Of a stretch of 64,000 nt of DNA, positions 1 to 64,000 are shown piece by piece (within the stretch, counting starts at the first letter, position 1; each line of letters opens with the position of its first letter). The notes below the pieces were generated by a model that was not told the origin of the DNA, did not search any database, and worked only from the letters and a program-made list of their open reading frames with translations. The position numbers were made by a program, and so were the translations under genes. Source of the stretch: Cliona cf. orientalis (taxonomy: Eukaryota > Porifera > Demospongiae > Clionaida > Clionaidae); the NCBI GenBank assembly GCA_963930775.1, contig OZ005706.1, positions 4,392,545-4,456,544 on the forward strand. The letters run 5' to 3'.

Positions 1-2150
1 ACGTTTGTCAGCTACATCGCTAAAGAACAGCAGCACAATCTACTTGAAACCTTATCTGAGGTCAATTTTTTCAGTATACAAGCAGATGGCAGTACTGATT
101 CAGGGAATGTTGAGGATGAACACTACACAGTTCAGTACTTCAATCCCAAAACGGAAGACGGTCAGGTTCACGTATGCAATAACTTTTTCACTGTAAGACA
201 GGTAAAACGAGGTGATGCACATGGTTTATTTGAGTGCTTCAAAGCAGCAATGGAATTTGTTGGAGTTACGAATTGGGAGGAGAAACTAATTGGCGTGGGA
301 TGTGATGGAACTAATGTTAATATAGCAGCTGGGGGGCTTAGGGGATACCTGGAGGAAGCTGTTCCTTGGATTGTTGTTTTCTGGTGTTTAGCTCACCGTC
401 TGGAGCTGTCGCTAAAAGATGCTTTAGCAAATACTTTCTTTTCTACGATTGACGACATGCTCATGCGTGTGTACTACTTGTATGAGAAGTCCCCTAAGAA
501 GTGTGTTGAGCTTGCAGAAGTTGTGGATGAGCTAAGGTAGTGTTTAGAAGATGGTGACATGCCCAACAGAGGAAACAGGCCTCTGCGAGCCTGTGGCACT
601 CGCTTCGTTGCTCACAAGGTGGCTGCATTAGGGCGCCTAATTGATCGGTATGGGGCTTACCTTGCTCATTTGACTGCACTGATAGAAGACCCTCATGTCA
701 AGAGTGTGGACAGGGAGAAACTCCGAGGCTATGTTCGGAAATGGCATGACAGTAAGATGCTCCTAGGCTGTGCACTTTTTCATGATGTGCTCAAACCATG
801 TGCAATTCTATGCAAGGTGCTACAGGAGGATGAAGTCTGTGTTGTTGGAGCAATTGAGTCTCTTCTGAAAACCAAAAGGAATCTTGACAACCTCAAAACC
901 ACAACCTTTGAAAACCTCCCAGTAGTGAAAAAGGTCATTAACAGGATCAAAAGGGAGGATGGAATTGTCATGTATCAGCAAGCCGAGATAACTAACTATG
1001 AGGGTGCAGTTGCATTTTTACGCTCACACCAGGCTGAGTACATGGAAGCTGTTCAGGACTGTTTGCGTGATCGGGTTAAATTACAACATACTGATGTACT
1101 CACACACTGACTGACCATTTTAGCTACATATGGATGGGAAAAGGGTGAGGATGGCTCATTTGCACACGATGCTCTGGAAAGTCTGTCGACCAGATTTAGA
1201 GTTCCATTGGAGAAGGCTGGTGTTGACTGTTCCTTGATACAGGAAGAATGGGAAGACATCATAGATTATGCAAAGCGCTACTTAAATTTGGTTCAGGAGA
1301 ATTACACAACCATTTGGTGGAAACTCTTCAATGCTGTTGATGCCAGTAAGTGGCAAAACATCCTAAGAGTTGTTGAATTGCTTTTCTGTCTTCCATTGAC
1401 TAATGGTAGGTTGGAGAGATTATTTTCACAACTAAAGTTAAAGGCATTGTGTCATGCTATAAGCGCTGATTGCCTGCTAATTGAAGCCGCACGCGCCCAC
1501 GCGGTAAATGAACATTGGGCGTGCCGGATGGCTGATAAGTTCGCGTGTACATTCAAATCTGTCCGCTGAGGCTCGCTCTGCTGGGCGTTCGACTTTCTAG
1601 GCGTCGTGTAGGCTCTCGATCCTATACTTATCAGTTTTCTTACTCTTTAGCTGTCCATAACCGAAGATTGCAGGCTTCTCAACTCGACTGTCGCGAACGT
1701 CTTTTGCGCTGCACGTGTTCGATCTCCGCGTACATCCGTGGACTATACCGTGATATTTGGCGCGCCCGTACTTCCTGTGCCCACTTTAATTGAATTTTTG
1801 AACTAATGAGCTCATTAAGAAGCAATTAGGCCTTATGTATGGACACAATACCTTTAATCAAGTCTGACAGGCGATCCTCACTTGGAGAAAATCGACTTGA
1901 TCAACTCTTGCGAATCACTGTGGATGCACCACCTCTGTCTAAATGGGATGCATCTGGTGCTGTGCAATTATGGTGGGAAGATAAGACTCGTAGACCACAA
2001 ACAAAAGGAACTCAAAAAGTCACTCAAAACCGAACTAAATCTGGTCCCTCCACGTCTAGCGATGCCTCCACATCTACAGTAGATGATGATACTGATACTC
2101 AACTAAGTGACTGCTTGGCATTGGATGACTGGGAGGCTTGGTTATCATAG
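1..2150 (+). pseudogene. hAT-type transposase (ZNF862/KIAA1586-like), disrupted, 5' end outside window
   Basis: Frame 1 is readable from base 1. It carries the DGSTDSGNVEDE-type motif (about 91-125) and the block IGVGCDGTNVNI near 290, then CLAHRLELSLKDAL, typical of the hAT-like ZNF862/KIAA1586 catalytic region. The hAT C-terminal dimerisation block (LPLTNGRLERLFSQLKL) ends at 1440. The last part (IKSDRRSSLGENRLDQLL to DDWEAWLS, stop 2148-2150) resumes in frame 3 at 1857, after a 412-bp MITE. Two in-frame stops, TAG 538-540 and TGA 1108-1110, interrupt continuous homology. The start lies upstream of the window. The family mobilises DNA by cut and paste, and some members are domesticated. This copy cannot make a full protein. 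Seen: frames, stops, insertion. Family assignment is from recognised motifs, not a search. Confidence 0.85.
1442..1853. mobile_element. 412-bp TTAA-flanked MITE inside the hAT pseudogene
   Basis: The ends AGGCATTGTGTC and GACACAATACCT are inverted repeats with one mismatch, and weaker similarity continues inward for about 35 bp. TTAA is duplicated at 1438-1441 and 1854-1857. Removing the element plus one TTAA joins codons ...QLKL to IKSDR without a frame error. TTAA duplications are made by piggyBac and Kolobok transposases. The 5'-AGG terminus does not look like the usual piggyBac CCY end, so Kolobok-type mobilisation is a reasonable guess. There is no coding capacity. Confidence 0.85.
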
Positions 2151-2521
2151 TATAATATTATTTTCTCAATTGTTATTTAATATGATTATGACCCTATTGT
2201 ATGCCTTCTATTATCATAATAATATTATTATAATAAAATTATTATGTGGGAGGTTATTCATGCGTGTATTGTGTCCGACCAAGGAAAGTGTTGTCCGATC
2301 AAAATCTAACTTGATCTTACATTATGTCAGGGCATCATTTAATACTTAATAGGAGCACTGCCGTACTCACTCTAATTATCTAAACGGCCAAAATTAATTA
2401 ATATCATTGTTCGGCGTTCTAACTTTGGATCTGTGAAGTAAAAGGCCCCAACTGCCTACAAACATAGTTAGTCTGGAGGCTGCTACACTTACTAGGAATT
2501 ATACTAACCCTATCTACTTTT

Positions 2522-2546
2522 GGGGGGGGGGGGGGGGGGGGGGGGG
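2522..2546. repeat. G25 homopolymer
   Basis: An unbroken run of 25 G on the plus strand. Length in the assembly is uncertain, as such runs are often mis-sized, and they can form quadruplexes. Confidence 0.9.
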
Positions 2547-3288
2547 CTCGGTGCCACGTACGACGTCAATTCTCATGTGATCAATTCTCGTAAAATCAAC
2601 TTGTCACGAGATCAATTCCCACATGATCAACTCAATTTATGGATGGGACATTCTCAATCTGCCCATTAATCTTCTATCAACCATCCACATCAAATATCTA
2701 TGCCTTGCTTCCTAACAGGCAACGGAACTTGTACAATCGTGCCTACATGCTCCTGAAAGATGCTGCCCTAGACATTGGACTAACTCACGATCCTCTCTCT
2801 CATGTGCGACTTTGAATTGGCAATCATTCATTCAAGCATACCTCTGCTTAACTTTCTAAATGCATCACATAGAGGTTGCTACTACCCTTCATGCACACAC
2901 CAACAACTACATTGAGGGTTGGCATTCATGGCTGAAGAAAGCAGTGGGAAACTAATATTAGTTGCAGACTTGAAAAATTGGATACTATTACAAAAGAAAA
3001 CTTACTCTGGCCTGCTCCTTGTGATAAAAATACAATCCAAGAGGCTGAGAAAATTTTAGAACTTGTGCTCGGTAGTAGGCTCCAGTAGAATCTTTAAAAG
3101 CACAGATATCGCCTTCTACAGGGCTGCCTGTTTTCATGTGGATGTATTATGTAGCACATACAGTGTTAGTTTATTGCCGAGTTCACATAAATTGGCCTAT
3201 CATAAAATACAAGGGGTACGTACACTAGCAAGCAACAATTGTAGCACTTTTATACAAGTCCCAAGATTTTTCATGTAAAAATTCTCAG

Positions 3289-3355
3289 GACTGAATGGTG
3301 ATTAAACCCACACACTCATATCCCTGGTGTGACGCTCCAGTTGAGCTACCAAGGG
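3289..3355 (-). repeat. tRNA-like fragment, probable SINE head
   Basis: On the minus strand GCCCTTGGTAGCTCAACTGG contains an excellent RNA polymerase III A box (TAGCTCAACTGG). About 30 bases later GGGTTTAATCACC resembles a decayed B box. The cloverleaf is not convincing, so this is read as a tRNA-derived SINE relic, not a functional tRNA. Confidence 0.45.
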
Positions 3356-4345
3356 CATACAAGCAATAATTCTTGGTGCCCAGTACATTAGATATTAAAG
3401 CTTCTCTTATGGAACACCCCTGGGTGACTATGCTGTCACCTGCGGCCTCGGCTAGATGCTCTACATATAGCTATCTGGCCCAATTCATCAAATCATCATA
3501 AGCTGTAGGATATGCATACGTGCAAGTCCTAAGATTTTTTGCACAACGGGACTTTTATGAGTATCACAACCGAGACATGAGTGTTGATTCCCACTCAGAT
3601 TTTTTTTAGCAGGTTGGAGTACAGCATGCAGTCAAAGCGATTGGCCATATGCCCCTTAAATATGCCCGCAAATGCATATGCAATCACTATTAAGCACAGG
3701 TTTTCTACCTCCGGAGATACAAGCATCTGCTCTAAGTAACGGAAAAATATGGTAATCGTACTTGAGGTCTGGCAAAACTTTCAGATCCCTTCTAATTATA
3801 GCTCCCACTCCAATTGCAGTATAGTATAATTTAAATGTGAGGCTAGTTAGTGCTAGGAAACCTACTCTCCCTTGGGTTTCTAGATTCAATACGCAAGTGC
3901 TGAAACTTAGCCTAGATCTCCTCTTATGCTTTCCTGATAAACTATTGAGAATCTAGCAGTCTGTTGCCATCCTTGAAATAAAGTGATTATATAGTAGAAG
4001 GCGTACTTACCAAATTATTTGCATGCACTCCCTACTGAAAAAGTCTGTGTATGCCCCTGATCAGAATACATGTATATATGGCAATCGTTTAGGTGGCTTG
4101 CCAGGGAGCAGTAAAATGTATGTGCTTAGTAGTAGTATAATATCATTATAATGAGCGGCATTTAAGAATTAGGACGTGCTGTAATCATTATATTACATCA
4201 CTACTCAACTAAAATGAAGAGTATGAAAAATTTACTCAACCAAATATTTCTATAATGCAAACGTAGCGGGGCTTGGTAAAATTTTTTGTTCTGCAAACAT
4301 CTTATATTGTGGTAGTTAGATGATTACGATAATAAAGCATCATAC

Positions 4346-7300
4346 CATGTAGTGATCTTTCTTCAATGTTAGAAAAGTGTTCAGTGAGATCTAGTGAAAC
4401 CTGTGTATACGTTGATGGACTTGGATGTATGATGGGTTCATCACCGCTACGGAGAGGCAGGTGTGCAAGCAGAGAAACCCAAAGTCTGGTAGCATTAGCA
4501 ACGTGGTGAACCTTCAGCTATAGTTACATGCAGTGAGAAGGTAAATTGGAGGCTAATACAATATTTCGACAATATCAAACCTTAACGGTACCATCTTCTG
4601 GCATTGGTAATGGTTGTAGTGAATGATGAAATTCTGCAGCAACTTTATGAAGGCTTGTACACTTGCTCAATCTAAAATATATTATGCATGAATAATAACC
4701 ATATACTATAAAAAACCTAAGGTAGCTCAACTCCATTCTGTATTATTGTGTGAACATCATTTCCTTATGGACCGCCTAGTGGACACAACACTTTTGGTTA
4801 CACTAGGCATCGGCCGACACTAGACATTGTTATAATTTGGGGCGAGCCTGAGCAAGCTCCGAATACACGAGAAACCAGAAGCAGTGTATATATACCGTAT
4901 TTCTTCTAAAAATTCGGCATGAAAATAATAATATTGCTTTAGCTTGGCCGAATTTATAGAGGTTAATATTCACCATTCTGTCTGCGTGCGCATTCCATTC
5001 CCGTTTATAGTATATACTCATGACGACCCTTGCTGAAAAATTAGAGACTATATTTAATCATTCGGTAAAGGGTGCCGAATAATTACGAATTTTTAGAAGA
5101 ACTACGGTATATATACATGTACATTTCATGGCAACGACTCAGTGCACATGCTCAGACACCATACCGTGACAGGTAAAGGTCGTCATCAATGCAGATCGAA
5201 GCAGAATCGTGGCAGTGCAGTGTGGCTTGAGCTCAAGGGCCTTAGACAGATACAAATCTGCGTTGTGTAGCGTGCTATTTGAAAACTTTCGACCTTATTC
5301 ATCTCGAGCTGTAGCCATGGCAGTGGCAGTCATTCACAGTTGGCACTGTTTTCAGTTGTACCTTTCTCCAGCTTTAATACCATACTCAAGGATGTCAAGA
5401 ATGATGGCCAAACTGAGAGCCTGCCTGCTCCAATTCGGTCATTTGGTTGTGCTTTATAGCCTGCCCAGTTAGTGACTCAAAACCAAGGTATTTTACATGT
5501 ATTAACAAATAAAACCCTGAAGTACAGCTGATGCCATGAGCGAAGGCTCGCCCCACCTGATGATATCATCTTCCTAGTAATAAAATACTGTACATATTCA
5601 AATATATTGTAGTAGCTGTGGCTGTTCAATACTCCTTGAGGAAGGTTCACATTCAAGGGTGGCTACAGTAAATGTAGATCAATTGAGTTGCATGGTGGCA
5701 CTGGAAGATTACCCTAGTCACAACACATACTTTGGCTGTGCTACAACTGGAGAATATTGGCTGCGTGGCTTAGATTCTTTGACATGTTTGCATACTCAGC
5801 AAGTTTGAAATGGACTCCACTAATTTATTACCGTATTTCAGTTGTGACACGCAATGTTAATTTGTTCTGTGCATTCAGCCATAGCTACGTCTCACACGCA
5901 ACAAATACTGGTCTTAGGGTTCTAAATAATCTCACAGAGCCCTTATACGTAACTCTTCACAGAAATAGAGCATGTAAAAATGCATGTTGTATGCACATTA
6001 AAAATAAGGGTAGCATGCACAGTGCATGTAGCAGGAGTAAGAGGTAAATAACTGGCAAGTGACATGCATGTTTCATGTACACAACACGACATGTTTGATG
6101 CATGTGCTAGGTATTTGTTCTGAATCTCTCAATGTTTAAACATATGCTGATCCCACCCAGATATATATACATAATATCTGACTTAATGTCTTATTATCAT
6201 GACATGCTTACGCATGTTACATGATAGTTCTTAGCTTAACAAGGATGGGCACACACACTCTCACTTGTCTGTGTTGATAGCAGCCAAACTGTACTAGAGC
6301 ACCACAGACCCCTGTGTTGATAGCAGCCGAACTGTACTAGAGCACCACAGGCATGCATCACCCCACCTACATCCTAAAGCTACCTGGAAGAGAAAAAATC
6401 CGGGCAGCCGCCGGGAATCGAACCCAGGGCCACTGACTTAATGCATATCATGTAACATGCATAGAAAATGTCCCAAATCCATGATTATTATATGAAACAT
6501 GCATGTACGTAGATACAAATGGAACCTGTGCACAACATATGTGCCAATTAAGGTTAGTGCTAGTCTCGTCCCCAGATCCCACCCTCAAAAGGAGGGAAAA
6601 GGGTCTGGTGACTTCGGGCAGTTTTCTTGGTTTGCCTGGCTGTGGGTGCGTGTACCCACACGGGTGTGCTTGAATAAAGCTAGGATCTGATTGGCCAGTA
6701 AGGCTGCGTAGGTGATTCAAATTTATATAGCGGGCAATGGCCCTGTTACATTCATGTGATTAGCGAGTCATATGACTGGGCTAAAGCTGCAATCTGATTG
6801 GGACGTGCAAATTTATCCGCGGGTTGTCAACTGGACCAAGCTTTTTTGCCTTAAGTCATCAGACCCTTTTCCTCCTCGAGGGTGGGGTCTGGGGACGAGA
6901 CTAGGATAGTGAATATCATCATCTATATTATGCATGAGACTGGTACCCCAATTGAAAACTATAACAGTATGTCAGTCAGTTGCATAAAAGCAGTGTATAT
7001 GCCATGGCCAAATAAATGCATGGGTGTGACAGAAATATAGCTGGAACTTCCTGATAGTGTTGAATATTTTGGGTGACAATTACATGCATGTACATTTTCT
7101 GCAGTTTGGGCTTAAAACACAATTTGCAAGTACTAATTTTTGGTACGGGTCAATACATTCTAATGCTCTTTGGTAGCAGTTACCATACCAACATAATTTT
7201 CAACCCCAAATCGTGGGATACATAGAGGTGCTAGAGGGTTATTAGTGTGTTAATAGTCAGTAGTGACTGCTACCACATGTTGGTTTTGCATATTCTATGA

Positions 7301-10300
7301 AGCGGCGAAGCTAACTATCATAATAGTGCATATATTATATAGCTAATGTTAGCAGGTACAAAATTTTCCATTTTTGAATCAATCCACAGAAATATCAAAA
7401 GTTAGTACCCACAGAAATAGTCACCCTAAGGTAAGCTATTCACACGTTTACATGGAATCCATCTACACACTGATTGCTATGCAATAGTATACCACTTGTT
7501 TGCCAGATCAGCAGAGCCTGGGTTAATACGTACATACCATATATTATTATAGCCGGTGAGTACTGCTCCAGCTAGTGTTAGAACAACTTTACGTATAAAT
7601 AGAACATTGGGAAAGTCAAAAAGTTTAGCATCTGCAAATAAATCCAAAATTAGTGAATAAAGCATTTTCAGTGAATCCAGTCAAGTAATATATTGCCATA
7701 AAAAGCCTAATGGCACATTGTTTTTCCGATGTACAAATCAGGACGTGGCTGCTAGTGTGGTAACAGATAGCTAGAGACAGAAACACAGAAAAACTATCGC
7801 AACCCTTGCACATAATTATGTCAAGGGTTAACTAGATTATAGAGTATATGTGTAGGAAGGAAGGAGTTTGACATTCTAAGCATGTACAATGTAAATATAT
7901 ACAGTGAGCTTTCTTGTAGCTTGATACTGTTTGGGTGATTTATAATCTCCTATTTCATACTATTAGTTTAACCAGAGGAGGTTGGACACGATCACGTGTG
8001 CACCGGATTATGATAAAATGCCAGATAATATCTGTACAAAATGAAAGTCACAATCTAAAGCCTTGAAGACAGTTTTTAATGTGAAAGCAATTGCAAGTTG
8101 AAATCCATGATAAAAGAAGATCCAGCACCACACCCCGCCCATCCATCCCTCATACTTCTCGCAAATCGAGAAAACTCATTTCTCAGAATGGTAAGAACAA
8201 AGAGTATTTTTCGATCGTAGTCTCTGCCTTGAGTGATGTGTGAGCTCAAAAGTGGTGACATTATCACTTTACTGACATAATTATAGAGTTCTTTGGAGCA
8301 CATAACCCGCATCTGCACATTCAGAAATGAGAGCTGTGCCATGGCACTATAATGTGGTTGACGACCCTTTACCCACATGTTATGCTAGGTTGTGTGCATC
8401 GATCAGCAGAAAGCGTAAGTGGGTATGGTTGATAAGCGTGGCCATTAAAAGTTTTCGATGCTTGTGGTGCCTTACCAAACAATTCAAAGTGTAATAGAGC
8501 ACCTTCTTCGCTTCTTGACGAGCTCTCGATCGATGAAAGAGACAGCGATGGCTTCATTTCAAGATTAGTAGTGTGTAGCTCTAGCGATAGTTCTCGTAAC
8601 TAAACTGACTCATCACAGATCACCGTAGGCTATCAACTACGCTTCTTGGCTTTACTTTGTACTAGATCTGCTGATCTGGCATGCACGTGGTCCTATTACC
8701 TAATTGCATGCAATCCGTATTAGTGCATTCTTGTGGTTACTCTCTACAACTACACTGTATACTGTACAAGTAACAGTGTTGCTTGGCAAATTTGCAATAT
8801 TATGCAGACTAGCTATAGCTATTGCGCCGAGGGTTTTGCACTGTAGTGCTTCATTGTACTAGTAAGTCACTGCTAATGATTTGAATCATCCACATACCTG
8901 CAGTTACCCCAAGCTTTTAAGTGATAACAAATATCAAAATGTTGTGTTCTTCTTTCTCTACACTGAAAGTACAAGTCATATCAATTATACAAGATGTGAC
9001 AAAATGATTCATTTATCAACCTGAATTTCTTCTTGATAAAGCTTCAAAAGGAACAGTGGAGGACGCTGTCCCAATCTGTTCAAATATTTTGTGAGCATGA
9101 TTGATTGTTGCTTGCACTGAGGGGTCATCAATATGGAACAGCAACAGCTAAGTTTCCTGAAATAATTCACCACAGATCAGCAAGCACAACAGTCTGTCCA
9201 TTAACATTACCTGCAATAAGCAGGATAAAACAAAGAAAATCTTTGTCGAAATGTTGTCTTTGAGGCTGGCAAACTATAATGAATTATCCGACGGATGGAA
9301 ACATTCCACTTAATTCCGTTCATACATTCATCTGATATCACTGCAAGAGATCAGATATACATACAATGATAATTGCATGGATGGATGAAGGACTTGCATA
9401 TTTCTGCTATATACGCTATGTACATGTAGCTGACAAGACCAGGGCAATATTTATCACCCAGGATGTGGTTAGCCTTGCGATGAAAATTAGTATATGCCGA
9501 AAAATATCATACTATACATTTATACAGTGCACGCATATGCTATCGCCTCTCCAGACATGGTCGTTGAAAGTGAACCTCTTGGGTTCGGAATAGGCTTCAA
9601 GTAGCGGAGTAGAGACATCTCTTTTACATCATGACAATGTTGACTTGATTACGCATGACTTGAGGTGCCGAACTATATTCTAAATATTTATCTTGGAAAA
9701 TATTTCAAGTTAAAAAATATTTAATGTACTAAATATTAATTTTTGTCGGTAAGGGTCATCGACTAAATTTTTTACGATGAAAATTTCCCGATCTACGATA
9801 AGGTACTGTATTTCTTCTAAAAATTCGGCCCTTCTAATTATTCGGCACCCTTTACCAAATGATTGAAAATAGTCTCTAATCTTCGGCAAAGGTCGTCATG
9901 CGTATATGCTATAAATGGGAATAGAATGCACACGCAGACAGAATGTTGAATATTAACCTCTAAAAATTCGGCAAAGCTAAAGCAATATTATTATTTTCAT
10001 GCCGAATTAATTTTTAGAAGAAATACGGTATATCCATAGTAGCCTACAAGCTACTATACAATGGTATAATAAACCAGGTATGCAACCGCTAGCGCAGTAA
10101 CAGACACAAATGACTACCGCAACCCTTACGAATGCCCACAGAGTCTTAATTAAGAAAAATACTCCCTGTTTCACCTATTAATACTCGACTGTAGGGATGC
10201 AAGCACTTAAGTTAGTTGTAGCAATAATAATATTATTATTCTATTCATGACTTGCGTATCTTACAATCAAATGAGTGACAAAGCTTAGCGTTCAGTCACA

Positions 10301-13300
10301 GAATTATTGTAGACGATTGATTGCTATTGTACGATAAAAGAAGATAGGTCAAGCCTACTATAGCTATTCCAATGCATCTATTTGAGTATATAGTTATGCA
10401 TACTGCATTGATGTCATCCGACCACAACCATAGCAACTGCAGTAGCTCCATTGTGACTTTATGACGTGGTACAAACTACTCTGAGCTGGCTAGGTAACTG
10501 GTGCTGCGTATTATGTCGAGTGAAGAATTGGTTTGTCTGAATGTCTGTCTGTTACCACGCTAGCTGCTACATACCTCATTTGCGACACCAATTTGCGGTG
10601 TTGTAAGGTTCCTTATGGCGTTCCAAATGCATGATTTGTGTGGATTTCTCCGAAAACGCTTTGTTTGCCAGTGTGGCGTCATCTGCCGATTCTAAACTTC
10701 TTGACTTAAAATAGTTATACTACACCCCCTAGGGAAGCATGAAATTAATTAACCCTTGGCGCATACACGAGGGGTATGGTAGTTGTTCTATGTGTGAGTG
10801 CATGTGTGTCTGTTACCATGCCAGCTGCTACATGTACATACCTGGTTTATACGATATAAACACGGTGCCATTAGGCTTTTTACGGCATTTGCAAGGTATG
10901 CATTGTGTGGATTTCATTGAAAACGCTTCATTCAAAAGTTCTGGCGACATTTACTGACCTCCATGGCCTTATTCGCTTCTTGACGAGCTGTTGATTGATA
11001 AGAGACAGCGATGGCTTCATTTCAAGATTAGTGGTGTGTAGCTCTAGCGACAGTTCTTAAAACTCGACTGACTTATCACTGATCTCAGTAGGCTATCAAC
11101 TACGCTTCTTATACTAGATCTGCTTCAGAATCCTTGTTCACTGAATATCAGCCGTGATTTAAATTTTCTTATGCATTTCGTGATATTGTTCTTCTGAAAC
11201 AGTTCCATCTTCTATTAGCTTGTGTAGCTTCTTTAATTGATCGATACACTCAGAGCGTTGGTGCATACGCTCGCCAGGAGAGGCTTGAGATACACTAGCT
11301 ATGCATTATTGTGCAACTCTTGACGTCACCTAAGCACACCAACAGCTTGCAGGATTCATGCAGGCAATATTTTCTCATGACTCGAGCTGCATAGATAACT
11401 GCTTGACTGTCGCCTGACTTGTGTGCTGTCTGTCCAAAAAGCTATTGTACGATAATATTTCCAGGAATCACCTAGTTCTAGCTTGTAATGCTCAATGGTC
11501 ATATATACAGTGTTTTGCCTCAAGGTTTCTATTGAACTCTCATCATAGACAAACAGATAGACATTCAAAATCATAAACAGTGATACTCACCAATAACTTC
11601 TGCACTGATTTCAGTATCACTACCCCTATATTGATCTGTTACATGATATACAGACCAACTATGCACTTGCAGTAGCTGAATGTGAACATAATTATTGCAA
11701 GCAAGTCCATATTTATAATACAGGAAACATACTTTTTTTAGCTGCAATGTTTCAATCAGAGATGAAGTACATACAAGGGTTTGGTCACAACCATCCAACA
11801 ATTCTTGCAGGATAGAAATCTTGCTATCTTCATTACACTGCACCACTTCCTTTGAGTTTATAGCAGAAATCACATTTATTGAATACTTGCATATTATAGT
11901 ACCATACATGTAGAAAATTTCGCCAATTTCGCCACCTGCTCTCGTTGGCAGTTTTATCACGTCAATATTTTGTCCTGTGTTAAAGATTGCATAGAGGATA
12001 TGGTGATGTTTACTGCATTAGTGAAATTTTTTCCATCAGCTTTTTCTGCAATATAAAGGTAGCTGGGCTCGGCGAAATTTTCCATACACTAATAATACGG
12101 TATACTGTAGGTCGGGTTTTAATTGCGAGATCTTATGTTTGTGAATAAGGCTCTTCAAGCCACATACCAAATCCATAAATACATTTGGTGCATGCAGGCA
12201 CTGCCTGTATAATTAATTTTGAGGGTGTGGCTTGAGTGATACGTGGGCTGGGCTATAAATATAATGCAGATCAATGCTCAGATGATGATGGTGAGTCCAA
12301 GTAGCACAGCTGTGTAGTTTGGCTGGATGTTGGAACGTTCATCATTGGTTGACGAAGGACGATGAATTACGGTGAGCGTGTTAATGATCAACAGCAAGAC
12401 TGATTATATTAATTGCATGCACAAGTTAGCATAATATTATATGCTATTATATTGATCGTCATGTGGCCAATATGCTACAATAAAATTCACTGAGTTAGCT
12501 TATTCCTACAAATCACTTAATTGCGAGCTCTTGAAACCTTGCAATTCGCATTTAATAGCTGTAGATACTAATAATTAAAATCAACCTAATTAAGCTTACC
12601 AAACTTGTGTGCAACATAATTGCTGCTTCCAATGCACATGTCACAATGATAACACCTTTTGGTACAATCTTATAAGCACCTAATCTGTTTGCAGCAACTA
12701 TTTTCTGCAATTTCTGGTTGTGCATTACAATCTCCCTATTAAGTTTATCAATTTCAACTGAGAATCTTTCATGGAGATCATTACCGTCATCGAGAACCTA
12801 TTACAAGTGTTAATTTCATGGACCACTTTGTTGTCAAGCAGTAATTAATACCAATATACACTTACTAAGTGTCTTAGTTCAGCTAAATTGAGAACTTTTC
12901 TATTCATAATCCTCAACAAGGAAGGAGGAGTGCTTATAACAACATCCACACCAGTTATGATTTCTTGAAAAGCCTGCATACAGATAAATGTATTAACAAC
13001 AAAAGTATTGTACTGAAAAAAGCTAGCACTTCATATCGCTACACAAGATTGTTACTATAATATGCTATCTAGTTACTACAGAGCTGTTGTAGACCGATGT
13101 GCATACATGCATGTACAGTGCAACCAAGCAAGAGAGCAAAACTTTTTTACTTCAGAATTTGAGCCTATTTTGACTCATAAAATAAAATCTATTATAGATA
13201 AGAGTTTGAAATTTGGTGCCAATCTTCTTCAACATAAACTCTACATAGAATTTAAATTATGGGATATAACCATGATTACTTCCATTTTTATGGCTTCATA

Positions 13301-16300
13301 AGATAACATGGCTCTCCAAAATATGTTAGGCACATTAAATGAGTATTGTTTTCAGTTAAGGGTGTCCGCTCTACCCAGTCATTCATATCCATATGAAGTT
13401 AATTGGACATGAGTGTAGAGGCTGTGCAGTGCATTGCTAACCAGATATTGTCCTAAAATCCCTTTCGGAGGGCCAAATATGTTAGGCACATTTTTTCCTT
13501 TTTAGTTCTAGTTAAGAAACTCCACTTGGTGGGCTGATAGCACTTATAATAAAGTTACTAAATCCCAAATTTGAAGTCTTGACTCCTTACCACTTCCAAG
13601 ATATAGCCACTTTTATCCAAAATCAGTGAAAAATCTATGAAAACTGGCCTGCACATATGTGGCTTCTGTATTAGCTATATATGGGAAATTTGCAATTTTG
13701 TAAAACACAATAAAAATGATTGTTATGGCCATTTTGATATCAAGTAGGTTTATCTGTGTAGTTTTTAGCCCAAAAATATGGTTTTAAAAAGTTTTGCTCT
13801 CTTGCTTGGTTGCACTGTATATGCAGGGTTTTTAGGGGGGCCAGGAAGTGCTTCCCCCCTCACCTGTTGAAATTGATTTTCCCACCTTGGAAATTAGCTT
13901 TCCCTATAAGTAGTATGGATTTGTATTTGCCCCCGCTTGAAAGCAAAATCCTAAAAGGAGCACTGTAAATTCAAAAAGCTTCGAGCCATGCATATACCAG
14001 TATCAATTGAAGAAAAAGCAGGGTAGGAGTATTGGTTTTCCATCACTACCACTCATGTTTTGGTGCTTTCTATTACTGCCACTCCTACTTTTGCTTCGAC
14101 TTTTTATACTCCTTGTGTTCTTTTTTTATCAAGTTTGTAGTAAACCATAATTTCCAACACCATGATGCAATGTAGCTATCATACTGAATTAGCTACTTGA
14201 TTGTATAATTATGCAGAAATTTTTGCCAGGAGTAAAGTTTCGCTAATTTGGCTACCTGCATGCACTCATTGGTGCTTGACAAACGATTAAAATTGCCAAA
14301 ATGCATAATCGCTTCTGAATGATACGAAAATTAAAAGTAGCTCAAGATATTGATGTGGCATCGAGTTATACTATTGCATAAAAGGAAAAATTACGATTTT
14401 TGTCACACTCGGGTTCCATATGTAAACGACCCTCTCGCTTATTGATAGACTTTCTCAGGGTTCATTCTTTGTCACTTTACGTTGTATGCACACGTAGACA
14501 TACACAGATTAAATTTCAAATCCGTACCTTGAGTCCACAACCCACAACTGCATGCTCAAACTAGGAGTGTACATGTGATGGCAACATTAATTTTTTGTTC
14601 TCCCCCAATCTTGTTACTACAAAACAGATATGATGGAAAAATTATCTAATCCCTCTCTTTGCAAATGGTTTGGTGGCCAGGCCCACGGGCCCTACCGCTC
14701 CAACCAACCATGGATATCATGGACAAGTAAAAAATATGATCGTCTGAAAACAATTTCCTCTGGATACCTGCCCATGAGACTAACTGTAATGAATATATGT
14801 TTGTGTGAACTAATACAAAATTATACATCGGTGCATGGCAATCTTGTACCACATGGCCAAATCAACATTTGCCAATGGTTCAATGAACAATGTTCGAGAC
14901 CAAACGTCAACCACTGCCAATAATGTATAAACAAAACAGCAACTTCGCTAATGATGTATCCATAGCTACATGCAGTTACCTCTACTTCATTTCCACAGTG
15001 GATGCAACACACCCTAGGATGAATGGACGTGTAATAATAATTACTATGCATGATGTGGTATGTATGCTAACTTGGTCACACACCTGAATCTCAACTCAGC
15101 AGAAATCCATTCCATAATCTTCTTGGCTTGCAAGTGTACACTTCGGGCTTGAAAACTTGTTGCAGTAAGGATCAATATTTTTGGCTACAGTAATAGTCAT
15201 AGCAAACGTAAAACTAACTTCAACCGAGCCCTTGCTTCAACCCATTGGTTCCCAACCAGGGAGCAACCTGGTCTACATAATAGTTAGACACCGAGGACAA
15301 CAGTATTTAGCATCCCAATGGCCCCGAGCTGTGATACCTAAGCATTAACGCATTGCAAGGGTGTTACTAAGGGGACAGAGGGATGCAAAATACTGTGGAT
15401 ACCATTGGCTGAGGTGAGCAAGTTATTTAGAGTTTACAACTGTTGCTCTAGTAAAACCTACAAGTAACTAAGCTACTTAGTTATATAATTACTTCCTATT
15501 GACCAATCAGATTACAAGCAGTAAATTCTAATTCTACAAATTATCACTTTGAACTTCCTAATTCCCCACTCTCTTTACTCCGGATCCCTCAATTACACCG
15601 ATCACAATGGCAGATCCAATGTCTCAGCTCCATGATATGCATTATCTAACACATTCCACCACTCCTTTTCCTATCAATAATTTCCCTTTAAAAATCACTT
15701 CCATTAATGTTCTTTACTGCAACTGCACCCAGACTCAACTCAATTAAGAGACAACTATTATTATTCATGAATTCCATTAACTGACTATCGCTGTGAATCG
15801 ATGCTGATGCACCAAGATACTTTGGAGGTTGTGCCCGGCCCAGGGGAACTGCTGCCACTGCCGGCAATGCAATGGACGTCACGTCAAATCCCTGGATCAA
15901 CCAATGTGCTAGAACGCGCATGCGCACAGCGATCACACTAGCTCGAGCCCCTCCCCCCGAGTGGGTGAGGTACTAGGTCGATCCGTTGCACAACATCCAA
16001 GCCTTGGGAGGTCTGAGGTGGATGTCCTGCATACTCCACCCCGTCCAAGGGAAGGTGAAACCATGAGTGAACCTTCAACCTCCCAAGAAATACACTCGAG
16101 GTGAGCCACCCCACCATCATATTATTCAATGCACGAGATACAGCGAAATTAACAAGAATAATTGTTATGAAATGCAGCTCAACAGAAGAATGGGCACAAA
16201 TGATAACTGATAATTCATAAATATGACAACGTTAAGGAGAGCAGCTCACTGACGAGACAGCAGCCTCGAGACGGCAGCCAAACGTTCGCGAGGCGTTCTG

Positions 16301-19300
16301 ACATACACCAGATACGCCGTGCTTTCCCACCTGCCCAGGGCCTTGATGAGGGAGTCTTCCAGGCCACGCTCTGCCGCTGTGGTGGCGGCCCCAATCCTGA
16401 AACTGTGGCCAGCGTAGTGTGTGCTGTGGAGACCAAGAGCTTCCAGAGCCTCCCTCACCCTGTTGGTGAATCTCGTTGGCGTTAGTAGCCTGCCATCCTG
16501 GAACCGGAACAGGGCCCCCGGATCTCCTTGCCTGGCTGCTAGGTAGGCCAGCACCGCCGACACCGGGCACAGGTCGTCGCCAGTCTTCCCAATGAACACG
16601 TCTATACCTTGTCTGAACTGGTCCGTTTTCGATTGCTTCAGGTGTATCTGCAGGACAGTGGGTGCTGACAGGCTGTCCACGGCCACGTCGCTGAAGCTGA
16701 AATGAAGCTGCGGATTGAATCCTCTGTCCGACGGCGATGTAATTTCGCCCACTCTGAAAAAACCGAAGAAGCATAGAGTGGACGCTGCCCATAGCATGAT
16801 CGTGTCGAAGTTGTCTGCCGATCCAGACCACAATGCCCGCACTTGTCTCAGGATTGGCGGAGTTATGGGCAATCTGGGGTGAGAGGTACTTCGGAGTGCA
16901 TTCTCACGATGAATCCCCCTGCTGATGAGGTCCAGTCTTGGGGTGGGGAGCGCTCTCGGGTCGGGCAACCCGTTGCAGAGATGTAAATACCGGACTGCTG
17001 ATAGGTATGTCTTAATAGTCGTATATGACAGATTTTGATTAGCTAAGTATGCAATAAAACCACAAAGAATAGATTGAGATGCTGGTAGTGGGGCCATAAC
17101 ATTATAGGTGATACAGAACTGATTAAACTTAGCTATGCCGGCATGATAAGTCTTCCTGGTTGACGGTGCTAAGCCAGCTTCAAAATATCTTTGAACTTTT
17201 CCCTCCAGGCTGCTGATGTCCAGTCTGGCCGCTGAATGGCCAGCAGCTCCAGAAGCGGCACTGGGAGTGATGTGGAGCCCGAGACCTCCTTGGAGGATAG
17301 CTGGAGAAAAAGTGGGAGGTTATTCCGTGAGAGAGCATCTGCGAGAGTGTTTTGGTTCCCTGGGATATGGGCGGCCACCAGGCTGAATTGAAATTCAGCT
17401 TCAAAGAAGAACAAGCTACGCAGCAAATACAGCATATCTCCATCCTTGCAGGACCTCGAGTTGATGACTGCAACTACCGCTTCGTTATCGCATAGGCATT
17501 GGACGTGGAGGCCAGTCCAACGTCTGCCCCAAACAGCTGCTGCTAACACTATCGGGAGGAGCTCCTGTGTTGCAATGTTCTTTCCCTGCAGTGCTGTGGC
17601 GTCGGACCAGGCCAACTGGAACCAGGTGTGGGCCCAGTAGGCACCACAACTCCAGCTACCAGAAGCGTCGGAGGTGAAAGATGTATCCGGCTCCCGCCTA
17701 CCAGCCATCGATAGCAGAGAAACTCCATTCCAAGTCTCCAGGAATACATTCCACCACATTATATCGGACCTAGCTTGGTGATTGATCCGGACATGGTGGG
17801 TCAGCTTGCTCACTGATTTGCTCAGGTCGATCATCCTCCTCAAAAACGGACGTCCTGGGCGGACGACGACGCTCGCATGCTGCAGCTGACCAATCAATGA
17901 CAGGAGCTCCCTTTTTGTGCAAGTTCTTTTACCCACCCACTGGGTCACCGTTGACTTGAACCGAGAGAGATTCTCCATGGCCACCGGCAGTTGTAGCACA
18001 CCTAGGACAGTATCGATCTAGATGCCGAGGAAGGTTAAGCATGTGCAAGCATCGACGAGCTTTTCCTCTGCCAATGGTACTCCCAGTCTCTTGCACAGCT
18101 CCACCATTGTTGAGATGTTTGCTTGACACTCACTGCTCCCCGGAGGGCCCATGGTGATGAAGTCATCAAGATAGTGCCATACGTCCTCCACTCCCTGAGT
18201 GTGGAATATCCACTCCAAGGCATCGGCTACTGCCGTGAAGATTTTTGGAGCCGACCGGAGGCCAAAGGGCAGGGCTGCATCCACATACAACTTCCCGTCC
18301 CAGCACATACCCAGCAAGTAGCGATCCTGCGGGTGCACAGGAATTAGTCGATATGCACTTTTGATGTCAAACTTTGCTATCTGGGCACTGGGGCCCAAAT
18401 CGATGAGGCGCTGAACAACATGCTCCAGCCTGATGTAAGACAGGGAGCATAGCTCTGAGGGGATGCCATCGTTGACGCTCCATCCGGCCGGGGAGGATAA
18501 GTCAACAATGAGGCGCCATTTTCCAGGCTGATGGGATTTCGGGATGATACCGAATTTGCTCACATGTATATGCGGCATCGACTGTTTCTCAAATGGGCCT
18601 AGGAGGGTCTGTCGCTCCCTCTCAGATTGCAGGTATGCTGAGACTACGTCAGGATGGTCACTGGTCCGCTGCACATTGGATGATGCGCTGCGTAGCCTCT
18701 GTCGACGGTCAAAGCCAATGCGGAATCCCTCTATTAGACCGCGGATAAGCCAGTCCGTCAGCTGCGGGTCAGGATGCTTGTGCAGCAAGATTTCCCACTG
18801 GTCCGTCTGCAGGGGGGTCCTCACAGGCTGCAATGCTGGGTGGATCTGCGGGCTCGGAGAGACTAAGCCCAGCTGGTGTAGCGAGAGCAACTGTTCCACG
18901 AAGGGATTCGGTGTACCTGCAGGCAAGCATGCAGTTGGAGTCATACACTGAACCCAGCTCTGAGATACATGGCTGAGTGTGGAATTGACACAGTCATGCA
19001 GGTCCCTGTACCGTGACTTAATAGCTGCTGTGCTGGCTACTGCATCCCCATGTTGGAAGAAGAGAGGGGGGAAGGATCCACCCCTCTGGTCACACCCCGC
19101 TTGAGGTGGACAGGCCGGGAATGGCTAGCCAAGAACTGGGACCTACCATAGCCAGCCCTCAATAATCTGTGTTATTATTACGATTATTATAGGAATAAAT
19201 GCGCATGCGCACAGCACACTCTTTAAGTGTACACGCATGCGCGCAGCACACTCATAATAAAGCGATTGCATGACAGTCAACAGTACAATATACACTGACA

Positions 19301-22300
19301 ATACTGCACATAAGGAAGTTCCTATGTAAAAATGGCTAAGACATATCTTGCTATGCATATGACTCGCGGGATGAGTGGGAATATTACATGTGGCGGCTGC
19401 GTATCTGTGTGCCGTTAAGTTCTTGCTGCCTCCGGCCAGCGGAGGGATGCTCACTCCTCTACTCTTGGGCGCTTCGACGGGGCGGCTGTGGCTGCTTCCT
19501 TGCCCTGATGGCATGCTGAAACGGGGTGACTGCCCCTGCAGCGAGAGCAAGAGTGCGCGAATTTACAACTCTTGTAGTGGCACTTGGAGCCACCCTTCGC
19601 ATTAAACAGCCGGCATATCTCCAGGGGGGTGGGGCTCGAGCCGGGATGGGTGGTTGTCCTACGGGGGGCGGGGGCCTCCGGGCAAGCGTCTGACTGGTGA
19701 TTGTTGCTCAGGCAATGGGTGCACACATGTCCCCTCTTCGCCCGCCCCGCAAAGCACAAACTGTAAAGCGTGGTGTTGATCCTGGACCAATTAAGATCCT
19801 TCGATAACGCCGCCTGGCGTCGGTAAGCCTGATCGTATTGGGCCCACGCTGCTCCCTCGAAATCTCGATAGCACCGAAGGATCGTAGTCTGATATGCCAT
19901 CAGCTCTGGCACCTTTGCTGGGTAGACGGTGGCCAGCGCCCCAACAAGGGAAGCGTAACCTTGCATCCATGAGAATATGTTGGTGACCGGGGGCTTCCTC
20001 TTTCTGCTGGCGCTATTGCAGCAGTTATGCTGATCTGCGCTGTCCCCTTCCTCCAGCGACCCCAGCCACTCCTCCGGTAGGAGCTCCCTCATCTCGATGA
20101 ATTCGACAGCGCGAATTTTCTTCATCAGTTTTTGCGGCAAGGGAAGCACCCCATCTCCAAGGAACAGACCAGTCGGCACGGCCACGGTGGCTGCAGGCTG
20201 AGGGGCGGGTAACACACCTGCCGGAGCTGGCTGCACGGGAATGGGATTAACGTTGGCTGCAGGCTGAGGGACGGGTAGCATATCTGGCTGCACTACTGGA
20301 GCCGGAGTAGGGTTGGCTGCAGGCCGAGGGACGGGTAGCATGGCTGGCTGCGCTACTGGTCCAGGAGCAGGTTGCACGGGAGTGAGATTGGCGTTGGCTG
20401 CTGGGGGCTGCATCACCTGGATGGCCAGTAGCGTTGAGGGAGGTGGCATTACCCCCATAGTGACGAGAGCTGGTGTTGATGTAGTCCCTGTACATGGTGC
20501 AAAGAGACCAACTGTTAATGCTAGCCAGCATTAGTGCTGCGCATGCGCCGCTGCCTGGTTCCAACTGCGCATGCTCAAAGTGTTGTTGTTTGGCTGCACG
20601 AGCACGGCACGCGCAATAAGTACAAGCTCTTGTACAATTGTATACAGCTTATGAACATGACATGTCTCTTGTATCTGCCCGAGACTAGCTGTCTCCGCGC
20701 CTATTCGATATTCACTGCCATCGTGTACATGTACTGTATGTACAGCTCGAGCCCGTGCTGAGCATGTGCCACCATTGTTTAGCAGTTGCCTAGGCAATAT
20801 GGTGCTTCTGCATGCTAAGAAGGCCAAGAAGCCATGGCCTTAGCAGCCCTCACCGGCTAGGAACTCTAGCCATAGCAGCAAGCATACGAATGGCTGGCGC
20901 CCAGCCGCATACAGCAGCGCAGAAGATGCACTCCTCGACGGTCCCACGCAGCAACAAAGTCCCACCCATGCATTCCATAGGAACTTAGCCGAGGAATGGG
21001 AATTGTGAACAAAGCAAAGGAAATTGCAACAATAGGGCCAGCGGCCGCGGGGAGGGTGGGGGGAATTGACGGGCACCAAGGTACTATTGTTCACATGCCA
21101 ATACACAACGAAGCGGCTCTTACCTCCGGCCGAAGCAGTGGATGCAACTGTTGGAGTAGGCCGGGTCAGAGTTGCGCTCGCGGTGGTATCGCCTGCAGTA
21201 GGAGGGACGGAGGTCAGGACGGTGGCAGTAACCAGTCTCCGTGCGGTCCAGGTTGAGAAGAGGCCATGGCAGCACCAAACGAGAACGGGTAGAGAGACAC
21301 AGCAGCGAAATATCTTTTCTTTCCAGCTCCCAGTAGCTTGCAATTGCACAGAATGCGCGCCTTCCACTGATGCAACGTCTATAAATACGAGCGCATTGCG
21401 CGCGCCCGCGCGCCACCCCATAGGCGGCCAGGCCACACCCCCGCTCTGCAGTTAACTCTGTTTAACCTCTATAGTTAAACATTATTTAACTTTAGTTACC
21501 ATTATATTACTGCATCGTTGTTATTGTGTTGTGTCATTCTACTGGACATATACGTCCTTGACTAGGAGTGTACATGCTGCAAAAGAGTGCCTCGCGCAAA
21601 AAATTAAATTGTTAATGAGCGCACATAGTTGCTCTGCTAGTTAAGTATTGTCAATATAATCGGCTTACGGCATACAAAGACGAGAGGCAAGGTGATCCAT
21701 TCAGCAGAGCACTATTGCATTCAATCGTGAATGCATTTTCCCCATGCATATACAGCCCCACAGCTTTGAGAAATTCCGACTGTTTTCAAAATCTGTTATA
21801 AAGTACTCCTTTTTAATATGCCCATCAAGATATATTATTATGGTTTCAATTCATCACTTAAATATTTTGTATATAATACGAAGTAATATCATGGGGTCTA
21901 CAAGCCCTTGGTAATATACATATAATACCCTTCAATATTTTCTACTAATTCAAGAAAATTAATCTTATAAAACAATATGTATGCACTAATAATATTAACA
22001 TAATATAGTATGGGGCTGTTCCTATGAAAATTTTTCAATACAAAAAATTGTACTATCAAGCTTACACTAGAGATCTCTCGGTTGCGTTCCAACTTTGTGA
22101 GCAATGGTAGCAAATAGGCCAAGGTTTTTCCAGTACCACAGGGAGACACAAGAGTAATATCAACTCCAGAAGAGATATATGGCCACCCATACTTCTGCGC
22201 AATAGTTGGCGTATGAAATCCCCTGTTGCACAACTCCTAACATGAAAAGTGGGACAAAACCTCTTAAATATGCCATATGCTTAGCATCAACAATACACAA

Positions 22301-25300
22301 TCTCTGCAATATAAAACAAAGCTATACTATCTACTATTATTTGGTTCACTACACGAGAAATTTGAAGTAGTGTATATTTATTTACCATACCCTCGCAAAA
22401 GAGGGCCCACTATGGAATGTCGGCCCACCCCCCACTTTGGACTCAATTTTCTGCTAAGGTCCAGTGTTTACTCGAATATGCGCCCATGTGTAGCTGCCCT
22501 TGAAATCGTAGCTCAAATGGCTGGTTTATGAGAACTAAACTTCGAATAATCTATGTAAGATCGATAGGTAACCCCTGATAAACAGCCATAAAATTAAGCC
22601 TAACTAGCTGTATGCCACGTTTCAGCACGATCATGCACGGCTAGTGATTGTAACCACGCCCATTTAATACAGCTGCAGTCAACGACACACAGTGAAGTAT
22701 CGCGGCAGCCTTGCTCTGGATTGATAACAGTGCTTGAATAAGGCTGAAATCAATAGTAGAAGCTGCTACTATTCAAATTATGAAGATAGCGTGGGTAACT
22801 TCTTACCTGGGCACTCTTTCGCGTCTAAATGTGATACCTCGAATATCGGCCCATCCCCAAATCTTGGCCCAATGTAAGGTGCACCGCCCATGGGCCCCCT
22901 TTCACAAGGGTACGATATTTGTGTGTGATCTTGCACAGCAACAATTCAGTGTACATGAGTCTATGGTCTTCAAAAGTTGACGCAGGAACTTGGACTTTGT
23001 TTACATCTGGAAATGGTCGGCGTTCGTTCGCGTTTCCAACTAAACCGCATTGAAACATACGTGAATTGTGTCTGTGCGCAATCATTTATAAATTGCGCGT
23101 CAAATACTATCCCGTAACCTTAAGTAGTCTTGACTTGCATGTGGGAGATATTACTGGTTAACCCTCGGTGCATGCGCCGCAGGGTTACGGTAGTCGACCG
23201 TTCTGTGTGTTTGTCTGTTAACTCTCTAACTGCTACATACCTACGTTTGCGAGTCCAAAGTGCGGTGTTATAAGGTTCCTTATGATGTTCCAAATGTATG
23301 AATTATGTGGATTTTCTGAAATTGCTTTGTTCGCCAGTTTTGGCGTCATTTGCAGATTCTAAGTTTCTTGACTTATGTAGCCCGAACTAGCGCTAGCATG
23401 ACATTACGTGTAAATAGAACGTTGAGTGTTGCGCGCTATTAAGGCCATACCAATTTGATTTCACGTTACACGGATCCGGCGGGTCCATCTTTCAAGATTT
23501 CGAAAAAATATATAAATTAGAGGGCGTGGCACAAAAATGGGTGTGGCAATAGTGCGTTAATTAGAATACCTACGCTTGAGCCACGTGGTGCAAAGTACAT
23601 GCATGCATGCAGCTCAAGTGTGCTATCCATCGCCATCTGCATCATGGCCACATCCTCGGCATGGCTGAGTATCTTGGTTAAACGCGGTCAGGACATCGTC
23701 AAACCTAGAATTGTGGTGAAATGCTCATGGGAGGAGACATTTGGCGCTCTACTTGATAAACTTGACTTGCCAGAGATAACCATTGAAATTTCTGTCAATG
23801 AAGTTTATTGATCCAGTACATGTTGTTCCATTGATGCACCCGTCTGCCTTTGCGATCAATTCAAGTGTATGCATATCTGTATCGGTGTTGAGGCACCAGC
23901 AAGAATTCCAGGCACACCTCACAGCCAAATGCTTTTGATGTGCTGATGGCTGCTTCGCGTGAGATTGTTGTACCTTCAAAACTCACACCACCAGAGGAAA
24001 ACAACTACGAAAAGATCAACAATTGTAAATGACTTGCAGAGCTCTTCAAAATGTTTCTTGAGCAAGAATGTCTATGCCAGATAGGTTCGAACAGCTTGTC
24101 AAGAATAAGCATAGTCTCCCCGAGATTAGGGAATGTATTACAAAGTACCCAGAGCTAAGTGATGTGCTATGTGACTCCATGGCTCAGCCGCTGACAACTG
24201 TTGGCCGCAGATTCCAGTCCATGGAAGTAAACGAGAATCCTGTCAGGCTAGGTGTACCTGCTAATGAGGCACAGATCACTGAACAATTTCAGCATGCTTT
24301 GTTTGTTGATCCCTCCTTGTCACCTAGTGACCTTACATCAAAAAGTCTCAAGAAAGCTGAAGCCTACCAAAAGTTCATCAAATCTCACTGCTATTCTTCC
24401 CAGTATATATTTCAGATCAAAAAGTGTTCTGATGCAACTTGCTTTTATTGCCTGGAGCATCCTGTATGCCTTCCATCTGAAATCTTTGAATCTTTAAGTT
24501 TCCTAGTTGCCTCTTTCCTTGCTTGATGGTACCAAGGAGCATTATCAGAAATTTAGTGCACTTTATGGGCAAGCACCATCAGACAAAGACCGACCGTCAC
24601 GGGTTCCTGCTTCAAGTGAGGAGTCAAAAGCAGTAGACAAAGGAAGGAAGTCTTTACTTATATTATGTGGAAAGGTTAGGAATGTAATTATTTGTGGTGA
24701 GTGCCACAAGCCACGGTGTGTGTACTCGGTCTCAAAACTATCCAAACAACAAATCGCTTTAGTACAGAGTATCAAGGAGTCAAATCTTTACACTGGTGGT
24801 GCCCCTCTATTTCCTCCTGGTTTACCATTTGAGAACAGGATTGTTGTCAGGGAGGCCCTTGTGTGCTCCTCGTACGTTGAAATACAGTACTATAGTGCAG
24901 TTCTTGTACACTTTGAGCCTGTATGCTATTTTTGTGGACTCAGCGAAGAGGAGTCATTCGTAGACAATGACGAGATTCAAGAACTTAAATCAAGTTACGC
25001 TGTTGTGTATCCCATTTGTTTTTTATGTCAAAGTGATGTCAAGTCACCTCATTGTAAACAGCCATCAAACATGGCAAAACGAAGGAAAACGTTAACACAT
25101 ATATGTGGTTGTTGTTATGTATTGTGTGGTTTTTGTAATAGATAAACTATGGTTGCCCAGGATATACCATTCATATACCACCCTGAGCTCGAGGGCGTAG
25201 CCCAAGAGCGAAGGTGGTATATGAACGGTGTATCCTGGGCAAACATAGTTTATCTGTTTAATATCTTGACCATGATTGGTCAGTGTATAATCAGCAGACT

Positions 25301-28300
25301 GTTTACTTTTTCGTATTTGAGTTGGAGTAGTAGGTAGCTAGATTCTATCATAATGACAATCTGTACAATAGTCTATCAAGCTGGAACCCTCCTAGTGATT
25401 GTATTATGTGTGGGAGCTACTGGCTATAGCAAGTGAAAAGCTAGTAGCTACAACACAAACTTGGTATGCCAGTGCAAACTGTGTTATTGGACTATTGTCA
25501 GGGGTAGGGAGTTATAATGCCTGAGGGCTGGGGTATATGGGAGTTATATCATGGCTGTTACCTAGGATACAAGGCTAAGTCATGATATTAGTAATGATAT
25601 ATTCATGGCATTATAATGAGATTCACTTTTTTTCCCTGCCACCCTGGTCAACATTTGTAGTTAGCCTATCCGTGAAACATATTATCAATTTGGTGTGGCC
25701 TAACCCTCGAGCATGCGCTTTAGGCATGGTTGCAAAATGCCTGGTCGCCGCCACGCCTTCCTCGCTCAGTCCACTAGTGAGCTTTCGATGACTGTGGGAT
25801 GATAGTGGCTTCATTTCATTATGTATGCTTAGCTACCAATTTCCATGCACATTCTTGTGGTACCTTCACTCTCTAGCTTAATAGCTAAGCTTGTATGCAT
25901 GCATGGCATTGCAGTGCTTGGACCTAAGTATTAAAATTATTATACTATATACAACGAAAACTATTTTTCAGACTATCATCTTTCTATAGTCCATGTCATT
26001 ACATGAGGGCATGGATACGCGTCTTGGATGCACCCGGTTGCTATGAACGTGCGGCACAGGCGGAGATAAAGTCCGCACTACAAGGCTCAGGATCGATAGG
26101 ATTGGTCAGAGCTGCTGGGCCGTGTGCACAAAGAAGAGTGGCCTTAATGCATGCCTCGGGCCAATTTCCCTCACACTAACCTCCAATTCTTGGAGATGCA
26201 AAGCCTTGGTGCAAGACTGAAGTACACTGAGCAATATTGCATGTCCAATACAACTATGTTTAATGCCACAATTGTGTAAAAATGTGGCTAGTACGCATGA
26301 TCATCTATTAACAGTACCTGCTCACAAAACATAGAGACGTAGTTCGTGCACAAACAGTATCCTGCCTGGGCAAGATTGCCCATTAGTACTGTGTGCATGC
26401 ACAAATGGAAGCGGTTGCAGAGGCCACACCCCTCACAGCAACTAAGTGTACGTGTGCAATGGCGACGTTCTCGCTCTGCTCGAACGTTGCTACCGGACTA
26501 CTGATAGTATGATAAAGAACAGACCTCGCCACACTGAACGATCAGTACAAAAGCGCCGCACGTTTCGAGAGGCTTGCTACGTAAGTAGGCGCTGGCGCTA
26601 GCCACTGAGCCTCGAGCGAAGCGAGAGGCGATATCTGTTCTTCATCATAACTGTCAGTCGTCCGGTAGCTGCCTATATCTCGAGAATAGGCAATTTTTGT
26701 GCTCACGACGACTTGACCATTTGCACATGTGTGTGGGGTAACAACTTAATATTAGGTGTAATTGTAGGCTTCTAAAGCGAGTTAATTAAACGATTATACC
26801 CTTCTGTTTCTGTTAGACTGTGCAACCCTAATGCCACAGCATGCACATCAGAAACTTGGACAGCGCCAGCTGCCAGAAATAATATCCTGCCGAATAATAG
26901 CAGCCCTTGGTTGAACTACGTAACTGTACCCATGGTTCAGACCTAGCTTGTGCGAGCAAGGTGCCAATTAACAAGCTAGTACTAGCATGGCACTGTTGAC
27001 GTGCGTGATAATCTGTTTTGCCTGACCTGGTTGGGCAGGAGATGCTGGGCATCAGAATGAATGAGTATTATTACCCCGCGCGCATGCGCAAGGGGTAAAG
27101 CAATCGGTTTGTCCGTCTGTCGTTGTTGTTGTTGTCGGCATGAAAATCGCCAGATCTCGAGTTCTAGGCGTCTGTGCGTACTATAAGCACATCCAATCGA
27201 TAGATATCGATAAAAAACTGATTTGTACGGGCTTCGAATTGCTCAAAAAGGCTTACTAGGGCTACAAATCGTGCATTTTCTGTTCAGCATGCCTGTGGTT
27301 TATCAACCACACCCACTCTTTTAGCATGCTGATGCGACTGCGCATGCTCAAGCTCAGTGTTGGAAAGGGTCGTCAGGTCATGAAACAGTTCTGCTGCAGA
27401 GTGTTGCAGTACTACGCTACAGTGGCTACAGAGCGCGCGGGGTATGTGCTCTACAGAGCTCTAGTTTAATATCTGGCTGTTCCACTTTAGTTTCAGTTCA
27501 CGATGGTAAAACCAGCACAGTACTTGATAGGTTTTTTGTCCAGAGTGTACATGTATAAGTGGTATGCTGCAGGGGTGTCCCCACTAGGTGAGATGCTATC
27601 AGCAGGAAAGTTGCCATGGCTTCCTCAAGTGCGAGTGCTGGGAGGATCCATTGGCGTTGACTATAGCAGATCTTATGATAACAGTTGGACATCGGACATT
27701 TTCCGGACAAATAGGCAGTGTGTCCAGCCATTCACTTGATTATCGGGACACTTTTCCGTTCAATCAATGCAGCATTCAATAAAGCAGTTCAAGCACTAAT
27801 GCCAAACTAGCATCATGTTTGGTTTTGGATGCTGGCTAAGGGTGGGCTAGCACCCACCAACTATAGGGATCACAATGACTCGGCAGCTGTACATCTGCCG
27901 AGTGGTATTCTATATTATGCCATGTATCTACATCATTCCATGGGACTCATTATGACCTGTTACAGCATTGATAGTTCACAAACACAGGGGTGAAAAAGAA
28001 TTATTTAATGCATATTGGTGTCTGGGCAATTGGTGTAAATGTCAGATCAAATTTCATTTTGATTAGACATTCTGACTGGCCATACAAAAAATTATCATAA
28101 GGTCTGCTATAGCTGGCAAGACTAACACTGTTTTGGGTCTATCAGGTTCCTCGACCACCGGAGCCCCTCTGAACGAAAACCTGTCAGCGTCATCCAGCGG
28201 CAGTGTATTGGGCTAGGATTTCTCTCTCAGCCATGGATTCTCACAAATTCCAGCAAAGGTAGTGAGCACATTTATACAGAAGTGTAAGTCTACAAATACG

Positions 28301-29528
28301 TCCGAGTTGGTCCCCAGCATTCTGGAATTGGCTCACCACTGTATCAAATCGTGTGGTGCTACATCATGTACCTCGAGATCTCTAAAATCTCCTCCGAAGA
28401 CTGGAAGGGCAACTGCTTGGTATGTGTGCTTCAACACCTTCGCCGCAATTAATATATTGTGGCCAAAAAGTATCCTGCGAAAGGCCAATGGCCTACTACT
28501 CTGCTATTCTTGTAGAAGCCTTGTGGTTTGGATGCAAAGGATGGCTGAGCTATGATCGGATGTTCAGGGAGCATGTGGAGGAGCCTAACTCTAGCTGATC
28601 ACTTCTGCACTACCATGATTTATTCTCTCTCTTTCCTCGGTCAGTGAGTGGAGGCTTCAAATATTATAGTAGCCATACTCTCTTTGCAGTAAGCGTGGAA
28701 GCTTGAAGCTGAACTCTATGCCTTTGCAATATGATACTCCTACAACCTAACTTGTGACAGTTTGGTGAGAATGGTGAAAAAATTTGAACACATAGTCTTG
28801 TGCAGGGTCTTCCCCGTAAAGAGCGGACATCAACAGATCCATGATAATTGAGAAAAAGAGTGTAGGGATGTACCATGGATGCTATCTTGTCTGTGTACTC
28901 TTGGCAATGCTATCCCTACTTCATCCATCTTGTACTTATTCAGGGCGAGCCTGAGGGAGCCCCAAATACAAGAGAAATCAGAAGCGGTGTATATTTATTT
29001 ATTTGTGTGTGATCTTGCACAGCAACAACTCGGCATACATGCTCAGACACCACGTGATAGACCGCTTACTGTGACTGGTAAAGGTCGTCATCAATGCGGT
29101 CGAAGGATGAAGTAAGGATGGCAGGGCCAAAAAGTACACAAACAAGATTTGTAGGGATAATCATATCCACTATTAATACATCCCTATGCTTGCTTTTCTT
29201 GTTTATCATGCACCTAACTTGTTCGTTAAGTGCTCTTGACTTGCACGTGGGAGACATTACTGGTTGTTTATGCACCCTTGCAGGTGCGTTTACATGTGAT
29301 AACCCCAGGATATACAGTATTCCCTCTCCAGACTTGACTCATGGGACTCTAATACGTTCTGTCAACACTGCCACAGAGGGATGGATGTGTGCACTAAATG
29401 TATTAAATTACCTGACACACTGATGGCGGGAAACCCGACACAACAATATCGTTGTAAGGATCAATCTTCTGATCACCTTCAATATACACTCCATCATGGA
29501 AAAAGGAGTCCATCTCATACACAAACTG
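4346..29528 (-). CDS. TDRD12/Yb-like DEAD-box helicase with Tudor-like segment (partial exon set)
   Basis: Exons recognised, in transcript order: 29412-29528, 22066-22236, 15084-15184, (gap), 12866-12973, 12600-12797, 11733-11849, 11591-11635, 11472-11538, 9211-9340, 9021-9156, (gap), 4581-4671, 4346-4517. Junctions between adjacent listed exons are phase-consistent and mostly GT/AG. The first exon joins FPPSVCQ to ELCNRGFHTPTIAQKYGWP (Q motif), then SPCGTGKT (Walker A). PKILILTATSFQA resembles motif Ia and VVISTPPSLLRIM motif Ib. The motif II position reads VLDDGND instead of DEAD, a degeneration also seen in TDRD12/Yb proteins. TLVCTSS begins the helicase C domain and RRIIHYSLPASKTTFRQRFS matches its motif V-VI region. 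The 4346-4517 exon (VANATRLWVSLL) looks like a Tudor strand. TDRD12/Yb proteins act in cytoplasmic piRNA biogenesis. N-terminal, middle and terminal exons are missing. Family call is moderate, helicase call is strong. Confidence 0.65.
4836..5205. repeat. Dispersed repeat L, copy 1, split by MITE A1
   Basis: Flanks 4836-4890 and 5110-5205 match 28940-29110 (GGCGAGCCTGAG ... AGAAGC.GTGTATAT ... GCTCAGACACC ... GGTAAAGGTCGTCATCAATGC). The copy at 28940 has no insert at this point, so it works as an empty-site reference. No coding potential was seen. Confidence 0.65.
4895..5107. mobile_element. MITE family A, copy 1 (213 bp)
   Basis: Inverted ends CCGTATTTCTTCTAAAAATT and its complement (slightly decayed on the right, TTTTTAGAAGAACTACGG) are flanked by TA. 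Family shared with 9806-10028, 47720-47884 and 55033-55278. TA duplication and size suggest a Tc1/mariner-type non-autonomous element. Confidence 0.8.
5208..6268. other. No supported gene
   Basis: Open stretches at 5209-5472 and 5757-6047 have no recognisable motifs, splice support or homologous feel. I treat them as chance frames inside intronic or intergenic DNA. Confidence 0.4.
6269..6350. repeat. Tandem duplication, unit about 43 bp
   Basis: CTGTGTTGATAGCAGCC.AAC ... AGAGCACCACAG occurs twice in direct tandem (starts 6269 and 6312) with one internal difference. Short non-coding duplication just upstream of the tRNA-like B-box sequence. Confidence 0.75.
6380..6435 (-). repeat. tRNA-like B-box sequence, probable SINE fragment
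   Basis: Minus strand GGCCCTGGGTTCGATTCCCG contains a perfect B box and T arm, followed by GGCGGCTGCCCGG and a T run. No D arm or A box could be placed upstream, so it is not called a tRNA gene. Confidence 0.5.
6563..6901. mobile_element. MITE family D, copy 1 (339 bp)
   Basis: TIRs GTCTCGTCCCCAGA.CCCACC at both ends, flanked by TA (6561-6562 and 6902-6903). The interior contains the shared stretch GGGTCTGGTGAC. Related to 42664-43005 and 49691-50001. Non-coding. Confidence 0.8.
6903..8499. other. No supported gene; H-like repeat fragment at about 8240-8385
   Basis: AT-rich. On the minus strand near 8380-8300 the sequence GGTCGTCAAC ... TAGTGCCA..GCACAGCTCTCAT matches the end of repeat H at 39216-39285, so the open frame at 8076-8378 is repeat-derived. 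No exon of the surrounding helicase gene could be phased here. Confidence 0.4.
8500..8670. repeat. Dispersed repeat I, copy 1
   Basis: TTCTTGACGAGCT ... GAGACAGCGATGGCTTCATT ... CTATCAACTACGCTTCTT is nearly identical to 10968-11128. Both copies lie in the same gene region, 2.5 kb apart in direct orientation. A diverged trace is present near 25757-25820. Confidence 0.7.
9806..10028. mobile_element. MITE family A, copy 2 (223 bp)
   Basis: Ends CTGTATTTCTTCTAAAAATT and TTTTTAGAAGAAATACGG are inverted and TA-flanked. The interior matches copy 3 (AATATTAACCTCTAAAAATT). It sits in an intron of the TDRD12-like gene. Confidence 0.8.
10536..10960. repeat. Dispersed repeat G, two tandem diverged copies
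   Basis: 10536-10700 and 10746-10960 share GTCTGTTACCA.GC.AGCTG, a downstream GGTTCCTTATGGCGTTCC-like stretch, ATT.TGTGTGGATTTC and GAAAACGCTT. A third copy is at 23158-23380. Function unknown, no intact frame. Confidence 0.65.
10968..11128. repeat. Dispersed repeat I, copy 2
   Basis: Same repeat as 8500-8670, in the same orientation (GAGACAGCGATGGCTTCATT, TAGGCTATCAACTACGCTTC). It directly follows repeat G, which lacks this neighbour at its third copy, so the two are separate families. Confidence 0.7.
11159..11294 (-). CDS. Orphan terminal exon-like segment with SHOCT-like helical C-terminus
   Basis: After a plausible acceptor (GCATAGCTAG), the minus strand reads VSQASPGERMHQRS, then LKKLHKLIEDGTVSEEQYH and a TAA stop (11159-11161). 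The L-K-K-L..L...G..(S/T)EE.(F/Y)...K spacing resembles the short C-terminal SHOCT helical hairpin. It lies between two phased exons of the helicase gene that join correctly without it, so it is not part of that message. It may be a retained fragment of another gene or an alternative terminal exon. Parent gene not recognised. Confidence 0.35.
13116..13817. mobile_element. 702-bp TA-flanked element with about 34-bp perfect TIRs (family O)
   Basis: Both ends read CAGTGCAACCAAGCAAGAGA inward, continuing to GCAAAACTTTTT. TA flanks are at 13114-13115 and 13818-13819. CAGT ends and TA duplication are typical of pogo/Tigger or related Tc1/mariner non-autonomous elements. No transposase frame is present. 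Intronic to the TDRD12-like gene. Confidence 0.85.
13818..15083. other. Intronic, no supported exon
   Basis: One exon of the helicase gene (needed to join phase 2 at 15084 to phase 0 at 12973) should be near here or at 12974-13115, but I could not identify it. The open frames at 14630-15087 show no motif. Confidence 0.4.
15185..16245. other. Probable 3' non-coding part of the DIRS-like element and intron flank
   Basis: This contains an imperfect inverted pair (CAGTATTTAGCATCCC at 15299 and GGGATGCAAAATACTG at about 15381), a GCGCATGCGCACAG site at about 15914 that recurs inside the element at 19200, and an inverted pair CTTGGGAGG/CCTCCCAAG (about 16000-16085). The recombinase element should end here, but clear terminal or split repeats were not found. 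Confidence 0.4.
16246..17205 (-). CDS. Tyrosine recombinase of DIRS/Ngaro-like retroelement
   Basis: Reading from about 17205 gives YFEAGLAPSTRKTYHAG, a SAM-like N-terminal domain of phage-type integrases. The ATG at 17097 is internal to this. The catalytic part has the YAGHSFRIGAATTAAERG box (H-x-x-R), then LGRWES and AYLVYVRTP (nucleophilic Tyr), stop at 16246. The frame overlaps the last about 35 bases of the RNase H frame (stop 17169-17171) in another phase. How the recombinase is expressed (start, frameshift or splicing) is not resolved. The domain appears intact. It would integrate circular cDNA without making a target duplication, as in DIRS and Ngaro elements. Confidence 0.9.
   Translation of the reverse strand, partial: EGKVQRYFEAGLAPSTRKTYHAGIAKFNQFCITYNVMAPLPASQSILCGFIAYLANQNLSYTTIKTYLSAVRYLHLCNGLPDPRALPTPRLDLISRGIHRENALRSTSHPRLPITPPILRQVRALWSGSADNFDTIMLWAASTLCFFGFFRVGEITSPSDRGFNPQLHFSFSDVAVDSLSAPTVLQIHLKQSKTDQFRQGIDVFIGKTGDDLCPVSAVLAYLAARQGDPGALFRFQDGRLLTPTRFTNRVREALEALGLHSTHYAGHSFRIGAATTAAERGLEDSLIKALGRWESTAYLVYVRTPRERLAAVSRLLSRQ
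17169..19124 (-). pseudogene. Reverse transcriptase-RNase H of the DIRS-like element, one nonsense codon
   Basis: Open from 19124 (after TAG 19125-19127) to the stop at 17169-17171. First ATG is 18944. RT motifs in order: KWRLIVDLSSP, motif A AKFDIKSAYRLIPV, motif B LPFGLRSAPKIFT, and motif C YLDDF with both catalytic Asp. FLGI is followed by TAG (18018-18020) and then IDTVLGV in the same frame, consistent with one GAG or CAG to TAG change. The RNase H part keeps FTSDASGSW (D), ATQELL (E), CLCDNEAV (D) and GNQNTLADALSR (D). The upstream open region (GGSFPPLFFQHGD) suggests the true N-terminus is spliced or starts before ATG 18944. Without readthrough it yields RT lacking RNase H. Confidence 0.9.
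19125..19450. other. Non-coding spacer between gag and RT frames
   Basis: AT-rich 326 bp with possible splice signals (GTGAGC at the gag end, TTCTTGGCTAG before 19124). The simplest donor/acceptor pair does not keep phase, so a second intron is only a possibility. Confidence 0.45.
19200..19255. promoter_or_regulatory. Paired TGCGCATGCGCA-like palindromes with AGCACACTC
   Basis: TGCGCATGCGCACAGCACAC (19200) and CGCATGCGCGCAGCACACTC (19234) form a tandem pair of about 33-bp units. The core palindrome equals the animal NRF-1 consensus (YGCGCAYGCGCR). Others lie at 15914, 20535 and 27079. Role inferred only. Confidence 0.35.
19451..21424 (-). CDS. Gag-like protein of the DIRS-like element, two exons
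   Basis: Exon 2 is 20487-19451 and exon 1 is 21424 (first ATG in frame)-21124. The intron 21123-20488 (636 bp) has GTAAGAG and TGTACAG borders, and phase 1 to phase 1 joins ...TVASTASAG to GTTSTPALV. The N-terminal half is a Pro/Ala/Val-rich repeat region (LPVPQPAANVNP-like units). The middle is a helical capsid-like segment. The C-terminus holds a CCHC knuckle (CTHCLSNNHQSDAC), a CCCH-like cluster (CRLFNAKGGSKC ... CKFAH) and CSRCRGSHPVSAC, then a basic tail KRPRVEE. About 445 aa. It probably packages RNA. Exon 1 N-terminal extent is uncertain. Confidence 0.7.
21440..22065. other. Intron sequence right of the DIRS-like element
   Basis: AT-rich, with TTAAC-rich stretch at 21450-21500 that may be the 5' terminal region of the element. 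No gene seen. Confidence 0.4.
22335..22985. repeat. Dispersed repeat L, copy 2, split by MITE J
   Basis: ACGAGAAATTTGAAGTAGTG and, after the insert, TTTGTGTGTGATCTTGCACA match 28960-29030. The break point is exactly where copy 3 (28940-29110) has the uninterrupted TTTATTTATTTGTGTG. Confidence 0.65.
22384..22915. mobile_element. MITE family J, copy 1
   Basis: Ends CCATACCCTCGCAAAAGAGG and CCCTTTCACAAGGGTACG are inverted, with TA on both sides. The interior shares CGGCCCACCCCC and GCCCATGTGTAGCTG with 46739-46878. About 530 bp, non-coding. Confidence 0.65.
23158..23380. repeat. Dispersed repeat G, copy 3
   Basis: GGTTCCTTATGATGTTCC, ATTATGTGGATTTTCTG and GGCGTCATTTGCAGATTCTA match the 10536-10700 copy. 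No frame. Confidence 0.65.
23644..25145 (+). pseudogene. Decayed copy of an unknown multicopy Cys-rich protein
   Basis: Three segments read as one former protein: 23644-23811 (MATSSAWLSILVKRGQD), 24068-24526 (ending in ESLSFL), and 24507-25145 (LPLSLLDGTKEHYQKF onward). A one-base shift near 24500 separates the last two, and the link 23812-24067 has several breaks. The third part has paired cysteines of zinc-ribbon type: ICGECHKPRCVYS, CYFCG, CFLCQ. I recall this as a multicopy lineage-specific family in sponge and coral genomes with no assigned function, possibly carried by a transposon. The true end is probably near NMAKRRKT (about 25066-25090). The stop at 25143 comes from a MITE that starts there. 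Not functional as it stands. Confidence 0.55.
25143..25252. mobile_element. Foldback MITE F (110 bp)
   Basis: Near-palindrome: TAAACTATGGTTGCCCAGGA ... ATTCATATACCACC and its complement on the right (GGTGGTATATGAACGGTGTA). Loop contains GAGCTCGAGGGCGTAGC. Abuts the preceding pseudogene. Confidence 0.75.
25253..27066. other. No supported gene
   Basis: Mostly unique-looking AT-rich DNA, with a diverged fragment of repeat I near 25757-25820. No phased exons on either strand. It lies in the long intron 22237-29411 of the helicase gene. Confidence 0.4.
27067..27465. repeat. Dispersed repeat H, copy 1
   Basis: Starts ATTACCCCG.GCGCATGCGCAAGGGGTAAA and includes TTTGTCCGT, GCTTCGAATTG and TATGTGCTCTACAGAGCT, matching 38944-39345. 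Part of the interior (GTGGTTTAT..ACCACACC) is also shared with MITE B in reverse. Confidence 0.6.
27466..28939. other. No supported gene
   Basis: Open frames at 27503-27739 and 28262-28555 were read on both strands and show no motif, codon bias I could defend, or splice context. Confidence 0.4.
28940..29110. repeat. Dispersed repeat L, copy 3 (uninterrupted)
   Basis: Contains GGCGAGCCTGAG, AGAAGCGGTGTATATTTATT, TTGCACAGCAACAACTCGGC and GGTAAAGGTCGTCATCAATGC without inserts. Serves as the empty site for the two interrupted copies. Confidence 0.65.
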
Positions 29529-30479
29529 CTGGAAGATAAAGGTATTATCAGTCACCTATACTCGACGTACATACAAAGCATTAGCCTCAACAATTACAGT
29601 AGGAAACTTTCAAGTGGTTCAATCTTCATAAATAACTTATGCAATTGTACCAGCCGGGGAGAATTGCCATGCCCATTGTTCGGGGTTTAGATCACAGTAT
29701 GAATCATTCATTCATGTCCAGTCAGTGATTAAATTTTCAGTGGCGGTGAAATGGGGAGGTGGCGGGGAGGGGGGGGGGCTGAGTCCCCTCGGATTTCCAA
29801 ATGTCAACAGTATTTATACTACACTATAATATGGCATCACAGACCACTAACTCACACATCACATTGGTTAGACACTCAGTAGATCAGATATACATGCATT
29901 AGTAGATAAATATAATTATTGGCTCTAAAAACAACTACCAGAATGTGTCATATTTCACCAGTGACTTGTGCACCAGCGCATATTTGTCACACTCCCCTGT
30001 ATATACCATAGAACATTCTGCTTGCAATTGCTAAATGAAACCATCTATACCATGCATATTTTGTGGGTCTATTCTACAGTTTTGATGACTAGCTGCAGAT
30101 CTAGAGATCTTGATTGTTTTTCAATTAGTAGATTTACTGTTCAATCACAGGATGTCCCAACGTCCAATGTTCTCATGTACAAGTCTGTACACGACTACTT
30201 TTGCTACTTTTATCATTGGGCTATTCTAGAAGATAAGGATACACCCCGTTGAGGAAATAAATTGTCTGTAGGGGTAAAAAAAAATGGCCAAATTAATCCA
30301 ACTTTGACAAATAATCATGTCTGATGGTGAATTTTATGAAATTGATTGCGTCTGGTGTATGCATTAAAATACAAACCTCTGCAATCTGTTGTGTGGTATA
30401 TTTTTATACTTGGCTTAATTTGGGGCAGAAATGGTTGAATTTTTATTGATTGAAACCAGTCTTCTGGTTTTACAGGTAA

Positions 30480-30860
30480 GGTATTTAGCTTCAAAGAGGT
30501 TTTATAGTCTAAGTGGGATTTTAGTGAGAATTTAGAGATCTTAGTAGGGTTTTAGAGGTTTCAGGTTTTAGTGAAATTTAGAGGTCCCAGTAGGATTTTA
30601 GAGGTCTTAGTGGGTTATTAGAGGCTTTAGTAGGATTTTAGTAGGTTTTTAGTGAGATTTTAGTAGGATTTTAGAGACCTATGTGGGATTTTAGAGGTTT
30701 TAGTATGGTGAGAATTTAGAGGTTTTAATATGTCTTGTAGGATTTTAAACTGTTCTAGAAGGTTTAAGCTTAGTGAGATTTTAGAGGTCTTAGTAGTGAT
30801 TTTAGAATTTTAGTAGATTTTAGTGGGACTTAATTTAGAGGATTTTAGAGGTCTTAGTGG
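30480..30860 (+). repeat. Degenerate TTTTAG minisatellite-like tract
   Basis: Over 25 irregular repeats of units such as TTTTAGAGGTCTTAGTAGGA and TTTTAGTGGGA, 8-20 bp each. No coding sense. Lies between the first recognised helicase exon (29528, minus) and the possible GFAT leader (plus). Confidence 0.85.
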
Positions 30861-31329
30861 ATCTCCTAAAAAAAGAACAAGGCCAGAGTTCAAACATGGA
30901 CAAACCCTGGAAACTAACCCTGCCATACTAATTTCACCCGAAACCCAATCCCTGACCCCTTTCTTAAATAGCCTTGTCTGTTTTTCGTGGTGATTTTAGC
31001 AGGATGTGGGATCACTAGATCAAAAGATTGAGTAATGGTTGGGGCAGACAAATTAAGGCCTATAAAACCAATTAAAAAAAAAACTAGAAAACCTAACAAT
31101 CATAAAATCACCAATAATATGTGCACAGTGTTCAAATCTTAGAATCATATTAAAAGACTAGTCTTACAAGCAAGTAAGTAGGCCCCATATCAAGCCAAAA
31201 AATTATGTATGTATAGTTTCGAATGATCTCAGTGCTATCCTAGTGTAGTTTTAGGTAGATTTATAGCTAGACTTCATTTTAATTTATGCCTTCACCTTAT
31301 TTTTAGCGTTGAAGCTCAGACAAGCAGCA

Positions 31330-31492
31330 GCTCAGCAGACGTATACGTCCACGTGGCCAACTTGGCAATTGCGCAAGCGCAGAACTTGGAGGCGAAGGTC
31401 CAAAGGTTGTACTTTTTCATGAGCTCGAGAGGAGTGGCTTTAATTTCTGGCTCTGGACGAGAGTTTGAGAGATTCGGAAAGACTCGGTGGTA
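31330..31492 (+). promoter_or_regulatory. Possible GFAT promoter and 5' leader exon
   Basis: GC-richer segment with CACGTGG (about 31350) and TTGCGCAAGCGCAG (about 31367, NRF-1-like), followed by a strong donor TCGGTGGTAAGTT at 31491. The GFAT ATG exon begins after an acceptor (TTATTACAG at about 35577), so an upstream leader exon must exist. This is the best candidate. Inference. Confidence 0.35.
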
Positions 31493-31825
31493 AGTTATGT
31501 ATTACAAGTCGTAGTATTTTATTCTCCTTATAATATTATGCTAAGCATATGTGCTAAGAGGCAGCTTATCCTGTGTCTTCCCTGTCATTAATTTATCTCG
31601 CCCACTAGCTAGGTCTAGCTCTGTAGTGCCAGCCCTCTCTGTGAAGCGCTGCTCTGGTATTCTAGACTACAGGTCTGCTAGTATCGAAAACCAGGCCTTT
31701 ATGCATACGGTTTATATAAATGGACACGTCGGAGTCATAGGACTGTACATGTACATTAAAAATTTAAATATTGAATACCTTCAGATACATCTACAACATC
31801 AAATGGGCACATGGAGCATGAAGTA

Positions 31826-32279
31826 CCGTATGGCGGGTAATTTTCGTGGGGCCTAATTTTCGTGGAAAGTCCGAAAAGGCCCTCAAAATTAATTTTCGTG
31901 GTTTTAAATTTCGTGACAGCAACCAGTACAGGGGCGTGGCAGTGCTGCACAAGCGATGATGTAATCGATGCAGGCGCTCGCGATCTTCTTTGTTACTAAG
32001 CCATATATACATACAGAGACTTGGACAAATAGCATAAGATAGAAGAATATTAATGTCAAAGACGCTATCAGCTGGATGACAGTGGCTACTATTGCTTGCT
32101 AATACTGGAAAGTGTTGGCCGCACTGCCACGATGTTTGTGGCCACGCCCATCGTCATGGACTCCCATAATACCATATCACCGTAGGCATTTATTTTCATG
32201 GGTGGAAAATTTCGTGACTGCCAAGTCAACCACGAAAATAATGAAAATTAGCACCCCACGAAAATTACCCGCCATACGG
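31826..32279. mobile_element. MITE B-related element (454 bp)
   Basis: TIRs CCGTATGGCGGGTAATTTTC and the complement at the right end, TA flanks at 31824-31825 and 32280-32281. Internal GTGG/CCAC runs near each end fold back. Diverged relative of the B elements at 41997 and 60805. Confidence 0.85.
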
Positions 32280-32281
32280 TA

Positions 32282-34110
32282 TTAGTGTCAACGGATGTAT
32301 TTGGTATGGTTAATCAAGAGTACTGTAGTTGTGTTCAAAAAGGGGTTTGGTAGTTAGATCTATGCCATGATAGTATGTCTACCCTACAGTTACGTATGTT
32401 GCAGCTGCTGCGCAATGTGGCATTGTAAGCAGTGGCTACATGTATATGGAGTGAATTTTGTACGTACTGCTCTTGGCTCTGTACTGTGATCTAGACTGAC
32501 CCAGAATAACCTTATAATGTCAAGCATCCTCGATCATAGATGAGTACCTATATGCATCTCTGTAGCAGTTTCTATAAAATTTTACTTATATTATAACATA
32601 GATAAGTAGGGACTCGTGCAGGACTAAATGAAATTATGTTTAAGCTCCCATTGGACACTACTGCAATGCAGAAATTATGTGGCAAAAATATACAGTTTGC
32701 AATGATTATTATTATTAATAAATCATCAAATGAATATAACTATTATCCAGTCATTACTTACTTATGACGTTTGTTTTTAATTTACCAGTCTACCATATTG
32801 TGCACAGTAACACTGAGGAAGGGGGTGACCAGCGCAGTAAGCAGATGTAATATGCACAATTACAGTGTTTTCCTGGGGAGGGAGAGAGGGCGGGCAAATA
32901 TTCTGGGCTAAAAAAATGTGGAGCTAATACCTAAAAGATGCTAGGTTTCAGTTGATTAGGATTTCCCCTTGATATCCCTATTATAGTAAATATTGGGTGT
33001 TTGGCGGTCTGCCTCGGCAACTGCAAAATTATAATCCGCATAATTTGGGGCATCATTGATTACTGCCTCATGCCCGAGAGCCTGAGCACGAGGCTACATT
33101 AACTACTTAAGTAAGTCTGTGTTCCACATTCACTTTGTAATCTTGTTATTGATTAGGCTCATTCATTTTATGGCTGCTTTGCCTAAGCTTTTATAGACCG
33201 TACAGTATACTCGATTTTGTGCTGGGTTACATCTTATTCATGTACTCATAACGTATAAGGCTGTTATTATGCCTCTGATTGAAAGCAGGTCTCATGTCTC
33301 CATTTACTTGTACCACTTTTCTCATAATAGTACAATATTAAAGTGATTTTGCTTCCCGGATCTGAGGAGCATTAATACATGTATATCCCCAAGCACATGG
33401 ACCTGCCCTAGGATATATTATTTAGTAGTGAGTAATAGCCACATATAATATTATGTGGAACTAACCTGAGTTGATGTTACTAATGGGTGCAACCTATCAG
33501 CAAGTTTTGTGATTCTTAGCGCTATCGAGATCATGAGTGTAGGAACTGGGGAAGAGGAGCAGTCTGACCATCAGTTTGGTTGTCAAAGACAAGTTCAAGA
33601 GCTGGTCCCTGTTGTCCTAAGCTTATGATTTTGACCCATAAGCCCATAAAGTTCTTGCTATAAACTTTGACTTAATGAAGGATGGGGTAGTCCAAACACA
33701 CACACGTATGTACGCATTATGAATATCATAAATCTCAGAATTGATGAAATTTATACTTTCTAACTTTCATATTGAGCAGCTTATGTATCTAGTGTCCCCA
33801 AAATATCTATGAAAACACCCATGTATGTCTGTATGAGATGTCTACCTTTCTGTTTCGCTTCCTGGGCTAACTCAAGACAACTTCAAACTTTACTCAAGTG
33901 ACCTCCATTCTATGAATCCCAGATGTGTGATACCTTCATCTTATCAAGACATCAAGTGATTCTATATTAGTTAATGCCCTTGAATGTGTATTGTAGCTAG
34001 TGTACAGACTACAACCTATAACGAAGGAGCTCCATACATAATATGCTGATACTTTGATGGTAGCAAGTGGTTTTCTCTTAGCAGATCACGGATCATAATA
34101 TAGCTTAACC
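32282..34110. other. No supported gene
   Basis: AT-rich sequence, presumably within the first GFAT intron. No phased exons, arrays or TIR elements were recognised. Confidence 0.45.
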
Positions 34111-34173
34111 ATATCCTCGTCCTCAAGCGCCCCAATCTTTTCAACTGCAGTTGAAAAGATCTGGGCGCTTGGG
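34111..34173. repeat. Long near-perfect palindrome
   Basis: GTCCTCAAGCGCCCCAATCT then TTTCAACTGCAG at the centre, mirrored on the right as AGATCTGGGCGCTTGGGGAC. Each arm is about 29 bp with few mismatches, which would extrude as a hairpin. Probably a tiny foldback MITE. Confidence 0.8.
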
Positions 34174-34527
34174 GACAAACCATATACCCTCAAATATGCA
34201 TGTATAGTCAAGAGAGTGAGGGTTTGGAACAATAGAGTAATACCGGATAAGTAGCCGCTCTCTTCTCTACCCTCTGAAGTGCTGCCTTATAATACCAATA
34301 GTTCATGTTGCATTTACATTGTATACCCTGGTAGTACAGTCGAACCTCTAATCCAGCCCCCTGAAATGCGGACACCCCACTAATGAAATTGCTCGGATAG
34401 TATTGCCCAAGCTAATTGTGTATTAGCCCCTGAAATGCTAATACCCCGCTATTATGTAAAGTGGACACTTGCCCAACAGTATCGCTGCCCATGTCAACTC
34501 TTCTATAGCTTCATTGCATGTACATGT

Positions 34528-34745
34528 ATATGGTAAAGGATCACTATGTATGTAAGTAGCATCCTTAAGTTATGCAATGTTACGTAATCGTCAAATGCTT
34601 TAAAGTGGCATAACTTGAAAATGAAAGCCTATGACAAACTTTAAAATATTTCTAGAATCATTTTTCATATTCACCTGTATCTGTACCAAATTTCACGATT
34701 CGATACCCTTATGATTCGATACCTTTACTGTTTCAGAAAAGTAAA
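34528..34745. repeat. Dispersed repeat K, copy 1
   Basis: TGTATGTAAGTAGCA.CCTTA, ATGCAATGTTACGTAATC and CCAAATTTCACGATTCGATA match 49075-49278 in direct orientation. Confidence 0.8.
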
Positions 34746-35250
34746 TTTATACTAGGGATGTAATTATACCATGGTTGTAAATTTAGTCCAATCAGATTGC
34801 TTCATATCAGGTGAATAAATCACACTATACACCTCCCGGGGAGGTGAATAAGTTGGCCTTCAGGCTATTACAGCTATGTGTCTCATTAGGCTAGCCTCAG
34901 AATGCAGTAACTGCTATGGTGTACTATGCTCCTGGAGTAGTGGGCAGGTCTTACGTTAATTGCTTGGGCGGAGCAATTGACTGTTTTCGCCGAGTCAGCA
35001 AATTGCAATTCTAAGCAGTTGTAGCTAGCTGACACGATGTTCTACCAGTACTAAATTTTAATAAAGCTGAACACAGCTCCGAGCGACAGTATCATAGTCT
35101 TGAATCACAAGGTGGCAGGGAGAAATCAGAGTTGACCAGCTACTGTTGTCATCGATGTTGGCGGTGGGATCGACAATTGTTTGAACGCGGACGCCGGGTT
35201 GCCAGGTACGCGCTCGAGCCTTTTGTGACCGACGCTCTAGTTGTTAGGCC

Positions 35251-35402
35251 CAGAATGCGTTGTCAGGGCCACGTAGCCCATGGTATAAGTCGGTTACATC
35301 ACTCGGTATCGGTCTCTACGCGATACACAGCCTCGGGCCTTCGGCCCTCGGTGTGTAAATCGCGTAGAGACCTCTACCTCGTGATGTAACCTATACTTAT
35401 AT
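35251..35402. repeat. Foldback repeat E, copy 1
   Basis: GGCCACGTAGCCCATGGTAT ... TCTACGCGAT ... hairpin GGGCCTTCGGCCC ... ATCGCGTAGAGACC. The complement is at 54766-54920. MITE-like, non-coding. Confidence 0.7.
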
Positions 35403-35615
35403 CATGAATTTAGCGATAAGCCCCATCCATGCCATATAACTCCTGAATAGAGGATGCCTCAATAATCCGGCCACCAATACTGGGTCCCGCGTGTCCGGAT
35501 TAGGAGGGCTTCACTGTAGTTACATATACAAGCTTAGGCATCTCAATTAATGCCACTACATAAATTGTTTATTACAGGTGTATCTTCATAAGTATCAGAG
35601 AGCCTGTAAAAGATC

Positions 35616-48840
<13,225 letters not shown>

Positions 48841-49411
48841 TTCTTATAAGTACAAGACGTACGTTTTAGCTACCAACAGCTGTTGCATAAATATTATGAC
48901 AATGGTGTATACAGGTTTACATTCCTTTGTTAAACTGGTAATGGAAACGCAGTATATATATACAATAATTATTATGTACATTTACTATTATTAGAGGCTA
49001 CAAAATTGATCTCCATGCATTCTATGATTCTATTGTGTCCAGATCTTTACGCACGTTATATAATATCGCTATTATTATGGTAAATGGTCACATGTATGTA
49101 AGTAGCACCCTTAAGTTATGCAATGTTACGTAATCATCAAATGCTTTAAGGTCATAACTTGAAATGAAAACAAGTGACAAACTTTAAAATGTTTCTAGAA
49201 TCATTTTCCATAATATTCACCTGTATCTGTGCCAAATTTCACGATTCGATACCTTGACTGTTTCACAGAAGTATTCAAATTGCTACAGGATGTAATTATT
49301 CAATTTAATGGGGGTGTGGCTTGTAATCACATGTTCAGTAGGCGATCATGTCATAGTCTGGCGGGGCACATGGTACTAGTAGACTCGGTAGTTTGTACCT
49401 GCTGGTGAGTA
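48841..49411. other. Intergenic region between GFAT stop and V-ATPase exon
   Basis: Contains the GFAT 3' UTR, repeat K copy 2 (49075-49278) and the presumed promoter of the exon at 49412. No other gene seen. Confidence 0.5.
49075..49278. repeat. Dispersed repeat K, copy 2
   Basis: Direct-orientation match to 34528-34745 (GTATGTAAGTAGCACCCTTA, CCAAATTTCACGATTCGATA). Confidence 0.8.
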
Positions 49412-49493
49412 ATGGCGTCTAAAGCTCTACCCAAGATCGCAGACGTAGAGGAAGAGAGTCAGTATGGATGCGTATTTGGAGTGTCAGGTCCTG
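49412..49493 (+). CDS. First coding exon of V-type ATPase catalytic subunit A; rest not found
   Basis: ATG at 49412 reads MASKALPKIADVEEES then QYGCVFGVSGP, followed by a strong donor (CCTG|GTAAGTC) in phase 1. The pattern LPKI.D...ES..G.V.GVSGP is the N-terminus of V-ATPase subunit A, the ATP-hydrolysing subunit of the V1 sector of the proton pump. The next residues (VV.A..M.GA) should follow, but no later exon of this roughly 615-aa protein was recognised to 64000. Either the first intron is longer than 14 kb and filled by mobile elements, or this is a fragment from a duplication or misassembly. The upstream region is not TATA-bearing in an obvious way. Confidence 0.65.
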
Positions 49494-49690
49494 GTAAGTC
49501 TAAATTGTTGTGCTATTAAATGGCTAAAGCAGGTAGCTACTTCAATGCAACGCATTGCATCATCGCTTTTGATGCATATCTGGTTTGCAGGGGGGGTCTA
49601 GGGGGTCCGGACCCCCACTCCTCCTGAGATTCATTGTTATTAGTAATATTAGAGCTTTCTGACTTATCTGACACTCCCTGAGTCCAGCTA

Positions 49691-50001
49691 GTCTCGCAAG
49701 CCACACCCTTCAATCTCCGCACGCGAGAAAGAGGGTCTGGTAACTTCGCGTACATCGAGTTGTACACGCTCCAAGATCCTGGAGCGACCAATCAGATTGC
49801 AGCAGTGTTACCATAGCGCAATAGCCGCGCATTGATATCACGCGCCTATATGAATGCTAGGCAAGCGCGCGCCGCGCAATCTAAACTTAACATGATGTCA
49901 CGTAAAACAGTCCATTATTGCATTCCAGCAGCACAACTCTATGTACGCGAGGTTACCAGACCCTCTTTCTCTCGGAGATTGAAGGGTGTGGCTGGCGAGA
50001 C
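49691..50001. mobile_element. MITE family D, copy 3 (311 bp)
   Basis: GTCTCGC.AGCCACACCCTTC at both ends in inverted orientation, TA flanks at 49689-49690 and 50002-50003. Interior GAGGGTCTGGTAAC and ACATCGAGTTGT are shared with the other D copies. Lies just 3' of the V-ATPase exon. Confidence 0.85.
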
Positions 50002-50316
50002 TAGAGTCCAGCAAGGGATACATTAGCTCACTGTTCTTTAATGATCGAGAATAACGACCTTTACCAACCTAGGTAGTCATGTGATGTATCACAAGCATGC
50101 GCATATGCGCGATATGCGTGATCTGAGCTCTGCTCAGTACTGTGCATCTGGATTATACTGTCTGACACACCATGAAATTGAAACAAAGTCTAATATTAAA
50201 GTTCACTGATCACATCCTACTTTCAAAGGTAAGACATTTGTCCAAGCAAATGCTATGCATATGGCTGTATTAGCTGTTTAGTGGTGATAGTGCAAGCATT
50301 AAACGAGGAGGCGGGG

Positions 50317-50324
50317 TATAAAAG
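50317..50324 (+). promoter_or_regulatory. TATA box of the transposase gene
   Basis: TATAAAAG preceded by GGCGGGG, 14 bases inside the left terminus and 237 bases before the ATG. A similar GGGTATTTAAGG motif faces inward near the right end (about 54429-54440, minus strand) and could serve the second gene. Confidence 0.5.
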
Positions 50325-50560
50325 GGCCCGCCCTGGACGGAAGCAATGTTTATTTTACCACATCCGTCACATGAGCCAATATGGCTGTATTACAAAAATT
50401 CGCGAGTTATCTTGCCATGCCGGCAATGGCGCCAGCTATTTTGCACATGACAAACACACAGTACAGTACAGCGAACCAGCGTTGGCGCCATAGCGCGAAT
50501 ATAAAGAAAGCGCGAGACACCCCAGAGACACCTTTTCGAAGGCACCTGTAAGGAAAAAAA

Positions 50561-53381
50561 ATGGCTACTTTGAATGAGCAGAGAAAGAAGCGCGCGAGAC
50601 TAGGATTTCGGTACACTATGGAGCTGAACTTCGCCAGTGAAGATAGCAAGAAGTCGTTCTTGTCGAGGGTGGAGAGCGCTAAACAGAGACTCGCTCCCAG
50701 AGGCTCACCGCCGCTGGACAGTCGCGAGCTACTTAGCTCTCTATTGGATTTGGCTGAGGCCACTCCTCCACCTGCTACCACGTGCACTGGAGATCAGTTT
50801 CGAAGCCAGGCAGTCCCTACAGGATCCATGACAATGCTGGAAAACTCAGGTGTGTATTAATAGATACACGTAATGGCTTAGTCATAAACAACAAACTAAC
50901 TGTTGTGCTTAGGATTCTTTGTACCCGGTGATGAAGGCAATGATGAAGCCCAATCATTATTTGTTTGTGAGCGCAAGACGTTTGAGGATCTTTGCGCTGG
51001 GCTCATACAACCATGTCAGTGCCAAGCTAGTGCACGGAAGATGATCAAGACTGTTCAGGTGTGCATAGCCCATTCAAGTGAACTTATCAAATATTTAGTC
51101 GATGTTTATATGCATGTACATGTACCTCAGAGAGGACATGTCCTCCGTGTCGAGTTTCAGTGTCAGCAGTGTAAACAGAAGCAGCGGTGGGCCAGTTCAC
51201 GAACACTTGGAGGACGCTACCTTATTAACCAGAAGTAAGTATCCATTATTTTCCCTTCGTTACAAGAGCTAGGTACTGAAATATTTTCAGGATCGTGCAT
51301 TCGTTTACCTGTGCTGGTATTCTGCCAAGCCAGTACATCCATTTTTCCACTCATGCAAACTTGGGCACACTGGGTCCATGGTATATCAATTCGGGTGAGT
51401 TTGCAAAAGAAATGGGGTGATGGTCGATTGACTCTTTGCTATTTGCTAGTCTACAAAAGTGGTGGGTACTTGGAAGCAGTGAACACCTGTGCCAAGTTAT
51501 CAATGATGAAAGCTATCACAGAAGTGAAAGCATTGCCAAATTACGCTGCTAGTGGTGAGGTACGTATGTGCACATTTATAACCCTGCTACGAATTAATGA
51601 TAAATAATGTTGTATCTCTCAACAGTGGGTTATTACTGATGCTCGACACGACTCGACATCCAATGCCTTCCATACCACTGTCCCCTGCTTGTCTGGAAGG
51701 TAATTATGTGTTCAATTGTTGTTGTGAATAGGTGTATAGAACATGATACGTTACATGTATACATACGTTATTGTATTATAATTATTATGATAGCACCAAA
51801 CGAATTCTTGGCTGTGCAACAGTATCCAGAAAGGAGCATGCCATCGCTCAAACAAGGGAACTTGAGGCCACCAAAGCAGTACTTCCTCAAGTCCTTGAAC
51901 AAGGTGGTATATTTCATGTATTTATGTGAACATTGATTATTGAATTAGATCTATACATGTATGCAGATCTGAAGGTTGTGGAAGTAGCGCATGATAATGC
52001 AGCAACAGTCAAGAATTACATCACCGAGGATTTACATCTCCTGAACTCATACGACACGTGGCATGGTACAGTTGCTGATTCCCAATACTTGTCATGGTGT
52101 TCAGTGTGCTTTAATTAGGTACCAAGAATGTAGCAAAGGGCATGAGGAAGATCTCATGTGGTACCAAAAAGACAGAAGGAAAATCTTGGTTTGTAGAGTT
52201 ATCAGACAAATGTAAGTTACCAACTCATGAGTCTCCACCATTGTGATGTTCTACATGCATGTACATGTAATTAGGCAAAAGTACAAAAGTTCATCTGTAC
52301 TACTGCATGAAAAACTGTGCCCAGTCTCCAACAAAGCTTAGGGAGAGCATTTTAAACATTATTAGCCACTACCAGGTGAGTCAGAAGCATAGACTACCCT
52401 CTTATGTATGACTTTACACAATAATTCTTGCTATACAAAGAACAAGCACTCCCAGTGCCACGAAGAATCCTTCTGTAGACGCTCTGGGTACAGTCCCTCA
52501 AAGTTGCGACTCACCGATCCTGCCGCAATACAGGCATATGAGAAGGCACTCAAGGCCACTCTCATTTACAAGAATGCGGAATCATACTGTCGGGTAAGTA
52601 ATTTTGAAAGATTTTACGACATGTGTTGAGCAAGTTAATCTATCATTAGTGTCGGGATACTTTCTGGATCGAGTCGTTCAACCATCAGTTGCTCACTTAC
52701 CTTCCCAAACGTATTCATTTTGGCTCCACCACCTTCAAGATGAGAATGAACCTTGCTGTTATGGATTGGGTATAATAATGCTCATAATTTATTGTGTTCA
52801 CACATGTTGACTCTCACCCCCCCCCCCCCCCCCCCCTCCCGGCACACTAACTAATATCTAGAATGAGAATGTACAAAGAGCCAGCACAAGTGAGCATTTT
52901 GTTTTGGATATGAGGAGACCCGACCGAAGAACTCCCATGAAGGTGCTAGTCAAGAAGACTTTTAATTTTGTTGGTGATATCTGGAGGACATACACTTGTT
53001 GGAAGGTTACCGACCTCAGGTGAGCGAGAGCATCTTGTATGGTGGATAATGGTGTGGTACTTCATGTACAATATTATTGTGTGTATGCACATGTTCATAT
53101 ACACTTGCATGTACATGTACATGTATTATGCATGTTTGCATGTATCTCGCCCTTGCTCCCTCCCTTTCTCCCCCTTCTAAGTGAATCCTAACCTGAAATT
53201 ATATTGAGGGTGGAGAGAGAGTGACATAGTGTATACCACAGTGTTTTTCTTTTCATAATCTTATAGGGAAGTGGATGAGAACGACAGTGATGTGGATGTG
53301 GGTGATGAGGAGGATGATATATTGGCTGATGGGGAAGGCTTACTGGAGGATGAAGTTGATGAGGTGGAACAGCAAGAATAA
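50561..53381 (+). CDS. Kolobok-type DDE transposase, 591 aa, 14 exons, intact
   Basis: Exons: 50561-50849, 50913-51058, 51131-51234, 51291-51394, 51450-51559, 51626-51699, 51794-51903, 51967-52065, 52119-52211, 52275-52375, 52441-52593, 52650-52769, 52862-53019, 53267-53381. Sum 1776 nt, every phase matches. The N-terminal third has a zinc-binding-like part (CQQCKQKQRW, then FTCAGIL). The catalytic region reads ITDARHDSTSNAFHTT (Asp at about 256/260), EVAHDNAATV (about 322), SYDTWHGTKNVAKGM, KVHLYYCMKNCAQSPTKL, and FWIESFNHQLLTYLPKRIHF with Glu469. This order (D.R.DS..., D, D.WH..K, E...H..LL.Y.PKR.HF) is the Kolobok layout. The C-terminal tail is acidic (DVDVGDEEDD). Introns are 51-247 nt. 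It should cut and paste at TTAA. Absence of any lesion argues for recent activity or domestication. Confidence 0.75.
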
Positions 53382-53451
53382 ATGAACTGTATAGCAACAT
53401 GTAAGTGTGTGAAACTGCCTAATAGTACGTGTACATATGAGTGTGATTATA

Positions 53452-54219
53452 TTAGAAGCGTGATGATGGTTGGAAGTCGGTGTAAGGGACTCCGGGTGGA
53501 TTGGGAAATCGACCACGCACCTCCTGAAAAGATCACACTTATTGTTATTGTAAGTTGCTATGGTTGTAGACTACCTATACTTACCCTTACTACACATGCA
53601 GGCAGCACATCCCTGGTGTCTAGTACACTTGTCTTGGTGCACTTATAGTGTACGTATTCGGAATGGTTCCACACACCCAGCTGACTCAAGAAGGTCCAAA
53701 ATTTCCTATACAAAGCAAAGCGCTTGGAGTTGTTTGCAAGACTGGGTGCCGAAGAGCCCCTCACCCAGCTAGGTGGTCGGTCTACCACACAGGGGGAGAG
53801 GTGGCAGTATGGACAGGCATTCGGTCCATCGAGCTCTGGAGGATCATAACCACTTGGACCTATAAAGATAAGTTACCACTATAATATTATGTAATGTATA
53901 TAGAGCTCTGGAAAATTGGTGATAATGTTTAGTAACTGCAGGATAACCTTTCTTGGACTTCTCTGCTGTGGGAGCAGTGACTTGGCCAGTAGCAGAAGAA
54001 CTGGAAGAACTGGTAGACTGACAGCTGTCAAGGATACACCTCGTGGATGAGAGCTCTATCCCTGGATAGGAGGCTACCAAGACTCTGAACCCCTCCAAAA
54101 AGTCATTTGGAGGCTGTTCCTTGTAGTATACTTCAAGCTAATGGATATTTAGTTATTATTTATTATGTTTTGTTGATATTCAGCTAGCTCACCTTGAGTT
54201 TTGCCTGTGAAGCCATCAT
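53452..54219 (-). CDS. Uncharacterised 190-aa second protein of the Kolobok-like element
   Basis: Exons in transcript order: 54219-54193, 54137-53948, 53868-53585, 53523-53452 (573 nt, phases match). One donor (AAAG|GTTATC) is weak. It begins MMASQAKLK, followed by LEVYYKEQPPNDFLEGF, a Ser-rich linker (STSSSSSSATG), then a Cys motif NACPYCHLSPCVVDRPP, a helical block RFALYRKFWTFLSQLGVW and the end RFPNPPGVPYTDFQP. The CPYC...PC pattern suggests one metal site. I recall similar short proteins as unnamed families in cnidarians, but not a function. Its position inside the TIRs suggests a DNA-binding or regulatory partner of the transposase. That role is inference. Confidence 0.65.
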
Positions 54220-54508
54220 TAATTTTGTTAGGTTTTTTGTTATGAAACTGTCAGACAGCAGCTGTTCAAATTTCTATTGTTTGGCGCGCTTGTATGGTAC
54301 CGCGCATGCTATGTAAAGTGCATTGTGAGGGCTTCACAGTGGTAAGAGAATGGCTACATAGCCATGGCAAACTCGCCGAATTTGAATCTTGGCGGCGAGG
54401 TCAAAGGTCGTGCCCTGGGCACGCGCCTTAAATACCCGCAGTCCGCAAACGATCGCGCGTTGGAAACTTTCGCGTATTGCAATATTTAACCCCAACTTCC
54501 TCGTTTAA

Positions 54509-55032
54509 GTAAGTTAATTAATTGGGCGTGGCCCGCTAATTAGGGGGCGTGGTCGTGAAAATTTTTCGCGCGCTTTGCACACACAACTACTTCTCTTCCT
54601 TGACCCCCCTTCTCTTAAAATCCTGTATCCACCCCTGCTACCTGTGTCTATCTAGTGTGGTCCCAGACCCTTCCTCTTTGGTCACGAAAAAAGGAGGAGA
54701 AGGAAGGGTCTGAGCAAATGGCCTACCCTTCGACGTAGCCAAGGCTGGAATGCTGCCGTGGGTGATAAGTATAGGTTATATACCGAGGTGCAGGTCTCTA
54801 CGCTATTTACACAACCGAGGGCCGAAGGCCCAAGGCTATGTAAATCGCATAGTGACGGAACCGAGGTATATAACGGACTTGTACCATGGGCTACGTGGCC
54901 CCGATGACGCATGCATCCTCATGGTAGCGCAGTACAGTCCTATTGGTGTGCCCTGAGGTAGTTATCAGATTTTGTATATAAGTACAAGGTTTGATAAGTG
55001 ATTTATCAACCTCATATGGAGAAATCTGATTA
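54509..55032. other. Repeat-rich intergenic DNA
   Basis: Holds a D-like foldback remnant at 54657-54716 (CCCAGACCCTTCCTC and GAGAAGGAAGGGTCTG) and repeat E copy 2 at 54766-54920. No gene. Confidence 0.6.
54766..54920. repeat. Foldback repeat E, copy 2 (inverted relative to copy 1)
   Basis: Complement of 35251-35402: GAGGGCCGAAGGCCC hairpin, TCTACGC.ATTTACA, and CCATGGGCTACGTGGCC at the end. Confidence 0.7.
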
Positions 55033-55278
55033 CCGTATTTCTTCTAAAAATTCGGCCCTTCTAATTATTCGGCACCCTTTACCGAATGGTTGAATATAGT
55101 CTCTAATTTTTCAGCAAAGGTCGTCATGCGTATATACTATAAACGGGAATGGAAGGCGCACGCAGACAGAATGATGAATATTAACCTCTAAAAATTCGGC
55201 GAAGCTAAAGCAATTGCTTTAGCTTCGCCGAATTTTTATTATTATTATTTTCATGCCGAATTTTTAGAAGAAATACGG
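55033..55278. mobile_element. MITE family A, copy 3 (246 bp) with central hairpin
   Basis: CCGTATTTCTTCTAAAAATT and AATTTTTAGAAGAAATACGG, TA at 55031-55032 and 55279-55280. At 55190-55238 a perfect inner palindrome centred on CAATTG (arms AAAAATTCGGCGAAGCTAAAG) is present, not seen in the other copies. Confidence 0.85.
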
Positions 55279-55376
55279 TAGTCAGAATTTACAACCATGG
55301 TACAATTGCATGGCACTTGCGATAAGTGTGCGGTATGTATGTGTGGTCGATGAATAATGTTGTGCGACTTGACACA

Positions 55377-56750
55377 ATGATGGAGTTTTCAAGCGAAGAC
55401 ATCGAACGTGCTATCGATACTGCCATGCAAAAAGCTGAGGTAAAAGAATTGAAAAAGGAGCAGCGAGGTACAATACACGAATTTGTAAGTGGCAGGGATG
55501 TGTTTGTGTCGCTCCCGACTGGGTACAGTAAATCGTTTTGCTACGCTTTGTTGCCCGCTGTGTTTGACGAGCTTCATGGGAGTATTGGAACTTCTATTGT
55601 GATATGTGTCTCTCCGTTGACAGCTTTGATGATGGAACAGAGAAACAGGTTTATCATGCGTGGAATAACAACGGAGTTTGTTGGAGAACTACAGCAAGAT
55701 GTGGACGCCATGGAAAGTGTGAAGTCTGGGAAAATTCAGCTGCTGTTTATCAGCCCAGAGTCATTGCTGAATAATCCACAGTGGAGAGAGATGCTGATCT
55801 CTCCAGTATACCAGACAAATTTGGTTGCGCTAGTAGTTGATGAGGCACATTGTATTATACAATGGTAAGTGGCTGGTGATCATTAATTGGAGTAGTGACT
55901 ATGAGAATATGCATACAGGGGTGATAGCTTTCGGACGGACTATCGACGTCTTGGTGAGATTAGAGGCCTGATTCCCATCACTGTACATGTAATGGCTGTA
56001 ACTGCCACTGCCACCAAGTCGTCCAGAAGCAAAATAATGCACATACTCCAGATGGAGAGATCACAAATTGTGTACATCTCGCCCTGCAAGAAGAATATAT
56101 TTTATATGGTGAAGAAAAAACCACCCATGGAGGAATTCGTTCATGAATTAGCAGATTCACTATGCAATTTGAAAACCTCTATGCCCAGAATCATCATCTT
56201 CTGCCGACGCTACATGGAATGTGCGCAGATGTATCAATTGTTCCACCATTATCTCGGGAAAGACTTCACGGAGCAATCTGGGATTGCAAAGTGCAGATTG
56301 GTAGATATGTATTGTAAGTGTACAGAGCCAGATGTCAAAGAGGCAATAGTATGAGCATTTTCCTTACCCAATGGTAACTTATGAATTATCATTGCTACCA
56401 TTGCATTTGGGATGGGACTGGACTGCCCCGATGTACAAGTTTTTCACTGGGGTCCATCACATGACATTTATGTTCAAGAAACAGGAAGAGGTGGCAGAGA
56501 TGGATTTTTGTCATGTGCTCTACTCTTCTATTGTGATTCAGACAATAGAACATCATCACCACTCATGATGGAATACTGCACTCTGAAAACTTGTCACCGA
56601 ACCCAACTTTTTCAAGATTTTGAAGAATCTGACATGAGAGTTGCTGCTTGTAGACCTTGTATGTGTTGCAATGAGTGTATGGTGACGTGTAAGTGTGTCT
56701 CTTGTAATACAGGTTGTAGTATCAAGAATGCATTTCACTGTGTAGCTTAA
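55377..56750 (+). pseudogene. RecQ-like DNA helicase, two in-frame TGA codons
   Basis: Exon 1 55377-55864, exon 2 55919-56750 (TG|G phase join, GTAAGT donor). Motif I VSLPTGYSKSFCY (Walker A with Tyr-Ser), VSPLTALMMEQ (Ia), motif II VVDEAHCIIQWGDSFR, motif III VMAVTATATK, then RIIIFCRRYMECAQM. In [30 protein letters not shown], stops at 56352-56354 and 56382-56384 interrupt clear RecQ sequence. The second sits where the family has Arg, so CGA to TGA fits. Motif VI is [10 protein letters not shown]. The C-terminus is Cys-rich ([19 protein letters not shown]) and ends at 56750. Such solo RecQ copies are common in sponges and cnidarians as I recall. Converges with the DUF6589-like gene, 163 bp away. 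Confidence 0.8.
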
Positions 56751-56913
56751 ATATTAAAATTGTAATAATAATTATTACTTTGGTGATTCTCAATAATAAA
56801 TATTATGTGAAGGTCAGATAAACAATTACGTAATAAGAAGCATACACAAGAGAGATGTTATTAAAATCACACCTCTTTTCAGCCATGAACAAAATTTGTT
56901 TTTATCCATTCTC

Positions 56914-58819
56914 TCAATGATTGCTGCCCGTGACACTTTTGAACTCGTGTTTTCGCCTGGGATACTTCTCAAAAACATCTTTTGCTTGTAGCTGATTGAC
57001 TATCCTTTTGAGATCTTTTTCACGTGATGCTTGTGTGTGTTTGCCTGACGGTTGGCGAACAGAAGATTTAGCATCAAATTGCTTACAGACGTTAAGGAGG
57101 GGTCCCACACACTTCCCAATGCGGAGTATTGTCCTTGGTGTTAGGTTGGATCCTTGATGACCAAGGACAGATTTCACTGTTCGGTTCAAATGTTCCATGT
57201 GTAGGTCACAGGGCTTGTTGTCTCCAGCCTTGCCCTTTGTGTTCACGAATTGTGACCAAATCATCTGTTCCCTTAGCCGAGGTGGTAGTACATGAGTGTT
57301 GATAAGTAGTTTAACTGCTTCAAGGGAATACTTCGTCCTTTTGGATGACTTAAATATCGGTAGGAAAAACAGCCAATAACGGACCACCCTTTCTCCATCG
57401 CCCTCTTTAATAGCATCTTCAAATTCTGCATTGAGTAGGCTTAATGTGAGCACTTCACTTGCATAAGCAAAGACACCATCTGCACAAGATCCATGATCGC
57501 CAGTCTCCTTTCCAGGCCTTATTGGAAGATTGATGAGTCCTATTAACATGTTGAGGATGTGTTCGTGAAATGCTGATCTGCCCTCAGAGCTCTGTAATTC
57601 ACAAGTGAGCGTTGCAGGAAGGTCTGACTCACAATTCTCCATTTTGAAATGCTTGAGAGTGGCTGCAATAATATGTCCTTCCATGACAATCTGAATATTA
57701 ACATAATATATAATTACTATTATACCAGTATCAACACATAAGGTTAAATGATATCACTGAGAATTGACTTTTTTTACTTACATTAAGAAAGTCTTCAGCT
57801 GCATTTGTTTTTTTTTTTTGGGAACATTCGTCCTATTAAATCAATGATTTCAATTGTGCAAGAGTTCCAGCATCCTTGTAAGCACCCTCTTTGTACAATC
57901 GTTTCCACAGCACCTGCAAGGATGTACAGGGTACACAGGCTTATTGAAATAAGACGCTTTATCATGAGGCCTTATTTGTATTATATTAACTTAAACAACT
58001 ACATCTCTTACCTCCATAAAACATACTTTGGTATGCCAGTCCTCTGCAACTGGAATAGTGCCTTCCAAACGACCAGCTGGATGTTGGGAGTTTTGTCGGA
58101 CTCTGCAGGCTGCTCGTGCTGTCTCAGCTGTCAGCTGGTCCCCCACCAAGTAGAATTTTGTGCGTATTCTCAACTTTCATCTCAGTAGTACCTACTTCTG
58201 GTATATCAACAGTAAAGGTGGTAAGAGTAACTGGAGAAAAGGGGGGACTCACTGGAGATTGGATGTCTGCTGGCCTAGGAGACTGAACACAGGGAGGTGT
58301 TAGAGATTCACCATCAAGGCTGATGTCAAATAATCCTGAGACATCCATGTCTAGCTCAGACTCTTCTGATGGTAGATGCAGAGGAGGTTGTGTCTGTGTC
58401 CTCGTTGAAACCTTTATTGTGCACACACTAACCATCAAAACGTTCATAAACTATTATCAGTCTTACCATTGGATCGGGAGAGGGGACTCAGACCACTAGG
58501 TCATCTTACCATTCAAGAACTTCTTCGTCATGACCATCAGCTATATTCTCCATCAATGCCATAGTCGAGGTATGAGTCAAACAAATCCCCAGTTTGTGCA
58601 GCCTAGTAAATACCTACAATAGAGTAAGGTAGGAGCAAGTCCAAGTAAGATGGCTGTCAGGGTTGGTGCCTTTTGCTCCAATTCACTCCATACTGTTTCC
58701 CATGTAAAGTGCTCCAGTGCTGTCGTATTGTTCATTCGGAGGATCGAGTCACGTGAATCTGAGCACACTCTATTTTGTGTGTGACATTGAATCACGTCAC
58801 GTTTTGCAGTTGATTTCAA
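56914..58819 (-). pseudogene. DUF6589-like protein, frameshifted
   Basis: Exons in transcript order: 58562-58510 (MALMENIADGHDEEVLE), about 58431-58012, 57913-57782, 57690-56914 (stop). Recognised DUF6589 blocks: YLVGDQLTAETARAACR, LEGTIPVAEDWHTKVCF, VLWKRLYKEGAY, then FHEHILNMLIGLINL, RYWLFFLPIF and KPCDLHMEHLNRTVKSVLGH. Lesions: an extra A in a run of four at about 58155 shifts ENTHK to the GDQLT frame. In the third exon TAA TAG plus an A12 run indicate paired one-base slips. The block FTWETVWSELEQKAPTL at 58635-58735 is probably another N-terminal exon. The family has no known function and appears with transposons in animals and fungi. Homopolymer errors in the assembly could explain the shifts. 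Confidence 0.7.
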
Positions 58820-59299
58820 ATGTTAGTAACGCGCGGCCCTTGTACCGTGACACAGTGCCTTTAATATAATTAGTGCGTGTTTCCCTGTCTGTGTAAACAA
58901 TGTCTACTGCTTATGTCTTATGCACATGGTGTACTGTAGCATATACAACCACTCAAATGTATCAGGCATATTGATGTGACTACTTCTATGAACTGGCTCT
59001 AATTGGTACAGGGAGGTATATGTGGATCATATTACTCCCTTGTACCCCACAGGGAGGGAAATCACAATTACACCCCACTTGTTGTAGTACACGAGTATAC
59101 ATGGGTGGGATATATTGAATGAAATAGCCAATACTGCACCCCTTTCAATAGTACTGTTAACTTTGATGTTGAAACTTGTATTCTATAGATATCTGTCAAA
59201 TGACGACTGCACCGCCACCTCCTAAGAGATAAAAGAGGTCAAAAGCAACAATGGCAGAGAATCCACCTAGAAGTTCAGGTGTGTGTTTACATGTGTGTG
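58820..59299. other. Intergenic, no supported gene
   Basis: A short open exon-like piece at 59251-59279 (MAENPPRSS then GTGTGT) is present, but it does not phase with the kinase-like frame downstream. Confidence 0.4.
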
Positions 59300-59314
59300 T
59301 ATGCGTTAATAGCA

Positions 59315-59629
59315 GCTTGGTGCGGTTATTTAAGATCTTGGGTTCCGAATCCTAGGGCTGGGGGTTCGATTCCCACCTGTTATAAAGTCACTTTATCCTC
59401 ATTGCTCCAGCATGCCTTTCTGTAAAATAGGGACCATGCATCCCATTGTCAGTGCCAAGACCTGGTGGGCTCCCTGTTGAATTTTAGGTGCCAAAACCAC
59501 ACCAGTAGTAAAGTTCCCAGGAAAAATATGCCAAACACACTGGCTTGTAACATCTCTGCCTAGCGTCCAGCGGAGTCCTTATGGGCTAGGGGGCATGACC
59601 ACATTAGTGGCAGTCCTTATTCCATTTGC
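59315..59629 (+). mobile_element. tRNA-derived SINE (315 bp) with perfect 15-bp target duplication
   Basis: TATGCGTTAATAGCA occurs at 59300-59314 and 59630-59644. The head (about 59315-59380) is tRNA-like, with GGGGGTTCGATTCCCACC as B box and T arm, and a TTGGGTTCCGAATCC anticodon-like part similar to class II (Leu-type) tRNAs. The body is unrelated, and the tail is CCTTATTCCATTTGC. Being complete with an undecayed duplication, it is a recent insertion. Confidence 0.85.
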
Positions 59630-59721
59630 TATGCGTTAATAGCATAATAATGTATTTTTCGCAATACAATTCCGTAGACGCCAAATAAAGTGAAGTTGAG
59701 TTGGCGTACCATCAAGTCAAG

Positions 59722-62060
59722 ATGGATATTGAACAAAATGCTAGGAAAATCGAAGATGTTGTGAGGAAAATCGAAGATGAAGAAATGCAAAGGGATGAAT
59801 CCAGGGACGAGCGACTGCTCCTAATGAAAAAGGAGATGAAGCTACTTGATATCAAGGTAATCCTACAGAAAAATCACATGGAGTTAGTAAAGCTATTGGA
59901 GGAGAAGAAGCAAAAACCTCCCAGTGCGCGTGTAGTGGAAATTGGTAGTAGTGTGAGTATATCTGCAAAGGCCAAGAGTTTCAATAGTACACCTTTCTGT
60001 CTCACAAAGCCCATCAGTGTATATTGGTTTGGATTAGAAGTGCTTAAAACGTTGGAGTTAGCCACACAGAATCTCAGCCTTAGCGGCTCTCCTATAAATA
60101 TAACTCTCGATGGGTCCACGTATGGAATAGAAAGAAATTCACTGCAAGATGATACGGATGCCATTAAGAGTGCCTGTCAGATATGCAGAGACGATACACC
60201 GGGTGAGGAGGGTCGAGGATTTATGAGTAAGTCAAAAGCATGCAATACAGAAGTGGCTTTCTCAAGTTTAGTTACTAGGGCCCTTGACCGTTTCTTATTT
60301 CCAATTGTAGCTACTGGAGCATGTCTACACCAGGCTCCAGTCCGCGCCATACATGGAAACCCTGAGAGACCGGATATATATATTGTAAAGTTCAAACCGA
60401 ACTTTGTCCCTGGACATCCAGTTTCGTGTACGGACATAAAAGCAATGAGGTTTGGTGTAGCAGACAATGAAACGGTATTATACAATGCTGTAGCTGTTCA
60501 GGAGGGGGGTACTTGAAATCGATTTCCAGTTCTCATCGGACTTCCTTGTACCTATTCTAACCTGGAGCTACAGCTCCATGTCAGTGTAGACCTTAAGGTT
60601 TGGAAGCTGATAGTTGCTGAAAGCTCTCCTTGGGACGAGGCTCTACTGTGTACATTATATGCCACTGTCCATTATCTAATGGAGAATGGTATGTTGAATA
60701 TATCTAAGCCACTTACAATTCCTGAGCCATTTAAGGATATGAAGGGATACTCCATATGTGGTGTAACGAATCGAGTCTTCCATGAGAAGAAGAGTAATAT
60801 TGTACCGTATAGCGGGAAATTTTCGAGGGTATTAATTTTCGCTGTTTTCGCGGATCAGGGTGAATCCGCGAAATTTTATACCTCGAAAATTTCCCGCTAT
60901 ACGGTATGACGTGACGACCCATTCCTACACTGACTTAGCTCGAGCATGCGTAGTCCCACCAGCACATGATATCAGTAGAGAATTAGTGTGGTCGATATAA
61001 ACCACAAGGCATGCTGAACAGAAAATGCACTATATGTAGCGTTAGCAAGCCATTTTCAAAAGATACTGCCTCCTTTTCGAAGAAAGAGCGAACATATAGC
61101 TGACATTTTCTTGGGACGTGTCCAACTATTGTTGAAGACTCGGGTTTTGTGACAGCTACAGCGTAGGGTCATGGACGTTGCCGGGCTCTCGGATACACGT
61201 CAGATTTTCTCCAATTTCAGCCTTCCAAATGCTTTGATACTCGTGGTAGCCACGGATCATCGCCTCCACAACACAGCTTCGTAGTTCAAACATAGTTTGC
61301 TCGTGTGTTTAACGCGTTAACGCTACCTGCTATGATTTCCACGCACGTGTGAAAGAAGAGGGGCGTGGTGTTATTGCATCCAATTTGAGGGTGTGGCTTT
61401 GTCTCAGGGCTGATCCTCGAAAATTAAAACGCAAAAAAGTTCAAAATCCCACATCCGCGAAAATTGCTACCCTCGAAAATTTCCCGCTATACGGTATTCA
61501 AATTCTTTGATACAGACCATGATGGTGACGAATTCTTCAATCACTCAATAATGGAGCAGTTAATTGAGAAATGTCCATCAATATTGCCAGAAGTTAAACT
61601 GACTTCTATCGCTTCACAAGTGTATATACTAACTTATCAATATATCCCAGGAAGAGAAGGAGAGCCATACAACTTGAACGATTTTGTTGGTGTTGTTAAG
61701 ACATTAATTCGTATGCATAAACATGAATTTGTTCATGGTGACATTCGATTGGCTAACATGGTGTTCACTGAAGATGGCACAAGTCATTTGATTGACTTTG
61801 ATTTTGTTGGTAAGCACGACATCAGTGACTACTTTGATCACTTCAATTATGAATTGGATGAAAGGCACCCAGAAGCATATCCTGGTAGGAAGATGAAAAT
61901 GGAACATGATAGGCACTCACTTGCATACGTGATTGAAAAGCAGTGTGAATCATCAAGTACATGTACCCTTTCAACTTTACTCGATCTATTGAAGGATACT
62001 ACTACTGCTCTTGAACATATTATAACTCTTATGGCTAACTGTAAGCAAGTTAGAGGTTGA
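59722..62060 (+). pseudogene. Protein-kinase-like fold protein with N-terminal coiled coil, broken by TGA and a MITE
   Basis: Frame 1 from ATG 59722 (TTG 59701 is also open): a charged heptad region (RKIEDVVRKIEDEEMQRDES, about residues 8-60) then a domain with RPDIYIVKFKPNF. TGA 60514-60516 interrupts continuous frame (GGT, then NRFPVLIG). The frame runs into MITE B (60805-61494) and resumes in frame 3 with FKFFDTDHDGDEFF. The C-terminal part has the catalytic loop HGDIRLANMVF and the metal-binding HLIDFDFVG, as in APH/FunK-type kinase-like folds. It ends at 62060. Intronless. Similar sponge-specific families are multicopy as I recall. Substrate unknown. Full product is not made unless both lesions are absent in other alleles. 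Confidence 0.65.
60805..61494. mobile_element. MITE family B, copy 2 (690 bp) inside the kinase-like gene
   Basis: CCGTATAGCGGGAAATTTTC at left, complement at right, TA at 60803-60804 and 61495-61496. The first 99 bp (60805-60903) is a self-contained foldback with matching ends, so the element has three terminus copies. Very similar to 41997-42661, including GACGTGTCCAACTATTGTTG and the AGCTTCGTAGTTCA stretch. Confidence 0.9.
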
Positions 62061-62497
62061 AGTACTTAGTCGGTTCTCTTGAACTACTTTGTCAGTTCTA
62101 GTCTATATCTGTGGATCTACTTTGATTATTCAAATTATTATAGAATATGAATACATTTGGCAGGGGGTTGAAGCAATGTTTGGTAGGACATTTAAATTAA
62201 GTTTGTGAGAAACAACACATTTGTGACCGACCATATCTGACAAAATCCGGCATATGGGATCCGCACGTTATTTGTGCAATGCGCGCTTTTAGTTTCTCAA
62301 GTCAAAAAATGTCAAACCTTTGCCGTCGTCAACGGAGGCTAACTGTAAGTTACAAAGGCGAAATAAGCCTTCATTTTGACCTACCTAGTCTATACAGCTA
62401 CCGTACACGGAGCCCATTGCTATGGGCGCTAATTAGAATTCTCTACCTAGATACAGCTAGATTCATCAAACTACTGTACATTCGTTCGCCTTTTTAG
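62061..62497. other. No supported gene
   Basis: AT-rich, with GTGACCGACCATATCTGAC near 62225. Likely contains the 5' end of the second DIRS-like element, not delimited. Confidence 0.4.
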
Positions 62498-64000
62498 CTT
62501 CTTGGGCATCAAAGAACAATCGGCTGTCGTCGTCACCAACTGGGAGACCACAAAGCATGTTAGGTCCTTGTTTTGAGTGTGGCAAGCTAGGCCACTTGAA
62601 GAATGCTTGCCCTGACTTATTGTTAAAGAACTTGATGGGTAAGCAAGGAAAATAACTATTGTTGACCTTCCTACAATTTTGATTTGCGATGTTTTCATCC
62701 TATGGGTTTTTCTTGCTTAGTTGTACATGTGTGTGTGTATGTGTGCTGTGTTGTTCTGTGGTTTGTGCATTCACTCTGTACGTGTGATGTACTGTTGTGT
62801 TATGGTTGCACTGCAGGTGCAGTATTGTGTGATGACACAGTTTCTGATAGTGATTCAGTGATTGTGTTGGATGCTATTGAATTGGTGGCAGAGCGCCTGC
62901 TAGAACATGTGCCAGTCGGTGATTCGGAGCCAATATCCGTGCAGAAGAGGCTGCATGAGCATGCCAATTTGATTGAGGCCTCTTTTGTGAAGGAGATTAT
63001 TACTCGGGGATATAGGATGCCTTTCCTCAAAGTACCTTGGCCTGTATTTAAGTGTAATCATCGCTCAGCATTAGAGCATGAGTTGCTTCGGCCATTGGTG
63101 AAAAGGTGGAGGGGTAAAGGGATTAGAGCTATTGATGATGGCATTGTGGCCTCAAAGTCGCAAGAGCAGTGCCTTATGGATAAGCAGCTGGTCACCTCTG
63201 ACCTAGACCTAGGAGGTTTTGTCTTGAATGTTTCTAAGTCGCAGCTAGAGCCACACCAGCTTGGTGGATGATTTGTCTTCATTATTGATCTCTATAATGG
63301 TAATTTCCATGTGCCAGAAGAGAAAATAGATGGCCTTAAATCATTAATAAAACAGGCATACATGCATGCAGTCCCGAGTGCCAGTAAAGTGCCTGGCTAG
63401 CATTGTCGGCAAAATGACATCCATGTCCCTTGCAATTGGCCCCGTCTCACGTCTAAGAACCAGAGCCTTGTATACTGCCATCAACAGTAGACGTTCTTGG
63501 TGCGATAGTGTTTCCTTGCCCCAGAATGCCAAGGAGCAATTAGAGTTTTGGTTCAGAAGTATAAACAGTCTCAATGGTAATGGTTTAACCCTGGTGCTAC
63601 AAGAATCGTGTACTCAGATGCTAGTGATAGCGGCTAGGGGGGTTATATGGTGGAATTAGGCCCAGAAATTGCACATGGCCAATGGTCGGAGGCCGAGGCC
63701 TTGCTTAGTTCAACTTGGAGGGAGCTAAAGGCCGTGTAGTTGGTATTGAGGTCTTTCACTGGAAATTAGCAGGACATAGAGTCAAATGGTTTACTGATAA
63801 TCAGGGTGTGATGTATATTATTCGTTCTGGCTCAAAGAAACAGCACCTGCAGGAAGGGGCCATAGAAATTTTTAATATCTGTTTAGCAAACAACATTAAG
63901 CTGGAAGTGGAGTGGATCCCCCGAGATGCTAACGAATATGCTGATGTTATTAGCAGAGTCATTGATTATGACGATTGGAGCCTTGACCCTCATTTATTCC
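62498..64000 (+). pseudogene. Second DIRS-like element: gag zinc knuckle, RT remnant and RNase H, runs off the window
   Basis: Exon 62498-62638 ends with a CCHC knuckle CFECGKLGHLKNAC and donor G|GTAAGC. The intron 62639-62816 rejoins in phase (NLMG|AVLCDD). The frame continues through EASFVKEIITRGYRMPF and NHRSALEHE, then jumps to LLRPLVKRWRGKGIRAIDDGI. RT motifs A and B are deleted and only a degenerate DD box remains. A Trp codon is TGA (63269-63271), and frameshifts lie near 63350 and 63590. The rest shows MSLAIGPVSRLRTRALY, RNase H YSDAS, WRELKAV, FTDNQGV and WIPRDANEYADVISR. No recombinase is visible before 64000. Clearly inactive. Confidence 0.85.

Follow-up and report, generated by a model that had tools for sequence, protein, structure and literature searches.

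A two-gene element between TTAA sites

The window analyzed here is a 64,000-nucleotide stretch of the Cliona cf. orientalis genome. It holds a 4,202-bp element lying between two TTAA tetranucleotides (Table 1). The initial annotation had described a TTAA-flanked 4.2-kb unit with short terminal inverted repeats, carrying a lesion-free 14-exon transposase gene and a lesion-free 4-exon second gene, tail to tail. This description was borne out, with the limits exact to the base.

Under predicted splicing, the transposase reading frame runs from ATG 50561 to TAA 53381 across 13 GT-AG introns, with no internal stop. Retention of an intron would cause a frameshift or a stop for 12 of the 13. This model is the longest chain among several in-frame splice alternatives, and both gene models derive from the sequence alone. 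Pfam family PF20700 (Mutator) matches the protein at 35.4 bits against a cut-off of 26.5, the sole family above its cut-off. Putative catalytic residues, picked by eye, are D256, D322, D342 within a DxxH motif (D342xxH345; DTWH, 342-345) and E469. Between the DxxH and the putative glutamate, C387, C391, H413, and C416 can be read from the sequence. A Pfam scan (E up to 1) found no THAP domain, and comparison with solved structures returned two matches only, both regarded as chance hits (E 0.29 and 0.41).

The second gene, referred to here as KolX-like, converges on the transposase gene from the opposite strand. Its model is the top-scoring of 396 candidate splice chains and encodes 186 aa. An ATG at 54219 is not aligned with an ATG in any of the seven further copies compared, which start at 54216. 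The protein has seven cysteines, four of which never vary among 12 exon-3 sequences from the same genome.

Table 1. Features of the element, in window coordinates
Feature	Position	Strand	Basis
Complete element	50303..54504	+	other copies begin and stop at the same points
Left target-site duplication, TTAA	50299..50302	none	sequence; both-ended copies; one-TTAA empty site
Left terminal inverted repeat, ACGAGGA	50303..50309	+	sequence, copy comparison
Right terminal inverted repeat, TCCTCGT	54498..54504	-	sequence, copy comparison
Right target-site duplication, TTAA	54505..54508	none	sequence, copy comparison
Internal TTAA	54428..54431	none	equivalent site hit by insertion in a copy on contig C12
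Transposase gene, 14 exons, 591 aa	50561..53381	+	GT-AG chain; PF20700; dN/dS; intron vs exon divergence
Transposase exons 1-7	50561-50849, 50913-51058, 51131-51234, 51291-51394, 51450-51559, 51626-51699, 51794-51903	+
Transposase exons 8-14	51967-52065, 52119-52211, 52275-52375, 52441-52593, 52650-52769, 52862-53019, 53267-53381	+
KolX-like gene, 4 exons, 186 aa	53452..54216	-	chain search; profile similarity to host P2RX7_C proteins; copies
KolX-like exons 1-4	54216-54193, 54137-53948, 53859-53585, 53523-53452	-
KolX-like tract in two diverged versions	53621..54099	none	distribution of differences

The element inserts at TTAA and belongs to a young family

Further copies sharing the termini and TTAA flanks, a search for which the initial annotation had proposed, were found. 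Seven were fetched whole; they are 99.75-95.5% identical to the window copy and sit at unrelated sites. TTAA flanks both sides in 17 of the 18 copies with both ends recognized, where one given four-base flank would be expected by chance about once in 256. The exception, C3:2585681-2591067, is split by other DNA and has TTAA on the right side only. Across 30 loci, TTAA adjoins 22 of 25 recognized left ends (5 unrecognized; L019, L021, and L026 have a recognized end without it) and all 21 recognized right ends (9 unrecognized). The empty site sought at 50299 also exists: two related loci, L091 and L092, are uninterrupted and carry a single TTAA, as do loci L095-L097 for a copy on C16. On contig C12, a same-family element is nested in another copy, at the equivalent of the internal TTAA. 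Given the many copies at unrelated sites, their TTAA flanks, and the uninterrupted sites with one TTAA, the window unit is a real insertion into TTAA with duplication of the target.

The tail-to-tail gene pair recurs at 22 of the 23 other transposase loci, the majority of which come from one young family. A second family has the same gene order and the ends ACGAGCA/TGCTCGT, with TTAA adjoining three of three left ends and two of three right ends. Its transposase shares the DTWH motif, an HSxCH block, and an ESFN block; it lacks the first cysteine of the CxxxC pair, and the region of the first aspartate is not cleanly aligned.

The window copy had been singled out as intact. Both its genes are open, but at least three other copies are likewise, and the idea of a unique intact copy was rejected. 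Among the eight best-matching copies, both genes are open in four (the window copy L001, L002, L003, and L005); other long copies, such as C1:22276375 and C13:4983468, lie outside this count. L004 keeps its transposase open, with a single-base frameshift in the second gene. In L006 the second gene is open, and other DNA cuts off the 5' end of the transposase. The transposases of L007 and L008 are broken. The KolX-like gene is thus open in five of the eight (L001, L002, L003, L005, and L006); in L007 it is shifted between two deletions, and in L008 its end is altered.

The transposase has been maintained by selection

The closest copies differ by <1%, and the family has multiplied recently. At such distances, the lesion-free state of one copy is weak evidence. 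The check by dN/dS, suggested across species and made here across copies, gave low values for the transposase, 0.09-0.21 (10 pairs among five open copies). Introns of the gene have diverged 1.5-2.6 times as much as exons in the open-copy comparison. The transposase has been maintained by selection within the family.

Low dN/dS and long open frames would also fit a gene pair domesticated by the host rather than a mobile element. TTAA-bounded ends at many unrelated sites, the empty sites, and the nested insertion speak against this; we consider domestication highly improbable and rejected it on the empty sites. A stalled element is a less remote alternative, though still an unlikely one. Here the window copy would have moved lately with the help of another copy, its frames being too young for decay, in a family that may be inactive. 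The <1% difference among the closest copies and the broken transposase in two of the best eight agree with this. On the other side, the transposase is open in five of those eight, including pairs with dS 0.06-0.08 and dN/dS 0.10-0.18, which indicates that selection on the transposase lasted some time.

We consider it very probable, from the sequence comparisons, that the element is a DNA transposon of the cut-and-paste class, young and probably still mobile, working like a Kolobok of the Kol0 type. The spliced transposase would bind the short terminal repeats, cut the element out, and then insert it at TTAA. The second protein may be an accessory factor that binds zinc, is related to the P2X7 ballast domain, and aids its own element. 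This role is suggested by its constraint even in derivatives without a transposase, which must move in trans.

The KolX-like gene appears constrained without a transposase

The KolX-like protein was compared with P2RX7_C in several ways. PF20478 (P2RX7_C) matches six of six KolX-like members at E up to 1, with a best value of 0.0026. A KolX-like profile, for which the relatives' exon 3-4 joints had been placed by eye, matched host P2RX7_C proteins over 39 columns (probability 94.6%, E 6.4e-8). The protein and profiles gave no P2X7 match among solved structures, where the host P2RX7_C proteins, used as a control, do match P2X7. A PHROGs search with KolX gave none, and 67 pattern matches in viral contigs and 41 in prokaryote genomes yielded zero confirmed relatives.

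Among the close copies L001, L002, L003, and L006, KolX-like dN/dS ranges from undefined to 1.5, with changes too few to reveal selection; in its more diverged comparisons the gene is constrained. Part of the gene exists in two diverged versions (Table 1). L004, L005, and L008 carry a version other than the window type on nearly the same backbone, and for the pair L001/L005 dS is 0.37 in KolX vs 0.07 in the transposase.

In a subfamily whose transposase is deleted and decayed, omega is ~0.2-0.44 for the KolX-like gene and ~0.8-1.5 for transposase remnants in the same copies. Nine transposase-dead copies have the KolX region. All four exons are open in four of them (C1b, C2a, C8, and C1d), with the donor of exon 1 and the acceptor of exon 2, the two sites covered by the splice-site check, intact. 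One count for KolX (exons 2-4, nine copies) gave 30 synonymous, 37 nonsynonymous, and 0 stop changes. The remnants (exons 1-3, 13, and 14; five copies) gave 35, 96, and 6, figures biased towards neutral because exon 1 of one of the five copies, C6, begins in flanking DNA. Other Fisher values, from separate counts, were 0.0064 and 0.0005, and 0.0068, 0.0021, and 0.0009.

The count was repeated after masking codons close to indels and removing exon/copy pairs that matched badly. KolX then showed 28 synonymous, 31 nonsynonymous, and 0 stop changes. The remnants, in the same order, showed 24, 73, and 4 with exon 1 (Fisher p 0.0028 vs KolX), 13, 42, and 3 without it (p 0.0064), and 10, 40, and 3 without exons 1 and 14 (p 0.0015). 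The contrast stands. Whole-set figures are the fair ones for KolX, since picking open copies by itself lowers the nonsynonymous count. Remnant exons are the better control because the neutral spectrum (430 transitions, 416 transversions) was drawn from a noisy noncoding alignment. The KolX count leaves out KolX exon 1, the rearranged copy C1:21732103-21732815 (exon 3 stop), the 75% identical C11:8622221-8622902, and C1n, which has no KolX.

The KolX-like gene thus seems, from these substitution counts, to be under selection even in copies without a transposase. The pattern might instead reflect variation that predates transposase loss, or recombination from autonomous relatives, the latter being the main alternative; we give this somewhat over one chance in three. 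Copies of the main subfamily have exchanged a KolX tract, the sample is just nine copies with ~60 events, and the founding deletion is perhaps not common to all, as C2a and C12b have other deletions. Against this, the transposase core is absent from all nine fetched copies with that KolX type, a search with the type lists further just the rearranged C1 copy and the 75% identical C11 copy, and the transposase remnants of the same copies look neutral. Our own suggestion is tentative and somewhat less probable still: the KolX-like protein may be a mobility factor that is itself a target of selection and favors its own copy. Transposase-dead derivatives would then persist and spread by retaining KolX and borrowing transposase, with selection acting on each KolX copy separately.

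The kind of element is already known, and this constraint without a transposase seems the most interesting result. Because KolX is constrained beside a decayed transposase in the same copies, the question of its function becomes testable, and complete young two-gene copies of Kolobok type offer a clean system for asking it. The P2X7 ballast domain is described as derived from KolX in the part of PMC9587614 available, which gives KolX no function in transposition. If KolX is a transposition factor, that domain would stem from a DNA-transposition factor.

Comparison with known systems

piggyBac elements target TTAA, as the window element does. That identity was rejected, as the Pfam scan (E up to 1) gave no piggyBac transposase family. 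Xenopus XKol elements combine a TTAA target, short terminal inverted repeats, and a DDE transposase (PMC6004289), all seen here, the catalytic residues being putative. A THAP domain is usual in XKol and the full-length elements listed have AG ends; the window element has neither.

The ballast cysteine clusters of P2X7 and Nanor-like proteins read PxWCxCx2C, LCCRx3GxCITT, and PSC...IRx2[FY]P...Y (PMC7016195; PF20478). The window KolX-like protein resembles them in its cysteines and its C-terminal block, LPxC...RxRFPxP...Y. It differs in that its first two clusters are off pattern, the third alone being recognizable (LPACVVREVRGRFPNPPGVPYTD), and it scores 15.5 bits for P2RX7_C, under the Pfam cut-off of 23.5.

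The Kol0 lineage (Kolobok-1_XT type) is reported in vertebrates, annelids, cnidarians, and sponges (Kojima and Bao 2022, PMC9587614). There, this type comprises a transposase plus KolX, between 5'-RR...YY-3' ends. The transposase is of DDE type, with C/DxxH between the second D and the E and a zinc finger between that motif and the E. On the TTAA reading, the window element ends in 5'-AC...GT-3', as does the second family, which departs from the RR rule. Another difference is that only the third ballast cluster is recognizable in its KolX-like protein. Since TTAA is its own reverse complement, these bases also allow a reading with a duplicated TA and AA...TT ends, in agreement with RR; the sequence is compatible with both readings, so we liken the element to Kol0 by its working and make no claim of formal Kolobok membership. 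The initial label of Kolobok-like accordingly holds for the working and fails for the 5'-RR ends under the TTAA reading. In its TTAA target, putative DDE-like residues, DxxH motif, cysteines and histidines between DxxH and the putative E, and tail-to-tail KolX-like gene, the window element works like a Kolobok of the Kol0 type.

The window element is a repeated insertion at TTAA

The element in the window is very likely a young and probably still mobile Kolobok-type cut-and-paste transposon. Judged from its sequence, it would work like Kol0, the Kolobok lineage with a transposase and KolX. The initial annotation's main interpretation, a Kolobok-like two-gene transposon, is upheld by TTAA insertion, empty sites and low transposase dN/dS. 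The TTAA-flanked unit with its terminal motifs was borne out in the sequence, and both genes, described as lesion-free, are indeed open in the window copy.

Features of the element and of other open frames in the window
Feature	Position	Strand	Structure	Basis
Element	50303-54504	+	4,202 bp; borders TTAA, then ACGAGGA/TCCTCGT ends	Sequence
Transposase gene	50561-53381	+	14 exons, 13 GT-AG introns, 591 aa	Model built from sequence
KolX-like gene	54216-53452	-	Start 54216, 4 exons, 186 aa	Model built from sequence
Open frames	16246-19124	-	Tyrosine-recombinase-like N-terminal domain, reverse transcriptase	PF13495 and PF02899 under cut-off, PF00078 over cut-off (Pfam)
Open frame	55326-55868	+	180 aa, DEAD helicase domain	PF00270
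Open frame	56914-57753	-	279 aa, DUF6589	PF20231, 102.5 bits

The transposase model is the longest among several in-frame splice alternatives, and computed retention of 12 of its 13 introns shifts or stops the frame. The KolX-like model scored highest among 396 possible chains. Its start is common to other copies; a start at 54219 is not. Elsewhere in the window, the open frames with the reverse transcriptase presumably belong to a DIRS-type retrotransposon. The DEAD helicase frame lies about 0.8 kb right of the element, beyond its TTAA.

A search of the host assembly (216.8 Mb; the window is on contig C18) with the whole unit returned 89 matching pieces. The eight best matches were fetched and 40 of 93 candidates scored, so copy counts are at least those given. 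Searches with the ends gave 33 left-end and 43 right-end matches, and 30 loci of each were fetched. TTAA adjoined 22 of the 25 recognised left ends and all 21 recognised right ends; the remaining 5 left and 9 right loci were unrecognised by simple terminal patterns. The further copies sought by the initial annotation thus exist, with the same ends and with TTAA on both sides in 17 of 18 both-ended copies. All 17 of these were listed with both ends located; for two of them (C12a and C1h) the match ended two bases short, and the right end was moved two bases outward. The exception, C3:2585681-2591067, is interrupted by other DNA and has TTAA on the right and CATC on the left; it slightly lowered our confidence in the overall reading.

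To look for empty sites, the sequences on either side of the window copy were fused over a single TTAA and used as the query. Genome loci running through this junction were found, and four were fetched and aligned. L091 has the same letters across the single TTAA, an uninterrupted locus of the kind the initial annotation had proposed to look for, and in L092 the agreement covers the right side and nine bases of the left side. L094 retains TTAA with changed neighbouring bases, and L093 has a gap at the junction. The C16 copy sits within a high-copy repeat, and three fetched empty copies of that repeat are continuous through a single TTAA. On C12, a family member is inserted at a TTAA inside another copy, at the site corresponding to window 54428-54431, which is uninterrupted in the window copy and others. 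Nested and head-to-head family copies form a cluster on C12 near 8926580-8938381.

Copies are young and the transposase is under constraint

The other seven fetched copies are 99.75 to 95.5% identical to the window copy, L001. The transposase is open in L001 to L005, with a 9-base in-frame difference in L003 and one additional base just within the intron 11 donor of L002, where the intron still starts with GT. It is truncated at the 5' end in L006 and broken in L007 and L008. The KolX-like gene is open in L001, L002, L003, L005 and L006; L004 has a one-base frameshift, L007 a frame shifted between two deletions and L008 an altered last exon. The window copy had been singled out for its intactness, and this did not hold: both genes are open in four of the eight best-matching copies, the window copy among them.

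Among the five copies with an open transposase (10 pairs), transposase dN/dS was 0.09-0.21 at dS 0.01-0.08, a low ratio measured among copies of one genome. In more distant copies introns diverged 1.9 to 2.6 times as much as exons (5.2% versus 2.0% in L005). The two broken copies gave 0.17 and 0.20, which fits recent breakage.

The KolX-like gene may be selected in its own right

KolX-like changes were too few for judging selection among close copies. Between the window copy and L005 this gene has dS 0.37 and dN 0.038, against a transposase dS of 0.07 for the same pair. The differences are concentrated in tract 53621-54099. Its diverged version is common to L004, L005 and L008; L007 has the window-type tract, though its transposase divergence is about that of these three. 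This distribution, with two diverged versions carried on almost the same element backbone, suggests that lineages have swapped KolX regions.

Ten copies (C1b, C12a, C2a, C6, C4, C8, C1d, C1e, C12b and C1n) form a subfamily that is more diverged from the window copy and lacks the transposase core throughout. Eight share one internal deletion; C2a and C12b differ. Frameshifts and stops interrupt what is left of the transposase exons, and several of these lesions are common to more than one copy. The KolX region is present in nine copies, with all four exons open in four. Over exons 2-4 of the nine, we counted 30 synonymous and 37 nonsynonymous changes and no stop (omega 0.44, p 0.0009); omega was 0.22 in the four open copies. 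The remnants gave 0.93 to 1.51, varying with the set chosen. By a simpler count, omega was 0.19-0.38 in KolX and 0.81-1.35 in the remnants. The count was repeated with indel neighbourhoods masked; one copy's exon 1 was found to begin in flanking DNA. KolX then had 28 synonymous and 31 nonsynonymous changes and no stop, versus 24, 73 and four stops in the remnants (Fisher p 0.0028), or 13, 42 and three without exon 1 (p 0.0064).

Our reading of these counts is that KolX may be selected in its own right. The main alternative is that the apparent constraint reflects recombination with autonomous copies or variation predating the deletion, and nine copies are too small a sample to weigh against either. 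Constraint on the KolX-like gene without a transposase is the point worth following. A search of the accessible literature text for purifying selection acting on the accessory proteins that nonautonomous DNA transposons encode matched work on brown algal transposons alone.

The gene pair is general in the host

Outside the window family, 23 transposase loci were picked by hand from among the matches listed. At 22, all but C10:3049258, a KolX-like match lies tail-to-tail within 5 kb. The arrangement is general in the host; about 18 of the 23 loci resemble, and apparently are, one young family, so independent cases of pairing are few. This second Kolobok-like family has the same tail-to-tail pair, in near-identical copies at about 18 places. 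Three fetched copies (98-99.6% identical in aligned parts) end in ACGAGCA/TGCTCGT, with TTAA adjoining three of three left and two of three right ends. 5'-ACGAG is therefore common to at least two families in the host. The second family was perhaps active more recently than the window family.

Comparison with Kol0 and other known systems

At 35.4 bits the transposase clears the cut-off (26.5) of PF20700, a family of Mutator-like transposases in Pfam; the Pfam scan gave no match to THAP or piggyBac families. The KolX-like protein scored 15.5 bits against P2RX7_C (PF20478, the P2X7 ballast; cut-off 23.5) and 17.4 bits against DUF2946, also under its cut-off. All six KolX-like members match PF20478 weakly. 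A profile of the window protein and same-genome relatives, whose last two exons were joined by eye, matched host P2RX7_C proteins with 94.6% probability (E 6.4e-8, 39 columns of the C-terminal block), and with 49.6% (E 1.7e-4) minus the relatives' last exon. Host P2RX7_C proteins match solved P2X7 structures; KolX-like profiles gave no match to these structures. The assembly holds 25 matches above the P2RX7_C cut-off (for example L080-L085), several with long open frames.

This kind of element is already known. The accessible text of Kojima and Bao 2022 (PMC9587614), where our literature search found the term KolX and beyond which it found none, describes Kol0 as a lineage whose elements pair a transposase with KolX, and it traces the P2X7 ballast back to KolX. 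Its 5'-AC ends, its weak KolX match and a placement made by means other than a tree leave the window element a candidate, not a formal, member of Kol0. Of the ballast cysteine clusters given in the available part of Rump et al. 2020 (PMC7016195), the third alone is recognisable in the window protein. A THAP domain is usual in the Xenopus elements, according to the portion consulted of PMC6004289, whereas the window transposase has none in the Pfam scan.
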